Shown here piece after piece: positions 1 to 64,000 of a stretch of DNA of 64,000 nt. The translations under genes were made by a program, and so were the position numbers. The notes under the pieces were generated by a model. The model was given only the letters and a program-made list of their open reading frames with translations. It was not told where the DNA came from and did no database searches. The stretch comes from Methanoculleus sp. (GTDB lineage: Archaea > Halobacteriota > Methanomicrobia > Methanomicrobiales > Methanoculleaceae): assembly GCF_030019085.1 (NCBI RefSeq), contig NZ_JASEFJ010000004.1, positions 52,059-116,058 on the forward strand. The letters are read 5' to 3'. How positions within the stretch are numbered: the stretch's first letter is position 1; each line of letters opens with the position of its first letter.

Positions 1-569
1 CCCCTTGCAACCTCATCGAACGCGGGGACAGGCGGGTGCTCCTCCCGGTAGCCCGCGACCGGGGATAAGACCGCCGAAGTAGCGGCAGGCATCGACGGAC
101 CACCGGCAGCGCGTGGGCGGCCCTCGAACTCTCACCGGCGACCTCGATCGCATTGACCGGGTCGGCAGCGTAGAAGATCGGCACCGGGCAGACCCTCACC
201 AGCGAACCATTGCCCGCGGACTCTTCATCGGTCAGACCCGGGAACGGTTCCCGCGTGCTCATGAACCGCTCGATCGCCCCCCGGGTTCCCGTCCCTATGG
301 AAAAAAGTCTCCCGCGCTTGATAGACGCCCCTCAAGATAGCAGGGGGTGTATCGTTCCAGCTGATCGATCGGGTCAAACCCGCGCCTCTCGATCAGATTC
401 TCGGCACGACAGAGCGCGAGTGAGGTATCGTCCGTCCACTCGCCGGGTTTGAGGTTGTGCGGCCCCCCGCCGACCATCCCCGGGGCTGGCGTGACCCGAC
501 CGGCAGACCGGGGGCGTCACCGACGGCCAGGCCGAGCAGGCAACCGCGGTATCGCTCGATCCTCTCCAT
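1..569 (-). pseudogene. ADP-ribosylglycohydrolase family, frameshifted and cut by the window edge
   Basis: Reading leftwards from an ATG at 569, the product starts MERIERYRGCLLGLAVGDA, the typical N-terminus of ADP-ribosylglycohydrolases. The metal-binding GEWTDDTSLAL motif follows in a second frame (ORF 295-477). The segments GTGTRGAIERFM, ESAGNGSLVR and FYAADPVNAIEVAGESS continue in a shifted frame across about 110-300, and GYREEHPPVPAFDEVA lies in yet another frame before the edge. These segments keep family order but need several frameshifts, so the gene is almost certainly broken. Intact members remove ADP-ribose from proteins or small molecules. The 3' end lies outside the window. Confidence 0.85.
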
Positions 570-682
570 GGTTAAGAGTTCGGGTAATCCATGCGGAAGA
601 CGGTTGCGGTCTCTGGCCGATCCAAATGACAACACTCATCCATCTGTATCCCGGATAACCCTCAAAGAGAGAGTTCGCCCAC

Positions 683-3600
683 ATGTCACCCGCCGTCCTC
701 TACCGTAACCTGCCCGGTGAAGGGCTCGATGCGTTCATAGCAGAGTTCCGGCGATCCGCCGCCAGAGACCCGTTCGGCACCGTCCTCATCCTTCCGACCT
801 CCAGGATTGTCCGGGAGGTCTACCGCCGCCCTGCCATGGCGGAGGCTCTGCCGGTGCTGACAGAGAGCATAACCACCCTCCCCAGGTTCGCAAGAAGAGT
901 AGTTCTCGATCATGCAGGAGGGGAGACGCTGATCTCGGCTTCGGATACCCGCCTCATCCTTGCCCGGTTGCTTGCCTCCGGCAGGTACCCGCTCCTTGCC
1001 GCTACCGGTGCCGTCGAAGAACTCGCGACCCTCTTTGAGGTCTTCATCATGCGCAAAGTAGACTATCCGGCCGCCCTCGGTGACCTTGCAGGCGGTAAAA
1101 CCGCCGAGATCGCCGCCCTCTTCGAAGCATACCTCCGGTTCCTGGACGACCACGACCTGGTCGACGAGAGCACGCTCATCGCAAGGGCTTCAGACCTCAT
1201 CGCCGAGACCGGCGGGCCCCCTGCGGTCTACGTATACGGCCTCTTCGAACCGATGCCGCTTGAGCGCGACCTTCTCCTCGCTCTCCGGGAGACCGCAGAA
1301 GAGTTTCATTACTCGCTCCCATCCGGTGCAGACCCCGCAGTCTTTGCCGACGACGGCGAGTGGCTCCGCCCCGGTCTTCGCATCGACGGCGGGTCGGAAC
1401 ATGACCCCCGCCGCCTGAGTCTCACCGCTCTCTTCGCCCGTCACGAACCCCTGGAGGCTCTCGGGTATATTTACGTTGCAGAGCGGCGCGACCGGCCTGA
1501 CGAGGTCCGGGCGATCGCGCAGGAGATCCGAAACCTTCTCGCCGACGGCGTGCGTCCAGATGAGATCGCTGTAGCCTTCCCCGACTTCGCATCGGCGCTC
1601 CCCTCTGTTGAGGAGGTCTTCCCTGACTTCGGGATACCCTATTCCGCCCCGGGCGGTCGGCCGCTCACGGCATCACCTCTTATCCGGACGCTGCTCGATC
1701 TGGTTTCGGTTCCGCTCCGGGGATACCGGCGGCAGGAGATAGTTGCCCTTGCGACCTCGCCGTATCTCCCGGATCTCGACGGCTGCATGCTCGATCTCAT
1801 CTCCCGTGAGGCCCGGATCAGATCTGGGCCCTGGGACGACCGGCTTGACGCGCTCAGGCGCGCCCTGGACGATGAACTGGCGGCACCCGATACGCCTGAA
1901 CCTCTACGCCCCGGGCTCGAGGCGAAGATCGCCGCCATCGATGCTGCACGGGAGATCGTCAGGGAACTGATCGCCGAAGTTGCAACGCTTGAGGGGAGAA
2001 AGACGCTCTCAGAGCACCTTACTGCCTACCGCTCGCTCCTCGAACGGTGGGGAGCACCGATCATGCCGGTGGAGGGTGATCCCGGGCTGCTCGAGGGCGA
2101 GGCCCGGGATCGAGAAGAGTTCTGGAAGATCCTGACAGCGCTCGACCGTCTTGCCCGACTCTTTCCGGACGAGGAGATACCGCTTGCAGAGTTCTCATCC
2201 CTGCTCCGGCACCTTGCCGCCGGGACGCGGGTCTACAGGCGCCCCAATTTGGGTCTCGTTCAGGTAGTCGGCGTTCGCGAGATTGCGCACCTCGAGATCC
2301 CCTACCTCTTCATCGGTGACCTGGTCGAAGGGGTGATGCCGCGCCTGACCACCAGGCTCCCGTTTTCCACCGACGCGGAGACCAGGCGTCTCGGGACGCG
2401 GACGGGAGAGGATATCCTCAGGGAGGAGCGTTACCAGTTCATCGCGGCTCTCCTCTCCGCACGCCGGCGCGTCTACCTCAGCTGGCCCGCGGCCGAGGAC
2501 GCAGCGCCGCTGGTCCGCTCCGTCTTCATCGATGCCGTCCTGGAGGGTTTCCACCCGGAGATCTGGGGCGACGGAGAGTTTCCGGACTCCAGGCTTGCCA
2601 CGGCCCGGCGGGCGGGTGCCACCCTCGCACGGGGGGACGTCCCCTCCCGGGTGCCGCCGGGTCTCTCCGCACGCGAGACAATTCGTAGACTCAACATCGA
2701 GAACTATCACCGGTATGGCGGTTACGACTCCCCCTACGACGGAGTTCTCGAGGAGGACCCTGCGATACTCGCGGTGCTTTCCGAACGTTTCGGCGACGGC
2801 GTGGTCATCTCCCCGACAGCGCTTGAGACATACGCCGACTGTCCTTTCAGGTTCTACATGGAGCGAGTCCTCGGGTTTGAACCCCTGCCGGAGGCCGATC
2901 CTGACCTGACCGCTCAGGAACGCGGGAGCCTGATCCACCGGATCGTCTACCGTTTCTACTCCGACTGGACGTCCGAAGGCAACCCTCCGATCGACGAGAC
3001 CTGCTACCCGGAGGCCCTCCGCCGGATCCTCGAGATCGCGAGCGATGAGGTGGACGGGTTTTTGCTCGATACCCCCGCCTGGGCCGCGGAGAAGGAACAC
3101 CTCCTGGGATCGCCGTCGGCAGGGAGAGGGCTGCTCGAGCGGTTCCTCCAGCACGAGATGGAGATTGCCGCATCAGGTCTTCTCCCGCGGGCGTTTGAGG
3201 TCTCGTTCGGGCTGCCCGGGGCACCTGGCCCGGTCGAGATCCCGATTGGAGATGGAACCATCCGGTTACGGGGCAGGGTTGACCGTGTCGACGTGCTGCC
3301 AGGGGGACGGTTTATTATCACCGATTACAAGACCGGGTCATATCATCCCCGTCTTTCGGATATCGCTGCCGGGAAAGCCCTCCAGCTGCCCCTGTACCTC
3401 CTGGCGGTCGAGAAACTCACCGGGATGGAGGGGGTCGCGGGCACCTACTATGTTATCAGACGCGGCGAGGTCAGGAACAGACCGGTCTTCCGGGCTGCCG
3501 GGCTTGAGGACTGTTTCTCCGGTTCCCGGCGAAACAGTCTCGATGAAGTCCGGGAAGTGGTGGAGACCGCCCTCTCCTGGACGGAACGCCACCTGGCCGG

Positions 3601-3739
3601 CATACGCGCCGGTCGGTTCCCGCCCCGCTCCGATACCGGTTCATGCCCCGGTTACTGCGGTTTCCGGACGGTCTGCCGGTTCAACCCGCTACGACTTCTC
3701 GTCGCCGGGAAGGAGGTTACACCCGATGGGGCTGACTGA
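683..3739 (+). CDS. AddB/RexB-like PD-(D/E)XK exonuclease subunit
   Basis: 1018 aa, a likely partner of the helicase-nuclease encoded next and probably used in double-strand-break end processing. The C-terminal third carries a RecB-type nuclease domain with the D...DYK core (RGRVDRVD, then ITDYKTG). It also has the four-cysteine arrangement of AddB iron-sulfur nucleases: one Cys in YADCPFRFY near residue 719 and three in CPGYCGFRTVC near the C-terminus. I see no Walker A motif near the N-terminus, so it is probably not an active ATPase. The 3' end overlaps the downstream start by 14 bp, implying translational coupling. AddAB-type pairs are mainly bacterial; a more distant PD-(D/E)XK family remains possible. 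Confidence 0.8.
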   Translation: MSPAVLYRNLPGEGLDAFIAEFRRSAARDPFGTVLILPTSRIVREVYRRPAMAEALPVLTESITTLPRFARRVVLDHAGGETLISASDTRLILARLLASGRYPLLAATGAVEELATLFEVFIMRKVDYPAALGDLAGGKTAEIAALFEAYLRFLDDHDLVDESTLIARASDLIAETGGPPAVYVYGLFEPMPLERDLLLALRETAEEFHYSLPSGADPAVFADDGEWLRPGLRIDGGSEHDPRRLSLTALFARHEPLEALGYIYVAERRDRPDEVRAIAQEIRNLLADGVRPDEIAVAFPDFASALPSVEEVFPDFGIPYSAPGGRPLTASPLIRTLLDLVSVPLRGYRRQEIVALATSPYLPDLDGCMLDLISREARIRSGPWDDRLDALRRALDDELAAPDTPEPLRPGLEAKIAAIDAAREIVRELIAEVATLEGRKTLSEHLTAYRSLLERWGAPIMPVEGDPGLLEGEARDREEFWKILTALDRLARLFPDEEIPLAEFSSLLRHLAAGTRVYRRPNLGLVQVVGVREIAHLEIPYLFIGDLVEGVMPRLTTRLPFSTDAETRRLGTRTGEDILREERYQFIAALLSARRRVYLSWPAAEDAAPLVRSVFIDAVLEGFHPEIWGDGEFPDSRLATARRAGATLARGDVPSRVPPGLSARETIRRLNIENYHRYGGYDSPYDGVLEEDPAILAVLSERFGDGVVISPTALETYADCPFRFYMERVLGFEPLPEADPDLTAQERGSLIHRIVYRFYSDWTSEGNPPIDETCYPEALRRILEIASDEVDGFLLDTPAWAAEKEHLLGSPSAGRGLLERFLQHEMEIAASGLLPRAFEVSFGLPGAPGPVEIPIGDGTIRLRGRVDRVDVLPGGRFIITDYKTGSYHPRLSDIAAGKALQLPLYLLAVEKLTGMEGVAGTYYVIRRGEVRNRPVFRAAGLEDCFSGSRRNSLDEVREVVETALSWTERHLAGIRAGRFPPRSDTGSCPGYCGFRTVCRFNPLRLLVAGKEVTPDGAD

Positions 3740-6700
3740 ACGCCAGGCGCGTGCCGCGCTTGACCACAGCAAGAGCAGGTGCGTCACCGCCGGGGCCGGC
3801 ACCGGGAAGACGCACGTCCTCGTGCAGAAGTACATCAGCCTGATCGAGACGGGGGTGAACTTCAGCGAGATACTGGCTCTGACCTTCACCGAGAAGGCGG
3901 CCGGTGAGATGAAGGTCCGCGTCCGTCAGGCCATCGCGGAGAAAGAGGGCGAACGCTGGGACGCCGTCCGGGATGAGTTCATGTGGGCAAAGATCTCGAC
4001 CTTCCACTCTTTCTGCGCCTCGGTCCTGCGTGAGTTTCCCATCGAGGCCGGTGTGGCCCCGTCATTTACCGTCCTTGACGAACGGCAGGCATTCCGGTTG
4101 CGGGATGAGGTGATCGACGGTCTCGTCCACGGCAACCCGCCGCCGGGGTGCCGGGAAGCGGTGATCGGGGCGCTCCGGGCCGTCGGGAGATACGGTCTCA
4201 AGGAGTATATCGAGAGTCTCTATTCACGCCGCATCGCCGCAGAGGCGTTCTTCGCCGCGCTCGAGAGGAGCGAGGACGATATTATCGAGGCCTGGCAGAC
4301 GGCCCTGGAACGGCATCGGAGAGCGGCGGTCGAGGGGTTCCTTTTCCGGGCGGGGGACGCGATCGAGACGCTCAGGGATCTTGCCGGCCGTTATCGGGGT
4401 GAGCGTGACCCGGCGGAGACCTACCTGCGGGCGATCGAACCCCTGCTGGCGGGCGGGGTGGACGCTGCCGGGGTCGCCGCCCTTCACAGGGGCCAGCGTT
4501 TCAGGAGGAATATGGGCCAGAAGAAGAACTGGGCGGGAGACGACCTCGAACGCCTCCGGGCGGCCTACGCCTCTCTCGATGACGCTATCAGCGATTACGC
4601 GGACGCCCAATCCCTCACACTCGACCCGAAAGAGCCGTTCACGCTGGCGACGCTTGAGTTTCTCCATGACCTGGGCAGGGTCTTTTCGGCCTTCCTGGAG
4701 GCGGTCGAGGCGGAGAAACGGAGAATTAACGCCCTCGACTTTGACGACCTGGTCAACCGCACCCACCGGCTTTTTTCTGACCGGCCGGAGATCCTATCCT
4801 CGCATTTCCGTGACCGGTTCAGGTTCATCCTTGTCGATGAGTTCCAGGACACCGACCCCATCCAGAACGAGATCATCCGTGCGCTCCTGGCCGAACGTGC
4901 ACACCTATTCATCGTCGGCGACCCGAAACAGTCCATATACCTCTTCCGGGAGGCCGATGTGACCCAGTTTACGAATACCCGCGGGTTTATCGAGCGTGAA
5001 CTTGGCGGGGAGACGGTTGCACTCGATACCAACTTTCGGAGCACCCCCGAGATTCTCGAGTTCACAAACGCTATCTTCGGCGCCCTGATGGCGGAGGCCG
5101 GCCGACCCTGGGAGTTCCTCTACGAACCGCTGCGACCGGGTCGAAGTGACGGGGGCGGGTCGGTTGAACTCCTTCTCAGCCCCGAGTCCGGCGACCGGGC
5201 GGCTGGACGGCGGGCCGAGGCCGATATGGTGGCGCGAAAGATCCGCCACATGGTCGAGTCAGGGGAAAAAGAGGTCAGCAGCAGGGGTGAGGTCAGGGCT
5301 GCGGGTTACGGGGATATCGCCATCCTTCTTGAGCGCCGGACCAACCTCGCCTTCTACGAGTGGGCGCTCGCCCGCTACGCCGTTCCATACCGCGTCCACG
5401 CGGGACTCGGGTTCTACGAGCGCCAGGAGGTATACGACCTCTACAACATCCTCCGTTTTCTGGATAACCACCTGGACAATGCAGCGCTCTACGGTCTGCT
5501 GCGTTCGCCCTACTTCGGGTTCTCGGATGCAAGGCTCTTTTGTATCGCCAGACTGTCTGGCGACTCGCTCTGGGAAAGGTTGCAGGCGGACGAGGGCGCG
5601 GATGCGGTCAGCGCAGCGGCAACCCTGCGGTGCTGGCTCTCGCTCTCCCGGAGACTCCATCCTGCCCTCCTGCTGCGAAGGGTGGTTGAGGAGTCCGGGG
5701 TCTTTGCAGTCTTTGGCGGGATGGCCAGGGGCGAACAGGCCGTAGCAAACGTCGAGAAACTTATCGCGATCGCGAGGGACGCAGGATCCCCACTGCTCGG
5801 AGAGTTCGTTGACGACCTGGGACGCTCCATCGACGACGCCGGGCGAGAAGGCGACGCCCCTCTTGACCCTGCGTCAGCAGACGCGGTCTCGATCATGACC
5901 GTGCACGCTGCAAAGGGGCTTGAGTTCCCGGTCGTCGTGGTCCCCGACCTTGCGGAGACGCCGCGCGCAACAAGAGCAAAGATCATGCAGGGCGAGGGGT
6001 TGCTGCTCGGCGTCTCGATCCCGAACCCGGCAAACGATCACGAGCGCGAGGATACACCGATCCTCCGGCTACTCAACGAGGAACACCGGCAGAAGGAGGA
6101 GGCAGAACGCAAACGTCTCTTCTACGTTGCCCTGACGAGGGCGGCCAGCCACCTCGTCCTCAGCGGGGAGAGGCCGACCGCCGCCCCCGAGAGCCTTGCG
6201 AAGGGCAGGACGCGGATGGACTGGCTTGCCACATCCCTTGGACTATCCGATGAGGTCTACGAGCGGGGCGAGGCGATCCTGGGGAGACTGCGGATCCCGA
6301 TCACCCTTGACCCGGCAGATATCCCGGTGAATATACCGGATACCGCTCCCGTCTGCCTGCCGATCTTACCGGAGGAGCCCCCCGGGGTTCCGGCGCCCGA
6401 CCTTCTGGCCGGTGACGAGGAGCGCGTCTACTCCGTGAGCGAGATCGAGGCGCGTCTCCACGACCGGATGGTTCCGGGAGAGGAGGCGCGGATCCGCGGT
6501 CTGGTCGTCCATGAGGTCTTTTTTGGGTGTGACCCCGCCGCTGTGCTGCGGCGCTACGGGATGGATGGCGCCCGGGCTTCGGAGTTTCAGGAACTCTACG
6601 ACCGGTTCCTTGCCTCTCCCCTCATGCAGGATGCGGTCTTTGACCGGCGCGAGGTGCCGTTTCTGGTCCGGTTCGGGAACGTTACCGTCCACGGCGTGAT

Positions 6701-6935
6701 CGACCGTCTGGTAAAGCGGCAGGACGGGACGTGGTTGCTCATCGACTACAAGACAGGACGGCCGGGTGACCCCCGGGACCACGCCGTCCAGATGACAATC
6801 TACCGGCACGCAGCCGAAATGATCCTCGGAGCTCCGGTCACGCCATTCCTCTACTTTGTCGACGCCGACCGCTGGGTGGAGGTTGTGGTGGACGAGGAGG
6901 AGGTATTTGAGGCTATAGGGCGGGAGATCCGATGA
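3726..6935 (+). CDS. UvrD/AddA-like ATP-dependent helicase-nuclease
   Basis: The track ORF opens at 3045, but the gene starts at ATG 3726 (MGLTERQARAAL), giving 1069 aa and a 14-bp overlap with the AddB-like gene. Superfamily 1A helicase motifs are clear: Q-motif ERQARAAL, Walker A AGAGTGKT, Walker B VDEFQDTD, motif III GDPKQSIYLFR, motif V VHAAKGLEFPVV and motif VI RLFYVALTRA. A C-terminal RecB-type nuclease domain follows (VIDRL...LLIDYKTG...QMTIY). This is the AddA/RecB layout, a 3'-5' DNA motor with a fused nuclease. With its neighbour it forms a plausible end-resection machine; archaea mostly use HerA-NurA and Mre11-Rad50 for this step. Confidence 0.9.
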   Translation: MGLTERQARAALDHSKSRCVTAGAGTGKTHVLVQKYISLIETGVNFSEILALTFTEKAAGEMKVRVRQAIAEKEGERWDAVRDEFMWAKISTFHSFCASVLREFPIEAGVAPSFTVLDERQAFRLRDEVIDGLVHGNPPPGCREAVIGALRAVGRYGLKEYIESLYSRRIAAEAFFAALERSEDDIIEAWQTALERHRRAAVEGFLFRAGDAIETLRDLAGRYRGERDPAETYLRAIEPLLAGGVDAAGVAALHRGQRFRRNMGQKKNWAGDDLERLRAAYASLDDAISDYADAQSLTLDPKEPFTLATLEFLHDLGRVFSAFLEAVEAEKRRINALDFDDLVNRTHRLFSDRPEILSSHFRDRFRFILVDEFQDTDPIQNEIIRALLAERAHLFIVGDPKQSIYLFREADVTQFTNTRGFIERELGGETVALDTNFRSTPEILEFTNAIFGALMAEAGRPWEFLYEPLRPGRSDGGGSVELLLSPESGDRAAGRRAEADMVARKIRHMVESGEKEVSSRGEVRAAGYGDIAILLERRTNLAFYEWALARYAVPYRVHAGLGFYERQEVYDLYNILRFLDNHLDNAALYGLLRSPYFGFSDARLFCIARLSGDSLWERLQADEGADAVSAAATLRCWLSLSRRLHPALLLRRVVEESGVFAVFGGMARGEQAVANVEKLIAIARDAGSPLLGEFVDDLGRSIDDAGREGDAPLDPASADAVSIMTVHAAKGLEFPVVVVPDLAETPRATRAKIMQGEGLLLGVSIPNPANDHEREDTPILRLLNEEHRQKEEAERKRLFYVALTRAASHLVLSGERPTAAPESLAKGRTRMDWLATSLGLSDEVYERGEAILGRLRIPITLDPADIPVNIPDTAPVCLPILPEEPPGVPAPDLLAGDEERVYSVSEIEARLHDRMVPGEEARIRGLVVHEVFFGCDPAAVLRRYGMDGARASEFQELYDRFLASPLMQDAVFDRREVPFLVRFGNVTVHGVIDRLVKRQDGTWLLIDYKTGRPGDPRDHAVQMTIYRHAAEMILGAPVTPFLYFVDADRWVEVVVDEEEVFEAIGREIR

Positions 6936-6971
6936 CCCTGCCGCTGGAAACCGGGCGTATGTTCAGGGTTA

Positions 6972-6982
6972 TTCTTATATCC
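6972..6982 (+). promoter_or_regulatory. Putative TATA box for the peroxiredoxin gene
   Basis: TTCTTATATCC lies about 27 bp before ATG 7005, so the predicted transcript would begin only a few bases before the start codon. This is typical of archaeal leaderless or near-leaderless mRNA. The assignment is by spacing and composition only. Confidence 0.4.
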
Positions 6983-7004
6983 TCGAAGGGTATCTCTCAC
7001 TTCT

Positions 7005-7493
7005 ATGACAGAACTCTCACCCGGCATGCCGGCGCCCGAGTTTACCCTCCCGGATGCAGACGGCCGGCCTGTATCTCTCCGGGATATGCGGGGTGCCTAT
7101 CTGGTGGTCTACTTCTACCCGAAGGACAACACATCGGCCTGCACCCTGGAAGCCAGGTCGTTCTCGGAGGAGATGGAGGAGTTTGAACGCCTGAACGCCA
7201 GGGTTATCGGCATCAGCCCTGACCCGCCCCGCAGCCACAAGCGGTTTGCCGAGAAGAACAACCTCTCCGTTCATCTCCTCTCCGACCCCGACCACGAGGT
7301 GATCGGGGCATACGGTGCCTGGGTCAGGAAGAAGCGTTGCGGCAGGGAGTATGAGGGTGTCGACCGGAGTACCTTCATCATCGATCCCGATGGAAAGATC
7401 GCCGCAGTCTGGCGGAACGTGAAGGTGGATGGACACGTCGACGAGGTGAAGGCAAAACTCGAGGAACTGGCGGCAGGGCCTGCCGCTGCATAG
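7005..7493 (+). CDS. bcp: Peroxiredoxin, Bcp/PrxQ type
   Basis: 162 aa, a thiol peroxidase that reduces hydrogen peroxide and organic peroxides. The thioredoxin-fold start is present (MPAPEFTLPDADGRPVSL). The Prx motif P-x3-T-x2-C is intact as PKDNTSAC, followed by VIGISPDPPRSHKRFAEKNN and DRSTFIIDPDG. Most PrxQ proteins carry a resolving Cys five residues after the peroxidatic one; here that position reads CTLEAR, with Arg instead. The only other Cys is in KKRCGREY, so this is probably a 1-Cys enzyme or one with an unusual resolving residue. Expressed alone from its own promoter. Confidence 0.93.
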   Translation: MTELSPGMPAPEFTLPDADGRPVSLRDMRGAYLVVYFYPKDNTSACTLEARSFSEEMEEFERLNARVIGISPDPPRSHKRFAEKNNLSVHLLSDPDHEVIGAYGAWVRKKRCGREYEGVDRSTFIIDPDGKIAAVWRNVKVDGHVDEVKAKLEELAAGPAAA

Positions 7494-8147
7494 TCATTCC
7501 CTGCAGGCGAGTTCGCAGGCCCGGCAGTGGTCGATCCGCTTCCCCCCTGAGGCTTTGTCGGCGTTCATCCGTGCCATGCACCGTTCCCGGTCATACCGGC
7601 CGGAGGCGTAAGCGTCCATGGGGCAGGCGGCGATGCAGTAGCCCGGGCAGTCTCTGCAGGGATCCTCCCTCTCGGGACGGTCCGGTTCCGGGCAGTCCAG
7701 GTCGGCCCACACCGCCCGGAACCGCACCCGGGGGCCGTAACGGGGGAGAAGGACAAGGTTGTTCCTGCCCATCCGCCCGATCCCGGCAAGGCAGGCCGCG
7801 TCCTTGAGGTAGATCCCGCCATCCTCGATCTGGTAGGGGATGAGACGTGCGCTGATGTCGTGGTTCTCCCGCAACCAGTGGACGAGGTCTCTCCCGATCC
7901 CCGCCAGGATCCGGTCCCCGGGCGTCCCTCGACCGGGTTCCCAGAGGTCAAGTTCGGGTTTATCGGGGTCGTGGTAGAGGCCAAGGACGATGTAGGTCCC
8001 CCGTTCGTCCCGTGCTCCCCGCCATCCCTCCGCGACCGCCGAGGGGCAGTCAAGGAGGGTTGCGGCCGGGAGAGCACCGGCCACGTCCGCCCCGCGTTCG
8101 CGCGCCATCCTGAGCGCTGATCTGGTGATCTCCGGGTTGTCTACCAT
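7494..8147 (-). CDS. QueG-related 4Fe-4S protein
   Basis: 217 aa, convergent with the peroxiredoxin gene. The C-terminal half has two cysteine clusters of the ferredoxin type, CRDCPGYCIAACP and HCRACELACRE, arranged as in epoxyqueuosine reductase relatives. The middle part (IEDGGIYLKDAACLAGIGRMGRNNLVLLPRYGPRVRF) matches the conserved KDAA-x-AGLG-x-GKN region of that family. At this length it lacks the C-terminal HEAT repeats of true QueG, and archaea make archaeosine rather than queuosine. It is better called a QueG-like iron-sulfur protein of unknown substrate, possibly a corrinoid-linked reductase. Confidence 0.8.
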   Translation of the reverse strand: MVDNPEITRSALRMARERGADVAGALPAATLLDCPSAVAEGWRGARDERGTYIVLGLYHDPDKPELDLWEPGRGTPGDRILAGIGRDLVHWLRENHDISARLIPYQIEDGGIYLKDAACLAGIGRMGRNNLVLLPRYGPRVRFRAVWADLDCPEPDRPEREDPCRDCPGYCIAACPMDAYASGRYDRERCMARMNADKASGGKRIDHCRACELACRE

Positions 8148-8232
8148 GCCGGGAGGGTTTGGTGGTGGTCGGTGAAAAACAGACCGGTTAGAGATCTCTC
8201 AATCCCCGACGACCTGTGGTGTAGCCCTCAAA

Positions 8233-8243
8233 TCATATTTTAT
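8233..8243 (+). promoter_or_regulatory. Putative TATA box upstream of the P-type ATPase
   Basis: TCATATTTTAT overlaps the first ATG of the long ORF (8242). If used, transcription would begin near 8262-8268 and translation must start further downstream, at GTG 8299, GTG 8308 or ATG 8353. A GAGGGAGG Shine-Dalgarno-like run at 8290-8297 fits GTG 8308 best. Confidence 0.45.
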
Positions 8244-10260
8244 GGCTGCGATACAGAAGATAAGGTTATCATGCAGCGGTTCAGCGCGAGAGGGAGGCGT
8301 GGCGGGGGTGGCCGCGACGGCACGTGAACGTGAAGTATCAACGTCCTGTAGCATGTGTCGTGAAGGGGTCTGCGTGATCCACGGCCCGGTCGTCGACCGC
8401 CGGGAGATCGCGGTCTTTATCGTCTCGGGTCTTCTGCTGCTCTTCGGGATAATTGCTGTCTATACCACCACCTGGACGCTCGCTGGAGCCCTGCTGCTGC
8501 TCGTTGCAGCGGTCGTATCCGGGCGCGATGTCCTGAAGACTGCGATCATCTCTCTTATCGAGTTCCGGTTCAGCATCGCGGTGCTCATCTCCATCGCTGC
8601 AGCGGGCGCATTTTTGATAGGGAATCCCGCCGAAGGGGCGACCGTGCTCTACCTCTATGCCATCGCTGAGTTCCTGGAGGAGTACGCCGCGGGGAGGGCT
8701 GAACGCTCGATAGCCTCGCTCCTGCAACTGGCACCACAGACGGCCCGGGTCAGGCGTGACGGTGCTGAGGTGACGGTCGGTGTTGAAGAGGTTGGTGTCG
8801 GGGAGATCGTGATCGTGAGACCGGGGGACGCCATCCCGCTCGATGGGGTCGTCGTTGCCGGCGGGTCGTCGGTCGATCAGGCTGCGATCACCGGTGAGAG
8901 CGTTCCGGTGGCAAAGGGTGCAGGAGACGCGGTCTACGCCGGGACGCAGTGCATCGAGGGCTACCTTGAGGTCCGGGTGACGAAACCGGTGAAGGAGAGC
9001 ACGATAGCCCGGGTTGCGGCGCTGGTCGAGGAGGCCCAGGCCCATCCCTCCCCCACAGAAACGTTCATCGAGCGGTTCTCCCGATACTACACGCCGGCCG
9101 TGATCTTCATCGCCGTCGTCCTGACGATCGTTCCTCCGGTTGCTCTTGGCGTGCCGTTCCTTGACGCGTTCTACAGGGCGCTCGTCCTGCTCGTCATCGC
9201 CTGCCCGTGTGCGCTTGCCATATCCACCCCGGTCTCGATGGTCTCCGGGATCACGACCGCGGCGCACAACGGCGTGCTGATCAAGGGTCGTGACGCCCTG
9301 GAAGCGGTTGGGCGCGCAAGGGTGATAGTCTTTGACAAGACCGGGACGCTCACAACCGGGAGGTTTGAGGTGGAGGACGTTGTGGGGTTCGGCGTTCCGG
9401 CGGAGGAGGTGCTTTCCATCGCTGCTTCACTTGAGTCGCGATCCGGACACCCGATCGCGGAGGCGATCCTCCGGCGTGCCGAAAAGGAGGGTCTCGTTCT
9501 CCATGAAGTCGATGAGTTCGTCTCGACTGCGGGAAAGGGCGTTCAGGGAAGGATCGGTGGCAGGGTCTACACGGTTGGAAACTCTGCACCATCTGCCGGT
9601 GAGGATACCGTAGAGTGGCGGTCGGTCTATGAACGGCTGGAGGCTGACGGAAAGACAGTCGTTCTCGTCGGGACTGTGTCAGGGGTTATCGGGCTTATAG
9701 CGCTCTCGGATGTCATCAAGGAAGACGCGCAGGCGACGGTTGCCGCTCTCAGGGCGCGTGGGATCCGGACGGTGATGCTCACCGGGGATAACGAGCGTGT
9801 CGGCGAGGCGGTGGCCCGGCGCATCGGGATCGATGAGTGTTATGCCGGTCTCCTCCCGGAGGAGAAGGTGACGATGGTCGAGCGGTTGATGGAGCGCTAC
9901 GGTATCGTGGTTATGGTCGGCGATGGTGTGAACGACGCCCCCGCACTTGCCCGGGCAAATGTGGGTGTGGCGATGGGGGCGATGGGCTCGGATGTTGCGA
10001 TAGAAGCCGCGGATATCGTCGTGATGGAAGATGAGGTCTCCCGTGTTGCCTACCTTGTATCTCTCTCGGAGAAGACGGTCTCGGTCGTCCGGCAGAACGT
10101 CACATCGGCGGTTGTCGTTAAACTCGGGATAGCCGCGCTTGCCATACTCGGCCTGGTCTCTCTCTGGGTGGCGGTGGCGGTCGGGGACATGGGGCTCTCG
10201 CTTGTGGTCATCGCAAACGCTCTCCGGATAGGTCGGCCGGGTGTGGACAATCCTTTATAG
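8242..10260 (+). CDS. Heavy-metal P1B-type ATPase (Zn/Cd/Pb type likely)
   Basis: Up to 672 aa; exports soft metal cations across the membrane. Signatures in order: actuator loop TGES, transmembrane CPC ion-binding motif (IACPCALAIS), phosphorylation motif DKTGTLT, the P1B-specific SGHP (SRSGHPIAEA), and hinge GDGVNDAPALA. There is no full HMA domain, only a short N-terminal Cys-rich patch CSMCREGVCVIHG that could bind metal. Several hydrophobic segments precede the TGES region and two follow the hinge. CPC plus the C-terminal helices suggests a Zn2+/Cd2+/Pb2+ exporter, though Cu+ cannot be excluded. The start is uncertain because a TATA-like box overlaps 8242; GTG 8308 may be the real start. 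Confidence 0.92.
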   Translation: MAAIQKIRLSCSGSAREGGVAGVAATAREREVSTSCSMCREGVCVIHGPVVDRREIAVFIVSGLLLLFGIIAVYTTTWTLAGALLLLVAAVVSGRDVLKTAIISLIEFRFSIAVLISIAAAGAFLIGNPAEGATVLYLYAIAEFLEEYAAGRAERSIASLLQLAPQTARVRRDGAEVTVGVEEVGVGEIVIVRPGDAIPLDGVVVAGGSSVDQAAITGESVPVAKGAGDAVYAGTQCIEGYLEVRVTKPVKESTIARVAALVEEAQAHPSPTETFIERFSRYYTPAVIFIAVVLTIVPPVALGVPFLDAFYRALVLLVIACPCALAISTPVSMVSGITTAAHNGVLIKGRDALEAVGRARVIVFDKTGTLTTGRFEVEDVVGFGVPAEEVLSIAASLESRSGHPIAEAILRRAEKEGLVLHEVDEFVSTAGKGVQGRIGGRVYTVGNSAPSAGEDTVEWRSVYERLEADGKTVVLVGTVSGVIGLIALSDVIKEDAQATVAALRARGIRTVMLTGDNERVGEAVARRIGIDECYAGLLPEEKVTMVERLMERYGIVVMVGDGVNDAPALARANVGVAMGAMGSDVAIEAADIVVMEDEVSRVAYLVSLSEKTVSVVRQNVTSAVVVKLGIAALAILGLVSLWVAVAVGDMGLSLVVIANALRIGRPGVDNPL

Positions 10261-10302
10261 TAGGGCCTCGGAAGACGAATATCTGGCAAAAAAGGAGAGG
10301 AT

Positions 10303-11166
10303 CTACTCAAAGAGGGAGGTCTTCTCCGGCGTCCATGCAGGGTCGATGAGAGAGAGGATTCGTGTTGTCGAGTCTGCGGTGTTCCTGGTCTCTTTTACCT
10401 GGTCTGGTCGGATGTGTGCGGCGCTCCCGGGAGAAACGCGTATCGTCTCTCCAAGTGGTGTTGAAACCTCGATCTCACCATCGATCACGTAGAGGAGGTC
10501 GGAAGAGCCGAGAATCCCGTCATATCTAAGATACCCGCCGGGGAGCAGTTCAACGTAGGCGATGCTGTAGTCGATCGGTGTTTCGGTCATGTTCATCAAC
10601 ACCGGATTGATCAGGGTGTGGACCGCCACTCCTGTTTCGAGGCTCCACTCCGTCCCCTCTCGCGGGTCGGCGACGACGAGCAGCGCACGGTCTGTTACCC
10701 CGTCGATCGCCCCGGGCGCGTCACCCAGGATCTCGACTGCAGGCGTAAAGGGTGGCTGGATCACGGTGATGTAACGGAGATCTGTCTCCCCCGCCTGTGC
10801 TATCGACTGCAGCATTCCTTCCGGCAGGAGGATGGTCTCTCCCTCGCGGACTTCTAATGTCTCGTTCTCACAGCAAATCTTAGCCTCACCATCGAGCACG
10901 TAAACGAGTTCTGTCGCATTGATAAGGCGGTGCGGCGGTGTCGCGTTGCCCGGTGCGATGACGACAAGGCCCATGCTGTAGTTTGTCTGAATCTGCGGGG
11001 TCTCCTCGCCGATGATCCCGGTATATGTTGCCTGACCGTCAAATATGGATACCGGGTCCGACGGCGCGATCAGGCTGACTCCAGCTTCCATCGGAGGTTT
11101 ATCTGTGGCAATACATCCGCTGGAGAGGAGGATAAAGGCGAGGATGAGAATGACAATCCTGTACAT
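10303..11166 (-). CDS. Exported bicupin lipoprotein
   Basis: Start placed at ATG 11166 (MYRIVILILAFILLSSGC), which gives a lipobox-type signal peptide with Cys 17; the ORF track extends 48 codons too far, into a dispersed repeat. The mature protein has two cupin domains. The first contains TPPHRLINATELVYVLDGEAKI and a downstream EGMLQSIAQAG segment; the second has LLYVIDGEIEVSTPLGE and GSAAHIRPDQVKE. The metal-binding histidines are only partly kept, so catalysis is uncertain and a sugar- or metal-binding role is possible. Probably anchored on the outer face of the membrane. It has no operon partner. Confidence 0.75.
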   Translation of the reverse strand: MYRIVILILAFILLSSGCIATDKPPMEAGVSLIAPSDPVSIFDGQATYTGIIGEETPQIQTNYSMGLVVIAPGNATPPHRLINATELVYVLDGEAKICCENETLEVREGETILLPEGMLQSIAQAGETDLRYITVIQPPFTPAVEILGDAPGAIDGVTDRALLVVADPREGTEWSLETGVAVHTLINPVLMNMTETPIDYSIAYVELLPGGYLRYDGILGSSDLLYVIDGEIEVSTPLGETIRVSPGSAAHIRPDQVKETRNTADSTTRILSLIDPAWTPEKTSLFE

Positions 11167-11187
11167 GCTGAAAGTTCTGCGGTGGAA

Positions 11188-11795
11188 GGATGAAAAATGT
11201 GTATCATCTGCGTTGCTGGCGGGCAATTGCCAGAAACACGGGGAAGACTCTGGATAAGACCCTTGCCGGGTGGTGTGGGGGTGGTCAGCGAATACTGTTC
11301 CAGGTAACACGTCAAGAGAGGGGAAGGGGCGTTCCGTCCCCTCCCCGTCAGCCCTACCCCACGGGGGTGGTTCTCCATCGATACCGTGTCCGGGAGTGCA
11401 TCTCCAGCACCAGGGTGGAACCTACCTTGCACGGCCATCCGGTTTATCGCCGATCACTGCCCGCCCCTTGAAGGGGCGGGAGGTGGCGGTGTTCTCCATC
11501 CAGGGAAGAAAGTGTCTGTGTGACACGATGAGACAGGGGCGATTCTCCATGGATACACTGCTCTGCAGGTATCTCTGCTGGTATCAACACAACTCCATCA
11601 CCGGGATCCTGTTTCTGCCCCTCGCCCCCGGGGTGGAGAAAGCGAACCTTCGCTTTATGTGGAGTCGCCGAACCGTGGTGCTCCGGGAGCAGACTACCTG
11701 CCGCAATGCCCGGGTAGATGAGGGTAGGGCCCTGCAAAGTATGTTTGAACAGCTTATTTACGAGAATCATGCTATTATTTCTGGATAATTGTAAA
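11188..11795 (+). repeat. Dispersed intergenic repeat, copy 1
   Basis: Closely similar to 63700-64000 on the same strand (for example GGAGTGCATCTCCAGCACC and the 70 bases after it) and to the reverse complement of 48165-48725. It contains a GC-rich hairpin GCCCGCCCC-ttga-AGGGGCGGG near 11460. Short ORFs on either strand have no family signature. The copy begins about 20 bp before the cupin start codon, so it probably supplies or displaces that gene's promoter. Confidence 0.85.
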
Positions 11796-12175
11796 AATAC
11801 CGCTGTTGTGATTGTACTTCTGGAAGGGGCGACCATCACACCTGGCGTTAACGCGAAGACGAAGACTCGAAAGGTGGCTGAATGGTGAAATCTTGAGGGG
11901 GCCATAAACAAGATCGCCACCTTCGAATCCTCTTGAACAAATGACCGGTGTCTGAAACGCTGACGATGGTGGTCCCTCTCCAGATCATCGACCGCCACCG
12001 TGACCCATGATACCCGGCCCCCCGTGATTCTGGGGTGTGGCCGATAGGGTCTTTACAGAGACCGGTAGGAGATCCCGTAATGACCATGCCACCATCCAGT
12101 TTACTGAACTAACCAGGGAGCTCAATGCGCTCAAATAGGGGATGAAGGAGAGTATCAGGTCGAGGTGAAGTATCC
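11796..12175. other. Gene-free stretch after repeat copy 1
   Basis: No convincing coding signal. A short in-frame tail ending FTELTRELNALK-stop (about 12090-12140) reads like a helical protein end, but no intact upstream part exists. It may be a decayed gene remnant. The bases GAGGTGAAG just before 12176 are the ribosome site for the next gene. Confidence 0.4.
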
Positions 12176-13000
12176 ATGAAGAAGATTACTGCCACTCAGA
12201 TCAGCATGCTGCTGATCGCTGTTACCCTGCTGGCCCCTGCGGTGCAGGCCGCGCTGGTGGTCGATGCAGGTGAAGACCGTAGCGTGCTTGCCGGCGAACC
12301 GGTAACCGTTATTGCGACCTGCAGCGACACGGACGGTATCGATCTGCTGAACCTCTCAGCCTTCATCGACTGGGGCACAGTGAGAAGCCCTGTAGAGATT
12401 GTGGCAGGCGACGAGAAGAACGCAACCATCCATGCAACCCACAGGTACCCGGTTGCAGGTATCTACACGGTCACTGTGACGGTTGAGAACAACGTTACCG
12501 GCATCGTGGCCACCGATTCCCTGAACGTGACAGTGAACCCGCAGACAGCGGGGGTGAAGGTGGCCCCGGGAGTCCTGAACCAGAAGAGCAGAGGTCTCAT
12601 GACAATCTTTGTCGGCGTCTCTGAGTGGCTCGGGTTTGCCGAAACCGGCGACACAAACGTGACGATGGCGGATCCATCGACATTTACAATCGGAAACGCA
12701 ACCCCCACAAAGGTCAACTACTCTATGAAGGATGGCGGCACGTTCATCCTGAAGTATCGGCAGGCGGACGTTGCGCCCCTGGCGGGCGATGGCAACCTGA
12801 CCATTAACGGCAGCGCGGTGACCGGGGATGGTTACGTCACGGTCGTTGGCAGGGGTGCCGTCTCTCTCATCAAGCCCGGTAACAGGAAGGGACCGGCGTC
12901 CGGCAACCCCGATGATGGGTATCCCCTGATAGAGAGGGTGAGGGAGAAGACGAAGGACCAGACCAAAATGCGTGACCGCGAACGTATTTCCGGTACCTGA
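12176..13000 (+). CDS. Exported PKD-like domain protein
   Basis: 274 aa. The N-terminus is a Sec signal peptide (MKKITATQISMLLIAV... with AVQAA at the cleavage site). Residues about 25-125 form a PKD-type beta-sandwich: VVDAGEDRSVLAGEPV, then HRYPVAGIYTVTVTVENNV and DSLNVTV. The rest repeats short beta-rich, Asn/Thr-rich segments and ends in a charged tail with no membrane anchor. PKD proteins are common in methanogen cell surfaces and mediate protein or polysaccharide contacts. The start has a good ribosome site (GAGGTGAAG). No ligand can be named. Confidence 0.75.
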   Translation: MKKITATQISMLLIAVTLLAPAVQAALVVDAGEDRSVLAGEPVTVIATCSDTDGIDLLNLSAFIDWGTVRSPVEIVAGDEKNATIHATHRYPVAGIYTVTVTVENNVTGIVATDSLNVTVNPQTAGVKVAPGVLNQKSRGLMTIFVGVSEWLGFAETGDTNVTMADPSTFTIGNATPTKVNYSMKDGGTFILKYRQADVAPLAGDGNLTINGSAVTGDGYVTVVGRGAVSLIKPGNRKGPASGNPDDGYPLIERVREKTKDQTKMRDRERISGT

Positions 13001-13091
13001 TCAGGCGGGGGGCAGGGCGCCATCTTCGCGGGTTCGGTGTCGCCTGCCCGGATCAACCCATTTATCGTTTCTGCTGCCAGAGATAAATCAC

Positions 13092-13445
13092 ATGGGGCGC
13101 TACGCCAGCGGCGATGTCGTTTTGGCCTCCGTGCGCATCGGAGACGGCGGTGAGCGGAAGGTACGCCCGGTGGTGGTCATAACAGGGGGAGAGAGGGGAC
13201 GGTTGCTGGTCTGCCCGGTCTCGAGCGGCCCGTCCAGCGATGGTATCTCGATCCCGATCTCGCTTAACGACTTTGCCATTGGTGGACTCGACCTCTTTAC
13301 GGAGAGCTACGTCCTGGCCGCACATCCTGTAACCATCCGGGCGGGGGACGTCGCCGGTAAGAAAGGCTCGCTTCTGCCCGGGACGCTTGCTGTCATCCGG
13401 GAGGCCATGACACGGGTGCACGGGACGGCCGGGCGCCACCGTTGA
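13092..13445 (+). CDS. MazF/PemK-like protein, no antitoxin seen
   Basis: 117 aa from ATG 13092; the track ORF starts 40 codons too early. The N-terminus (YASGDVVLASVRIGDGGERKVRPVVVITG) has the MazF/PemK fold signature, a G-D-[IV]-V strand followed by the K/R-RP-V-V strand. The later part (LLPGTLAVIREAMTRVHG) fits the C-terminal helix region. MazF proteins are sequence-specific RNA endonucleases normally paired with a small upstream antitoxin. Here the upstream gene is an exported PKD protein 91 bp away and the downstream one a nitroreductase, so no antitoxin is visible. It may be solitary, inactive or repurposed. Confidence 0.7.
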   Translation: MGRYASGDVVLASVRIGDGGERKVRPVVVITGGERGRLLVCPVSSGPSSDGISIPISLNDFAIGGLDLFTESYVLAAHPVTIRAGDVAGKKGSLLPGTLAVIREAMTRVHGTAGRHR

Positions 13446-13507
13446 GACGCAGATCGCCGGTGACGGTATCGCGATCGTGAGCGGAAGTATCAGGACAGGG
13501 TGCAGGG

Positions 13508-13515
13508 TATAAATA
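13508..13515 (+). promoter_or_regulatory. TATA box of the nitroreductase gene
   Basis: TATAAATA, close to the archaeal consensus, 31 bp before ATG 13539. Transcription would start almost at the ATG. This argues for 13539 rather than the track start 13500, which lies before the box. Confidence 0.65.
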
Positions 13516-13538
13516 CCGTCGGCGGTTACCGGTGTACC

Positions 13539-14123
13539 ATGCAGACAGATAGAGAGTCCACGGTCTTCTCCGTGATCCGGGATCGTCGGAGCATTCGCAA
13601 CTACGCCGACCGGGACGTTCCGGGTGATGTATTGCAGAGTATCATCGCTGCGGGCATTGAGGCCCCCACCGCGATGGGGCTTCAGCCCTGGCGGTTTGTG
13701 GTTGTGAAAGACCGCGACCTGATGCAGCGGGTCTCAGACTATTGCAGACCGATCCTGGCAGAGATAGTCAGCAGCGCGGGCGGCCCGGGTTCAGAGGAGT
13801 TTCTGGCAGTGCTCAGGAGTCCTGAGTTCAACCTCTTCCACAACGCCCCCGTGCTGGTTCTTGTTCTCAGCGCAAAGGAGGCACAATCAGGTATCATAGA
13901 CTGCGCACTCTGTGCAGAGAACATGATGCTCGCCGCCTGGGCGCTTGGAATCGGGAGTTGCTGGATCGGTTCTGCGACAATAGTCGAGAAGAACCCGGAC
14001 CTCCTTGCAGAGTTAAAGGTTCCAGGCGACTACCGCATAGTGGCACCGCTGGTCTTCGGGTATCCCGCCACCCTCCCGCCGAAACCGGCACGACGTGAAC
14101 CGGTGATAACCTGGATCCCGTGA
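13539..14123 (+). CDS. Nitroreductase-family FMN oxidoreductase
   Basis: 194 aa. The family start VIRDRRSIRNYADRDVP is the FMN-phosphate-binding R-R-S-x-R motif, followed by IIAAGIEAPTAMGLQPWRFVVVKD. Later GIGSCWIGSA and PLVFGYPA complete the fold. Members use reduced nicotinamide or, in methanogens, possibly F420H2 or ferredoxin to reduce nitro groups, quinones or flavin-like substrates. Start chosen at ATG 13539 because a TATA box sits just upstream. Natural substrate unknown. Confidence 0.88.
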   Translation: MQTDRESTVFSVIRDRRSIRNYADRDVPGDVLQSIIAAGIEAPTAMGLQPWRFVVVKDRDLMQRVSDYCRPILAEIVSSAGGPGSEEFLAVLRSPEFNLFHNAPVLVLVLSAKEAQSGIIDCALCAENMMLAAWALGIGSCWIGSATIVEKNPDLLAELKVPGDYRIVAPLVFGYPATLPPKPARREPVITWIP

Positions 14124-14279
14124 TACCCTGGCCGCCTGAAAGCCGCGTATAGCTGGCACTGTGGGGCGGGCACCCCCTCTCAACACCGCCCCCCCTTTAT
14201 TCTCCCGCCGGGACCAGCCTCAAACGGCATGCAGATATCCCGGCACGAAGAGAACAATTAACGCTGGAGTGGCCAGGAG

Positions 14280-14828
14280 ATGCTGGATCAGGAGTTTAAA
14301 CGGATTGGAGACCGCCTCTTTTCAGAGGGACTGGTCGGTGCAAATTTCGGGAATATGAGCGTTCGGGCAGAGGGGGAGGCAGGGTTTCGCATCACCAGGA
14401 CCGGCGCGTACCTCGATTCAGGTGAGATGCCCGTCTTCGTGCCCTATGAAGGCAATGCCCCTCCGGAGGCCTCGAGCGAGTACCGCGTCCACCGGGCGGT
14501 ATATAGGGCGACCCCGCACCGTGCAATCGTCCACGCGCACCCCGTCCACGCCGTCGCTGCATCGCTCGATCTCGAGGTCATCCGGCCCGCCGACAGCGAG
14601 GGGAGACTGCTCTGCCCGGAGATCCCGGTTGTGACCGGGGAGCCTGGAACTGACGAGATCGCAAAAAACGTTGCCGAAGCGCTCTTTCGCGGGAATATCG
14701 TCATGGTCCGGGGGCACGGCACGTTTGCCGCCGGAAAAACGCTGGATGAAGCGTATATCTACACCTCAATCGCCGAGTATGCCTGCCGGATCCTCATCCT
14801 ATCGGGGAGGCTTCGGGGGGTTGCGTAA
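14280..14828 (+). CDS. Class II aldolase/adducin family (fuculose-phosphate aldolase-like)
   Basis: 182 aa, zinc-dependent aldolase fold. Visible parts: GANFGNMSVR (substrate phosphate loop), SSEYRVHRAVY (the catalytic Glu region), the metal ligands HAHP in AIVHAHPVHAV, and a third ligand region VMVRGHGTFAAG with its His. Fuculose-1-phosphate aldolase homologues in methanogens make or cleave hydroxyaldehydes such as lactaldehyde for coenzyme synthesis. The exact substrate is inferred only. The 3' end overlaps the convergent glycosyltransferase by 30 bp. Confidence 0.88.
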   Translation: MLDQEFKRIGDRLFSEGLVGANFGNMSVRAEGEAGFRITRTGAYLDSGEMPVFVPYEGNAPPEASSEYRVHRAVYRATPHRAIVHAHPVHAVAASLDLEVIRPADSEGRLLCPEIPVVTGEPGTDEIAKNVAEALFRGNIVMVRGHGTFAAGKTLDEAYIYTSIAEYACRILILSGRLRGVA

Positions 14829-15725
14829 CTGCTCGATCTGGCGTATCGTCTCGCGATGAAACCCGAGCAGCATGTCGCTTATAACCCCGAACATGAACAT
14901 CTGGAATCCCATCATGATCAGCAGGACGGTAAGGATTGTGAGCGGCAGGTGCTCGATGTTCTTGAACCACTCGAGAACCACGTAGACGCCGATGATCCCG
15001 CCTATGATCGATATAAAGAGCCCGATGATCCCGAAGTAAAAGATCGGGTTGTTCATCTTCGCAAGACGGTATATGGTCGAGAAGATCCGGATCCCGTCCT
15101 GGAGCGGGTTTAACTTGGTGACAGTCCCCGGCCTTGCGCGGTAGCGAACGGGGACGACCGCTACTCGCTGCCCCATTCTAACCGCCTCAACCGCCATCTC
15201 CGTCTCGATCTCAAATCCTGCCTCTTTAAGGTTCATCTGCCGGATCGAGCGGAGTGTAAAAGCGCGGTAGCCCGAGAGGATATCGTGTAGATCCTTGCCG
15301 TGGGCGATCCTGAAGACCAGGTTGAGGATCTGGTTACCAAGGTGGTTCAACCTCGTGAACGCCCCTTTCTCCGGACAGGCCAGGCGGTCTCCGATGACGT
15401 GGTCAAACCCCCGCCCGAGAGGTTCGAGCACCCTCTCCGCATCATCCGGCGAGTAGGTGCCGTCGCCGTCGAGCATCAGCACGTAGGGTTTATCTATAAT
15501 CTCCAGAGCCTCCATTATGGCGTTGCCCTTACCCTTCCCCGTCTGCGTCCGCACAACCGCTCCCGCTTCGCGTGCTATCTCGGGTGTCCCGTCGGTGCTG
15601 TTTCCATCAATTACAAGGATATGCTCATAACCGCGCTCCCTGAACCCTCTGACCAGGTCACCGATCGTCGGGGCCTCGTTCAGCGTCGGGATGAGGACGC
15701 AGACCTCACCGCGCTCGATGCTCAT
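14799..15725 (-). CDS. GT2 glycosyltransferase, AglJ/dolichol-phosphate sugar type
   Basis: 308 aa from ATG 15725 (MSIERGEVCVLIPTLNEAPTI). GT-A fold features: IPTLNEAPTIGDLV, ILVIDGNSTDGT and the metal-binding DGDGTYS. The YRAFTLRSI and acidic E-I-E-T-E segment match polyprenyl-phosphate sugar transferases. The C-terminus has two to three transmembrane helices (FYFGIIGLFISIIGGIIGVY..., LTILTVLLIMMGFQMFMFG). This is the layout of AglJ, which loads the first sugar on dolichol phosphate for N-glycosylation of S-layer proteins and archaella. No other agl genes are adjacent. Confidence 0.88.
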   Translation of the reverse strand: MSIERGEVCVLIPTLNEAPTIGDLVRGFRERGYEHILVIDGNSTDGTPEIAREAGAVVRTQTGKGKGNAIMEALEIIDKPYVLMLDGDGTYSPDDAERVLEPLGRGFDHVIGDRLACPEKGAFTRLNHLGNQILNLVFRIAHGKDLHDILSGYRAFTLRSIRQMNLKEAGFEIETEMAVEAVRMGQRVAVVPVRYRARPGTVTKLNPLQDGIRIFSTIYRLAKMNNPIFYFGIIGLFISIIGGIIGVYVVLEWFKNIEHLPLTILTVLLIMMGFQMFMFGVISDMLLGFHRETIRQIEQLRNPPKPPR

Positions 15726-15766
15726 CGAATGTACTATATCCCGGTCGGCAACAATAAGCACTTCGT

Positions 15767-16360
15767 ATGCACATAGCCAAACCGGGGCTCCGCGCTCTCG
15801 GGATCGCGGAGAGTTACACCGGCCGCGAATACTCCACGCTTGCCGGTGTGGTCATGCGTAAGGATCTCCGGATCGACGGCGTTGGTTTTGCCCGGGTGAC
15901 CGTCGGAGGCATGGACGCCACCGATGCGGTTATTCGGCTCTACAGGCGCCTTTCCCGACGGGATATCAACTTCCTGATGATCGGTGGAAACGTCATCGCC
16001 TGGTATAACATAATCGACCCGGTGACGGTGCACGAGGCGACCGGTCTCCCTGTGATCATCGTCACATACGAGGACTCGGAGGGGCTCGAGGAGGATATCC
16101 GCCGTTACTTCCCCGGCGACGATGCACGACTCGCTGCATACCGAAGGCTCGGTGAGAGGATGCCGGTCGGGCTGCGGTCCGGCTACACCCTATTCATCCG
16201 CTCCTGCGGCATTGCAGAGGAAGATGCCGCACGGCTCTGCAACAACTTCACCTACGAGGGGAGGGTGCCCGAACCTGTCCGTGTGGCGCGGCTCATCGCC
16301 AGAGGTCTCGTCCGATCCTCAGGAACTCCCGGGCCCGCCCCTGACTACCATGACCGTTGA
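15767..16360 (+). CDS. DUF99 family protein (endonuclease dU-like)
   Basis: 197 aa. The family hallmark start KPGLRALGIAESY and the later GGMDATDAVIRLY, GGNVIAWYNIID and LPVIIVTYEDSEGLE segments identify DUF99, an archaeal family. A Pyrococcus member has been described as a deoxyuridine-specific endonuclease with an endonuclease V-like fold; function here is inferred from that. It is divergent from the glycosyltransferase gene across only 41 bp, and its end overlaps the convergent UspA gene by 42 bp. Confidence 0.88.
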   Translation: MHIAKPGLRALGIAESYTGREYSTLAGVVMRKDLRIDGVGFARVTVGGMDATDAVIRLYRRLSRRDINFLMIGGNVIAWYNIIDPVTVHEATGLPVIIVTYEDSEGLEEDIRRYFPGDDARLAAYRRLGERMPVGLRSGYTLFIRSCGIAEEDAARLCNNFTYEGRVPEPVRVARLIARGLVRSSGTPGPAPDYHDR

Positions 16361-16780
16361 GGTTGCGTGATCGACAACGTATGAGCCGGTGCTCCCCAGG
16401 AATAGCCGGCCGAGCCTGCCCTTGCCGTGTGATCCAACGACTATCAGGTCGGCACCGACCTCCCGCGCAAGTGCGATGATCTCCGCTCCCGGGTGGCCTA
16501 CCTGCTTGTGGGTGGTTATCGGGACACCGACGGCGGCTGCGGTCTTCTCCGCGTCGGCCAGGATCTCGTCGGCCTCCCGCTCCAGGGCGTCAAGGAGGGC
16601 CTGCTGGGCAATATCAGGGGGAGGGAGATCGCTCAGGACCAGTGCGGGGTAGACAGCGGTCTGGATGACGTGCACGGCGTGCACCGGGATCTCCATGGCG
16701 CGGGCGATGGCAAGCCCCTGCTCAAGCGCCTTCTGGCCGATATCCGAGCCATCGACTGCCACGAGTATCGATCTGAACAT
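16319..16780 (-). CDS. Universal stress protein, UspA family
   Basis: 153 aa, single Usp domain. The ATP-binding signature is present near the C-terminus: VGSHGKGRLGRLFLGSTG, matching G-x2-G-x9-G-[ST], followed by VVDHATSTVMVVR. The N-terminus MFRSILVAVDGSDIGQKALE is typical. It therefore probably binds ATP. Role is usually in stress or energy-status response; no partner gene is linked. Confidence 0.92.
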   Translation of the reverse strand: MFRSILVAVDGSDIGQKALEQGLAIARAMEIPVHAVHVIQTAVYPALVLSDLPPPDIAQQALLDALEREADEILADAEKTAAAVGVPITTHKQVGHPGAEIIALAREVGADLIVVGSHGKGRLGRLFLGSTGSYVVDHATSTVMVVRGGPGSS

Positions 16781-16849
16781 GCCTCTCTCTAAGAACGTCC
16801 CGGTAGAAAAAGTATGGGGAACGGTATTTTACTTGAGGAGACCGGCGCC

Positions 16850-17062
16850 TCCCGCCCGCTCCCTCCCCTCCTCGGGCGGACAGCGAATGGCGATAGGCCC
16901 GGAAGGCCGTGTCCTGAGGTGGAATAAGACGATCCGGAGGTTGTCTCTCCCTGGAGACCGTATCTATGAAGAATCACCATCCGGGGAGGGGGCGGAACGG
17001 CCCCCCGCCAATGTCTTGACGTGTCAGCAGGATGTATTCAGATGCTGGATTGTAAGGAGCCA
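16850..17062 (-). repeat. Dispersed intergenic repeat, copy 2 (partial)
   Basis: Shares ordered blocks with 48430-48625 on the same strand: GCGATAGGCCCGG, AGACGATCC, a GGAGACCGTATCTATG-like block, GGGGAGGGGGCGGAAC and GTCTTGACGTGTCA. More diverged and shorter than copies 1, 4 and 6. It fills the 328-bp gap between the UspA gene and the pilin-like gene; nothing else was seen there. Confidence 0.75.
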
Positions 17063-17108
17063 ACCACCCCTTCCCCCGGTCTATGCATCTCCACCATCTT
17101 TGAGTCTT

Positions 17109-17762
17109 TCAGGCCCTCACCGCATGCTTTGAGATCACCTTCCCGTCGCGTTTATCGATGACCTCCAGACGAACCTCGGCACCGGGGTAGAAGGTCGCGT
17201 CAGAGAGGTCTATGTCTATCCGCTCCCCGGGGTTCCAGTACTGGGTGCGGCAGCCTTCACCGCCGACGGTCTTTACGCCGTAATGGTGCGACTGGATGAA
17301 ACGGTAGCCGTTGAGGGTCTGGACGATAGATACCCTCTGGCCGTTCACGTAAAATTCCGCCTTCAGGTAATCGTTCTCGTATACCGTGCTGCCGTTGTTG
17401 AGGATGGTCACCCTGCTCGCGTAGGTCATTTTACCGGTAGCCGCGCTTGTGTGAGAGACCCCTGTTATGATGATCGGTGGTTGAGACGGTTCCGCCCATG
17501 ACCAGGACGGGATCATCGCAAGCACCATCAGCAGGACAAGAACGGCGAGGATGACGGTGACGCCGACCAGGATGAGAACGCCATGGGTGTCAGAAACACC
17601 GCTTTCGCTGGTTGCGGCCCGCCGGGAGGGGGCTGCTCCCCTCCGGGGCGGTCGGGCTCTAGTAGTCCATTCCGTAGATCCGGGCAAGCGTCTGATAACG
17701 TCCGTAGTTGTATTGATCCAGGTCTCCGCCAATGTCACGTATCCTGTTCCACTCGATGGCAT
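17109..17762 (-). CDS. Pilin-like exported protein with unclear start
   Basis: The certain part runs from about 17605 to 17109. A segment SGVSDTHGVLILVGVTVILAVLVLLMVLAMIP resembles archaeal pilin/flagellin-type N-termini (a short polar stretch then one hydrophobic helix). A beta-rich domain follows (YASRVTILNNGSTVYENDYLKAEFYVNG, YWNPGERIDIDLSD). No ATG, GTG or TTG is in frame between this segment and 17661. The nearest ATG is 17762, deep inside the upstream transglutaminase gene. A GC-rich inverted repeat GGAGGGG...CCCCTCC (17624-17646) sits in the gap. Either a long leader overlaps the upstream gene or a frameshift hides the true start. Confidence 0.55.
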   Translation of the reverse strand: MPSSGTGYVTLAETWINTTTDVIRRLPGSTEWTTRARPPRRGAAPSRRAATSESGVSDTHGVLILVGVTVILAVLVLLMVLAMIPSWSWAEPSQPPIIITGVSHTSAATGKMTYASRVTILNNGSTVYENDYLKAEFYVNGQRVSIVQTLNGYRFIQSHHYGVKTVGGEGCRTQYWNPGERIDIDLSDATFYPGAEVRLEVIDKRDGKVISKHAVRA

Positions 17763-18582
17763 CAGCATGCTCGCGCCGGATCTCTTCAAAAATTTCTCCT
17801 TCTGATATAACAAAGACCTTTGGATCTGACCTCAGTCTGACCCGCTCCTCACCATACTCGCCCAGGGCGTCGGTCGGGATGGAGGCAATCGTGGTCTCGA
17901 TGAACGCGTAGCCGGTGTTGCGGTAACAGCAGTCTTCGGGAGCCCTGATGCCGACGGCCATATGCCCCTCCTCCTCGAACTCGAAGAGTGCCACACCGTA
18001 TCCCAGTTCGCGCAGGAGGTAGGCGAGCAGGAGCGACTTCTCGTCGCAGTCTCCGTTCTGATGGTAGAGGACGTGGTAGGGATACTTGGCCGGCGTATCG
18101 AACTCGTAGTCTATATAGGGGATCTTCTGGACCAGACTGATAGCGGCCCGCACCTGGTTGGCGCGGTCGGGTTCGGCGGCCCGGATGCTGTCGACCAGAC
18201 GGTTCATGTATCGATCCTGAACGCTCTCATCGATGAACTGGAGCCAGTAGTCAAGCTCATCCGGGTATGAGACAGGATACTTTGTGGACAGATAGTCATT
18301 GACGCCCCGGTAGGCATCGAACCGGATCGAACCGGGCCGACCGCGGAGGACATATGGCAGGTTGATGGTCTTTGGCCCGGTCTCAAGGTCGGTGATGTTT
18401 ACCACCGGTTGACCGGTTTCCCCCGTAGCGGGCGCACCGGTTACAAACGTCTCCACGGTCGAGGCGATCTCCGCACCATGGAGGACTGCCACCCCCATGA
18501 TACAAACGAGGATGAAGAACCAGATGATGGTGGCTCCCTGCAAAGGTGAACGATCGCCAGGCATAAGCTGGTTATTCTTCAT
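17659..18582 (-). CDS. Membrane-anchored transglutaminase-like cysteine protein
   Basis: 307 aa from ATG 18582. One N-terminal membrane segment (ATIIWFFILVCIMGVAVLHGAEI) places the rest outside the cell. The papain-like triad of the transglutaminase-core family can be read: Cys in NGDCDEKSLLLAYLLRELGY, His in EEGHMAVGI and an acidic residue in GYAFIETTIAS. Archaeal members are probably peptidases or cross-linking enzymes acting on surface proteins. It precedes the pilin-like gene on the same strand and may be co-transcribed with it, which suggests a role in the cell envelope. Confidence 0.8.
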   Translation of the reverse strand: MKNNQLMPGDRSPLQGATIIWFFILVCIMGVAVLHGAEIASTVETFVTGAPATGETGQPVVNITDLETGPKTINLPYVLRGRPGSIRFDAYRGVNDYLSTKYPVSYPDELDYWLQFIDESVQDRYMNRLVDSIRAAEPDRANQVRAAISLVQKIPYIDYEFDTPAKYPYHVLYHQNGDCDEKSLLLAYLLRELGYGVALFEFEEEGHMAVGIRAPEDCCYRNTGYAFIETTIASIPTDALGEYGEERVRLRSDPKVFVISEGEIFEEIRREHADAIEWNRIRDIGGDLDQYNYGRYQTLARIYGMDY

Positions 18583-18667
18583 TGACAGGATTAACCTTTT
18601 CAAAATGATCGGGTGAAGCCCCGCCCGGAACAAAATTACTTCACCCCGGGGCAACAAGGTGAGTACA

Positions 18668-19600
18668 ATGGCAGAACCAGGGCACTCACCCGGATACCTG
18701 CGCCTCCACCGGAGCGGCGAACTGGAAGAGCGTGCAGAAAGAGCGTATGAGGTGCTCCGCGACTGCGTTCTCTGCCCCCGGGAGTGCCATGTGAACCGTA
18801 TAGAGGGCGAGACCGGGTTCTGCCGGAACGGGCTCCTGCCGGTTGTTGCAAGTTACAACCCGCATTTTGGGGAAGAACCCCCGCTTGTCGGCCAGAGAGG
18901 GTCTGGAACAATCTTCTTTTCAGGCTGTAACATGCGGTGTGATTACTGCCAGAACTTCGAGATCAGTCAGGGTGGGGTCGGTTACGCCATCACCTGCGAC
19001 GACCTCGCCGGGATCATGCTCCGGTTGCAGGAGATGGGGTGCCATAACATCAACCTGGTAACGCCCACACACGTCGTCCCCCAGATCCTCATGGCTGTAA
19101 ACATTGCCGCCGGGATGGATCTGCAGATCCCGCTGGTCTACAACAGCGGCGGATACGACTCTGTGGAGACGCTGCGACTCCTTGAGGGTGTCATTGATAT
19201 CTACATGCCGGACGCAAAATACGGGCGGGACGATGTGGCACTGGCGCTCTCGCACGCCCCGAACTACACTGCCAGCATGAAGGCTGCACTCAAAGAGATG
19301 CACCGGCAGGTCGGCGACCTGGTGATCGAGGACGGTATCGCTCTGAGGGGCATGATAATACGGCACCTTGTGCTCCCGGCAAACCTTGCAAACAGTGAGA
19401 TCGTGATAGAGTTCATCGCCAGGGAGGTGTCGCGTGACTCCTACGTGAACATCATGGGCCAGTACCGCCCGGCGGGTAGAGTGCTGCGGGGCGGGCTAAA
19501 CCCGGCATTTGCAGCGCTGCGGCGTCCGATCACTGCGGAGGAGTATGCCTGCACTGTCAGGTGCGCGCGAGAGAACGGTCTCCATCGTGGGATCCTCTAA
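18668..19600 (+). CDS. Radical SAM protein, PflA-like
   Basis: 310 aa from ATG 18668, chosen over GTG 18659 because AAGGTGAG provides a ribosome site just upstream. Two extra Cys lie in CVLCPRECHVNR and one in GFCRNG. The radical SAM cluster motif CNMRCDYCQNFEIS is at about residue 92. This is the layout of the PflA-like family often called pyruvate-formate lyase activating enzyme-related. No glycyl-radical enzyme is nearby, so the protein it activates, or the reaction it performs, is unknown. Confidence 0.88.
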   Translation: MAEPGHSPGYLRLHRSGELEERAERAYEVLRDCVLCPRECHVNRIEGETGFCRNGLLPVVASYNPHFGEEPPLVGQRGSGTIFFSGCNMRCDYCQNFEISQGGVGYAITCDDLAGIMLRLQEMGCHNINLVTPTHVVPQILMAVNIAAGMDLQIPLVYNSGGYDSVETLRLLEGVIDIYMPDAKYGRDDVALALSHAPNYTASMKAALKEMHRQVGDLVIEDGIALRGMIIRHLVLPANLANSEIVIEFIAREVSRDSYVNIMGQYRPAGRVLRGGLNPAFAALRRPITAEEYACTVRCARENGLHRGIL

Positions 19601-19656
19601 GAGGTGATGCAAAAAGACTATCAGGTTGAGCGGAAAGACTAGACTCCTGATCAGAG

Positions 19657-20382
19657 GTGAGGGGAGGGGATTGGCTCCGGTATGCGGTGCTGACCGATAT
19701 CGGCATGAGGGAGCGAAACGAGGATGCCTGCTTTGCCAGCCTGCTGAACGGCTATCACGTCTTTGGCATCGCAGACGGGCTCGGGGGGCACGCCTGCGGG
19801 GATGTTGCAAGCAGGATGGCGATCGAGATCCTGAAAGAGACCGCCAGCGAGGAACTCTCTGCGATCGATCCTGCGGAGGTGCTCAAACACGCGTTCCGGC
19901 GGATCAACACCGCGATCTTTGCCTTCAACCAGGAACGGGGCCTGAACGCCGGAACAACGCTCTCAGTGGCGATTGCAGGGGAGTCGGCCAGGTGCTGGAT
20001 CGGGACGGTCGGCGACAGCAGGACGTATATCATAACGTCATCCTCGGTCTGGCACACACACGACCATACCTACGTCCAGAGTCTTGTGGATGCAGGGATG
20101 ATATCTCCGGCGGAGGCGATCTATCACCCGGCAAAGAACATCCTGGCCAGGGCGCTCGGCCTGGAAGCCGGTGTAAAGGTCGATCTCGACGAGATGGAAC
20201 TATCTCCCGGGTCGGTCCTGCTGCTCAGTTCTGATGGGCTTCATGACTACGTACCGGCAGAAGTCATCCAGCGGATCGTGATGGCAAACGATCCGGAGGT
20301 TGCGTGCCGGAAGTTGATCGATGCTGCGAGGGATGCCGGAAGCACCGATAACACAACGGTCATCGTCGCGAAACCGCGATGA
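19657..20382 (+). CDS. PP2C-family serine/threonine phosphatase
   Basis: 241 aa from GTG 19657. All PP2C motifs are present: RNEDACF (first metal Asp), IADGLGGHACGD (second), TVGDSRTYII, SSDGLHDYV and STDNTTVIVAK. It is a soluble Mn/Mg-dependent protein phosphatase of the Stp/PrpC type, without membrane or sensor domain. Its cognate kinase is not in the window. PP2C proteins are uncommon in archaea, so transfer from bacteria is possible. Confidence 0.92.
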   Translation: MRGGDWLRYAVLTDIGMRERNEDACFASLLNGYHVFGIADGLGGHACGDVASRMAIEILKETASEELSAIDPAEVLKHAFRRINTAIFAFNQERGLNAGTTLSVAIAGESARCWIGTVGDSRTYIITSSSVWHTHDHTYVQSLVDAGMISPAEAIYHPAKNILARALGLEAGVKVDLDEMELSPGSVLLLSSDGLHDYVPAEVIQRIVMANDPEVACRKLIDAARDAGSTDNTTVIVAKPR

Positions 20383-20388
20383 CCCTGC

Positions 20389-20937
20389 TTATTGCCCGGC
20401 ATCCCTGAGCGCCTGAATTATGACCGTGCGAACACCGTCTTCCGTCTCGATCTCGAGGGCCTGACGCAGTGCCCTGACCGCCTCCTCGCCGCCGATCTGA
20501 CCGAGAGAGCGGGCGGCACTCCGCCGCACGAACTCGTTTTCGTCGCGCTGAAGGGCTGCAAGGCTGGCGACCGCCCGGGAGTCGCCGATCAACCCGAGCC
20601 CTTTTGCCGCCATGTAACGGACGTGGTCTTTGCTGTCATGGAGGGCAGAGAGGAGAGGGTCGTACACTTCACGCCCGCCGATCAACCCGAGAGCCTCGGC
20701 CGCACGGTAACGCACCCTCCAGTCAGCGCTCTCCAGGAGGGTGATGCAGGCGGGCACGGCCGGTCTTCCTATAGCCACAAACCCGTGCATCGCATCCTCC
20801 CGCACCCCCTTTTCCGGGCTTGAGAGCATCGATACGAGTTCCTTTATCTGGTTCTCCAGACGGTCGTCTCCGGATGCCACAGGGTTCGGGGTCATGGGGG
20901 TCTCACATCCGCGGTGTATGCTGAGAACATCGATCAT
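20389..20937 (-). CDS. HEAT-repeat (PBS lyase-type) protein
   Basis: 182 aa. About four HEAT-like repeats of roughly 31 residues can be read: GVREDAMHGFVAIGRPAVP, DWRVRYRAAEALGLIGGREV, DHVRYMAAKGLGLIGDSRAV and EFVRRSAARSLGQIGGEEAV. Such alpha-solenoids bind other proteins and are common in methanogens; no specific partner is evident. A TTATTATTTA box at about 20950-20962 suggests a near-leaderless transcript starting at ATG 20937; MTPNPV at 20895 is an alternative start. Confidence 0.85.
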   Translation of the reverse strand: MIDVLSIHRGCETPMTPNPVASGDDRLENQIKELVSMLSSPEKGVREDAMHGFVAIGRPAVPACITLLESADWRVRYRAAEALGLIGGREVYDPLLSALHDSKDHVRYMAAKGLGLIGDSRAVASLAALQRDENEFVRRSAARSLGQIGGEEAVRALRQALEIETEDGVRTVIIQALRDAGQ

Positions 20938-21022
20938 ACGTTGCAGTGGGTAAATAATAAGTCATCAGGCCCTCCGGGAGACGCTGGAGACGCGTCGTAT
21001 CCTGGAGGGCACCCAGTGCTCA

Positions 21023-21148
21023 TCAGATCAGATTACCAATTATATAAAGGATAAGGCAGAGTGAAAGAAAAATTCCCACCCCGGTGATGACTCTCCCGAG
21101 AGCATAGAATAAGAGATCGCCTGCAAACCAGTTCCCCACAGCGTGCAT
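21023..21148 (-). CDS. 41-aa hydrophobic microprotein (not in ORF track)
   Basis: Too short for the track. Translation begins MHAVGNWFAGDLLFYALG and continues with ITGVGIFLSLCLILYIIGN, ending at TGA 21023. The second half is one strong transmembrane helix, the first an amphipathic aromatic-rich stretch. There is no ribosome site, but a TATATAT box is centred 26 bp upstream, exactly where a leaderless archaeal mRNA needs it. The stretch lies alone in a 420-bp gap before the tRNA genes. I do not recognise the family. Confidence 0.6.
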   Translation of the reverse strand: MHAVGNWFAGDLLFYALGRVITGVGIFLSLCLILYIIGNLI

Positions 21149-21171
21149 AAAGGTAGATGTTTATTCTACGA

Positions 21172-21178
21172 TATATAT
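21172..21178 (-). promoter_or_regulatory. TATA box of the microprotein gene
   Basis: TATATAT, centred about 26 bp before the ATG at 21148 on the minus strand. It lies inside a strongly AT-rich island (21150-21235), unlike the GC-rich surroundings. Confidence 0.55.
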
Positions 21179-21359
21179 CTTTTCATTAAAATAAAATTTA
21201 AACCACCTACTTAACACTTTCTATTTATCTCTCCTTGAGAAAAGGCCCGATCTCACAGATTAGAGAGGGGTAATGAGGCCAAATATTTATACAACAGAGT
21301 AAATGGCTCCCCGTTCAGCAGACGGCGAGGCACTTTGCCATATAAGAGAGAAAAAATGA

Positions 21360-21432
21360 CGCCCAGGACGGAATTCGAATCCGTGTCGACGGCGTGACAG
21401 GCCGTCATGATAGGCCACTACACTACCTGGGC
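21360..21432 (-). tRNA. tRNA-Asp (GTC)
   Basis: Full cloverleaf on the minus strand. Acceptor GCCCAGG pairs with CCTGGGC, anticodon stem ACGGC/GCCGT encloses loop CTGTCAC with anticodon GTC, and T arm is ACGGA-TTCGAAT-TCCGT. Discriminator base G, as expected for Asp. No encoded CCA and no intron. It lies 16 bp downstream of tRNA-Tyr and probably shares its transcript. Confidence 0.95.
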
Positions 21433-21448
21433 ACACTCGTGAAGGAGA

Positions 21449-21555
21449 TCCCGCCTCCCGGATTCGAACCGGGGACATCGCGGTAGCCGCGCAGTTCGCC
21501 CGAAAGCGATGACCATACTACAGCCGCGCACTCTACCAGTCTGAGTTAAGGCGGG
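21449..21555 (-). tRNA. tRNA-Tyr (GTA) with 33-nt intron
   Basis: Acceptor CCCGCCT/AGGCGGG (C1-G72 pair, typical of archaeal Tyr), D arm ACTC...GAGT, anticodon stem CGCGG/CCGCG, T arm CCCGG-TTCGAAT-CCGGG, discriminator A. The anticodon loop CTGTAG-A is interrupted after position 37 by an intron at 21485-21517. Removal needs the archaeal splicing endonuclease, and joining needs RtcB, which is encoded at 54.0 kb in this window. Confidence 0.93.
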
Positions 21556-21560
21556 TCCCT

Positions 21561-21579
21561 GCTCTAACATTGTTAGAGC
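21561..21579 (-). promoter_or_regulatory. 19-bp perfect palindrome before tRNA-Tyr
   Basis: GCTCTAACA-T-TGTTAGAGC lies 6-24 bp upstream of the tRNA-Tyr 5' end, between the gene and a probable TATA element (TTTAATAG, about 21586-21593). It could be a 5' leader hairpin, a regulator site, or a terminator for a transcript coming from the other side. Function unknown. Confidence 0.5.
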
Positions 21580-21678
21580 GATTTGCTATTAAACATTTCG
21601 CAGAATCGGAGACTGTTGCGACGACCGACGTCTCCCGGGGGTCTCCCTCTCCGCCGGTATCTCCCCGCAGAGCGTCCC

Positions 21679-23004
21679 TCATGTAGCACCCGCTGGCTGC
21701 ACTTCCCTGACAGGTTCGATCCTGGTCGTGGGCAGGATCACAAGGTTATAGGCGTCGTGATCCCGGTTGAACCGGACAAGAACACCGTAGAACCGGACGA
21801 TATCACCATAGGCAACCGCATCAAGCACCTCACGGTTTGTGCCGCGGAGGCTCGCGGGGATGACAGCATAGACCGGGTCTGCGGGTGTCCCGTCACAGAC
21901 CCTGTAGACCTTCGTCCTGGCATCGCCCAGGTTCCCTGATATTAGCGACCCGACAACGTTTATCTTCCTGTCGCGGTGCTGCCGGAGGTGAGAGAGCCGT
22001 GCGAACTTCGCCCCCGGCGGAACGCGGTATGTGTGCTGCGTCTTTCCGTCCTTTCGAAGGAGCGCCGACGAGTACTTGAGATCGAGATTGACGAACCTGT
22101 AACCGTCTTTCCGCGCCGCGAGACGCTCCATCAACCGTGTCGGCCGGATCTCGCCCTTCTGCTCAAACGTCCAGCACCGCACCGGGTTGCAGGCGGTTCC
22201 CTGGATGAACGAGCAGGGGGCGTATATGGTAAGCCCCCGGTCTGCGATCGCCCGAACCGTCCGGCGCATCGTGGTCGAGTTGGCAAGGTCAGCGGGTTCC
22301 ACAACGACGATCGTCCCGTCGGACGAGAGCCGATCTGCAAGAGCGACGACGATCTCGGCGCGCTGCTCGATCTCCAGGTTACGAACCTCGTTCAGGACGT
22401 TTGAGAAGACCATGAGGTCTATCCCGCAGGGGAGGTCGGCGGGGTCAAGCCTCTCGATATCGGCGCGGATAGGTCTTTCCACCCGCACCCTCTCCCCCGC
22501 CGCTGCAGCAGCGGCCGGGACGATGGCGTTGTAAGCCTCCAGGTTTTCCTCAGAGCGCTCGACGGCATGGACCTCCGCCGTCCCGCTCCCGATCCGGTTG
22601 AGAAGGTCGATGACTGCGAGCGGCACCACCCCGGGCCCGGTGCCGAGGTCGAGGATACGCATATGCTGTTTTGAAAGCCCCTGCTCGATGATCTGCCATA
22701 GGATATGCTCAAACTGCACCACGTAGACCGGAGCATGGTAGACCAGGTAGCCAAGGACGTGGTAGGCCTTCCGATAACTCACCTGCCGCTCCTTCCAGTA
22801 CCTGCTCTTCTGGGCAAGGATGGCATTTGCTATCCGATCGAGCACCACCTGGTCGTCCGGGGGCTTCCCGGTCTTCTTCTCGATGTATGACTCGATCAAC
22901 CGCTCCATGTAGCCGGGGAGGCGGGGATCCTCAAAGAACTCGATCTGCCGTTTTCGCCCGGCTTCATCGACCCTGATCGCCCCGACGGTATCCAGCTCAC
23001 TCAC
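21679..23004 (-). CDS. Rsm22-like SAM-dependent methyltransferase
   Basis: 441 aa. The Rossmann SAM-binding motif is ILDLGTGPGVVPLAVIDLL near residue 117, followed by the acidic VHAVERSEENLEAY and the NVLNEVRN segment typical of Rsm22. A three-Cys cluster APCSFIQGTACNPVRCWTF follows, in line with the iron-sulfur site of mitochondrial Rsm22/METTL17, a small-subunit ribosome maturation factor. The C-terminal 120 residues look like an OB-fold-type RNA-binding region. The start overlaps the iorB stop by 4 bp (ATGA), so it is translated with the ior operon. Confidence 0.82.
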   Translation of the reverse strand: MSELDTVGAIRVDEAGRKRQIEFFEDPRLPGYMERLIESYIEKKTGKPPDDQVVLDRIANAILAQKSRYWKERQVSYRKAYHVLGYLVYHAPVYVVQFEHILWQIIEQGLSKQHMRILDLGTGPGVVPLAVIDLLNRIGSGTAEVHAVERSEENLEAYNAIVPAAAAAAGERVRVERPIRADIERLDPADLPCGIDLMVFSNVLNEVRNLEIEQRAEIVVALADRLSSDGTIVVVEPADLANSTTMRRTVRAIADRGLTIYAPCSFIQGTACNPVRCWTFEQKGEIRPTRLMERLAARKDGYRFVNLDLKYSSALLRKDGKTQHTYRVPPGAKFARLSHLRQHRDRKINVVGSLISGNLGDARTKVYRVCDGTPADPVYAVIPASLRGTNREVLDAVAYGDIVRFYGVLVRFNRDHDAYNLVILPTTRIEPVREVQPAGAT

Positions 23005-23588
23005 GACGACCCTGCACCCCTCTCCCGCCCCAGTCGGAAGGCGGTTGTGTTTACATCTACCGTCTTTGGCGGCACACAGCGTCGCACCGCCTCTTCCAGA
23101 CTCTCCGGCCGAAGCGGGATATCCGCCGACGCCGCCCCTAGCATAACAATGTTCTGCGAGAGGATGTTTCCCGCCTCCTCTGCGATTGCTGCTGCATCGA
23201 TGCAGGTGAGATCGAGGTCAGAGAGGGCTGCAAGTATATCCTCCTCGCCCGGCGCCTCCATCCCCTGCTGGTAGACCGGCGTCGGGACGACAAGGTGCCG
23301 GTTCACGATAAGCCTCCCGCCGGGGGAGAGGTAGTGGCGGTAGCGGAGTGCCTCAAGCAGGTCGAATGCTATAAGGAGGTCGGCCGTCCCGGGCACTATC
23401 AGAGAACCGTGTTTGCCGTCGATGCGGACATGGCTCTCCACCGACCCTCCGCGCTGCGCCATACCGTGTGTCTCGGCGCTGCGCACGCTCCGGTTCTCGA
23501 TTATGCACGCCTCACCGATGACGTTTGAGGCGAGAACCGTTCCCTGGCCGCCGATCCCGACGATCAGGATATCAAACGATGGTTTCAT
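23001..23588 (-). CDS. iorB: Indolepyruvate ferredoxin oxidoreductase, beta subunit
   Basis: 195 aa from ATG 23588; the track ORF runs 49 codons too far upstream. It shows the gamma-type oxidoreductase domain: ILIVGIGGQGTVLASNVIG, ETHGMAQRGGSVESHVR and HYLSPGGRLIVN. With IorA it oxidatively decarboxylates aryl pyruvates (from Trp, Phe, Tyr) to aryl-acetyl-CoA, or runs in reverse to make aromatic amino acids in methanogens. It is joined to iorA (upstream) and rsm22 (downstream) by 4-bp overlaps. Confidence 0.93.
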   Translation of the reverse strand: MKPSFDILIVGIGGQGTVLASNVIGEACIIENRSVRSAETHGMAQRGGSVESHVRIDGKHGSLIVPGTADLLIAFDLLEALRYRHYLSPGGRLIVNRHLVVPTPVYQQGMEAPGEEDILAALSDLDLTCIDAAAIAEEAGNILSQNIVMLGAASADIPLRPESLEEAVRRCVPPKTVDVNTTAFRLGRERGAGSS

Positions 23589-25354
23589 CTCCGTCCCTCC
23601 AGTATGATCGCGCCCGACGGACAGATATCTGCACAGACGCCGCAACCGGCGCAGAGGTCGGTGATCGTTGCTGTCTCCCCGGTAAACGCGATCGCGGGGC
23701 AGCCGAACGCCCGGCATGTGCCGCAACCGGTGCACCGCCCGGGGTCGACCGTATAGGGTTTGCGACGGATGCCGTATCTGCGTGCGATCATGACACAGGG
23801 CTGTTTTGCGATGATCACCCTGACGCCGTCCCGCTCCTTTGCCCGGCGGAAGGTCTCAAGCAGCAGCGGGAGGTCGTAGGGGTCGACCGTCTCGACCCAG
23901 GAGACGCCGCATGCGCGACAGATCGCGTCAAGCGAGATCGGGGTGCTCTCCTCACCGGTGGCCCTGACCCCCGTGTTGGGGTTTGGCTGGTGACCGGTCA
24001 TGGCGGTGGTCCGGTTGTCCAGGATGACAACGACCATATCGGCGCCGTTGTAGACGGCGTTCAGGAGCCCCTGGATCCCGGTGTGGAGGAAGGTCGAGTC
24101 GCCTATTGTGCAGACGACCGGGTGCTTCTCCCCGGAGCGGGCGATCCCGCTCCCGATGGTGATCGAGGCTCCCATACATATGGTTGTGTCCACGGCGCCA
24201 AGCTGGAGCCCGAGGGTGTAACACCCGATGTCGCTCGGGAAGATGGCGTCGCGAAATACCCGGCGCATCGCATAAAACGTAGAGCGGTGCATGCACCCGG
24301 CACAGAGGATCGGCGGCCTGGGCGGGACTCCCGGAACGGGGTTTACGGTCGGGAAGGTCGTCGCCGCGGTCATACCGGCCGCAGTAAGGGCGTTTGCGAC
24401 CGTTGCCGGGGTGAACTCTCCCTCGTAGGGGACAGTACCGTTCATCTTGCCGTAGACCTCTGTCTTCGTCGCCACCCGCCGGACGACCTCCTCTATGACG
24501 GGGTCGAGTTCCTCGACGACAAGGACCTTGCTGTGCTGGTCGACAAACTCCCGGAGCCAGTCTTCGTCGATGGGGTAGGCTCCGATGATAGCAAGCGAGA
24601 CGTCGTCGCCGAGCACCTCCTGGACGTAGGCGGCCGAGACGCCGCCTGTGATGACGCCGGTCCTGCCGCGGACGGTGTAGCGGTTGTAGCCGAGTTCTGA
24701 GAGTCGCTTTCTGATCGCCGGTTGTTTTGCGTTCAGGGCCTTATGCAGCGGCCGGGTGTGAGCCGGGATGACGACGTACTGTTTGGGGTTGCGCTGGAAC
24801 GTGGCAGTCCGGTGCTCCGTACCGATCTCGCCGAGGTTCACATCACCCTTTGAGTGGCAGATGCGGGTTGTGGATCTGAGGATGACCGGCAGCCCTACCT
24901 CCTCGGAGAGGGTGAAGGCGTCCCGGGCCATGTCGTGCGCCTCCTGGATGGACGAGGGGTCCAGGCAGGGGAGCCGGGCAAAATGGGCATACCGCCGGGT
25001 ATCCTGTTCGTTCTGGGAGCTGTGTGCGAAGGGGTCGTCCGCCGAGAGGATGACGAGTCCCCCGGTGACGCCGGTGTATGCGCTTGTCATCAGGGGGTCG
25101 GCCGCCACGTTCAAACCGACGTGTTTCATCGTGCAGATGGCGCGCAGACCGCACCATGCGGCAGCGAGCGCGTTCTCGAGGGCGACCTTCTCGTTTGTTG
25201 ACCATTCCAGTGCGAGGGAACGTTCATCCTGCATCCGGAGGGTGTCTATCACTTCGGAGGACGGTGTCCCCGGATAACCGCTGGCAAAATCGATCTTTGC
25301 CTCCAGGCATGCGTGAGCAATGGCCTCGTTTCCTAGCAGGTATTGTATTGTCAT
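23585..25354 (-). CDS. iorA: Indolepyruvate ferredoxin oxidoreductase, alpha subunit
   Basis: 589 aa from ATG 25354 (MTIQYLLGNEAIAHACLEA). The N-terminal domain has GYPGTPSSEVIDTL; the central TPP-binding domain has GDSTFLHTGIQGLLNAVYNGADMVVVILDN. The C-terminus carries two 4Fe-4S ferredoxin motifs, CTGCGTCRAFGCPA and CAGCGVCADICPSG. Together with IorB it transfers electrons from aryl pyruvates to ferredoxin. The gene stops in a 4-bp overlap with iorB. Its upstream gap holds repeat copy 3. Confidence 0.95.
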   Translation of the reverse strand: MTIQYLLGNEAIAHACLEAKIDFASGYPGTPSSEVIDTLRMQDERSLALEWSTNEKVALENALAAAWCGLRAICTMKHVGLNVAADPLMTSAYTGVTGGLVILSADDPFAHSSQNEQDTRRYAHFARLPCLDPSSIQEAHDMARDAFTLSEEVGLPVILRSTTRICHSKGDVNLGEIGTEHRTATFQRNPKQYVVIPAHTRPLHKALNAKQPAIRKRLSELGYNRYTVRGRTGVITGGVSAAYVQEVLGDDVSLAIIGAYPIDEDWLREFVDQHSKVLVVEELDPVIEEVVRRVATKTEVYGKMNGTVPYEGEFTPATVANALTAAGMTAATTFPTVNPVPGVPPRPPILCAGCMHRSTFYAMRRVFRDAIFPSDIGCYTLGLQLGAVDTTICMGASITIGSGIARSGEKHPVVCTIGDSTFLHTGIQGLLNAVYNGADMVVVILDNRTTAMTGHQPNPNTGVRATGEESTPISLDAICRACGVSWVETVDPYDLPLLLETFRRAKERDGVRVIIAKQPCVMIARRYGIRRKPYTVDPGRCTGCGTCRAFGCPAIAFTGETATITDLCAGCGVCADICPSGAIILEGRR

Positions 25355-25439
25355 TGTTCTACTCAAGTGTACCTGAATCCTCGGCATTGAACATAGCGAT
25401 CTGGTCCTTCCGGGGTCTGGGGTCTGAGAGTTTGGCCGG

Positions 25440-25800
25440 GCCATTACGGGAGACATCTTGGCTGGCATGCCAGGACGGGGGGGTGCACTCCTCTCAGGAA
25501 AGAGAGTGCCAGGGTGACACGGTGAGACGGGGGCGGGGGAGCGTTCCGTCCCCTCCACGTCAGCCCCACCCGCGGGGGGATTGACCACCGGTAGGGTCGC
25601 CTGGGTGTCTTTCCCGCGTTACTGTGGAGTCATCCTGGCGTTCCTGCTTCTGCCCCGTGCACCGCCACCGGGCCAATCACCCCTCACTGCCCGCCCCCTT
25701 GAGGGGGCGGGAGGAGGCCGGGAGGTTGGGGGGTTTCCAGAGGTTAAGATACTCACCCGGCGACATGTCGGGACAGGGGGTTGCCCCCATCTCACGTCTT
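25440..25800 (+). repeat. Dispersed intergenic repeat, copy 3 (diverged)
   Basis: Blocks match copy 1 in the same order: a GCGTTCCGTCCCCTCC block, CACTGCCCGCCCCC-ttga-GGGGGCGGGAGG hairpin, then GACA-GTCGGGACAGGGG. The end segment TTTCCAGAGGTTAAGAT is shared with copy 5 near 52610. It occupies most of the 570-bp gap between iorA and the next gene; no coding signal is convincing there. Confidence 0.75.
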
Positions 25801-25926
25801 CATCTGCATGCAACATCCCCTCAGATCACCCCCGCGAACAGTTTCAACCCGGCGTGAAACCGTCGAACAGAATACTACAACACTTATAACCGACCATGAC
25901 CATACACTAAGCCTGAGGATATTGAT

Positions 25927-26358
25927 ATGGGTGGCATAAAGAACTCAACGTATCTTGATGTCGAGAAGGCACTCTCCAGGCGATTCTCTCCGCAGGATGG
26001 CTGGCGCTACGAGCAAAAACCGGTCTACGGCAATGTGCAGCCCGACTACCTGCTATCCCGCCGGGTTGCCGGCAGGACGGAGCGGGTGGTTGTAAACTTT
26101 AAGATGACCTCAAAGGTCTCCCCGAACGCCGTCAACGAACTCCAGAAGATCTGCCGCGAACTTGCCGCAAACAATATCAACGTCGACAGGGCGGTCCTGG
26201 TGGTGCCTGCCGGAGCTGACGTTCACGACGTTCCCGCGTGGATCGAAGTTCTGGAGATGGACGCCTGGCGGATCGTCAGCGGCCGTATCATCTGGTCAAA
26301 GAACCTCAAACGTAACGCCGTCCTCCAGGAACAACTCGCAAAGAGGGGCCTCGCGTAA
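25927..26358 (+). CDS. Conserved archaeal-type hypothetical, possible degenerate nuclease fold
   Basis: 143 aa starting ATG 25927. The segment NVQPDYLLSRRVAGRTERVVVNFKMTSKVS looks like a PD-(D/E)XK core (Asp in PDY, then beta strand), but the usual E-x-K is N-F-K, so catalysis is doubtful. The rest, ELQKICRELAANNINVDRAVLVVPAGADV, fits an alpha/beta continuation. It stands alone, convergent with the DNA polymerase gene. I cannot assign a function; a restriction-like or DNA-binding role is only a guess. Confidence 0.65.
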   Translation: MGGIKNSTYLDVEKALSRRFSPQDGWRYEQKPVYGNVQPDYLLSRRVAGRTERVVVNFKMTSKVSPNAVNELQKICRELAANNINVDRAVLVVPAGADVHDVPAWIEVLEMDAWRIVSGRIIWSKNLKRNAVLQEQLAKRGLA

Positions 26359-26381
26359 GGTCAGCCCTTCAAACCCTTTTC

Positions 26382-28847
26382 TCACATCCCGAAATCAAAG
26401 AGCGTCGTCCGCGACGGGTCGATGTCTGCCCACTTCCAACCGAGCGGCTCGATGATCCTCGATATTGGGCCTTTCAGCGTCTTCTCAAGCATCGTCTCCC
26501 AGTCCACTACAAACTCCGGCGGCACCTGATCGGCGTACTCAAAACAGATCACGTCCGTCCGCGGGTACTTCCCCGTCACCGCCTTGATGTAGACCCGTTT
26601 CGGCTTACTACCGCGCTTGAAGTCGGTCCCGAGATACTCGTTTGAGTATTTCGCCCCCCGGATGTGGGCATCATCGTTCTCGTAACCGTCCAGGTTCTTC
26701 CCTATCCCGCCGGGAATACCGGCCTCGTCCAGGGAATACTCACCGCGACGATACCTCCTTATGACATCGCGGAGGTACTCCCGCACCTCCTCAAAACTAT
26801 CCCCGCGAAGGATCATCTCAAGTACCGTGCTTTGCACCTCTCGTGTGATCTGGGGCGAGTCGCTACGCCGGATCTCAAACCCGACAACATCGATCTCATC
26901 GACCTCTTTCCCCTCCTTCCAGACCAGGTGCCCGGCATACCGTTTCTTCCTCCCGGCCTGGAAGAAGCGGCGATAAACCTTCTCGAACTTTATCGAGAAG
27001 TAATGCTTATCGGCGTTCAGTTCGGTCTTTGCGAACTCATCGTAACTCGCGTTCACCTGCGCCTCGATCTCTTTTGCACGGGCAATGGTCTCCTGGAGGT
27101 TGCCCGACGGGATCTCCACCATGCAGGAGTCGGTGTCGCCGTAGAGGACGGTGTAACCCAGTCTGCTGATGAGATCCCTCGTATGCCGGATGATCGCCCG
27201 GCCGACCGAGGTGACGGCAGACCCGATCTCGCGGTCGTACAACCTGAACCTCGGGTAGCCCGATACCCCGTAGTAGGAGTTCATAAGAACCTTCAGGACG
27301 TTCTGCTGGAGGTCGTAGAGAACGTATTCCGGCGATCCGAAGGGATATCGGTCGCGGAGACGTTTTCGCTCGTCCCGCTCCTTTAAGAGTTCGGCAAGGA
27401 TCTTCCTTGTCAGCCCGTCCGGTTCACGGGAGAACCGGACGCCGTTCGGAGCGCGCAGTTCACCGTTCGGGTTCTTCGTCTCGGGCGAAGCGTTGATCGT
27501 CATCATCGCCATCGGGTAGAGCGACTTCAAATCAAGGACCACCACGTTCTCCCGCAGACCGATGATTGGCTCAAAGACCAGCGCGCCCTCAAACTCGTCC
27601 CCGGCAGCATGCCCCTTTGAGGGGAGGACAAACCTGCCTGACGCCTTCCGCAGAACGTAGATATCGATTACGTTTGATGAGTTCAGCGTATTCTCGAGCG
27701 GACATCCGACATAGCGGGCAATCTCCCGGTAGAACTCGATGAGACTGTTTTTTCTATCGATCCCGACACAGAGTTCGACGTCACGGTAGTTATACTCCAC
27801 AAGGTGCGCCGGGTCGGAACGCCAGAGGTCGGTGATCGTTCCGCTGTAGCGGACTTTTTTCACATCAAGTTCCTCCTCCGCGATCGCATCGAGCCTGTAG
27901 GACTCCTTCTGGGCCTGGTGCATCTTACGGTAAGCGGCCAGGAGATCGAAGACCGCCCTCCCCCGTATGGCTTCGCGTTCCGTCCGCCCCGGGAGACGTG
28001 CCAGATCCTCCGCCCTCAGGTCGAGTGCCGCCATCCGCTTTATAATGTAGTTAATATCGAAATCAACGAAGTTCCAGCCTGAAAGGATATCCGGGTCACG
28101 TTCCCTGATGTAGTCCGCAAGCCCCCGGAAGATCGAGACCTCATCCGGATAGCGGACGACCCTGTGCCGCTCATCGACCCGGAGTTCGGAGGCGTCGCCG
28201 GGCTCAACGCCCGGCTGCCATAGCAGGGTAGTGTAGTCGTCCTCAAACGAGTCCCAGCAGGTTACAGCGATAACCGGGTCGCGCTCTGGTTCCGGAAAAC
28301 CGTGTTCATCGACGCACTCTATATCCATTATACAGACCCGGGCAGGGGCCTTGATATCTGCCGGTTTCAGGTCCTGATACGCCACCACATAGGCGCCATC
28401 CGGCGATCGAGCGGCATTTTCGGTAATTTCAACACCCGCGGTGAGACCGCAGTCGATCATGAACCGTGTTGTGAACGGTATATCGGCCTCAAAGTGAGGC
28501 GCAAACTTATCGCGGACGTTACGGACGTCAGAAGGGCGTCTGGTGTGGAGGCGTCGGAGGAGGTCTCCCCGTATGGAGCGATAGGTTGTCCCGGGCTCTA
28601 CCTCAACCTCCTGCGGGAGGGGTTTGCCATCGACCTGATCGACCGGCGCATAAAAGTATGGCCTGAACCCGGTGACATCAACCCTGACAGCCTTTCCGGA
28701 GGCGTCCCTCCCGAATATATGGATAACCGGGATCTCAAACCCTGCCCCTGTGCTGTACTCCACCTGGTGGATACCGATCCGGATCCGCCCGAAGTCTTCC
28801 AGCGTTGTCGGAACAGTCATAACCGATTCATGAACCTGGTTTGCCAT
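26382..28847 (-). CDS. polB: Family B DNA polymerase
   Basis: 821 aa from ATG 28847, preceded by TAGGAGAT; the track ORF is 80 codons too long. The 3'-5' exonuclease motifs are present: CIMDIECVD (Exo I), NFVDFDINYI (Exo II) and YNYRDVELC (Exo III). Polymerase motif A is DLKSLYPMA, motif B KVLMNSYYGVSGY, motif C YGDTDS. It is a replicative or repair polymerase with proofreading. Its start lies inside the 3' end of the malate dehydrogenase gene (20-bp overlap), so the two are co-transcribed. Confidence 0.96.
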   Translation of the reverse strand: MANQVHESVMTVPTTLEDFGRIRIGIHQVEYSTGAGFEIPVIHIFGRDASGKAVRVDVTGFRPYFYAPVDQVDGKPLPQEVEVEPGTTYRSIRGDLLRRLHTRRPSDVRNVRDKFAPHFEADIPFTTRFMIDCGLTAGVEITENAARSPDGAYVVAYQDLKPADIKAPARVCIMDIECVDEHGFPEPERDPVIAVTCWDSFEDDYTTLLWQPGVEPGDASELRVDERHRVVRYPDEVSIFRGLADYIRERDPDILSGWNFVDFDINYIIKRMAALDLRAEDLARLPGRTEREAIRGRAVFDLLAAYRKMHQAQKESYRLDAIAEEELDVKKVRYSGTITDLWRSDPAHLVEYNYRDVELCVGIDRKNSLIEFYREIARYVGCPLENTLNSSNVIDIYVLRKASGRFVLPSKGHAAGDEFEGALVFEPIIGLRENVVVLDLKSLYPMAMMTINASPETKNPNGELRAPNGVRFSREPDGLTRKILAELLKERDERKRLRDRYPFGSPEYVLYDLQQNVLKVLMNSYYGVSGYPRFRLYDREIGSAVTSVGRAIIRHTRDLISRLGYTVLYGDTDSCMVEIPSGNLQETIARAKEIEAQVNASYDEFAKTELNADKHYFSIKFEKVYRRFFQAGRKKRYAGHLVWKEGKEVDEIDVVGFEIRRSDSPQITREVQSTVLEMILRGDSFEEVREYLRDVIRRYRRGEYSLDEAGIPGGIGKNLDGYENDDAHIRGAKYSNEYLGTDFKRGSKPKRVYIKAVTGKYPRTDVICFEYADQVPPEFVVDWETMLEKTLKGPISRIIEPLGWKWADIDPSRTTLFDFGM

Positions 28848-29706
28848 CGAATCTCCTACAGAGTTGCTGCACAAACGACCCCGCCTCTGCCATCTTTGAG
28901 GACTCCCAGGGGTCAAGCCTCCATTCCTCGATCCCAAGTATCCCCTCGCGACCGATCCTGGCCGGAACACCGAGGGAACAGCCGGATAGACCGTATTCAC
29001 CGTCAAGCACGCACGAGCAGGGGAGCACCTGGCGCCGATCACGCAGGACCGCGTCGACCAGCATAACGATGTGGTAGGCAGGTCCAAAGACGGTGCCGCC
29101 CTTACCGCGGATCACCTCCATGCTCGCCCCCCGCATCTTCTCAAGGATCGCCTCCCGCTCTGTTATGGGGACCTCAAAACCCGTCTTCGAGAAGACCGGC
29201 ACCTGGTGCTCCCCGTGCTCCCCGAGCACCATGCCCTGCCCCGGGATCCCGGCCTCACTTAGAAACCCGTTTAACCTGGCGCTGTCGAGCTGCCCGCCAA
29301 ACCCGATGCACAGCTCCCGGTCGATCCCCGCCATCCTCCATAACCCGTAGTTGTTTGCGTCCATGGGGTTTGTAATGGTGATGACAACCCCGGTAAAGCC
29401 CTGCAGAAGGTCGCTGCAACTCTTCACCACCGGGATATTTGCTTCCAGGAGATCGGCCCGTGTCCTGATCTCCGGCGTTCGCGGAGTCCCTGCTGCAAAG
29501 ACAAAGATGTCGGCATCCCGCATCGCCCTCTTATCGGTGGATATCGTGAGATCAAGACCGGTATGCTGCAGGTCAAACACCTGCGCCCGGAGGAGGGGTT
29601 CGTATACATCGTATAGGACGATCTCGTCCACAAGACCGAGCACAGCGGAGAGGTACGCGGTCTCGCCCCCAACTTTTCCTGCGCCAAGGATTGCAAGCGA
29701 GGTCAT
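28828..29706 (-). CDS. mdh: Malate/lactate dehydrogenase-family NAD(P) enzyme
   Basis: 292 aa from ATG 29706 (MTSLAILGAGKVGGETAYL). Rossmann motif GAGKVGG, FVFAAGTPRTPEIRTRADLLEAN, substrate loop and TITNPMDANNYGLWRMAG, and the catalytic His in MVLGEHGEHQVPVFS. The NPMDAN context matches the LDH-like malate dehydrogenase of archaea. It interconverts malate and oxaloacetate in the incomplete reductive TCA route; pyruvate carboxylase, which makes the oxaloacetate, is encoded at 60-63 kb. It is divergent from pyrD across 131 bp. Confidence 0.92.
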   Translation of the reverse strand: MTSLAILGAGKVGGETAYLSAVLGLVDEIVLYDVYEPLLRAQVFDLQHTGLDLTISTDKRAMRDADIFVFAAGTPRTPEIRTRADLLEANIPVVKSCSDLLQGFTGVVITITNPMDANNYGLWRMAGIDRELCIGFGGQLDSARLNGFLSEAGIPGQGMVLGEHGEHQVPVFSKTGFEVPITEREAILEKMRGASMEVIRGKGGTVFGPAYHIVMLVDAVLRDRRQVLPCSCVLDGEYGLSGCSLGVPARIGREGILGIEEWRLDPWESSKMAEAGSFVQQLCRRFDGKPGS

Positions 29707-29734
29707 GGTTATCGATCTGGATTCTGGTTGAGAA

Positions 29735-29746
29735 CTCGTGCACGAG
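29735..29746. promoter_or_regulatory. 12-bp palindrome between mdh and pyrD
   Basis: CTCGTGCACGAG is a perfect palindrome 29 bp before the mdh start. It could be an operator for the divergent pair; no regulator is identified. Confidence 0.3.
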
Positions 29747-29806
29747 AATGGGTCATTTCTCCGCACGAAAACGGCCAGTTCTCTCTCAGTATACTTGGCG
29801 CGAGAG

Positions 29807-29816
29807 TATAATAATA
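29807..29816 (+). promoter_or_regulatory. TATA box of pyrD
   Basis: TATAATAATA, centred about 26 bp before ATG 29838, predicting a near-leaderless transcript. It supports 29838 rather than the track start 29691. Confidence 0.6.
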
Positions 29817-29837
29817 CCCTGCTCCTACCTTTTTTCA

Positions 29838-30725
29838 ATGGTTGTGCTTAATCCTGGCCCGGTCGAGGTCGGCGGTATAAGACTGAAGAACCATCTCATT
29901 CTGGCAGCCGGGATCCTCGGTAGCACGGGGGCATCGCTTGCCCGTATCCTCAGGTGCGGTGCAGGCGGCGTGGTCACCAAATCCATCGGTCCTGCGCCGA
30001 TGGAGGGGCACCCCGGCCCCTGCCTGGTAGTCCTCGAAGATGGTATCGTCAACGCCATGGGCCTGCCCAACCCCTCGGCCGCGTTTACGGAGGAACTGGG
30101 CGTTCTTCAGGGCGAACCGGTGATCGCGAGCATCTTCGGCGGGACCCCGGAAGAGTTCCGGACGGTTGCCGGGTGGTTCGCCGCCAGGGTATCCGGGTTC
30201 GAGTTGAACCTCTCCTGCCCCCACGCCGAGGGTTACGGGGCTGCGATCGGGAGCAACCCTGACGTTGTGGAGGAATGCACCCGGGCGGTGGCGTCGCTCG
30301 GGGTTCCGACATGGGTGAAACTCACACCTAATGTCACCGATATCACCGAGATCGGGCTTGCCGCGGAGCGGGGCGGGGCTGACGCGCTGGTTGCCATCAA
30401 CACGGTGAAGGCGATGCGGATCTCCACATCTCTCCGGCGACCGGTGCTCGGGAACCGGTTTGGCGGACTTTCGGGGAGAGCCATATTCCCGGTTGCCGTC
30501 CGGTGCGTCTACGATCTCTACGAGGCGTGCTCTATACCGATCATAGGTTGTGGTGGGGTCTCAACCGCTGATAACGTCATCGAGATGATGATGGCCGGGG
30601 CATGTGCGGTCGAGATCGGGAGCGCGGTCGTCCAGGATACCCGTATCTTCGCCTCGATCGCTGACGACCTCTACGGCAGCGACGGTCTGGACGCGCGAGA
30701 GATCGTGGGGTGTGCTCATGCATGA
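29838..30725 (+). CDS. pyrD: Dihydroorotate dehydrogenase, catalytic subunit (type 1B)
   Basis: 295 aa from ATG 29838. It oxidises dihydroorotate to orotate in pyrimidine synthesis. FMN barrel features: NHLILAAGILGSTGASLARI, TKSIGPAPMEGHPGP, FELNLSCPHAEGYG with the catalytic Cys, WVKLTPNVTDI, INTVKAMRI and GCGGVSTADNVIEMMMAGACAVEIGSA. It overlaps pyrK by 8 bp; PyrK relays electrons through 2Fe-2S and FAD. Confidence 0.95.
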   Translation: MVVLNPGPVEVGGIRLKNHLILAAGILGSTGASLARILRCGAGGVVTKSIGPAPMEGHPGPCLVVLEDGIVNAMGLPNPSAAFTEELGVLQGEPVIASIFGGTPEEFRTVAGWFAARVSGFELNLSCPHAEGYGAAIGSNPDVVEECTRAVASLGVPTWVKLTPNVTDITEIGLAAERGGADALVAINTVKAMRISTSLRRPVLGNRFGGLSGRAIFPVAVRCVYDLYEACSIPIIGCGGVSTADNVIEMMMAGACAVEIGSAVVQDTRIFASIADDLYGSDGLDAREIVGCAHA

Positions 30726-31485
30726 GGGGATGCCAATCGGGGTGAAGATAACCAGGATCGTGGAGGAGACGCCCTCGATCAGGACGTTTCACTTTGACCA
30801 CGAGATCTCCGCCCGGCCAGGACAGTTTGTGATGGTCTGGGTACCGGGCGTGGATGAGATCCCGATGGCTCTCTCCTCCCCCACCTCGATCACCGTCCAG
30901 AAGGTCGGGGACGCGACTGCCGCGCTCTTCGCGATGCAGGAAGGCGACGTTATGGGTATCAGGGGGCCTTACGGGAACGGTTTCTCCGTATCCGGGCACC
31001 GGGCGCTTGCCATCGCCGGTGGCGTCGGCGCCACGCCGCTGCTCCCACTCGTCGCGGCCGGCCAGGTTGAGGTCTTCCTCCTCGGCGCACGGACGGCATC
31101 CGAGCTCCTCTTTACCGACCGGATAAGCAGCGCGGCGACGCTGATGGTTGCAACCGATGACGGCACCGCCGGGCATCATGGGTTTGTTACCGAACTGATC
31201 TCGAGGGTCGACCTGGGAGGGTTCGACCGGATCTGTGTCTGCGGCCCCGAGGTCATGATGGCGGCCGTCCTCCGGATACTCGAGCGGGAAGGGTATGCCG
31301 GGCGGGGTGAGTTCTCTCTCCAGCGCTACATGAAGTGCGGGGTCGGCCTCTGCGGGTCGTGCTGTATCGACCCCCATGGTCTCCGGGTCTGCAGGGACGG
31401 CCCGGTCTTTCCAGGCACGGTCCTGCGGGATAGCGAGTTCGGGCGCTACGCGCGTGATGCAAGCGGAAGAAGGCAGAGGGTGTAA
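30718..31485 (+). CDS. pyrK: Dihydroorotate dehydrogenase electron transfer subunit
   Basis: 255 aa from ATG 30718. FAD domain RPGQFVMVWVPGVDEIPMALSS; NAD-binding domain AIAGGVGATPLLPL and ICVCGPEVMMAAV. The 2Fe-2S cluster sits in CGVGLCGSCCIDPHGLRVCRDG. It links orotate formation to a nicotinamide acceptor. Translationally coupled to pyrD. Confidence 0.95.
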   Translation: MHEGMPIGVKITRIVEETPSIRTFHFDHEISARPGQFVMVWVPGVDEIPMALSSPTSITVQKVGDATAALFAMQEGDVMGIRGPYGNGFSVSGHRALAIAGGVGATPLLPLVAAGQVEVFLLGARTASELLFTDRISSAATLMVATDDGTAGHHGFVTELISRVDLGGFDRICVCGPEVMMAAVLRILEREGYAGRGEFSLQRYMKCGVGLCGSCCIDPHGLRVCRDGPVFPGTVLRDSEFGRYARDASGRRQRV

Positions 31486-31495
31486 AAACCCCTGC

Positions 31496-32101
31496 CTAAC
31501 AGGACTCGCGCTCGGATGAGGGGTCGATCGACTCCAGGTCTTCCATGTTATTGATGTTTGTAAACGTCATGAGGTCGGGATCGATCTCGCGGATCTTCTC
31601 CACGGGGACGTAACATGTATTCATGCTCCAGATCATCGGCCGGAGCGAGAGCGAGTCGTGTTCGCCAAGGTAGTCGCGCAGCGCCTTCGTCCGGTAGACC
31701 GCATGGAGCGGTTCGAGCATGTCGGCGTTCCAGCAGGGTATGGCGGCATCATACCCTACGGCGGCATCAAAGAGAAGGTTCACCACACCCGGATGGATGC
31801 AGGGCATGTCGCAGGCGGCGACAAAGACGTATTCGCCGTTAACGGCGAGCGCCCCCGCATGCAGTCCGCCGATGGGACCAAGCCCCTGCCGGAGATCCGG
31901 TATACACCTGATGCCGTCGAGGTGAGAGAACCGTTCGCACTGCTCGGGGTCACGTGCAACCACCACGATCTCGTCTGCCACCCCCTGCAGTCTCTCTATT
32001 AGGCGTTCGATGAACGTCCTGCCCTGGAACGTGAAGAAGTACTTCTCCCTCCCTCCGGCACGCCTTGCCGCCCCGCCTACAAGGACGATCGCAGACCGCA
32101 T
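31496..32101 (-). CDS. mobA: MobA-like nucleotidyltransferase
   Basis: 201 aa. The N-terminal loop is LVGGAARRAGGREKYFFTFQGRTFIERLI (MobA-type L-x-G-G-x-[AS]-x-R-x-G-x-x-K). DLRQGLGPIGGLHAGAL and FVAACDMPCIHP (metal-binding Asp) follow. The family attaches GMP to molybdopterin; methanogen formylmethanofuran dehydrogenase needs such a cofactor. Some relatives act on other nucleotide-linked substrates, so MobA itself is probable, not certain. Confidence 0.82.
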   Translation of the reverse strand: MRSAIVLVGGAARRAGGREKYFFTFQGRTFIERLIERLQGVADEIVVVARDPEQCERFSHLDGIRCIPDLRQGLGPIGGLHAGALAVNGEYVFVAACDMPCIHPGVVNLLFDAAVGYDAAIPCWNADMLEPLHAVYRTKALRDYLGEHDSLSLRPMIWSMNTCYVPVEKIREIDPDLMTFTNINNMEDLESIDPSSERESC

Positions 32102-32118
32102 GTGCTCATCACCCTTCC

Positions 32119-33030
32119 TTATAGTCGCTCCCTGAACCGGATCAGTTCGGTGATACAGGTGTTGTAGGGCGCGGCGATCCCGTGTTTCTCGGCGAGCGTT
32201 GCCACAGCGCCGTTCATGAAGTCTATCTCGGTCTTTCTTTTGCGGTTGATGTCCTGGAGCATCGATGAGTGGTGGGCGGCCGTTGCGGGCAACTGATCCT
32301 CCCTGAGGTAGTCAAGGTAGGCGTCTGCCGTCTTCCAGGGGAGGGGGATACCCTCGGCCTCCGAGACGATGTAGGCCTCCCTCACGATCGCGGTGACAAC
32401 CGTCCAGGCGTGGGGGTCGGTGAGCGCTCCGTAGGGGACGCTCATGAGCGCGCCCAGCGGGTTGAGCGCGCAGTTGTAGAGGGTCTTTGACCATATATCG
32501 GTCTTTATGTTTGGGGTAGTCTCTGCCCGGATACCGGCATCCCGCATAAGGGCGGCAAGCCGTTCCACCGCCTCGTCGGTGCCGGAGGGGAATCGCCCGA
32601 GTTTCATGGGCGCAGCCTCGACGGATACGTGGACGGCAGCATCGCCCTGCCACTCAAACCCGGTGATGATCATCGCACCGATGACGCGATCGGTGAACCG
32701 GGCGATTATCTCCTCGTTTCCGATACCGTTCTGGAGGCTCACCACCTCCCGCCCCCTGATGGTCTCGGCGAACTGGCGGCATATCGCCTCCGTCTCGGTG
32801 GACTTCGCGGTGATGATGTAGTAATCGGCATCCTGCCAGGCGGCCGGGATCTCCTCGGAACAGCTGAACCGATAGGTCCCCTCGCCCCATATACCGGTCA
32901 TCCGGAAACCCTGCTGCTTGACCGCATCCGCATGTCTTTTGCGGGCGACAGCATGAACATCAGCGACGCGGGACAACTTTGCGGCAATGGTCAGGCCTAC
33001 AGCCCCGGCGCCCATTAACACGACCTTCAT
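32119..33030 (-). CDS. panE: 2-dehydropantoate 2-reductase (ketopantoate reductase)
   Basis: 303 aa. Dinucleotide-binding start VVLMGAGAVGLTIAAKL, followed by DYYIITAKSTETEAICRQF, VVSLQNGIGNEE and the catalytic Lys region DIWSKTLYNCALNPLGALMSVPYGAL. The C-terminal helix HHSSMLQDINRKRKTEIDFMNGAV is typical. It makes pantoate for coenzyme A. It follows the gene order mobA-panE-ogt on the same strand with 17-25 bp spacers. Confidence 0.92.
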   Translation of the reverse strand: MKVVLMGAGAVGLTIAAKLSRVADVHAVARKRHADAVKQQGFRMTGIWGEGTYRFSCSEEIPAAWQDADYYIITAKSTETEAICRQFAETIRGREVVSLQNGIGNEEIIARFTDRVIGAMIITGFEWQGDAAVHVSVEAAPMKLGRFPSGTDEAVERLAALMRDAGIRAETTPNIKTDIWSKTLYNCALNPLGALMSVPYGALTDPHAWTVVTAIVREAYIVSEAEGIPLPWKTADAYLDYLREDQLPATAAHHSSMLQDINRKRKTEIDFMNGAVATLAEKHGIAAPYNTCITELIRFRERL

Positions 33031-33055
33031 CTTAACAACTATATTATGGACAGCG

Positions 33056-33523
33056 TTACCTGTTAACTTCTCTCATTTCTGACCTGCAGACAGTTCCCCG
33101 TCTCTCCATGGTAAGCAACTCCTCCTTGATCGCTGGATCGGGCGAAAAACCGCCGATACCGGTCTTTGCAACGACGCGGTGGCAGGGGACAACGATGGGC
33201 GTTGGGTTCCGGGACATCGCCAGGCCTACCAGACGTGGCGCGGTGCCGACCGTCCGGGCGACCTCACCGTAGGTGGTGGTCTCGCCGCAGGGTATCTCAC
33301 GGACGGCACGGTATATCCGGGGGTACACCCCCCCACCAGCGGTTGCGATGCTCTGGAGGTCGGCGAGTCTTGCCGGCCGGCCGGCACAGTAGCGCCGGAT
33401 CTCTTCGGGGACGGGCCCCTCGATCCCCTGGCGCGCAAACCGCACCCTGTAGACCAGATTACCCTCCCAGGAGACGTGGACGTGCCAGAGCCCGAACCGG
33501 CAGGATCCGGTCAGGATCGCCAT
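33056..33523 (-). CDS. ogt: Methylated-DNA-protein cysteine methyltransferase
   Basis: 155 aa. The active site IVVPCHRVVAKTGIGGFS contains the alkyl-accepting Cys in PCHRV. The DNA-binding HTH region YGEVARTVGTAPRLVGLAMSRNPTPI precedes it. It reverses O6-alkylguanine damage by suicide transfer to Cys. The gene starts inside the XPD helicase 3' end (13-bp overlap), suggesting a small DNA-repair operon. Confidence 0.95.
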   Translation of the reverse strand: MAILTGSCRFGLWHVHVSWEGNLVYRVRFARQGIEGPVPEEIRRYCAGRPARLADLQSIATAGGGVYPRIYRAVREIPCGETTTYGEVARTVGTAPRLVGLAMSRNPTPIVVPCHRVVAKTGIGGFSPDPAIKEELLTMERRGTVCRSEMREVNR

Positions 33524-35520
33524 CTCTCCACCTCCTCCCGGAATAGGTCGATGGTGCAGGGGATCATCTCCTCCTGCATCCAGGGCGGCAGGGCGGCATG
33601 AACCCCCGGTTCAAGGAACCGTCTCTCTCCGAGTACCAGCATCCCCCGGTCTTCCGGTGTCCGGAGCACACGGCCGAGCGCCTGAAGGGCGCGGTTGATC
33701 GCGGGGAGGGTGTAACTGATAAACTCGCCCTCCTCGCCGAACTTCATCCTGAAGTAGTCGATCACCATCCTGCGGACGCGGTTGAACGGCGCGAGCGGGA
33801 GACCGATGACGAGCGCGCCCGAGAGCATCTCGCCGCGGTAGTCGAGACCCTCGCTCCACTTTCCGCCACAGACGGCAAATATGATACCGGAGGTACCGGT
33901 TCCTGGGAGGTTCATGAACTCCCGCAGCATTGCGGCTGACTCCTGGCTGTTCCGGGACTCGATGTAGATCCGCTTGTTACGGATCCGCTTTGAACAGCGT
34001 TCGGCAAAGTTGTTGAGGAGGTCGTAGGATGGAAAGTAGATCGCCAGGTTCCCCGGCAGGCAGGCAAACGCGGTTATGTAGTCTTCTGTCCGCGCCAGGT
34101 TCTGGGCGTTGCGGCGCATGGAGTAGGCGGTGGTTATGTCCTCTGCGCAGAGGATACGGCGGTTCTCCGGGGGGAAGGCGTTCGGGATGGATATCGTGGT
34201 GACGGGGAGATCGCCGAAGTAGTAGCGACGGTAGCTCTCGATCGGAGCGAGCGTGCCGGAGATGAGCACACAGCAGGCGTGCGCCCCGGCGATCTCCTGG
34301 AGTTTTGTGCCGGGGTCGATGTTTCGGACCTCAAGCGTCACGCTCCCGTCCTCTCCCTTCCTGTAGACGGTTATGTAGGCCGGGTCGGATGCGGAACGAA
34401 GGATCCGGTAGAAGAAACCGGTCAACCGCTCGATCGCGCTCTCCCGGAACTCCCCTACCTGCATGTTCTTCTCGCGGATCCCCTCACTGATCTTGAGGAG
34501 GTCGTCCACAACCTCATCAATGCTCCGATAGAGCGTGCCGGAGAGGGTCATCCGCTGGAAGATACCGGGGTCAAACCAGTCCTCTACCTCGTGTGAGTCT
34601 TTGAGCGCCTCCATGAACCGGGTGATCTGGGGCAGGATCCTGGAGACGGCCTCCGCCTGTTTTGACTGTCCCCGGCCGGAGAGTTCGTGGCCGGCCTGCA
34701 GTATGTCACGCTCCTCGATCGTCACGCTCTCGATGCTCTGGACGACGTCACCACAGTTGTGCGCCTCGTCGATGAGGAGAAGCACGTCCTTCGCTTCGAT
34801 TCCGAGCGACATGTAGATCTGTTCCCGGATGGTATCGTCGAAGAGGTGATAGAAGTTCAGAAGCACCACGTCGGCATCGCGGGCGGCATGCATCATGGTG
34901 TCGTAGGGGCAGACATCACCACAGAAACGGATAAGGTGCTCGGGGAGGATCAACTCGGTGCTCACACGTTCGGCCCGGACGCGGAGCGCCGTGGAGGCGA
35001 CCATCTTGAGTCCGCCGTCCTCGGGTTCTATGAACGATTTACCCTGGATGAAGTAGGGGCAGATCAGGGGGTGTTCCGGGTCAATCTTACGGATCTGTTG
35101 CCGGATCTGGCGATCGTTTGCCGGGACAAGGGAGCCTTTCTGCGCCCGTTCCCTCATCAGTGCTGTCGAGAACGCTTTTACCCCCTCACAACGACGGTAG
35201 ACGTCCCCTTCGCCGCCGAGAGGGCACATGCTGGACTTACCTATCAGGTAGGCAAACTTCAGCCTGCCGCGTTTCTGCCGGATGAACTGGAGTTCGCGCA
35301 TGAATGTTGTAAGCTGACTGATCGTCCTGACAGCGACGAGCACTTTACGCCCTCGACTCTCGGAGAGGAGCGCGGCGACAACGCTCGATTTGCCGCTCCC
35401 GGTCGGCGCATCGATCATGGCGATGCCGCCATTACGTGCGGTGGATGCGGCCACCTCAAGCATCTCCCGCTGGTGGGGGCGGTATTCGCGGTACGGGAAC
35501 CAGTCGTCGAGAGCGTCCAT
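33511..35520 (-). CDS. XPD/DinG-type iron-sulfur DNA helicase
   Basis: 669 aa, superfamily 2, 5'-3' helicase expected. Walker A is DAPTGSGKSS, Walker B LLIDEAHNC (DEAH). The 4Fe-4S domain cysteines fit C99, C111, C154 and C200/C204 (LICPYF, DVCPYD). The C-terminal motor domain has FAVCGGKWSEGLDYRGE and the motif VI segment QALGRVLRTPEDRG. It probably acts in nucleotide excision repair or unwinding. It is co-transcribed with ogt and panE further downstream. Confidence 0.93.
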   Translation of the reverse strand: MDALDDWFPYREYRPHQREMLEVAASTARNGGIAMIDAPTGSGKSSVVAALLSESRGRKVLVAVRTISQLTTFMRELQFIRQKRGRLKFAYLIGKSSMCPLGGEGDVYRRCEGVKAFSTALMRERAQKGSLVPANDRQIRQQIRKIDPEHPLICPYFIQGKSFIEPEDGGLKMVASTALRVRAERVSTELILPEHLIRFCGDVCPYDTMMHAARDADVVLLNFYHLFDDTIREQIYMSLGIEAKDVLLLIDEAHNCGDVVQSIESVTIEERDILQAGHELSGRGQSKQAEAVSRILPQITRFMEALKDSHEVEDWFDPGIFQRMTLSGTLYRSIDEVVDDLLKISEGIREKNMQVGEFRESAIERLTGFFYRILRSASDPAYITVYRKGEDGSVTLEVRNIDPGTKLQEIAGAHACCVLISGTLAPIESYRRYYFGDLPVTTISIPNAFPPENRRILCAEDITTAYSMRRNAQNLARTEDYITAFACLPGNLAIYFPSYDLLNNFAERCSKRIRNKRIYIESRNSQESAAMLREFMNLPGTGTSGIIFAVCGGKWSEGLDYRGEMLSGALVIGLPLAPFNRVRRMVIDYFRMKFGEEGEFISYTLPAINRALQALGRVLRTPEDRGMLVLGERRFLEPGVHAALPPWMQEEMIPCTIDLFREEVERWRS

Positions 35521-35707
35521 TACATTAGGTTTGTCGTCTGTATGAATTTAGTTTGGGTCTCCGGTGTTAAAGTGAACGACTATCTGTTCCGGTGCGTGGA
35601 ATCGGCCACTCCCCATAGATCCTGAGGATGCCGGTAAGATCGCACCCTGCAGCACCCGTTTTTACCTTTCGATAGGTTCATCATAGCCGGGATCCATCTT
35701 ACCTCCA

Positions 35708-36736
35708 ATGAGCCAGCCAGAGGATTCGAACCCCGGGTTGGACGAGTCCAATGCACGCCCTGTAACGGTCACCGTCATCGACTACGATGCAACACACTTC
35801 TCCGAGTGGAAGTGCAGTCGCCCGGAGGAGATCCGGCTCCCCTCTTCCCGGCGGACGGTCACCTGGATCATCGTCGACGGTGTCCACGACCCCGAAATTG
35901 TCGAGGCTATCGGGACCGCTCTCGGCATACACCCCCTGACCCGGGAAGACATCATGAACACCCGCCAGCGACCGAAGATCGAGGAGTACGAGGATTACCT
36001 CTATGTCGCTGTTCGTGCGGTCGCCGTCGATGGTGACGAGGGGTTTCAGAGCAGGCAGGTCAGCCTTCTGCTCGGGAATGGCTACATCGTATCCTTCCAG
36101 GAGCAGCCCGACGGGACATTCGATCGAATTCTCGGGCGGTTACGTGCAGGCGGAGGCCGGGTCAGGAGCGTGGGTCCGGATTACCTCTTTTACGCCCTGC
36201 TGGACGCAATCGTCGATGGCTACTTCGGCGTGATCGAGGTTTTTGGAGAGCGAATAGAGGTTATCGAAGAGGAGGTGATGGCGGAACCCGACCGGGAGAC
36301 GCTCCAGAAGATATACTCATTGAAACGTTCACTGATCGCGCTCCGGCGCTCTGCCTGGCCGCTCCGTGACATTGTTGCACAGCTCGAACGAGGAGAGTCG
36401 CCCCTGATCAGTGACGCCCTCCACATCTACTTCCGCGATATCTACGACCACGCCGTAGGAGTTGCCGAGACCGTGGAGACGTATCGGGATATGATGTCAG
36501 GGATCCTGGATATCTACCTCTCAAGCCAGAGCAGCCGTATGAACGAGATAATGAAGGTCCTGACCATCATCGCCACGATCTTCATTCCGCTTACGTTCAT
36601 CGCCGGGATCTATGGCATGAACTTTGAGTACATGCCCGAACTTTCCCACCCGCTTGGATACCAGGCATCCCTCATCTCGATGATGGTCGTTGCAGCCACC
36701 ATGCTCATCTATTTCAGGAGGAAGGGATGGATCTGA
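35708..36736 (+). CDS. corA: CorA-type Mg2+/Co2+ transporter
   Basis: 342 aa. A large soluble N-domain is followed by two C-terminal transmembrane helices. The signature GMN motif is YGMNFEYMPEL at the end of TM1 (LTIIATIFIPLTFIAGIYGMN). The long stalk helix (REDIMNTRQRPKIEEYEDYLYVAVRAV, RETLQKIYSLKRSLIALRR) is typical. It conducts Mg2+, and Co2+ or Ni2+ in some members. It lies immediately upstream of a corrinoid- and nickel-dependent gene cluster, which may be coincidental. Confidence 0.93.
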   Translation: MSQPEDSNPGLDESNARPVTVTVIDYDATHFSEWKCSRPEEIRLPSSRRTVTWIIVDGVHDPEIVEAIGTALGIHPLTREDIMNTRQRPKIEEYEDYLYVAVRAVAVDGDEGFQSRQVSLLLGNGYIVSFQEQPDGTFDRILGRLRAGGGRVRSVGPDYLFYALLDAIVDGYFGVIEVFGERIEVIEEEVMAEPDRETLQKIYSLKRSLIALRRSAWPLRDIVAQLERGESPLISDALHIYFRDIYDHAVGVAETVETYRDMMSGILDIYLSSQSSRMNEIMKVLTIIATIFIPLTFIAGIYGMNFEYMPELSHPLGYQASLISMMVVAATMLIYFRRKGWI

Positions 36737-36790
36737 GTCAGAATCCTGATGTATGACGGGTCGCCCCGTTGTCGTGCACGCAAAACAACC

Positions 36791-36817
36791 TTTTATGGGC
36801 GCGTAAGGAGTAACTCC
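36791..36817 (+). promoter_or_regulatory. Promoter and palindrome of the acetyl-CoA synthase cluster
   Basis: A TTTTATG box at 36791-36797 is about 38 bp before the acsB start. The inverted repeat GGAGT-A-ACTCC (36807-36817) lies where transcription should begin, so it could be a repressor site or an accident of composition. Confidence 0.4.
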
Positions 36818-36830
36818 TCCTGATGGCACC

Positions 36831-38867
36831 ATGAACGAGATAGAGACGGACTTGCTTGATGCGGCTATAGAACGCGGCCGCATCAGACTCGATGCACGGC
36901 TGCAAACCCTCTCCGGCAAACCAGAATATCCCGATACCGCATACGCCCTCCCGGTGACCTATGCCCTCACCGGGATTGCCGTTCGTGACGCCGAAGGAGC
37001 GCGTGAAGCATACCGGCAGTCCGGCAACAACCTTCTTGTCGCCTGCGAATGCCTGATGGCTGCTGAAGGAGCGGTTGAACCGCCATACACTGGTTTCATC
37101 CCGGACACCGTTCTCCGGCAGCTCGGCTACACCCTGGTCGACGGTAGCGTCATAGGTCTTGGCCTCATCGTAGGGAGGCCGGAGAGCCCAGATGCGGCCG
37201 CCGCCATCTGCCGGGAGATGCAGGAGAAGTACCTCCTTACCTTCCTCGCCGGCGGCGTGGTGGAGGCGCTCTCCGGTGCCGGTGTCCGGCTGGGACTTGA
37301 GTATCGGTTGGTGCCGCTCGGTCCAGAGAGCGCCCGCGGGATCCATTTCGCTGACATCCTTGCCAGGATTGCTATGATGTTTGGTGGGGTGAAACCCGGG
37401 GACGCCTCTGCCCTTCTCGTCTACGCCGCTGAGAGGGCAAAGGCGTTTGTTATCGTCTTCCCCGGCCTTACCGATGAGGAGATAGCGTTTGTCGACTCAC
37501 TCCGGGCTCTCGGGATGCCTATCCTGACCGTCGACGGGGGTTACCGGGGCGGGGAGTGGATCCCGGTCGCCTCTGGCGAGGCCGTGCAGAAGGGTATGGA
37601 TTTGCGCGGAATACGGGTCACAATTACGGCGATCCCGATCCCGATGGCCTGTTCCCCTGCTTTTGAGGGAAAAAGCATCCGCAAAGAGGAGATGTATGTT
37701 GAGTTTGGCGGCGGTCGGACACCGGCCTTCGAACTCCTCCGGACGCGACCGCGGGAGGAGGTCGAGGACGGCAAGGTCACCGTCATCGGTCCTGAGGTCG
37801 ATGACGTCCCGGCAGGTTCCGCCCTCCCGCTTGCGATCCTGGTGGACGTTGCCGGCGAAAGGATGAAGCCAGACTACGAACCTGTGCTTGAGAGGCGGAT
37901 CCACACCTTCATCAACTACGGTGAGGGGTCCTGGCACGTCGCCCAGCGCGACCTGATCTGGGTCAGGCTATCGAAGGATGCGGTGGCAAAAGGTGTCAGG
38001 ATCCGTGATATCGGGACACTGCTTGCCCACAAACTCAAGATGGAGTTTCCGGATCACATCGAGGCGATCCAGGTGACACTTGTGACCGACAGAGCAAAGG
38101 TCGAGGAACTGCTCCCGCAGGCGCGTGAGATCTATAAGAGGCGGGACGAACGGATTGCCGGGATGAAGGATGACGATGTGGAGGTCTTCTACTCCTGCAC
38201 CCTCTGCCAGACGTTTGCCCCAAACCACGTCTGCATCATAACCCCCGAACGCCCGGCGCTCTGCGGCGCGATCACATGGCTCGATGCCAGGATTGCTCAC
38301 GAGATCACGCCCTCCGGGGCAAACCAGCCGGTTGAGAAGGGGGAGGTGATCGAAGCCCTCCGCGGTGAGTTTGCAGGTGTGAACCGGTTTGTGAAGAAGA
38401 CCTCTCACGGCGAGACCGAACGGGTCTCACTCTACAGCATAATAGACTATCCGATGACCGCCTGTGGGTGTTTTGAGTGTATCGCGGCTATAGTCCCGGA
38501 GGTGAACGGTGTCCTGATCGTGAACCGTGACTACCGGGGGGAGACGCCGCTCGGTATGACCTTCTCGACGCTTGCCGGGACGATCGGGGGCGGTGCGCAG
38601 ACCCCCGGGTTCCTCGGGATAGCGAAGAGTTACATCCTGAGCGAGAGGTTCCTGCAGGCCGAGGGCGGTATTGCCCGGGTGGTCTGGATGCCGACCTCCT
38701 TAAGGGAGGAACTCGGCGACCGGTTGCGGGAGAGGCTTGCAGCGGCGGGGATCCCTGAGATGTATGAGAAGATCGCGGACGAGGTCACGGCACCGACGAT
38801 CGAGGACCTGATCGCGTTCCTCGAACGGGTCGAGCATCCGGCGCTCGCTATGAAACCGCTGATCTGA
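36831..38867 (+). CDS. acsB: Acetyl-CoA synthase, full-length bacterial-type AcsB (CdhC homologue)
   Basis: 678 aa. It makes or cleaves acetyl-CoA at the Ni-Ni-[4Fe-4S] A-cluster from a methyl group, CO and CoA. The six ligands are C456, C459, C468, C478 (CTLCQTFAPNHVC, ALCGA) and C545, C547 (ACGCFEC). Each is exactly 50 residues before the Moorella AcsB positions 506, 509, 518, 528, 595 and 597. Methanogen CdhC is about 470 aa and lacks the N-terminal third; this protein has it (AYALPVTYALTGIAVRDAEGAREAY), the domain that touches CO dehydrogenase in bacteria. First gene of a six-gene operon. No CO dehydrogenase is in the window, so the CO source is unknown. Confidence 0.95.
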   Translation: MNEIETDLLDAAIERGRIRLDARLQTLSGKPEYPDTAYALPVTYALTGIAVRDAEGAREAYRQSGNNLLVACECLMAAEGAVEPPYTGFIPDTVLRQLGYTLVDGSVIGLGLIVGRPESPDAAAAICREMQEKYLLTFLAGGVVEALSGAGVRLGLEYRLVPLGPESARGIHFADILARIAMMFGGVKPGDASALLVYAAERAKAFVIVFPGLTDEEIAFVDSLRALGMPILTVDGGYRGGEWIPVASGEAVQKGMDLRGIRVTITAIPIPMACSPAFEGKSIRKEEMYVEFGGGRTPAFELLRTRPREEVEDGKVTVIGPEVDDVPAGSALPLAILVDVAGERMKPDYEPVLERRIHTFINYGEGSWHVAQRDLIWVRLSKDAVAKGVRIRDIGTLLAHKLKMEFPDHIEAIQVTLVTDRAKVEELLPQAREIYKRRDERIAGMKDDDVEVFYSCTLCQTFAPNHVCIITPERPALCGAITWLDARIAHEITPSGANQPVEKGEVIEALRGEFAGVNRFVKKTSHGETERVSLYSIIDYPMTACGCFECIAAIVPEVNGVLIVNRDYRGETPLGMTFSTLAGTIGGGAQTPGFLGIAKSYILSERFLQAEGGIARVVWMPTSLREELGDRLRERLAAAGIPEMYEKIADEVTAPTIEDLIAFLERVEHPALAMKPLI

Positions 38868-38880
38868 GGAGGAGTTATCT

Positions 38881-39792
38881 GTGAGTGAAAACAGTCCTGA
38901 TAAGTTAGCCATCCGGGAGGTGCGTCTCGGCGCAACACGCGCTGAGGGGGGAACAAGGGAAGTCTCCTACGTTATAGGTGGAGACCGGGGTCTGCCTTTT
39001 TGCGGCAACGATGCCGGCCGACGCCTTGTGGCACTTGAGATCTGCGACGACCCGGCGATCTGGCCGCCGGTCGTTCGCAACTACGTGGGCGACCTTGTAA
39101 ACAACCCCGAGGATTGGGCACAGGCAGCGGAGCGCAGATACGGTGCAGACCTTGTGCGGTTGAACTTTACCAGCACCAAAAAACGAGGGTTTAATGCGTT
39201 CGCAGATATCGCCTCGACAACAGAGCGCGTGCTTGAGGCAACGACCCGTCCCCTGATAATCGAGGGGAGTAACGACCCCCAGGTTGACAGCGAGGTCTTC
39301 CGACGGTGCGGTGAAGCGGGTGAGGGGGAGCGTCTCCTCCTCGGGACGGCAGAGGCCGACAGATACCGGAGCGTCGCCGCTGCGGCGCTGGCATACGGGC
39401 ATCTGGTGATCGCACAGTCGCCCATCGATGTCAACCTGGCCAAACAGTTAAACATCCTCCTCCGCGAGACGGGCGTGCCGGAAGACCGCATAGTGATCGA
39501 CCCCTACACGGGGGCGCTTGGATACGGGTTCGAGTATTCCTACTCGGTGATGGAGCGGATACGTCTTGCCGCGATCGCCGGCGATGACGACCTGGCGATG
39601 CCGATGATCAGCGCTCCTACCGACACACTCTCCATCCGGGAGGTACGGGAGGCCGCACCGGAGGAGCAGGATGCTATGGCGGTCGCATGGGAGTTCTATA
39701 CGGCATACTCCGCCTTTGTTGCCGGGGCTTCGGTCGTCTGCGTACGCCATCCGCTGACCGTGGAGAGACTCAAAAAGGTGCTGGAGGCCTGA
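38881..39792 (+). CDS. acsD: Corrinoid iron-sulfur protein small subunit
   Basis: 303 aa from GTG 38881 with a clear GGAGGAG ribosome site. TIM-barrel methyl-handling subunit of the corrinoid iron-sulfur protein: GTREVSYVIGGDRGLPF, NPEDWAQAAERRYGADLVRLNF, IIEGSNDPQVDSEVF, DPYTGALGYGFEYSYSVMERIRL. The length matches bacterial AcsD rather than the longer archaeal CdhD (about 430 aa). It pairs with AcsC to carry a methyl group between its donor and AcsB. It is 13 bp after acsB and 4 bp before acsC. Confidence 0.93.
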   Translation: MSENSPDKLAIREVRLGATRAEGGTREVSYVIGGDRGLPFCGNDAGRRLVALEICDDPAIWPPVVRNYVGDLVNNPEDWAQAAERRYGADLVRLNFTSTKKRGFNAFADIASTTERVLEATTRPLIIEGSNDPQVDSEVFRRCGEAGEGERLLLGTAEADRYRSVAAAALAYGHLVIAQSPIDVNLAKQLNILLRETGVPEDRIVIDPYTGALGYGFEYSYSVMERIRLAAIAGDDDLAMPMISAPTDTLSIREVREAAPEEQDAMAVAWEFYTAYSAFVAGASVVCVRHPLTVERLKKVLEA

Positions 39793-39796
39793 ACCG

Positions 39797-41131
39797 ATGG
39801 CGATGAAAGCACTTGATATCTATAAACACCTGCCGAAGACGAACTGCAAGAAGTGCGGTTACCCGACCTGCCTGGCCTTCGCCATGAAACTTGCGACGGG
39901 AAAGGCGGATGTTGAGGCCTGCCCTGACCTCGATCCGGGGGCAAAGGCGCTTCTCGGGGGAGTGACAAGGCCGCCGGTAAGGGCGGTCACGATCGGTGCA
40001 GGCGAGCGATCGGTCACCATAGGCGAGGAGTTTGTCCTTTTCAGGCACGAGAAGACCTTCTACCACCCGCCAGGGATCATGGTTGAGGTCTCCGATACCT
40101 GGACTGAGGTGGAGGTGCGATCCGTTGTGGATGAGGTCAGGGAGACGGTCGTCCATCGCGTGGGCCAGGACCTCGTCCTCAACGGTGTGGCGGTGAGAAA
40201 CGAGAGCGGGAGCGCCGACCGGTTCGCAGAGACCGTGAGGCTTGCCGGCGGCGGGAGCAGTCTCCCCCTGGTGCTGATCTCCGACGATCCCACGGCCTTT
40301 GAAGCAGCCCTTGCGATAGCGGGGCAGTACCGGCCGCTGATCCACGCGGCGACCGCTGATAACTGGGAGCCACTGGCCGCGCTTGCAAAACAGTATGGAT
40401 CGCCTCTTGTTGTCCGGGCCGGGACGCCGGCAGACCTCGCTGCCATCACCGCAAAGTGTGCGGAGGCAGGGGTCGCCGACCTGCTGATCGACCCTGCACC
40501 GGGGTCGCTCCAGGGCTATATCACCGTCGCGACCGAGATCCGGAGGAGCGCCATCGAGCGGACGGAACCCGCACTTGGCTACCCGATCTACCTGGACGCA
40601 GGAGCCCTGGGGGAGACCGATGCTGCAGTCGCTACAGGCATCCTGAAGTATGCGGGGATCATCGTCACCCCACGATTCTCCCGTGCCTCACGGGAGGCGG
40701 CGCTCACCCTGCGCCAGAACATCTACACCGACCCGCAGCACCCCATCCAGGTTACGCCCGGGGTCTACCCGATCAACAACCCGGAGCGGGACGCGCCCGT
40801 CCTCCTCACGGTGAACTTCTCGCTCACCTACTTCACGATTGTTGGCTATCTCGAGGCTTCCCGGATGCCCTGCCACCTCCTGATCGTGGATACGGAAGGG
40901 CTCTCGGTTCTAACCTCGGTTGCCGGCGGTAAACTGACGGAGACTATGGTGGCCGATGCTCTAAAGAAGTTTGGCGTCGCCGACCTGGTGGATCACAGGA
41001 TCCTGATCATCCCGGGCTACGCCGCTCCGCTCTCCGGCAAGATCGAGGACGCAACCGGCTGGAAGGTGATGGTCGGACCCAGGGATGCAGCCGATCTCCC
41101 GGAGTACCTCGAGAAGGAGTGGAAGACCTGA
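39797..41131 (+). CDS. acsC: Corrinoid iron-sulfur protein large subunit
   Basis: 444 aa. The N-terminal 4Fe-4S domain is CKKCGYPTC...ACP (C17, C20, C25, C42), which reduces cobalt. The TIM barrel and the C-terminal corrinoid-binding domain follow (INNPERDAPVLLTVNFSLTYFTIVGYL, LIVDTEGLSVLTSVAGGKL). The cobalt carries the methyl group delivered to AcsB. Stop and the next start share one base (TGATG), so it is coupled to the activator gene. Confidence 0.95.
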   Translation: MAMKALDIYKHLPKTNCKKCGYPTCLAFAMKLATGKADVEACPDLDPGAKALLGGVTRPPVRAVTIGAGERSVTIGEEFVLFRHEKTFYHPPGIMVEVSDTWTEVEVRSVVDEVRETVVHRVGQDLVLNGVAVRNESGSADRFAETVRLAGGGSSLPLVLISDDPTAFEAALAIAGQYRPLIHAATADNWEPLAALAKQYGSPLVVRAGTPADLAAITAKCAEAGVADLLIDPAPGSLQGYITVATEIRRSAIERTEPALGYPIYLDAGALGETDAAVATGILKYAGIIVTPRFSRASREAALTLRQNIYTDPQHPIQVTPGVYPINNPERDAPVLLTVNFSLTYFTIVGYLEASRMPCHLLIVDTEGLSVLTSVAGGKLTETMVADALKKFGVADLVDHRILIIPGYAAPLSGKIEDATGWKVMVGPRDAADLPEYLEKEWKT

Positions 41132-43053
41132 TGCCGACGGTGACGTTTCTTCCCGGCTACCGGAAGGTGAGCGTCCCCGAAGGGACAAGCCTACTTGATG
41201 CAGCACGTGCGGCCGGTCTTGCGATGAACGTGGTCTGCGGCGGGCAGGGAAAGTGCGGGAAGTGTCTGGTCTTCGTGAAGACCGGGAGCGTCTCGTTTGA
41301 CCGCGATAAGTTCCGCAAATTCTTCTCTGATCCGGAGATCGCGCGCGGTGCGTGCCTTGCCTGCCAGACGACCGTTACCGGTGACGTCCAGGTAGACGTC
41401 CCTGAAGGATCACTCATTCAGGAGCAGAAGATCCTGGTGGAGATCCAGGGGCTAGAGGAGATCCCGCTCAACCCTGCCGTCAGGAAGTATGAGGTCTACC
41501 TGAGTCCGCCGTCACTCGATGACACCACACCCGACCTCACACGACTGCTGGAAGGGGTTGAAGGGGTGGGTGGACCGCCACCCAACCGTGTCTACGCGCC
41601 GCTTGGCGTCCTCCGCTACCTTCCGCAGGTGCTCCGCCGGAGCGACTGGCACGTGACCGCCACGGTCGCGCTCGTGCCCGGCGGGTACCGACTGAGCAAT
41701 GTGGATGATGGCGACACCACCGGCCGGCTATACGGGGCGGCGGTCGACCTCGGGACCACCACGATCGTGGTCTACCTCTGGAGCCTGGTAGATGGCCGGA
41801 TCCTCTCAACGGCGTCCAACTACAACCGGCAGATCTCCTGCGGCGAGGATATCCTCTCGAGGGTGAACTTCTCCAGGAAGGGTGGTCTTGCACGGTTACA
41901 GCAACTCGCAGCGGAGAGCATAAACGAGGCGCTGAAGAAAGCCGCGGATGCCGCCGGGGTCGATCTTGAGGAGATATTTGAGGTGATGGTTGCCGGAAAT
42001 ACCGTGATGACCCATCTCTTTCTCGGGATCGACCCGGGATACATGATCGCCGAGCCCTACATCCCGGTGGTGCAGCGGATGCTCTCGACGGCCGCCCGAC
42101 GGGTCGGTATCGCGACGCATGAGAACACCGGGATCTACACCTTTCCGGCTGTCTCGAACTTCATTGGCGGCGATGTGATCGCCGATATCCTGGCCACCGG
42201 GATGACGGAACGCGAGGAGGTCACGCTTCTGATCGATATAGGCACGAACTTTGAGGTTGTGCTCGGCAACCGCGACTGGATGCTCTCCTGTTCGGGCGCT
42301 GCCGGCCCCGCCCTCGAAGGCGGGGAGGTGCTGTTTGGGATGCGGGCAAACCCCGGCGCGATAGAGAGCGTCAGGATCGATCCCGAGACACTCACGCCCA
42401 CCTACACAACCATCAACGGTGTGGCGCCCCGTGGTATCTGCGGGTCGGGCCTCATCGATCTGCTTGCGGAGCTGCTCCGCGCCTGTGTAATCGACAGGAC
42501 GGGCGGGATCAACCTTGAGATCGATCACCCCCGGATCAGGAGGGGGCGGTATGCCCCTGAGTTTGTTGTGGCCTGGAAAGAAGAGACACCGATAGGGAAA
42601 GATATCGTCATCACCGAGAACGACATTAAAAACCTCGTAATGAGCAAGGCCGCGATCCACGGCGCCTGCATGACGCTCCTCGATGCAGCAGGTCTGGCAC
42701 CCCGTGATATCGAGAGGGTCTGCTTAACGGGGGCGTTCGGGAACTACATCAACAAGGAGAACGCAATCACGGTCGGGTTGATCCCGGAGGTGCCTCTTGA
42801 ACGTGTGGAGAATATCGGGAACGGCGCGATCACGGGCGCGAACATCGCGCTGGTCAACCGCAAACGGCGGAAAGAACTCGACGGCCTTGCAAGGAGGATC
42901 ACCTACATCGAACTGAACGCCGACCCCTCCTTCATGGACCGCTATACATCTAGCTGTTTCCTGCCGCACACCGATCTTTCGCTATTCCCGCGCGTGCAGC
43001 AGATGCTGGAGGCGTGCAGACTGAGGGAGGGGGTGGGGTCACGACAGGGATGA
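41131..43053 (+). CDS. acsV: AcsV-like corrinoid protein activator (RACo/ASKHA family)
   Basis: 640 aa from ATG 41131 (the GTG at 41119 lies inside acsC). A plant-type 2Fe-2S domain has C36, C42, C45 and further C75/C78 (CGGQGKCGKC, GACLACQT). A linker and an actin/hexokinase-fold ATPase follow (GAAVDLGTTTIVVYLWS, TLLIDIGTNFEVVLGN, VCLTGAFGNYI). Such proteins return inactive Co(II) corrinoid to active Co(I) using ATP. Placement directly after acsC fits activation of the corrinoid protein. Confidence 0.93.
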   Translation: MPTVTFLPGYRKVSVPEGTSLLDAARAAGLAMNVVCGGQGKCGKCLVFVKTGSVSFDRDKFRKFFSDPEIARGACLACQTTVTGDVQVDVPEGSLIQEQKILVEIQGLEEIPLNPAVRKYEVYLSPPSLDDTTPDLTRLLEGVEGVGGPPPNRVYAPLGVLRYLPQVLRRSDWHVTATVALVPGGYRLSNVDDGDTTGRLYGAAVDLGTTTIVVYLWSLVDGRILSTASNYNRQISCGEDILSRVNFSRKGGLARLQQLAAESINEALKKAADAAGVDLEEIFEVMVAGNTVMTHLFLGIDPGYMIAEPYIPVVQRMLSTAARRVGIATHENTGIYTFPAVSNFIGGDVIADILATGMTEREEVTLLIDIGTNFEVVLGNRDWMLSCSGAAGPALEGGEVLFGMRANPGAIESVRIDPETLTPTYTTINGVAPRGICGSGLIDLLAELLRACVIDRTGGINLEIDHPRIRRGRYAPEFVVAWKEETPIGKDIVITENDIKNLVMSKAAIHGACMTLLDAAGLAPRDIERVCLTGAFGNYINKENAITVGLIPEVPLERVENIGNGAITGANIALVNRKRRKELDGLARRITYIELNADPSFMDRYTSSCFLPHTDLSLFPRVQQMLEACRLREGVGSRQG

Positions 43054-44075
43054 TACCGTCCCCAGAACTCAATGCGACGGGGGTCGGGGCGCTCCCCCAC
43101 CGCGACCCCGAGGAGGCCTGCCGGGCGGTGCTTGCTGCGTTTCCCCGCATCCCATACGTGCCCACGCTGCCGAACCGGGGGTTTCTGGAGGGGATAGTCT
43201 TTGCGGACTCCGAGCACCTGCCCGGTGGCGTGATCAGGGACGGCAGACTCGTTGTCGACAGGAGCATCGATCCTTCTGAGGCGATGGAGCGGATCCTGCT
43301 CGACTACCTTGAGGGGAACGTTGAACCCTATGCGGTCGGGAGGGACTACGGTTCCGGGTTTCATGCGATGATGGCCCACGACCTTTCGGGCGCGCTATTG
43401 GTCAAGTGCCAGGTGACCGGCCCGGTCACGTTCGGGATGCAGGTGGTGGATGAGACGCGCCGACCCATCCTCTACGACCCCGAGTACGCCGACCTGCTTG
43501 GAAAACTCCTGGGCCTGCGGGCGCGGTGGTGTGAGGTCGCGATGCGCGAGCGGATGGGGGCCCGGGAGACGCTGGTGGTGCTGAGCGATCCCTATCTCTC
43601 CTCGCTTGGATCATCGGTCGTGCCGGTGGATGCAGGGGTCGCAGAGTCTGCGTTCCAGGATATCGCCGCTCTCCTGGATGGTGGGCTCGGCGTCCACTGC
43701 TGCGCAAACACCGACTGGAGTTTCGTCCTGGGTCTCCGGCCGGCCGTGGTCTCGATCGACGCCTGGACCTACGCACGCGAGTTTCTGCTATACCTCGATG
43801 AGATTGCGGAATACATGGAGGATGGCGGTGTTGTGGCCTGGGGGATCGTCCCGGCTGATTACACCGTCTTTGCCGCGGAGGGTCCAGACTCGTTCTTCTC
43901 CAGGTTTCAGGAGATCCGCGCCCGTGCAACCGGAACCATCGATCCCGGCCTATTTGACCACCAGTCGATGATCACGCCGACCTGCGGGATCAAGACCACG
44001 GGTGTGCGTGAGGCTGTTGCGATCATGGAGGCGACCGCCGCGCTCTCCCGCCGCCTGAGGGGTGAGGAGGTATGA
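43050..44075 (+). CDS. MetE-like core methyltransferase (possible corrinoid-dependent methionine synthase)
   Basis: 341 aa from ATG 43050, an ATGA overlap with acsV. The UROD/MetE barrel is visible from GVGALPHRDPEEACRAVL. Zinc-site residues match MetE: H216-x-C218 (VHCCANTDW), an acidic residue in VVSIDAWTY (Asp where MetE has Glu) and C312 (PTCGIKTTGV). It lacks the N-terminal half of MetE. Small MetE-like enzymes known in some anaerobes take the methyl group from corrinoid proteins to homocysteine; those linked to acsCD genes are termed MesB. That is the favoured reading here. A different methyl acceptor such as another thiol is the alternative. Confidence 0.72.
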   Translation: MIPSPELNATGVGALPHRDPEEACRAVLAAFPRIPYVPTLPNRGFLEGIVFADSEHLPGGVIRDGRLVVDRSIDPSEAMERILLDYLEGNVEPYAVGRDYGSGFHAMMAHDLSGALLVKCQVTGPVTFGMQVVDETRRPILYDPEYADLLGKLLGLRARWCEVAMRERMGARETLVVLSDPYLSSLGSSVVPVDAGVAESAFQDIAALLDGGLGVHCCANTDWSFVLGLRPAVVSIDAWTYAREFLLYLDEIAEYMEDGGVVAWGIVPADYTVFAAEGPDSFFSRFQEIRARATGTIDPGLFDHQSMITPTCGIKTTGVREAVAIMEATAALSRRLRGEEV

Positions 44076-44830
44076 CCCGGCCGTGCACAGTTGTCATATC
44101 CGGGAAAGGCGGGACGGGAAAGACCACGATCTCGGCGCTCCTGATCGACGCAATGGTCAGGGCAGGCGAGCGTCCGATCCTTGCCGTGGATGCCGATCCG
44201 AACGCGAACCTCCACGAGGCTCTCGGGATCACGCTCAACGAGACGCTCGGGAGCATGCGCGAGGAGGCCTTTACCCGCTCCATCCCGCCCGGCATGGACC
44301 GGACAGGCTACATCAGGTACCGGTTTCGCCGGGCGCTTGCGGAGGCGGAGGGCTACGACCTCCTTGCCATGGGACGACCGGAGGGGTCGGGATGCTACTG
44401 TTTCCCAAACGCGCTCCTCACCGAGTGCATCGAGACACTCGAACGCGACTACCGGTATGTCATCGTGGACTCCGAGGCCGGGATGGAACACATAGCCCGT
44501 GGGACGATCAGAAGACCGGATATCCTGCTGATAGCAAGCGATCCTGGTGCCCGGGGGATCCGGACTGCCGACCGCATCCGCGACCTTGCAGAGTCGCTCG
44601 GTCTTGAGCGGGAGAAGGTATTCCTTGTCGTCAACCGTGACCATGGGGACGCTGTTCTCGAGAGCGGTCTCCCGGTTATCGCCAGGATCCCGGAGGACCC
44701 GGCGGTCGATGAGGCAGACCTCGGGGGAACGCCGATCGTCGGTATACCGGAGGAGAGTCCGGCGCGAGCGGCGGTTCGTGACCTCGCCTCCAGGGTGGTC
44801 GAGATCTGTGACCAGAGACGACGGGGATGA
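44072..44830 (+). CDS. CooC/AcsF-type nickel-insertion ATPase
   Basis: 252 aa, 4-bp overlap with the MetE-like gene. P-loop VISGKGGTGKTTISALL with the deviant Walker A lysine, VDADPNANLHEALG, and the metal-binding CYC in GSGCYCFPNALL. CooC ATPases load nickel into CO dehydrogenase and AcsF into acetyl-CoA synthase. With AcsB the only nickel enzyme of the operon seen here, maturation of its A-cluster is the likely job. Confidence 0.9.
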   Translation: MTRPCTVVISGKGGTGKTTISALLIDAMVRAGERPILAVDADPNANLHEALGITLNETLGSMREEAFTRSIPPGMDRTGYIRYRFRRALAEAEGYDLLAMGRPEGSGCYCFPNALLTECIETLERDYRYVIVDSEAGMEHIARGTIRRPDILLIASDPGARGIRTADRIRDLAESLGLEREKVFLVVNRDHGDAVLESGLPVIARIPEDPAVDEADLGGTPIVGIPEESPARAAVRDLASRVVEICDQRRRG

Positions 44831-44873
44831 CCGCGACCCCTTTTTAACGCGACAGGCCAAACAGGTACCAACC

Positions 44874-46214
44874 ATGGCAATTCACCCCATCGATTACCGC
44901 TACGGCACACCGGAGATGCGTGCCGTCTGGAGCGAGGAGAACCGTTTCCGGGCGATCGTCGCGGTCGAGGTGGCTCTGGCCCGTGCGGAGGCTGCGCACG
45001 GGATGATCCCCGCCGAGGATGCTGAGACGATCGCGGTCTGCGCGCCCGGGGCACGGCCGGAGAGGGCAAAGGAGATCGAGGCCGAGATCAACCACGACAT
45101 GATGGCGATCGTCAGGGCGATCGCCGAGGTCTGCGGTGACGCCGGCCGCTGGATCCACTACGGAGCGACCTCAAACGATATCCTGGATACGGCAACCGCG
45201 CTTCAGATCCGTGATAGCCTGGCACTGATCGAGGAGAAACTTAAGCGACTCCTATCAGTCCTCCTTGACCGGAGCGAGGGGACGAAGACCCTTGTCTGTG
45301 CCGGCCGTACCCATGGCCAGATCGGCGTCCCGACAACATACGGTCTCCGATTCGCGATCTGGGCAAGCGAGGTTGCGCGTCATATCGAGCGACTCCGCCA
45401 GATGCGGTCCCGGGTCATCGTTGGTCAACTCACGGGGGCGGTGGGGACGCAGGCGGCGCTCGGTGATGCCGGTATAGATATCCAGGCAACTATGATGGAG
45501 ATCCTGGGGATCGGGTCTGTGGACGTCTCAAACCAGATCATAGCGCGCGACCGCTACGCGGAGTACTTTATGTTCCTTGCAAACGTCGCAACGACGCTTG
45601 ACAAGATCGGGCTTGAGATCCGGCTGATGCAGCGCTCGGAGATCGGTGAACTTGCAGAGCCGTTCGGGAAGAAGCAGGTGGGCTCAAGCACCATGCCGCA
45701 TAAACGAAACCCGATCAGGAGCGAACAGGTCTGTGGGCTTGCCAGGATCGTCCGTTCCGCGGTCGAACCGGCGCTGTTAAACAACGTTCTCTGGGACGAA
45801 CGTGACCTTACAAACTCCGCTCCTGAGCGGGTGATCTTCCCGGAGGCCTCGGTGCTTGCCGACCACATCCTGAAGGTGATGATCGAGGTGCTGGAAGGGC
45901 TCGAGATCAACCATGAGGGGATCAGAAAGAACTTGATGCTGTTGCGCGGCGTGAACCTTGCCGAGTCGGTGATGATCGAACTGACGAAGCGGGGCATGAA
46001 CCGACAGGAGGCGCACGAGGTTATGCGGACGGCGAGCATGCAGGCACTTGCCGGGGACCGCGACCTGGCCCAGGTGCTCGGCGAGCACCCGGAGGTGACG
46101 AAGTTTATCAGCCCCGATGAACTTCACGCTCTTCTTGACCCTGAGGTCTATATCGGGACGGCGGTCAGGCAGGTGGAGAGGGTGATCGAGAAACTCCGGC
46201 CGCTCTGCTCGTGA
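44874..46214 (+). CDS. purB: Adenylosuccinate lyase
   Basis: 446 aa from ATG 44874 (MAIHPIDYRYGTPEMRAVW). Fumarase-superfamily signature GSSTMPHKRNP is present near residue 270. HYGATSNDILDTATAL and GRTHGQIGVPTTYGLRFA supply further catalytic residues. It acts twice in purine synthesis, releasing fumarate from SAICAR and adenylosuccinate. It is 43 bp after the acs operon but probably has its own promoter. Confidence 0.95.
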   Translation: MAIHPIDYRYGTPEMRAVWSEENRFRAIVAVEVALARAEAAHGMIPAEDAETIAVCAPGARPERAKEIEAEINHDMMAIVRAIAEVCGDAGRWIHYGATSNDILDTATALQIRDSLALIEEKLKRLLSVLLDRSEGTKTLVCAGRTHGQIGVPTTYGLRFAIWASEVARHIERLRQMRSRVIVGQLTGAVGTQAALGDAGIDIQATMMEILGIGSVDVSNQIIARDRYAEYFMFLANVATTLDKIGLEIRLMQRSEIGELAEPFGKKQVGSSTMPHKRNPIRSEQVCGLARIVRSAVEPALLNNVLWDERDLTNSAPERVIFPEASVLADHILKVMIEVLEGLEINHEGIRKNLMLLRGVNLAESVMIELTKRGMNRQEAHEVMRTASMQALAGDRDLAQVLGEHPEVTKFISPDELHALLDPEVYIGTAVRQVERVIEKLRPLCS

Positions 46215-46222
46215 GTGGGGAG

Positions 46223-47179
46223 TTACATCACCACCACAACCATCACCAGCAGAAGAGTTGCCACCTTTGCGGCCATGCTTGCCGCGTAGGTGACCAGCGA
46301 AACCCTGACACCAAACCGGCCGAATAGCGAGAGGTAGAGCGGCACCGAGTACTTGATGTAGATCATGGTGATGACCACCATGCTCCCCAGGACAAGCGTG
46401 GCGAGCGCCGTCCCGGTTGTGAGGATGCCGGTCTCGATCAGTGATGCAACGATCGCATAACCGGCAGAGAAATGAACAAACTGGGCCAGGAGCGCCGCGG
46501 CACTCTCGCCCGGGAGCCCGACGATCTGCAGGACAGGGTCAAACGCTGCTCCAACGATCTTCATGACCCCCGTCTCTGAGAGGAGGCCAAAGACTATCAG
46601 CGCGGCCAGGGTGACCGGGACAACGCGCCTGAGTGTCGGGACTGCCTTCCTGCACCCCGATATTACGACCTCGCGGTTGAGTGCGATAGGTGTATCCGGT
46701 GCAGCGGGAGCCGAAACCTGTACCTGTGGACGCCCATGATCTGCAAGGAACCGGCGACTGTAGAGGAGAGCAAAGAATCCCTGGATGCCGCTTGAAAAGA
46801 GGTTCAACCCTGTATAGATCCCACCAACAACCGGGCCAAGGAGAACCAGCGCTGCCGGGAGGTGGACCCGAAAGAGAGACTCGCCAAGGACCACCGGGAA
46901 TGCGCCCATGATGAGGGTCGGGATCACCTCCTGCTCTCTTACCTTCCCTTCATGGTAATAGTTGGCGAGCATCGATTTTCCCGCCGTTGCGTTGACCCCC
47001 ATCGCGATGATCGAGAGGATAGATGCTTCTGGGAGGCCGGAGAGTCTGCAGAACGGGCCTGTTAGCGATGAAAACCGGGAGAAGATCCCGGTCTCGGCGA
47101 GGATGTTTGCTATGACAATCCCGAGGGTCACGAGCAGGACGGCCCTCACCGCGTAGGATAACACCGGCACCACTCCCAC
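46223..47179 (-). CDS. Gate/nucleoside-recognition domain membrane protein
   Basis: 318 aa with two repeated Gate domains. The first has SIIAMGVNATAGKSMLANYY and the second PVTLAALIVFGLLSETGVMKIV, FVHFSAGYAIVASLIETG. About seven to eight transmembrane helices are visible. The family resembles spore-maturation SpmA/B and nucleoside transporter halves; its substrate is unknown. It is convergent with purB. Confidence 0.82.
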   Translation of the reverse strand: MGVVPVLSYAVRAVLLVTLGIVIANILAETGIFSRFSSLTGPFCRLSGLPEASILSIIAMGVNATAGKSMLANYYHEGKVREQEVIPTLIMGAFPVVLGESLFRVHLPAALVLLGPVVGGIYTGLNLFSSGIQGFFALLYSRRFLADHGRPQVQVSAPAAPDTPIALNREVVISGCRKAVPTLRRVVPVTLAALIVFGLLSETGVMKIVGAAFDPVLQIVGLPGESAAALLAQFVHFSAGYAIVASLIETGILTTGTALATLVLGSMVVITMIYIKYSVPLYLSLFGRFGVRVSLVTYAASMAAKVATLLLVMVVVVM

Positions 47180-47307
47180 ATCCCTCTCCAGACGTTATAG
47201 GTCATCAAACGGCCGTAACCATGTCGGTGACAGGAACTGGTGTGAACCATCCCTCTTCGGGGAGGCGCGGGGTAGTTAACGCAAAAATAGGGGGTTTTTG
47301 CCCCGCT

Positions 47308-48105
47308 TTACCTCAGGTTGTACTTATCTATGAGTTCCTCCCAGTAGGGGTCGGCCTGAAGTTCTGCAAGCGCCTGGTTCATGAACTCAAGGAGTGCGGT
47401 ATCCTCCTTCCGGATGGCGACGCCGAACTGCTCCCCCGTCTCGACGGAACCGATGACCTTCACGGGTTTACCCTCGATTATGTCTTTGAGGGAGAGGTCA
47501 TCGTACATAACCGCATCGATCCTCCCTATCTCAAGGTCGTTGACGGCAAGCGGGGTGTTGTCATAGAGTTTCAGGTTCGCGGCCGGCATCTTCCCGGTCT
47601 CGATCAGGTTCTCCTCGATCCAGAGCGCAGCGGTACATCCGCGCTGCGTTCCGAGAACCGCCCTGCCAGCAAGAACGTCCTCGATCGTCACGTTTGAGTC
47701 TTCACGGGCAACAACGTCCTGGTCGACCGTCCAGTAGGGGTTGGTGAAGTTCACCACTGCCTGACGCTCGGGGGTGATGGTCATTCCGGCGTAGACCATG
47801 TCGATCTTTCCAGCCTGGAGCGTGGGGATGATGGCATCCCAGTCTACTGCCATGAACGTAACGTCGATGCCATGCTTCTCGGCGATCCACCTCATGGACT
47901 CGACATCAAATCCCTGGGCCTTGCCGTCCTTGTCGACATAACTGAACGGCGGATACGCCCCGTCGATACCGACGATGTAGGAGTCTTTCAGTCTCGCCTC
48001 TCCGGCGGCACCGTTCTCTTCGGTTGTGCCGGTGCAACCTGCACCTGCAACTGCCAGCACTGCGACAATACAGACAAGCAGCGTGAGAATACCTTGCTTT
48101 CTCAT
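47308..48105 (-). CDS. Solute-binding lipoprotein of polar amino acid ABC type
   Basis: 265 aa. A lipobox signal peptide (LAVAGAGC) is followed by the family-3 binding fold: YIVGIDGAYPPFSYVDKDGKAQGFDVE, DWDAIIPTLQAGKIDMVYAGMTITPER, VNFTNPYW, and GTQRGCTAALWIEENL. It would bind an amino acid outside the cell. No permease or ATPase gene is adjacent, so it must work with components encoded elsewhere. Its upstream gap contains repeat copy 4. Confidence 0.92.
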   Translation of the reverse strand: MRKQGILTLLVCIVAVLAVAGAGCTGTTEENGAAGEARLKDSYIVGIDGAYPPFSYVDKDGKAQGFDVESMRWIAEKHGIDVTFMAVDWDAIIPTLQAGKIDMVYAGMTITPERQAVVNFTNPYWTVDQDVVAREDSNVTIEDVLAGRAVLGTQRGCTAALWIEENLIETGKMPAANLKLYDNTPLAVNDLEIGRIDAVMYDDLSLKDIIEGKPVKVIGSVETGEQFGVAIRKEDTALLEFMNQALAELQADPYWEELIDKYNLR

Positions 48106-48164
48106 GATGGAGGAGTTTGTTGGATGCGTACAATTAACCTTTTGATCTGCCTCTTCCAGGAACT

Positions 48165-48880
48165 TTCTTTAAACCCACTTTGCAAGACCTTACCCTCAAC
48201 CTGCCCGGGCATTTCGACAGATCTTCTGCTCCCGGAGCACCACGGTTCAGTGACTCCACATAAAGCGAAGGATCCCTTTCTAAACCTCGGGGGCGAGGGG
48301 CAGAAACAGGATCTCGGTGATGGAGTTGTGTTGATACCAGTAGAGATACCTGCAGAGCAGTGTGTCGATGTGGAATCGCCCCTGTCTCCTGCATCTCGGG
48401 TCGAACAGCCTTCGCTGCCCGCCCCCCGCCCCCTTAGGGGGGAGGCGGGCAGTCCGTGGCGATAGGCCCGGTTGGCCTTGCACGGGAGCGTGAGTGAGAC
48501 GATCCTGAGAGATACCTTCCCGGACACGGTATCCATGGAGAATCGCCCTCAGGGAGAGGGGCTGACGGGGAGGGGGACGGAACGTTCCCCGCCCCAGTCT
48601 TGACGTGTCACCGGGAACAGTATTCGCGGAACACCACCCCCACCTCCCGGCAAGGCCGTGCATGGGTCTTCTCCAGAGTCTCCCCCGTGTTTCTGGCAAT
48701 TTACATCACCGCCAACAATGCAACTGATAAACATTTTCACGATTTTAAACTACCAGGATCCGATATCAGGCCAAGAGCGAGTGTAGTTTTGCAAGAGGAG
48801 CGATCTTTGAGCCTTGAAGTGCGGATCTAACGGTAAAATAGGGCTGAAGATCCAGGTGTTTCTGGAGGGGGCTACAGTGG
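48165..48880 (-). repeat. Dispersed intergenic repeat, copy 4 (longest)
   Basis: Reverse complement matches 63582-64000 from AGCCCC-CTC onward, through ATTTTACCGTTAGATCCGCA and AATTGCCAGAAACACGGGGG. Beyond the part cut by the window end it continues as in copy 1 to TTGCAAAGT. Stems include the GGAACGTTCC palindrome and CTGCCCGCC...GGCGGGCAG. The conserved reading frames on either strand have no start or family signature. The rest of the 919-bp gap (48881-49024) shows no gene. Confidence 0.85.
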
Positions 48881-49024
48881 TATAACACCGCCATCGTTGA
48901 GCACTTTCGCTTGCCACCCTTCAACCGCCACGGTATTGGTGGCTGTGCGTGATGCCGGTCAAACCAAAAACAGGGGGGGATCTCGTACCCGGGGACTACT
49001 TCACCCGGGTCAAAAGTAAGGTGT

Positions 49025-49675
49025 TCAGACGAACCTGACGCCGACATCCCGCATCCTGTTGAACCGCCCGATATTGAGAAGGAGGGGTGTGACGCTCTCG
49101 ACCATCGATGCGGCCGCAAGCGGCCCCGCATCGTAGGCACGGAGGTGCGAGACGTTGTTGACGATCTCCATCACCGTCTGTTTGGCTGCTGCATCATCGC
49201 AGCAGACGGCGACCGAGTAGTCCAGTTCCTCGTCGATCTTTTTCCACCTGTTCGCGGCGATGTTGTTGAACGCGGCGCATACGGTTGCGGTTTCTGGAAG
49301 CATACTTCTTATCATCATGGCCGCAGAACCCTCTGGTGGTGGGGCATAGTAGAAGTAGGTCTCTCGCTCGATCGGGTTTACAGGGCTGATAACGATCTTA
49401 TCCTCAAAACCTCCCAGCGTTTTCAGCGTTGGTGCCACATGCTTGAATGGTATCGCCAGGACGACGACATCCCCCTCATCAACCGCACGCTGGTTTGAAA
49501 CGCCACTCAGACTGCAGGGGATACCCTGCCCCGCCAATGCCTCCCGGCATGCTTCACAGGTCGTGACAGCTTTTGTCTCCTCCCGCGACCCGACAATCAC
49601 ATCATACTTCGGCGAGAGGCGGAGCGCCATACCCTCCCCGATCTCACCGGTTCCACCTACGATCCCGATCTTCAC
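49025..49675 (-). CDS. fno: F420H2:NADP+ oxidoreductase
   Basis: 216 aa. Starts MKIGIVGGTGEIGEGMALRLS, the NADP Rossmann motif, then YDVIVGSREETKA with the 2'-phosphate-binding SRE. The hydride-transfer pocket is formed by VVLAIPFKHVAPTL and ISPVNPIE. It makes NADPH for biosynthesis from reduced coenzyme F420, a methanogen hallmark. The start overlaps the thioredoxin stop by 4 bp. Confidence 0.93.
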   Translation of the reverse strand: MKIGIVGGTGEIGEGMALRLSPKYDVIVGSREETKAVTTCEACREALAGQGIPCSLSGVSNQRAVDEGDVVVLAIPFKHVAPTLKTLGGFEDKIVISPVNPIERETYFYYAPPPEGSAAMMIRSMLPETATVCAAFNNIAANRWKKIDEELDYSVAVCCDDAAAKQTVMEIVNNVSHLRAYDAGPLAAASMVESVTPLLLNIGRFNRMRDVGVRFV

Positions 49676-49959
49676 TTCTCCACCAGCGGTTTCAAGATGC
49701 TCTCAAGCGTGGCCAGGTCCTGAACGCCCACCAGTTTCCGGACAACTTCTCCGTCCTTCTCGATGACGATCGTGGGTACAAACTGAAGATCGTATTTCAT
49801 AGCATACCTCCGCGTCTCCTCAGAATCGACACCTACATCGATCTTCCTGATCTCAACCCGATCGCCCATTCTCCTCTTGAGTTCATCGATAATTGGCGAC
49901 TGCTGGTGGCACGGACCGCACCACTCGGCGAAAAAATCCATTAAAACCGGTTTTCCCAT
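49672..49959 (-). CDS. trx: Thioredoxin
   Basis: 95 aa with active site AEWCGPCHQQ (WCGPC) and cis-Pro loop FVPTIVI. It lacks a signal peptide and is cytosolic. The gene overlaps fno (ATGA), so the two are co-expressed; NADPH from Fno could feed a thioredoxin reductase encoded elsewhere. The peroxiredoxin at 7 kb is a possible client. Confidence 0.95.
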   Translation of the reverse strand: MGKPVLMDFFAEWCGPCHQQSPIIDELKRRMGDRVEIRKIDVGVDSEETRRYAMKYDLQFVPTIVIEKDGEVVRKLVGVQDLATLESILKPLVEK

Positions 49960-50019
49960 ACAAATATACCCCGTTCAAACACTGTGTAAAAACGGGGCAA
50001 TAAAGGTTGTGTAGGGTTA

Positions 50020-51480
50020 TTATCTCGAGAGGATTGTCATAATTATCTTTCCATAGGCAGGCCTGGTGACCAGGATGCCGACCAGTACACCAAGGATTGT
50101 GATGATGGCAAAACCTCTCAGGGTGGAGAGATCCATCAGCGCCAGCGGCAGCATGGCTATTACGACCGTTGCAGCGGCCAGCGCAATGATCCCGAGCGCC
50201 CGTCCATAACGTTTCATATAAAGGTTCGGCGATGGGACCCGGCCCTCGTGGAGTACCTCGTCCGTGATGATTACGAGCTGATCTATACCGGTACCCATCA
50301 CCGCTATCAACCCGGCAATGGTGGCAAGGTCAAGCTGGATTGCGAACCGTGCGATCCCGAGCAGGATGATGATCTCCGAGAGGTTGATCGCAACCATCGA
50401 TAGCACGATCGCGGGTTCACGGTATCGGTAGTAGACAACAACTCCTACCGTAAGCAGCGCAAGCAACCCGGCAATGGCAACCGTCATCTTGAACTGCTCT
50501 CCAAGCGCTGCAGGCACCGAACCTGAACCTACTATATCCACCTTGACCGGCAGGGCGCCTGCCCGCAGGTGTATCTCAAGCGCCATCGCGGACTCAAGTC
50601 CGGCATCGCCGGTGCCGGTGGTGGCCGAGAGCGACCTGACCGGGGCGGTGCGGAGTTGTGTTGCAAGGTCGCTTGAGAGTGGAGCGCTGTAGACGGTTTT
50701 GTTGTCAAGGAGCATTATGAGATTGTGGGCCGCAGGGTTGTCAACAGCGCCGTATCTGAGGGCGGCCTCCCGGAACGCCTGGGCGCCCGTCTCGGAGAGC
50801 GTGAACCCGACACCCCACTCCTGGGTGTATGGATCCTTCTGCGGCACGCTGACACTTGTTATCTGGTCACCGTAGAGGACGTGCTGTGTCTCGTTGCCCG
50901 CCGTCTGGATCCTGATCTCAAAGACACCCTGCTTACCGACGATCTCCTGGGCAGTCGCCATATCCACGCCGGCAAGTTCTATCCGCACGTACTGGGGGAA
51001 GCCGCTACCCGTCGGGGTGAGCAGGTTGATCCTGGCATCCTGCATCCCGAGAGCGTTCACCTTCTCGTTGAGGATCCGCTTCACCTCGTCTGCGGTGTAG
51101 GCAGATACCCCCTGCTGGTAGGTGACGATCGAAGCGCCTGATTCGGCAAAGATCGGTTCAAGGTCTGCACGCTGGACGTTCTTTCGGATCTCAAGATGAT
51201 TCTCATCTATGGGTATGACCTCGGTATCAAGGGCCGTCCGAAGGTTCGCCACAAGGTCATCAACCGATCCATCGGTTGAGTAGCCCACGACAACCGACTG
51301 GAACTCCAGTTGCAGCCACGAGCCCCCCTCGAGGTCAAGACCGAACTGGAGGTTACCCTCAAGCCCTTTCTCCGGGTTTGGAGGGGCAAGATAGATGCCC
51401 ACAAGTGAACCGATCACGAGCAGGATCAGCAGAGCGACCCTCCAGTCTTTGAGAAGTTTCTTGACGATTTCGGTATTCAT
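50020..51480 (-). CDS. secD: Protein-export membrane protein SecD
   Basis: 486 aa. One N-terminal helix (VALLILLVIGSLVGIYLAPP), the external P1 domain with GLDLEGGSWLQLEF, then five helices with VMGTGIDQLVIITDEVLHEGR and the RND-type terminal segment. With SecF it helps protein export, probably at a late step powered by the ion gradient. It overlaps secF by 4 bp; secF is transcribed first. Confidence 0.95.
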   Translation of the reverse strand: MNTEIVKKLLKDWRVALLILLVIGSLVGIYLAPPNPEKGLEGNLQFGLDLEGGSWLQLEFQSVVVGYSTDGSVDDLVANLRTALDTEVIPIDENHLEIRKNVQRADLEPIFAESGASIVTYQQGVSAYTADEVKRILNEKVNALGMQDARINLLTPTGSGFPQYVRIELAGVDMATAQEIVGKQGVFEIRIQTAGNETQHVLYGDQITSVSVPQKDPYTQEWGVGFTLSETGAQAFREAALRYGAVDNPAAHNLIMLLDNKTVYSAPLSSDLATQLRTAPVRSLSATTGTGDAGLESAMALEIHLRAGALPVKVDIVGSGSVPAALGEQFKMTVAIAGLLALLTVGVVVYYRYREPAIVLSMVAINLSEIIILLGIARFAIQLDLATIAGLIAVMGTGIDQLVIITDEVLHEGRVPSPNLYMKRYGRALGIIALAAATVVIAMLPLALMDLSTLRGFAIITILGVLVGILVTRPAYGKIIMTILSR

Positions 51481-52331
51481 CTCTTACCCCCCCGGAGAAT
51501 GTATCCTTTGAGGATCCCGGCGTTCAGCATCCAGGTATTCATCAGGTCGACCACGAGACCTATCAGGAGGACGCTTGCTATCTCACTGATGATCTGGATC
51601 TGCCCGACCGTTGCGACGACCCACATCGCGGCGATGGCCGCAAGGGTCGTGGTCGTCATGATAAGCCCCGTTCTGAACGCGCCGGCAAGTTTTTCATCGA
51701 GTTTTCCCTTGCGCTTCAGTAGCCGTGTGGTCAGGAGGATGTCACTGTCGACAGAGTAGCCGATCAGCATCAGGAGCGCGGCGGTCGTCCCGAGCGAGAG
51801 CGGAATCCCTACGATCTGCATGACTGCCGCGCTGATGGCCATGTCGGCAAAGGCCGAGAGGACGACCGCACCTGCTGGCACAAGATTTCGGAACGCGATA
51901 ACGACCACAATGGCCATACCGATGAACGAGAAGAGGAGTGCGAGGAACGCCTGACGCTGGAGCGTCTTTCCAAACGTCTCGCCGATCTGGTCGATCTTCG
52001 CATCAGGATAGCGCTCGCTTATGAGCGTCACCAGACTCAGATACTCTGCATCGTCCATCGGCCCGAACTGGATGTATCTCCCGCCGCCGATCCCCTCACC
52101 CACAGACAACAGCGGATAGTCGGCGAAGGCAGCCTCTATCGTCTCTTTGTTCTCGGACGTGAAGAGGGTGACTGCTGTTCCTCCAACAAAGTCGATGCCC
52201 GGTGTTATGGGCAGGCCCGTGGAGAGCGTGGTGTAACCGAGCACCACCAGCGCCAGGAGGAGGATAACCAGTGGCAGCGTCACCATCTGCCGCGGAGTGT
52301 ATTTGTTGACGTCGTATCTGGCAAATTCCAT
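51477..52331 (-). CDS. secF: Protein-export membrane protein SecF
   Basis: 284 aa. Six helices with the conserved GIDFVGGTAVTLF in the first external loop, and LLMLIGYSVDSDILLTTRLLKRKGKL, a conserved SecF segment. It starts a two-gene secFD operon. The upstream 626 bp hold repeat copy 5 and otherwise no visible gene. Confidence 0.95.
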   Translation of the reverse strand: MEFARYDVNKYTPRQMVTLPLVILLLALVVLGYTTLSTGLPITPGIDFVGGTAVTLFTSENKETIEAAFADYPLLSVGEGIGGGRYIQFGPMDDAEYLSLVTLISERYPDAKIDQIGETFGKTLQRQAFLALLFSFIGMAIVVVIAFRNLVPAGAVVLSAFADMAISAAVMQIVGIPLSLGTTAALLMLIGYSVDSDILLTTRLLKRKGKLDEKLAGAFRTGLIMTTTTLAAIAAMWVVATVGQIQIISEIASVLLIGLVVDLMNTWMLNAGILKGYILRGGKR

Positions 52332-52584
52332 GCTGTATCAGTGTAGAACTGTAAACTGATAAAGAGTGTTGCTTTGTTGATAATTGGAGTCTGGCCACTC
52401 GATCCAGTTTTTTCCCGGTTTGATGAACCTCTCCGGGATGGACGCCGGGGGGGGGCGGATTTCAGGTGATCTGTATCGCCACGACTTCTGTCCACATGGT
52501 TCTCGGCCAGGCCAGGGTTTACCGGGGTTTTGTGAGGCTTTTGCGAGAAGACACGGGCGGCCAGCCACGAAAGATCTTTAGCGG

Positions 52585-52665
52585 GGATGCAGGAGACTGG
52601 AGGTGGGGGGTTTTCCAGAGGTTAAGATGTCTTTCCGGTGACACGCCGAGACAGGGGACTTCTTT
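52585..52665 (+). repeat. Dispersed intergenic repeat, copy 5 (fragment)
   Basis: About 75 bp matching the end of copy 3: GGAGGTGGGGGGTTTT, then TCCAGAGGTTAAGAT and GGTGACACGCCGAGACAGGGG. The other 540 bp of the gap (52332-52957) show no gene. Confidence 0.65.
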
Positions 52666-52866
52666 TCTCGTTGGGTGCTTTGCGGGCATGGGGCACGAGC
52701 TCCTCCGGGGTGAGTGCGGGCACCCACGCCGCCTCGTGTGAGCGCACGAAAACGAGGGCATTCGCCCTGAGATCGCCTCAAAACCTGCACTCGTCCATTC
52801 GCTCGTTCATCCAGACCTTTCACCACTCCGTCCGGAAACGACGTCATTATAATGGATATGGCAATG

Positions 52867-52881
52867 AATTGTCAGACAATT
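52867..52881. promoter_or_regulatory. 15-bp palindrome upstream of the DUF2551 gene
   Basis: AATTGTC-A-GACAATT, perfect 7-bp arms, 47 bp before the TATA box. A third ATTGTC half follows directly. It looks like an operator. Confidence 0.45.
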
Positions 52882-52927
52882 GTCGTCCAGGCGTCAGAAT
52901 ACCCGATAAACGAATAAAATGAAAAGA

Positions 52928-52939
52928 TATATATAAAAT
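52928..52939 (+). promoter_or_regulatory. TATA box of the DUF2551 gene
   Basis: TATATATAAAAT, about 25 bp before ATG 52958, predicting leaderless mRNA. Confidence 0.65.
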
Positions 52940-52957
52940 ACCCAATTACAAGCACAT

Positions 52958-53272
52958 ATGAGATCCCCCGGGGAGCTCAAAAAAGAGATAGAGGATCGAC
53001 TCAAAAGTTATCTATCACGTGATCGGGATGGACTCCGGCATGAGTTGCTCGGTCTCTTCGTGAAGGTCCGGGCGCTCACCATACCACAGATCTACGAGAC
53101 ACTGCGTAAACGCTTCACAATCACCTACCACTCCATCGCATCCATGGTCGGCATTATTGCATCCCGGATAGGTATCCTGCACGTGAGACGAAACGCTGAG
53201 GGGACAAATTCTATCTATGAGCTGAAGGAGCAGTACGTGGATCTGGTGACAAAGATCCTGGGGACCACATAG
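52958..53272 (+). CDS. DUF2551 family protein, winged-helix-like
   Basis: 104 aa. The sequence GELKKEIEDRLKSYLSRDRDGLRHELLGLFVKVRALT then PQIYETLRKRFTITYHSIASMVGIIASRIGILHVRRN fits DUF2551, a methanogen-restricted family. The predicted HTH followed by a beta wing (LHVRRNAEGTNSIYEL) suggests DNA binding. The 15-bp palindrome upstream may be its own operator. No enzyme role known. Confidence 0.75.
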   Translation: MRSPGELKKEIEDRLKSYLSRDRDGLRHELLGLFVKVRALTIPQIYETLRKRFTITYHSIASMVGIIASRIGILHVRRNAEGTNSIYELKEQYVDLVTKILGTT

Positions 53273-53337
53273 TCCTCTGGAGGAAACCTGAAAACCCATA
53301 CCTCTTTTTACACAAAGCACCAAGATAGGTGATCATC

Positions 53338-53607
53338 ATGCAAAGCGACGTTGAGGAGCCAGGCCAGTCACAGAGCATCTATATAACAGAGGATGTTCGA
53401 TCATACATCCTCCAGAGGAAACGCGACTTCAGGGTGAGCACATCCTGTGGGGGACCCATCCTCCTGCCGGTATCTGTTAAACCACCGAAAACGACCGATC
53501 TGCAGATCCCGGTTGGTGACTATACAATATACGTCTCGAAGTACCAGGCGCGCTACCTCGATTGCATCCACAGGGGTATGATCCCTTTCTTTTACGACGA
53601 TTACTAG
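53338..53607 (+). CDS. Small conserved hypothetical protein
   Basis: 89 aa from ATG 53338; an AGGTGAT ribosome site supports it over GTG 53329. Sequence features: SIYITEDVRSYILQRKRDFRVSTSCGGPILLPVSVKPPKTTDL and TIYVSKYQARYLDCIHRGMIPFF. Two Cys, no membrane segment. Probably first gene of the archease-rtcB-birA run, 3 bp before archease. I do not recognise the family. Confidence 0.7.
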   Translation: MQSDVEEPGQSQSIYITEDVRSYILQRKRDFRVSTSCGGPILLPVSVKPPKTTDLQIPVGDYTIYVSKYQARYLDCIHRGMIPFFYDDY

Positions 53608-53610
53608 ATC

Positions 53611-54018
53611 ATGAGTTTTGAGGAACTGGAGCACACCGCCGATCTCCGTCTGCGGGTGCGGGGCGCGACCCTGGATGAGATCTTTGCCGAGGCGGGCCGG
53701 GCGATCTTTCAGGTGATGTATGGGTGCTGCAAGGACAGGGGTGTAGAGCGAAGGATCGAAGTTGAGGCAGAGAGCCTGGATTCCCTCCTCTTTGACTACC
53801 TCTCGGAGTTGCTCTTCATCACCGATGTTGAAAATGTCGTCTTCTGCACATTTGATGTAAATATCCAGGGCACCCGTCTCACCGCCGTTCTGCGTGGCGA
53901 GCCTCTCGACCCTGCCCGTCACTCTGGCGGGACGCTCATCAAGGGCGTGTCCTACTCCGGGCTTGAGATCAGGAGAGACGAAGAGGGTTATGTTGTTGAG
54001 ATCATACTTGATGTCTGA
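53611..54018 (+). CDS. Archease, RtcB activator
   Basis: 135 aa. Family hallmarks: FEELEHTADLRLRVRG with the metal-binding Asp, LFDYLSELLFITDVENVVF, and the end KGVSYSGLEIRRDEEGYVVEIILDV. Archease speeds guanylylation of RtcB and allows multiple turnover. It precedes rtcB by 14 bp, as in many archaea. Confidence 0.95.
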   Translation: MSFEELEHTADLRLRVRGATLDEIFAEAGRAIFQVMYGCCKDRGVERRIEVEAESLDSLLFDYLSELLFITDVENVVFCTFDVNIQGTRLTAVLRGEPLDPARHSGGTLIKGVSYSGLEIRRDEEGYVVEIILDV

Positions 54019-54032
54019 AGGAGTTATTCCAT

Positions 54033-55469
54033 ATGCTTGCCGGAATCAATAGGGTTGGCGACCTCGAGTGGGAGGTCCCGATCGGTTACGTCCCGGGCAT
54101 GCGCGTCCCTGGACGTTTCTTCCTCTCGGCGTCACTCGCCGGGACGCTTGAAGAGGGGGCGGTGCGTCAGCTCGCAAATGTTGCAACTATGCCGGGTATA
54201 GTGAAGTACTCACTTGCAATGCCCGACATCCACTGGGGATACGGGTTTCCAATAGGTGGGGTCGCCGCGTTTGATATGACCGAGGGGGTCATCTCTCCCG
54301 GCGGGGTCGGGTTTGATATCAACTGCGGTGTCCGACTGATCACGACCCCCCTGACCGAATCTGACCTTGCCGGGAAGAGGCGGGAACTGATCGAGCGGCT
54401 CTTTGCAGCAATACCGACCGGTGTCGGGGCAAAGAGCACGCTGCGGATCTCGAATAAGGATCTCTCCAGGGTCATGGTCGAGGGCGCACGCTGGGCGGTT
54501 GAGCGCGGGTTTGGCACAGAGGCCGATCTTGCCCGCTGCGAGGCTGAAGGCGCGATGAGCGGGGCCGATCCTGACGCCGTGAGTTCAAAGGCACGCCAGC
54601 GCGGCGTGCCGCAGCTCGGGACGCTCGGCGCCGGAAACCATTTCCTGGAGGTTCAGGCGGTGCGCGAGATTCTTGACCCTGCGACAGCAGAGACCTTCGG
54701 GCTCAAAGAGGGACAGGTCTGTTTCATGGTACACTGCGGTTCACGCGGACTTGGCCACCAGGTTGCAACCGATCACCTCCGGACGCTCGAAGCGGCGCTC
54801 AGCAAATACCGTATACACCTTCCTGACCGCCAGCTTGCCTGCGCCCCAATCGACTCCCCTGAGGGTCGGGGCTACTACGGGGGGATGGTCTGCGCTGCAA
54901 ACTACGCCTGGGCGAACCGGCAGGTGATCATGCACGAGGCCAGGAATGTATTTGCAAAGATGTTCGGGCTTGATTACGACGAGATGCGACTCGTCTACGA
55001 CGTAGCCCATAACGTCGCCAAGTTCGAGCGCCACGAGGTCGATGGCAGACCCGTGGAGGTCTGCGTCCACCGCAAGGGCGCAACACGGGCTTTCGGGCCG
55101 AAAGCCCCTGAGATCCCACATGAATACGCCGGAGTCGGACAGCCTGTGATCATCCCCGGGAGCATGGGGACACCCTCCTACCTGCTTTGCGGCACAACGA
55201 CCGCGATGCAGAAGACGTGGGGCAGCACCTGCCACGGCGCAGGAAGGGTGCTCAGCAGGTCGAAGGTGAAGAAAGAGGTTCTCGGGAAAGAGGTCAGGGA
55301 ACAACTGGCGGGTGAAGGTATTCTGGTACGTGCACACAGCGATGCGGCCATCGCGGAAGAGGCGCCCCAGGCCTACAAACCAAGCCAGGAGGTTGTCCGT
55401 GTGGTGCACGTTCTGGGTCTCTCAGCGATCGTCGCCAGGCTGGAACCGCTCGGGGTGATCAAGGGATGA
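54033..55469 (+). CDS. rtcB: RNA-splicing ligase RtcB
   Basis: 478 aa. Metal site GFDINCGVRL (D95, C98, the same numbers as in Pyrococcus RtcB), HCGSRGLGHQV, and the guanylylated His in STCHGAGRVLSR at about residue 401. It joins tRNA exons with 2',3'-cyclic phosphate and 5'-OH ends using GTP. Two intron-containing tRNAs are in this window (21.5 and 63.4 kb). The next gene starts in a 4-bp overlap. Confidence 0.96.
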   Translation: MLAGINRVGDLEWEVPIGYVPGMRVPGRFFLSASLAGTLEEGAVRQLANVATMPGIVKYSLAMPDIHWGYGFPIGGVAAFDMTEGVISPGGVGFDINCGVRLITTPLTESDLAGKRRELIERLFAAIPTGVGAKSTLRISNKDLSRVMVEGARWAVERGFGTEADLARCEAEGAMSGADPDAVSSKARQRGVPQLGTLGAGNHFLEVQAVREILDPATAETFGLKEGQVCFMVHCGSRGLGHQVATDHLRTLEAALSKYRIHLPDRQLACAPIDSPEGRGYYGGMVCAANYAWANRQVIMHEARNVFAKMFGLDYDEMRLVYDVAHNVAKFERHEVDGRPVEVCVHRKGATRAFGPKAPEIPHEYAGVGQPVIIPGSMGTPSYLLCGTTTAMQKTWGSTCHGAGRVLSRSKVKKEVLGKEVREQLAGEGILVRAHSDAAIAEEAPQAYKPSQEVVRVVHVLGLSAIVARLEPLGVIKG

Positions 55470-56044
55470 CCTGTAGGGTCGGGCTGCTCTGGGACACCCC
55501 TCTCATCTTCTCGCGGCTGATCGAAGACTGCGGTGCGTCTTGTGAGGCGATCACCCCTCATATGCTTGCAACCCCATTCTGGCGCGGAAGGTTTGTCGCG
55601 CTAATAGTGCCTACGGGGTTTGCAAACCCGACATACTCAAAACTCCTGCCGGCTCTGCGGGCCTCAAGCGGCCGGATTGAGCGTTTCGTTGAGAACGGTG
55701 GGAGGTTACTGGTCTTTGGCGCAGCGTCTACGCGTCAGGACGCCTACGACTGGCTACCCATCCCGGTGACGTATGTGCACTCCTATGGGCCTCGTGCTGT
55801 CCGGTTTACCGCTGATAGCCCTTACAACTCTCTCATCTCCGGCTACGATCTGAACGCTGTAGAGTGCGACGGAACGTTTCCATCCCACGGGGGGGAGACT
55901 CTTGCCGCCACACCGGATGGGGAGGCGCTCCTGATCAGTAAGGAGATTGGAGAGGGTGTGATCCTGGTTACCAGTGTTCATGAATATCCATCACGAGAAT
56001 TTTTGGCGGAGTTCTCGTGTGCTGATAGGGAAACCTTATTTTAG
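55466..56044 (+). CDS. Glutamine-amidotransferase-like hypothetical protein
   Basis: 192 aa, 4-bp overlap with rtcB. The fold resembles class I amidotransferase or BPL-N-type proteins: FVALIVPTGFANPTYSKLLPALRASSGRIERFVENGGRLLVFGAAS. The C-terminus reads GEALLISKEIGEGVILVTSVHEYPSREFL, where amidotransferases place the catalytic His. No nucleophilic Cys elbow is visible at the expected position. Its place between rtcB and birA does not settle its role. Confidence 0.65.
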   Translation: MTCRVGLLWDTPLIFSRLIEDCGASCEAITPHMLATPFWRGRFVALIVPTGFANPTYSKLLPALRASSGRIERFVENGGRLLVFGAASTRQDAYDWLPIPVTYVHSYGPRAVRFTADSPYNSLISGYDLNAVECDGTFPSHGGETLAATPDGEALLISKEIGEGVILVTSVHEYPSREFLAEFSCADRETLF

Positions 56045-56054
56045 ATCAACCGTG

Positions 56055-56498
56055 ATGAACAGTATGGATACGGCCATGGATCAATATATCATCTCCGCGT
56101 CTTCAGATGCACGCGATCTCGCCCCGCTTGCGATGTGCATCCACGAACTGCTCAATCGGCTGCCCGTCACGGCACGATCACGTGATAAGCCCGGCGTTCG
56201 TCTCGAAGAGGGGAGGGTTATCGACAGAGCCTATACCGGCCCGGTTCTCGAAGCAGTGCTTGCCGGGAACGTCACAAAACGGGTCAGACCCCAGAGTGGG
56301 CCTTACAAGGGGATCCCGGTGGTGGTGGCACCGATAAGGGACGATGAGGGTAGTGTCATCGCTGCAATCGGTATAGTTGATGTTACCGGGATCTTTGATC
56401 TTGTGGATTTCATGGAGCAGGCCTCGGCGATCCGGAAAGAGGTATGCGGCGAGGATCCGTGCCCGCTCCCGACCGAGTCACCTGCAGCGAAAAGGTAA
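56055..56498 (+). CDS. DUF2111 family protein
   Basis: About 147 aa; start uncertain among ATG 56055, 56064 and 56076. The core DQYIISASSDARDLAPLAMCIHELLNRLPVTARSRDKPGVRLEEGRVID and GPYKGIPVVVAPIRDDEGSVIAAIGIVDVTG define DUF2111, known from methanogens. The second half resembles a small PAS/GAF-like sensor beta-sheet. It is followed directly by birA (TAATG or a 6-bp spacer), so it is in the same operon. Confidence 0.75.
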   Translation: MNSMDTAMDQYIISASSDARDLAPLAMCIHELLNRLPVTARSRDKPGVRLEEGRVIDRAYTGPVLEAVLAGNVTKRVRPQSGPYKGIPVVVAPIRDDEGSVIAAIGIVDVTGIFDLVDFMEQASAIRKEVCGEDPCPLPTESPAAKR

Positions 56499-56503
56499 TG
56501 GAC

Positions 56504-57484
56504 ATGAACGAAACGGCAATCAAAGTCCTGAAGATTCTTGAAGAGTCGCCCGGCCCGATCTCGGGTGAACAGATTGCAGAGCAACTGGGGATCAGTCGAT
56601 CGGCCGTCTGGAAACAGATACGTGAACTCCGGCGACTGGGATACCATATATCGTCATCACGGACGGAAGGCTACCGTCTGGAGGCAAGGACAGATCGGCT
56701 TCTTCCGTATGAACTCAACAAGAAACTGCGCACAAAGGTCATAGGCAGGCAGATCCGCCACTTTGAGCGAACCGCTTCCACAGGCTGGGTCGCAAAGAGA
56801 CTTGTTACCGAGACAGATCCGGAGAAACTGCATGGCATGGTGATCATCGCTGAGGAGCAGACCGGTGGAGTGGGGAGGCTCGGGCGCGCCTGGGTGTCTC
56901 CTCCCGGTGGAATCTGGGCCACCATAATCTTAAGACCGAAGATACCGCTCGATCACCTCTTCATGATCACCATGGCCGGGTCGATCGCGATCGCCCGTGC
57001 CATCCGCAAGGAGTACGATCTCAGCGCGCTCATCAAGTGGCCAAATGATATCTTCATCGGCGACAGGAAGGTCGCCGGGCTGCTACTGGAGATCTCTGCG
57101 GAGGCAGATACGGTTCATTACGCCCTCCTGGGGATCGGGATCGACGCTAACGTCTCCCCTGATGAACTTCCATCACCCCTCCGGGAGACGGTGACAACGC
57201 TTGCGACCGAGGTCGGTCACCCGGTCGACCGTGTCTCGCTCTTTGCCCGCGTCCTGCGCGAGTTTGAGCTACGCTACCAGCAGCTCGAGGATGGAGAGTA
57301 TGAGTCCATAATCCGCGAGTGGAAGAGCCTCTCCCTGACGCTCGATCGACGGGTGGCAATCCGGACGGTCAATAAGACCTTCTCCGGGGAGGCTATAGAT
57401 ATCGATGAACACGGTGCCCTCCTCATCAGGAAGGATAACGGGAAGATTGAACGGGTAATAGCCGGGGACTGTTTCCAGATCTGA
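56504..57484 (+). CDS. birA: Bifunctional biotin-protein ligase and biotin repressor
   Basis: 326 aa from ATG 56504 (56498 is possible). N-terminal winged HTH: ISGEQIAEQLGISRSAVWKQIRELRRLGYHI. The ligase domain has the biotinyl-AMP loop GGVGRLGRAWVSPPGGIW, KWPNDIFIGDRKVAGLLLE and a C-terminal SH3-like domain. It loads biotin on pyruvate carboxylase PycB (60-62 kb) and probably represses the bio genes at the operators at 57490-57562. Class II BirA. Confidence 0.95.
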   Translation: MNETAIKVLKILEESPGPISGEQIAEQLGISRSAVWKQIRELRRLGYHISSSRTEGYRLEARTDRLLPYELNKKLRTKVIGRQIRHFERTASTGWVAKRLVTETDPEKLHGMVIIAEEQTGGVGRLGRAWVSPPGGIWATIILRPKIPLDHLFMITMAGSIAIARAIRKEYDLSALIKWPNDIFIGDRKVAGLLLEISAEADTVHYALLGIGIDANVSPDELPSPLRETVTTLATEVGHPVDRVSLFARVLREFELRYQQLEDGEYESIIREWKSLSLTLDRRVAIRTVNKTFSGEAIDIDEHGALLIRKDNGKIERVIAGDCFQI

Positions 57485-57489
57485 TCTTC

Positions 57490-57521
57490 CTGTCAACCAT
57501 CTGTCTATCTTTGGTTGACAG
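57490..57521. promoter_or_regulatory. BirA-type operator 1
   Basis: CTGTCAACC, 14-bp spacer, GGTTGACAG: a perfect 9-bp inverted repeat. It fits the BirA signal of bacteria and archaea (TTGTAAACC-N14/15-GGTTTACAA) with C for A in the centre. It lies 6 bp after the birA stop. Confidence 0.8.
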
Positions 57522-57529
57522 GATTTTTA

Positions 57530-57562
57530 TTGTCAACCGTCTCATTATGGGAGGGTTGACAT
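57530..57562. promoter_or_regulatory. BirA-type operator 2 covering the bioY start
   Basis: TTGTCAACC, 15-bp spacer, GGTTGACAT: 8 paired bases per arm. The right arm contains the last bases before bioY ATG 57561 and part of the GGAGGG ribosome site. A TTTTTATTG box lies between the two operators. Bound BirA would block both transcription and the start region. Confidence 0.78.
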
Positions 57563-58061
57563 GATCCAGCGGGCCAGGATTCTTGCCCTTAGCGGCACTT
57601 TTATTGCGCTGATCACTGCGGGGAGCTGGCTCTCCATACCGCTGCCACCCGTTCCGCTCACACTCCAGACCCTATTTGTGCTCCTTGCCGGGATCGTCAT
57701 GAAACGCTACGGGGTGATCCCCGTTACCCTCTACGTCCTCCTGGGCGCTGCCGGGCTCCCGGTCTTTCACAACGGCACGGCAGGTCTCGGGATACTCCTT
57801 GGGCCTACCGGAGGGTTTCTGGTCGGTTTCATCCCGGCTGCCCTTGTCACCGGGGTTGCCTACGAGCACAAGTCCCCGAAACTCCGGTCTGCCGGGCTGG
57901 TTGCGGCTACCGCGGTTACCTACGTCTTCGGGGTGGCGTGGCTCTCCTTCTCGGCGTCGCTCCCTATCTACCAGGCAATACTCCTCGGAGTTGCGCCGTT
58001 TATCGTCGGTGACATGGTTAAGATCGCGGCTGCATACGCTATAGGGGAGCGGCTGGCATGA
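57561..58061 (+). CDS. bioY: Biotin ECF transporter substrate-binding subunit
   Basis: 166 aa, six hydrophobic segments. BioY marks: WLSIPLPPVPLTLQTLFVLLAGI, LGAAGLPVFHNGTAGLGILLGPTGGFLVGF. It binds biotin at the membrane and gets its energy from the ECF module encoded next. It starts inside BirA operator 2. 4-bp overlap with the ATPase gene. Confidence 0.95.
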   Translation: MIQRARILALSGTFIALITAGSWLSIPLPPVPLTLQTLFVLLAGIVMKRYGVIPVTLYVLLGAAGLPVFHNGTAGLGILLGPTGGFLVGFIPAALVTGVAYEHKSPKLRSAGLVAATAVTYVFGVAWLSFSASLPIYQAILLGVAPFIVGDMVKIAAAYAIGERLA

Positions 58062-58726
58062 TCCGTATAAACGATCTCAGGCACCGGGGGCTTGAGATCC
58101 CCGAGCTTACGCTGGATGCACGCCACATTGCCGTTATCGGGCCGAACGGGAGCGGCAAAACAAGGCTGCTTGAGGTCTGTTCGGGGATCGAGGAGCCCGG
58201 GACCGGGACGATCCGGATCCTGGGACGATCGCCATCATCGCTGAGGGTTGGCTGGGTCGGGGAGTTTCCCGACCGGACGCTGCTCTTCTCCCGGGTCTAC
58301 GATGAGGTGGCGTCGACGCCAAGGTTCCGCCACCAACCCTGCCCGGAGACAGAGCGGATGGTTATGGCGGCTGCGAGGATGGTCGGCATCGGAGATCTCC
58401 TCGAAAGGAGGGTCGCCTCGCTCTCCGGCGGCGAGAAGGTGCTGGTCGCGCTGGCTGCGGCCTGTGCCGGCGAGCCCGAGGTGCTTGTCCTCGACGAGGC
58501 CGACTCTCACCTGGATGCCGTGACGGCCAAACGTCTCAGGCAGGTGGTTCAGGAGAGCCCGGCGGCTCACGTCCTCTGGTGCACACAGTCGATGGATACC
58601 GCGGCAATGGCGGACTGTGTTATCTTCATGGAGGGGGGCCGCGTTCGGTATAGTGGGACTCCGGAAGAGGTCTTTGAGATCCTCAAGGAGACCTGCTATT
58701 ATCCGGCAATCTGGAGGCTCCGCTGA
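58058..58726 (+). CDS. ECF transporter ATPase A
   Basis: 222 aa. Walker A IGPNGSGKTRLLEV, signature LSGGEKVLVALAAACAG, Walker B VLVLDEADSHLD. First of two ABC ATPases of the biotin ECF transporter. Stop and next start share a base (TGATG). Confidence 0.93.
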   Translation: MIRINDLRHRGLEIPELTLDARHIAVIGPNGSGKTRLLEVCSGIEEPGTGTIRILGRSPSSLRVGWVGEFPDRTLLFSRVYDEVASTPRFRHQPCPETERMVMAAARMVGIGDLLERRVASLSGGEKVLVALAAACAGEPEVLVLDEADSHLDAVTAKRLRQVVQESPAAHVLWCTQSMDTAAMADCVIFMEGGRVRYSGTPEEVFEILKETCYYPAIWRLR

Positions 58727-59424
58727 TGAGGGTTGAACTTGGAGAGGTGGTCTTTGGACGGGATGGGTTCTGCCTGCGTGGAAGCGGCACCTTCGGCGAG
58801 GGGATCCACCTCGTAAGCGGCCCGGTGGGGAGCGGGAAATCTACGCTTGCTCTCCTGCTTGCAGGTCTCCTCACTCCAGACAGAGGCACCGTCCGGCGGC
58901 AGGATGTCAAATCGGTTCTGCTCCTGCTCCAGTTCCCAGAACATCAGGTCACAGCCCCCACGGTTGCACGGGAGGCCGCCTCCTGGGGAATCGCCCCGGA
59001 TGAGGTGCTTGCACTTGCAGAACTTGAGGAACGTGCGGATGACGATCCGTTTCACCTCTCCCGGGGTGAACTGAAACGGCTGACCCTGGCCTGTGCGTTT
59101 ATCAAATGTCCTGACCTGCTGCTGCTCGACGAACCTTTCAGTTCGCTGGACTGTGAGACAAAGAGGTGGGTCTGCGGTATGATCGAGGAGCGCGGGTCCG
59201 GGACGACGATCATCTTCTCGCACGAACAATCGGTTCTCCCGCGGGTGGATGCCATCTGGGAGATGGAGGATGGCGCCCTGATCGGACGCGGGAGTGTTCC
59301 CGGGGCCATCTCCTCATGGAGGCACGCCCCGGCATACCTTACCTACGCTCTGGAGAGGGGTGCGCAACCGGAGAACATCAGGCTTTCCGATGCCCGTGAG
59401 GCGTTATGCAGGATCCGCGACTGA
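58726..59424 (+). CDS. ECF transporter ATPase A'
   Basis: 232 aa. Walker A SGPVGSGKSTLALLLAGLL, Q-loop LLQFPEHQVTAPTV, signature LSRGELKRLTLACAF, Walker B LLLLDEPFSSLD, H-loop FSHEQ. The signature has R for the usual second G (LSRGE). It overlaps the EcfT gene by 19 bp. Confidence 0.92.
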   Translation: MRVELGEVVFGRDGFCLRGSGTFGEGIHLVSGPVGSGKSTLALLLAGLLTPDRGTVRRQDVKSVLLLLQFPEHQVTAPTVAREAASWGIAPDEVLALAELEERADDDPFHLSRGELKRLTLACAFIKCPDLLLLDEPFSSLDCETKRWVCGMIEERGSGTTIIFSHEQSVLPRVDAIWEMEDGALIGRGSVPGAISSWRHAPAYLTYALERGAQPENIRLSDAREALCRIRD

Positions 59425-60056
59425 GGTTTCTTTCCATCGCCGTCCTCTCGCTTGCCTCGTTCTTGAGTGTCTGGGGGGCGCTTGGTGCTCTCGTCTGGTT
59501 GGTGGTTGCGAGACGGCGCACAGATGCCATGCTTCAGCCTCGCGTGCTCCTCCCTCTCTTTGCAATGGTTGGCCTGACCGCGCTCGTCTCGGCGTGGGGT
59601 GGGGGGAACGGACTCTCCTACTTCATACGGATGAGCGTGATCCTACTCCTTGCGGCATGGGCGTATGCAGCGACGGCGGAGGGCGAGGCGCTTGCCGTGG
59701 CTGTCTGGGCGTTCGGGAACCGTGCAGGGTTTGATATCGGGCTTATCGCTGAGATGGGGCTTGCCGGTCTTGGAATTATCCGGGAGGAGATCGAGCAGGT
59801 GGGGCTTGCCATGAGATTGAAGGGGATCCGGCCCGGTCTGCGCTCTATCGTGCCGCTTGCCCTCAATCTTGTCATAACGGAGATCCGCCGAGCCGACGAG
59901 ATTGCACGGCTGCTCACCGTCAGGGGCTACACGGCGGGAGGAGTGGTATGTCCGCGGTTTCAGACGAGTTTAAACGAGATTCTGGCATCTATATCCGCGT
60001 TTTTACTCGGTCTTTTACCCGCCCTTCTCCTTCGCGACGTTTTTATATTAGTATGA
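59406..60056 (+). CDS. ECF transporter transmembrane subunit EcfT
   Basis: 216 aa with about five to six hydrophobic helices. The coupling segment MRLKGIRPGLRSIVPLALNLVITEIRRADEIARLLTVRGY ends with the family motif R-x-Y/G-type sequence. It completes the BioY-A-A'-T transporter. Confidence 0.9.
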   Translation: MQDPRLRFLSIAVLSLASFLSVWGALGALVWLVVARRRTDAMLQPRVLLPLFAMVGLTALVSAWGGGNGLSYFIRMSVILLLAAWAYAATAEGEALAVAVWAFGNRAGFDIGLIAEMGLAGLGIIREEIEQVGLAMRLKGIRPGLRSIVPLALNLVITEIRRADEIARLLTVRGYTAGGVVCPRFQTSLNEILASISAFLLGLLPALLLRDVFILV

Positions 60057-60112
60057 TGAATTTTTGAGAGGCTTTATTGATATTTTCTCGGCCCTTCGAG
60101 GTGTATTATTCG

Positions 60113-61873
60113 ATGTGTGCTGCCAGTTTAGGTCCACTCCATATCACGGATACCACGCTCAGGGACGCCCATCAGTCTCTCATTGCCACCCGTCTTCGAA
60201 CTGAGGATATGGTCCCGCTCGCACGTGCAATTGACGATGTGGGGTTCTTCTCGGTCGAGGCCTGGGGCGGAGCGACTTTTGATACCTGCATCAGGTTTCT
60301 GGATGATGACCCATGGGACCGCCTGCGGGCGCTGAAGGCCGAACTGAAGCGCACTCCTATCCAGATGCTCCTGCGCGGCCAGAACCTCGTGGGCTATCGG
60401 CACTATCCTGATGATGTGGTGGAGAAGTTTGTTGAGGCGGCGGCGCGAAACGGGGTCGATATATTCCGCGTCTTTGATGCATTGAACGATATCCGGAATA
60501 TGAAGAAGGCAATGGAGGGGGTCAGGAACGTCGGAGCGCACCTTCAGGGTGCGATATCATACACGACAAGCCCCGTTCATTCCGTTGAGGGGTTCATCGG
60601 TATGGCGGAGGAACTCTACTCGCTTGGCTGTGACTCGATCTGTATAAAGGATATGGCCGGCCTGATCATGCCGCACGACGCCCGCGATCTGATTACCGGG
60701 ATCAAGAGGGTGGCGGACGTTAAGGTCTGTCTCCACTCGCACTGCACGAGCGGTGTTGCGCCGATGAGTTATCAGGCGGCGATCGATGCAGGCGTGGATA
60801 TCCTGGATACAGCGATGTCGCCGTTTGCTCTTGGCACCTCCCAGCCTCCGACGGAGAGTGTCATCGCAAGCGTTGTGGGGACGCCACGCGATACCGGTAT
60901 CGATCTCTTCAAACTGCGGAAGGTCCGTAACATCTGCCGTGAGATACGGGAAAAATATGAACCGCTCTTCAACTCCATCTCCGAGCGGGTCGACTCGGAC
61001 GTGCTGATCTACCAGCTTCCTGGCGGGATGATCTCAAACCTGGTCTCGCAGCTCAAGGAGCAGGACGCGCTCGACCGCCTGGATGAGGTGCTCCGCGAGA
61101 TCCCGCGTGTGAGGGAGGATCTCGGCTATCCCCCGCTTGTGACACCAACAAGTCAGATCGTGGGCACCCAGGCGGTCTTCAACGTCCTCATGGGCGGGGA
61201 ACGCTATCAGAACGTGACCCGTGAGGTTAAGGACTATGTTCTCGGGCTCTACGGCCGTCCACCGGCCCCGATCCGCCCTGAGATCAGGAGGCGGATCATA
61301 GGTGATGAGGAACCGATAACGGTTCGCCCGGCGGATCTGCTTGAACCGATCTACGAGAAGATGAAGAAGGAGGCGATGGAACTGGGTCTGATCTCAAAGG
61401 AGGAGGATGTTCTAACCTACATCCTCTACCCGAGCATCGCTCCCTCGTTCCTCCGGGGCGAGCGTCAGCCGGAGGTCATCCCTGATAAGGCACCGCAGGT
61501 TGCGCCGATGAGGGTTGCGGAGATCCCGCACTCCATGGAGGTTGAGGTGGATGGTGAGATCTTCTCTGTCCGGATCCTGACCGTGGATGGGGGTGCGGTC
61601 GAACCACTGGCTGCGGGAAAGGAGCAGAGTCTCAGAGAGACACCACCCCGGGGTGATCTCCCCGGCGCTGTCAAGAGCAACATGCAGGGGATGGTCCTTA
61701 AGGTTATGGTCGAGCGCGGGAGCACCGTCCGGAAGGGTGATACCCTCATAGTTCTTGAGGCTATGAAGATGGAGAACCCCATCCCCTCCCCCCGCGACGG
61801 AAGAGTCACAGAGGTCTTTGTGGATGTAGGGGACGTTGTGCAGAACGGCGATGTTTTGATGGTCATTGAGTGA
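60113..61873 (+). CDS. pycB: Pyruvate carboxylase subunit B (biotin-carrying)
   Basis: 586 aa from ATG 60113. The carboxyltransferase barrel has ITDTTLRDAHQSLIATRLRT and HSHCTSGVAPMSYQAAIDAG; the C-terminal biotinyl domain carries VLEAMKMENPIPSP with the biotinylated Lys. With PycA it makes oxaloacetate from pyruvate and bicarbonate. It follows the biotin transporter by 56 bp and overlaps the pycA GTG region. Confidence 0.95.
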   Translation: MCAASLGPLHITDTTLRDAHQSLIATRLRTEDMVPLARAIDDVGFFSVEAWGGATFDTCIRFLDDDPWDRLRALKAELKRTPIQMLLRGQNLVGYRHYPDDVVEKFVEAAARNGVDIFRVFDALNDIRNMKKAMEGVRNVGAHLQGAISYTTSPVHSVEGFIGMAEELYSLGCDSICIKDMAGLIMPHDARDLITGIKRVADVKVCLHSHCTSGVAPMSYQAAIDAGVDILDTAMSPFALGTSQPPTESVIASVVGTPRDTGIDLFKLRKVRNICREIREKYEPLFNSISERVDSDVLIYQLPGGMISNLVSQLKEQDALDRLDEVLREIPRVREDLGYPPLVTPTSQIVGTQAVFNVLMGGERYQNVTREVKDYVLGLYGRPPAPIRPEIRRRIIGDEEPITVRPADLLEPIYEKMKKEAMELGLISKEEDVLTYILYPSIAPSFLRGERQPEVIPDKAPQVAPMRVAEIPHSMEVEVDGEIFSVRILTVDGGAVEPLAAGKEQSLRETPPRGDLPGAVKSNMQGMVLKVMVERGSTVRKGDTLIVLEAMKMENPIPSPRDGRVTEVFVDVGDVVQNGDVLMVIE

Positions 61874-61887
61874 GGGCTGTTTGCGCG

Positions 61888-63363
61888 ATGAAATACTTTG
61901 ACAAGATCCTGATCGCCAACCGCGGCGAGATTGCCATCCGAATTATGCGTGCCTGCAGGGAACTTGGCATCGAGACTGTTGCGATCTACTCTGAACCAGA
62001 CAGGAACGCGCTTCACGTCCGGTATGCTGATGAGGCGTTCTGTGTCGGGGAGGCGCACCCCTCGAAGAGTTACCTGAACAAGGAGCGGATCTGCAACGTT
62101 GCTAAGAAGAGCGGGGCGGAGGCGATACACCCCGGATACGGGTTCCTTGCCGAGAACGCTGGTTTTGCAAAACTGGTTGAGGAAGAGGGTCTGACGTTCA
62201 TCGGCCCGTCCTGGAAGACTATCGAGATGCTGGGTTCGAAGATCGAGTCGAAGCGGGCGATGCGGGAAGCTGGCGTCCCGGTTCTTCCGGGCACTCCCGA
62301 GGGCGTCACCAGCATTGATGAAGCCAGGAGGGTCGCGGCAGAGATCGGTTACCCGGTGATAGTGAAGGCGAGCGCGGGTGGCGGTGGTATCGGGATGCAT
62401 ATCGTCAAGAACGAGGACCAGCTCGAGGAGGCGATCGAGAAGGGGAAGCGGATCGCAGAGTCTGCGTTCGGCGACCCGACAATCTTTGTTGAGAAGTATC
62501 TCACGAAGCCGCGCCATCTCGAGATCCAGATCCTTGCTGACGGGACCGGACACACCGTTCACCTCTACGATCGTGAGTGCTCAATCCAGCGTCGACACCA
62601 GAAACTGCTTGAGGAGGCGCCATCTCCGATCATGACACCCGAACTCCGGGAACGAATGGCGGAGTCGGCGATCACCGTGGCGAAGACGGCAAACTACAAG
62701 AACGCCGGCACGGTGGAGTTCCTCTATTCGAACGGGGACTACTACTTCATGGAGGTGAACACCCGGCTGCAGGTGGAGCACACCGTGACGGAGTTTATCA
62801 CCGGGATCGATGTGGTGAAGCAGCAGATCGCGATCGCGGCAGGCTATGATCTGGCAATGGACCAGGAGGATATCAGCATCCGGGGACACGCGATCGAGTG
62901 CCGGATCAATGCGGAGGACCCGCTGAACAACTTTGCCGCTGATCCGGGAAAGATCGTTCGCTACCGGTCTCCAGGGGGCCCAGGGATCCGGGTTGACTCT
63001 GGCGTTCACATGGGCTATACCATTCCAGCACACTATGACTCGATGATCGCCAAACTCTGTGCCTGGGGTATGAACCGCGAGGAGGCGATCCAGCGGATGC
63101 GTCGGGCTATCTACGAGTATGTCATTATTGGCGTGAAGACGACGCTCCCGCTTCACTACGCGATCATGCAAAACCCTTACTTTATCGCCGGTGAGACCCA
63201 CACCCACTTCCTCCAGGAGGGGCATATAGCCGCAAGTCTGCGCCGGTACCTCCACGAGGAGGAGGCGCGTATGCAGACGCTGGCGACTTCCCTCCGCCAG
63301 GGAAAACAGGTGGCTGCGATCACGGCGGCGGTCGATGTCTATATCCGGAAAAACACGAGGTAA
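61888..63363 (+). CDS. pycA: Pyruvate carboxylase subunit A (biotin carboxylase)
   Basis: 491 aa from ATG 61888 (MKYFDKILIANRGEIAIRIMRA). ATP-grasp features: VIVKASAGGGGIGMHIV, FVEKYLTKPRHLEIQI, SIQRRHQKLLEEAP and the metal site FMEVNTRLQVEH. It carboxylates the biotin carried by PycB. Start chosen 15 bp after the pycB stop rather than GTG 61870. Oxaloacetate made here can feed Mdh (29 kb). Confidence 0.95.
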   Translation: MKYFDKILIANRGEIAIRIMRACRELGIETVAIYSEPDRNALHVRYADEAFCVGEAHPSKSYLNKERICNVAKKSGAEAIHPGYGFLAENAGFAKLVEEEGLTFIGPSWKTIEMLGSKIESKRAMREAGVPVLPGTPEGVTSIDEARRVAAEIGYPVIVKASAGGGGIGMHIVKNEDQLEEAIEKGKRIAESAFGDPTIFVEKYLTKPRHLEIQILADGTGHTVHLYDRECSIQRRHQKLLEEAPSPIMTPELRERMAESAITVAKTANYKNAGTVEFLYSNGDYYFMEVNTRLQVEHTVTEFITGIDVVKQQIAIAAGYDLAMDQEDISIRGHAIECRINAEDPLNNFAADPGKIVRYRSPGGPGIRVDSGVHMGYTIPAHYDSMIAKLCAWGMNREEAIQRMRRAIYEYVIIGVKTTLPLHYAIMQNPYFIAGETHTHFLQEGHIAASLRRYLHEEEARMQTLATSLRQGKQVAAITAAVDVYIRKNTR

Positions 63364-63436
63364 CCCTCTATCCAATTTTTCCGGTCGGGCATAAGGTTTA
63401 TTTGTCAATACAACATTGTTATACTGCACTTTGTGT

Positions 63437-63547
63437 GCTGCGGTGGCCTAGCTGGTCAGGGCGCCAGACTCATAGGGTTTTGTGGAGATACGGTGCGTCC
63501 AGACCTGGGACATCTGGAGATCGTGGGTTCGGATCCCACCCGCAGCA
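63437..63547 (+). tRNA. tRNA-Met (CAT), probable elongator, with 37-nt intron
   Basis: Acceptor GCTGCGG/CCGCAGC with discriminator A, D arm GCCT...GGGC, anticodon stem CCAGA/TCTGG, T arm GTGGG-TTCGGAT-CCCAC. The loop CTCATA-A is interrupted after position 37 by an intron at 63475-63511. The anticodon stem lacks the three G-C pairs of initiators. tRNA-Ile2 (also CAT) cannot be fully excluded from sequence alone. Confidence 0.9.
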
Positions 63548-63581
63548 TTTTAATAGGTTTTTGAACTCAGTTTTAGCCCCT

Positions 63582-64000
63582 CGAGAACCACCAGGATCTT
63601 CAGCCTTATTTTACCGTTAGATCCGCACTTCAAGGCTCAAAGATCGCTCCCCTTGCAAAGTACGCTCGCTTTTGGGCTTGATATCAGATCCTGGTAGTTT
63701 AAAACCGTGAAAAATGTGTATCATCTGCATTGTTGGTGGTGATGTAAATTGCCAGAAACACGGGGGAGACTCTGGAGAAGACCCCCTGCACGGCCTTGCC
63801 GGGTGGTGGGGGTGGTCAGCGAATACTGTTCCAGGTAACACGTCAAGAGAGGGGCGGGGAACGTTCCGTCCCCCTCCCCCTCAGCCCCTCTCCCTAGGGG
63901 CGATTCTCCGTGGATAGAGTATCCGGGAGTGCATCTCCAGCACCAGGGTGGAACCTACCTTGCACGGCCATCCGGTTTATCGCCGATCACTGCCCGCCCC
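63582..64000 (+). repeat. Dispersed intergenic repeat, copy 6 (cut by the window end)
   Basis: Begins about 35 bp after tRNA-Met. From 63704 it is nearly identical to copy 1 (11188-11460), and from its start it matches the reverse complement of copy 4. It ends at the window edge inside the GCCCGCCCC hairpin, so the full copy continues outside. Confidence 0.85.

Follow-up and report, generated by a model that had tools for sequence, protein, structure and literature searches.

Gene content of the locus

The window, a 64-kb stretch of a Methanoculleus genome (99.6% complete, 59 contigs), holds at 36831-44830 six + strand genes in the order acsB-acsD-acsC-acsV-mesB-cooC:

36831..38867, + strand: acsB, bacterial-type acetyl-CoA synthase (ACS) with A1 domain, 678 aa (NF040764, PF03598, PF19436, six A-cluster cysteines, fold search)
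38881..39792, + strand: acsD, corrinoid iron-sulfur protein small subunit, 303 aa (NF003376, 350 bits, cut-off 280; outside CdhD in the tree)
39797..41131, + strand: acsC, corrinoid iron-sulfur protein large subunit, 444 aa (NF003195, 541 bits, cut-off 306; PF04060 Fe-S motif; outside CdhE in the tree)
41119..43053, + strand: acsV, corrinoid reductive activator of the RACo type, 644 aa (PF14574, PF17651, PF17650, Fer2; NF040756 at 564 bits, below the cut-off of 800)
43050..44075, + strand: mesB, core methionine synthase-like protein, 341 aa from ATG 43050 (MetE fold by AlphaFold2 and Foldseek, Zn-ligand pattern, operon co-occurrence)
44072..44830, + strand: cooC, P-loop ATPase, putative Ni-insertion maturase for AcsB, 252 aa (PF01656/PF13614)

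The genes are separated by 13 (acsB/acsD) and 4 bases (acsD/acsC) or overlap by 13 (acsC/acsV), 4 (acsV/mesB) and 4 bases (mesB/cooC), a layout that on a single strand indicates one transcription unit. An earlier note on this DNA had given the same gene order with a metE-like fifth gene; the order holds and the start of that gene is corrected, most likely to ATG 43050, which yields 341 aa and an ATGA overlap with acsV. The cooC product is 42.5% identical to that of the second cooC in the Natroniella acs operon and is a putative nickel loader of AcsB.

AcsB is of the bacterial type

The 678-residue AcsB passes the curated family threshold for bacterial alpha/beta ACS (NF040764, 904 bits, cut-off 800) and aligns with the A1 domain of bacterial ACS at its N-terminus. 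The six A-cluster cysteines (C456, C459, C468, C478, C545, C547) are spaced 3/9/10/67/2, identical to those of the Moorella A-cluster (C506/509/518/528/595/597), and an alignment to the ACS chain of Carboxydothermus bears the assignment out. The description of AcsB in the earlier note, bacterial in type with the N-terminal third kept and Moorella cysteine spacing, is thereby confirmed. In a fold search with an AlphaFold2 model that is confident in parts only (pLDDT 74, pTM 0.50), bacterial ACS structures ranked first, and the C. autoethanogenum A1 structure was matched (TMt 0.74-0.76).

Archaeal CdhC proteins in related genomes are 462-533 aa long and lack the N-terminal third. In trees, AcsB, AcsD and AcsC branch outside classical CdhC/D/E; the opposite placement, which the earlier note had named as counting against its reading, was not seen. 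The archaeal ACDS complex (CdhABCDE) shares with the present system the chemistry of the A2-A3 core and the families to which the CoFeSP subunits belong. Its CdhC, however, lacks A1 and docks onto CdhA, whereas AcsB here has A1 and the genome has neither CdhA nor CdhB, so the marks of archaeal ACDS (CdhA and CdhB present, CdhC without A1) do not apply.

Sampled AcsB sequences fully retain the A-cluster and the CO alcove residues F229 and F512. The tunnel alanine of bacterial ACS, as judged against few bacterial sequences, is replaced by a bulky I/L/V in 117/117 sequences, and the alcove Ile by Tyr in all 116 that cover the site. The dN/dS of 0.03-0.16 implies purifying selection on the operon.

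CO dehydrogenase in the genome and genus

As the earlier note had stated, no CO dehydrogenase (CODH) gene lies in the 64-kb window; the PF03063 and TIGR01702 matches are all on other contigs. Genome-wide, PF02552 (CdhB) has no match and TIGR00314 (CdhA) only sub-threshold ones. A complete cdhABCDE operon, which that note would have taken as contrary evidence, was accordingly not found. Its supposition of a genome free of CODH stands for CdhA and CdhB and fails on one point: a single CODH-like (CooS-like) gene exists, cut by the end of contig C21 at 313 aa (TIGR01702, 309 bits). An active Ni-CODH has the C-cluster ligands H261, C295, C333, C446, C476 and C526. In the fragment, the position of C295 is occupied by Glu and that of the acid-base His by Tyr; the four other C-cluster cysteines lie beyond the contig end and are present in full-length homologues of the genus, which likewise carry Glu at 295. 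Judged by these residues, the gene is of the CODH-V type, in which a C-cluster Cys is replaced by Glu and which has been reported to be unable to interconvert CO and CO2. An intact-site CODH was found in 0/35 genomes of the genus. That the genome would have no functional CODH is therefore a prediction from residues, not from gene absence, and the objection that a CODH is present and the finding fails was discarded on the same residue check. AcsB does not have the marks of an enzyme coupled by a CO tunnel to AcsA/CooS: no intact-site CODH was found and the tunnel alanine is replaced. A search of the rest of the genome for acsE found only a dihydropteroate synthase-like gene.

MesB and methionine synthesis

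By sequence, MesB had no match in Pfam, NCBIfam or PDB, and its fold was recognised by structure search (AlphaFold2 and Foldseek): methionine synthases take the first 17 places among the PDB matches (E down to 1.7e-8) and point to a MetE catalytic-domain fold, with the related UroD fold also found. The putative Zn ligands H216, C218, D237 and C312 are invariant or nearly so across relatives and correspond in spacing to the H, C, D, C at 214/216/235/311 reported for Dehalococcoides mccartyi MesB (PMC7857596). Price et al. 2021 set a MesB threshold of at least 173 bits to DET0516. Contig C22 encodes a MesA-type methionine synthase, and nearly every member of the family has one as well. MesB as the sole methionine synthase is thus ruled out, and the need for methionine alone cannot explain the operon; MesA weakens any strict need for the MesB route. 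Two acetyl-CoA synthetases provide for acetate activation.

Distribution across Methanomicrobiales

The operon occurs in 63/135 near-complete Methanomicrobiales genomes and, patchily, in 14/35 genomes of the genus. Among the near-complete genomes, mesB is present in all 63 with the operon and in none (0/72) of those without. The order B-D-C-V-mesB-cooC is invariable, lacking acsA and acsE. Whether a genome has a CODH bears no relation to whether it has the operon (15/32 vs 25/62, p 0.66); some operon genomes have a canonical CooS, which adjoins the operon in three, and other genera carry the same gene set without CODH. One genome scan gave almost only Methanomicrobiales, with Natroniella besides, and singled out no bacterial donor. 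The operon is an old, order-wide trait, not a peculiarity of this genome; recent transfer into this one genome is ruled out, since the operon is found in different families of the order, with AcsB proteins that form one clade.

Discussion

The bacterial CODH/ACS operon, in Natroniella acetigena cooC-acsA-acsB-acsC-acsV-cooC-acsD-acsE, shares homologues of A1-containing AcsB, AcsC, AcsD, AcsV and CooC with the present one, which differs in lacking acsA and acsE, in the added mesB and in the replaced tunnel Ala and alcove residue. The nearest likeness is the incomplete Wood-Ljungdahl route of D. mccartyi, which has the same parts (AcsB, AcsCD, core-MetE/MesB, no CODH or AcsE) and shares acetate activation and the proposal that a core methionine synthase accepts the methyl group (PMC7005905, PMC7857596). 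The comparison, made in the earlier note, gains strength from the MesB features of the metE-like gene and from its co-occurrence, without exception, with the long AcsB. Unlike D. mccartyi, the host is an archaeal methanogen with MesA and methyl-H4MPT, and the genes form one fixed operon; absence of CODH and AcsE together with acetate activation is common to both, whereas a core methionine synthase as the only one is not. The tunnel and alcove changes, seen against other bacterial ACS, may also set this AcsB apart from that of D. mccartyi. The earlier reading as a whole is partly supported.

Recurrence of the six-gene set across the order suggests that acetyl-CoA is split to supply methyl groups. 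We tentatively propose, with a confidence somewhat short of even, a stand-alone, CODH-uncoupled ACS module that would act as acetyl-CoA decarbonylase and furnish methyl groups for anabolism. Acetyl-CoA synthetase would activate acetate to acetyl-CoA, which the A-cluster of AcsB, loaded with nickel by CooC, would cleave to CoA, CO and a methyl group. The corrinoid of AcsC/AcsD would receive the methyl, with AcsV holding it in the active Co(I) state, and MesB would pass it to homocysteine, yielding methionine; the CO would be released or used elsewhere. All parts, an invariant linkage, no intact-site CODH and purifying selection are observed; which way the reaction runs, what MesB methylates, where the CO goes and what CooC does are inferred. 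There is a precedent for a CODH-free methyl route in D. mccartyi (PMC7005905), and C-C cleavage in the reverse ACS reaction is reported to depend critically on the N-terminal domain (PMC12289521). Counted in support are (i) the lack of an intact-site CODH; (ii) the invariant operon; (iii) mesB co-occurrence; (iv) the independence of operon and CODH presence; (v) the tunnel and alcove changes, with A-cluster, F229 and F512 kept; (vi) dN/dS; (vii) the acetyl-CoA synthetases. Counted against are MesA in the same genome, canonical CooS in some operon genomes, and the methyl-H4MPT made by methanogens, by which acetyl-CoA is not the sole methyl source; the few bacterial sequences compared for the tunnel would also weigh against. 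A further point against is that CO, which cleavage would release, can harm hydrogenases.

AcsB might instead consume CO, joining CO from the surroundings or other enzymes to a methyl group delivered from methyl-H4MPT via AcsCD and so removing CO as acetyl-CoA, with MesB a side branch off the same corrinoid protein. The fully kept A-cluster, F229 and F512 and the plentiful methyl-H4MPT of methanogens would suit such synthesis, but it lacks AcsE for methyl entry, leaves the constant presence of MesB unexplained and sits poorly with the alcove Tyr found throughout the clade; we regard it as unlikely. More improbable still is that MesB methylates another thiol, coenzyme M for example, so that the operon would form a minor branch leading from acetyl-CoA into methanogenesis. 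Methylcobamide:CoM methyltransferases belong to the UroD fold, which is among the MesB fold matches, and methionine is already served by MesA; yet methionine synthases account for all of the top structural matches, and the Zn ligands are spaced as reported for D. mccartyi MesB (PMC7857596).

Two further readings concern the missing CODH, and we give each very little credence. Following the 'partial deletion' reading of Nagoya et al., CODH might have been deleted in Methanoculleus and the rest be decaying. The patchy presence in the genus and the partial gene sets noted earlier (PMC8621161) are in keeping with such a remnant, but the operon is complete and of another type than CdhABCDE, all ligands are conserved under the low dN/dS, and other genera carry the same CODH-free set. 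Alternatively, a contig-end or unassembled gene could be an active CODH serving AcsB, given the truncated C21 gene, its TIGR01702 match and the 59 contigs; against this, the fragment already has the Glu and Tyr substitutions, and among single-contig relatives with the operon, G056 lacks CooS altogether, while in G046 and G048 the CODH-V type is the sole one.

The available part of Price et al. 2021 (PMC7857596) does not, in its account of MesB, address CODH absence, A1-type AcsB or the strict order-wide co-occurrence. A 2024 structural paper stated that no methanogen ACS and no modern archaeal ACS has the A1 domain and built evolutionary scenarios on that (PMC11474084), a statement contradicted by more than 100 Methanomicrobiales AcsB sequences with A1. 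It is conceivable, though we hold it as doubtful, that Methanomicrobiales evolved a dedicated decarbonylase from a bacterial-type ACS by filling the CO tunnel, placing Tyr in the CO alcove by the catalytic nickel and dispensing with CODH, so that a hydrogenotrophic methanogen would draw its methionine methyl from acetyl-CoA and release CO. The clade is a natural ACS altered at positions of engineered tunnel mutants, and makes it testable what tunnel, alcove and A1 each contribute to synthesis versus cleavage of acetyl-CoA. Genes of the CODH-V type are better left out of counts of CO dehydrogenases, and a methanogen scored as having a partial or deficient CODH/ACS may hold a complete but different gene set.

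Results

The operon singled out in the earlier note is real and consists of six tightly packed genes on the + strand, with gaps of 13 and 4 bases followed by overlaps of 13, 4 and 4.

Genes of the acs operon (window coordinates)
36831-38867, +, acsB (bacterial family profile and A-cluster cysteines)
38881-39792, +, acsD
39797-41131, +, acsC
41119-43053, +, acsV
43050-44075, +, mesB (predicted fold and Zn-ligand spacing)
44072-44830, +, cooC

AcsB is of bacterial type, as had been claimed: it scores 904 bits with the bacterial ACS family profile (cut-off 800), full-length bacterial ACS structures align with it, and all six A-cluster cysteines keep the bacterial spacing, previously read as that of Moorella. 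The trees called for by the earlier note place AcsB, AcsC and AcsD apart from CdhC, CdhE and CdhD. On the shared A2-A3 region, the long AcsB of Methanomicrobiales form one group (96/98) adjoining Natroniella, Carboxydothermus and an archaeal CODH-ACS fusion lineage; the short CdhC are separate (100/100), on a long branch. So few bacterial sequences are included that neither the donor nor even the direction of transfer can be named.

MesB has no match in Pfam, NCBIfam or PDB sequence searches, and annotation pipelines are therefore likely to label this Methanomicrobiales family hypothetical. The 17 top structure matches of its AlphaFold2 model (pLDDT 87) are cobalamin-independent methionine synthases. 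The spacing of H216, C218, D237 and C312 (2/19/75) is close to that of the Zn ligands of D. mccartyi MesB (2/19/76), as given by Price et al. (PMC7857596). The same paper reports MesB in some Methanomicrobiales, with methanogen mesB adjoining acsC/acsD, and predicts a corrinoid iron-sulfur protein as methyl source.

The genome assembly (1.91 Mb, 59 contigs, 99.6% complete) yielded no CdhA above cut-off and no CdhB in profile searches. A Prismane-family search found two genes, one for hybrid cluster protein (HCP) and one for a 313-aa CooS-like fragment truncated where contig C21 ends (L003:1-939, -). The HCP gene (contig C33, L002:1086-2703, +) lies in two overlapping frames of 159 and 448 aa, reflecting a frameshift or an assembly error. 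The closest solved structure to the fragment is 7b7q (310 bits; the next, 163), which we take to be CODH-V of Carboxydothermus hydrogenoformans. The C295 equivalent is Glu, with ANIETGQE replacing GLCCTGNE, and the acid-base His position is Tyr. Replacement of the first C-cluster Cys by Glu is described for structural group D-1 CODHs (Inoue et al., PMC6344411), and ChCODH-V (clade D) is stated not to interconvert CO and CO2 (PMC13056359, citing Jeoung 2022).

When 232 Methanomicrobiales genomes were searched with the C21 protein, the matches fell into a CODH-V type (~60-100% identity) and canonical CooS (~31-43%). Near-full-length matches within the genus are all of CODH-V type. None of 35 genomes thus carries an intact-site CODH; 14 of the 35 carry the operon. 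The earlier supposition of a genome free of CO dehydrogenase thus stands for CdhA and CdhB and needs amending for the CODH-V-type gene on C21. Such genes occur commonly in Methanoculleus, whether or not the acs operon is present (genus mates L086-L091), and could be mistaken for CO dehydrogenase.

Long AcsB occurs in several families of Methanomicrobiales, in 63 of 135 genomes at least 90% complete (raw counts, uncorrected for relatedness; fragments only in G094 and G187). MesB is found in exactly these 63, and in none of 10 further genomes having short archaeal CdhC and CdhA only. Gene order is constant on sufficiently long contigs, with few exceptions. Among 94 CdhA-free genomes, canonical CooS is about equally frequent whether the operon is present (15/32) or not (25/62; p = 0.66, kinship ignored). 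Seventeen operon-bearing genomes have no intact-site CODH, four of them single-contig (G046, G048, G056, G087). A canonical cooS-cooC pair lies ~2-3 kb past the operon only in G156 (L098), G211 (L120) and G219 (L103) among the loci examined, and the AcsB tunnel positions there are still bulky.

Residues of Methanomicrobiales AcsB were compared with those of Carboxydothermus, C. autoethanogenum, Natroniella and the archaeal fusion. The tunnel Ala (Carboxydothermus A225, Moorella A222; window L177) is I/L/V in 117/117; three residues further along, a second Ala (window I180) is V/I in 117/117. PDB 8cmw is an engineered A225L variant; the equivalent Moorella change was reportedly introduced to obstruct the tunnel. 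Bulky residues are common at the A268 site (window F220) and not diagnostic, because Ile is found at this site in the fusion lineage. In the alcove, F229 and F512 are conserved throughout, and the position of Carboxydothermus Ile149 (window Y100) is Tyr in 116/116. Numbering follows PMC12289521 (Ile149, Met151, Val152, Trp154) and the F229 primer sequence in PMC11321310. According to PMC12289521, position 149 of bacterial ACS is occupied by Ile, Leu, Val or Thr, so this Tyr is a departure.

A further family of the phylum to which Methanomicrobiales belong (f7; G232, G250, G267) encodes CODH and an A1-containing ACS as a single open-frame fusion of ~1380-1400 aa (L209:1-3618, +; L212:1489-5106, -; also L210), followed by acsD. 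The C-cluster ligands of the fusion are canonical and its tunnel position is Ala.

Discussion

For D. mccartyi AcsB, which lacks a CODH, it has been proposed that acetyl-CoA is cleaved, CO released and the methyl group passed via AcsCD to a core methionine synthase (PMC7005905). The parts of this route are all encoded here, alongside two acetyl-CoA synthetases, and no AcsE was found in the genome. We tentatively propose, as the likeliest reading, that the operon cleaves acetyl-CoA for methyl supply. This keeps the earlier Dehalococcoides comparison in part, with an important difference: Methanoculleus also encodes MesA and makes methyl-H4MPT, so the need for an acetyl-CoA-derived methyl group is not evident.

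CO-consuming acetyl-CoA synthesis seems less likely. We give still less weight to a CODH missed in this genome. Decay is similarly improbable: in comparisons of the window with four genus mates, dN/dS of the computable pairs is 0.03-0.16, so the operon genes are maintained. A methyl acceptor other than the presumed one is likewise a minor prospect beside the cleavage route.

PMC12289521 proposes that the Ni-acetyl complex is put under strain by Ile149, and notes that C-C cleavage, when the reaction runs in reverse, depends critically on the N-terminal domain. Judged from sequence, A1 in Methanomicrobiales AcsB would be retained for cleavage chemistry and not for CODH docking.

Dehalococcoides is already known to have a stand-alone ACS with MesB, and incomplete CODH/ACS sets in Methanoculleus have been interpreted as deletion (PMC8621161). 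Within the literature we could search, which covered little subscription material, the following appear new: an intact, order-wide A1-type ACS operon in methanogens, its strict tie to mesB and independence of CODH, and the fixed active-site and tunnel signature. Also apparently new is a conflict with PMC11474084, where the A1 domain is stated to be missing in all methanogens; the A1-type AcsB of Methanomicrobiales contradicts that statement.
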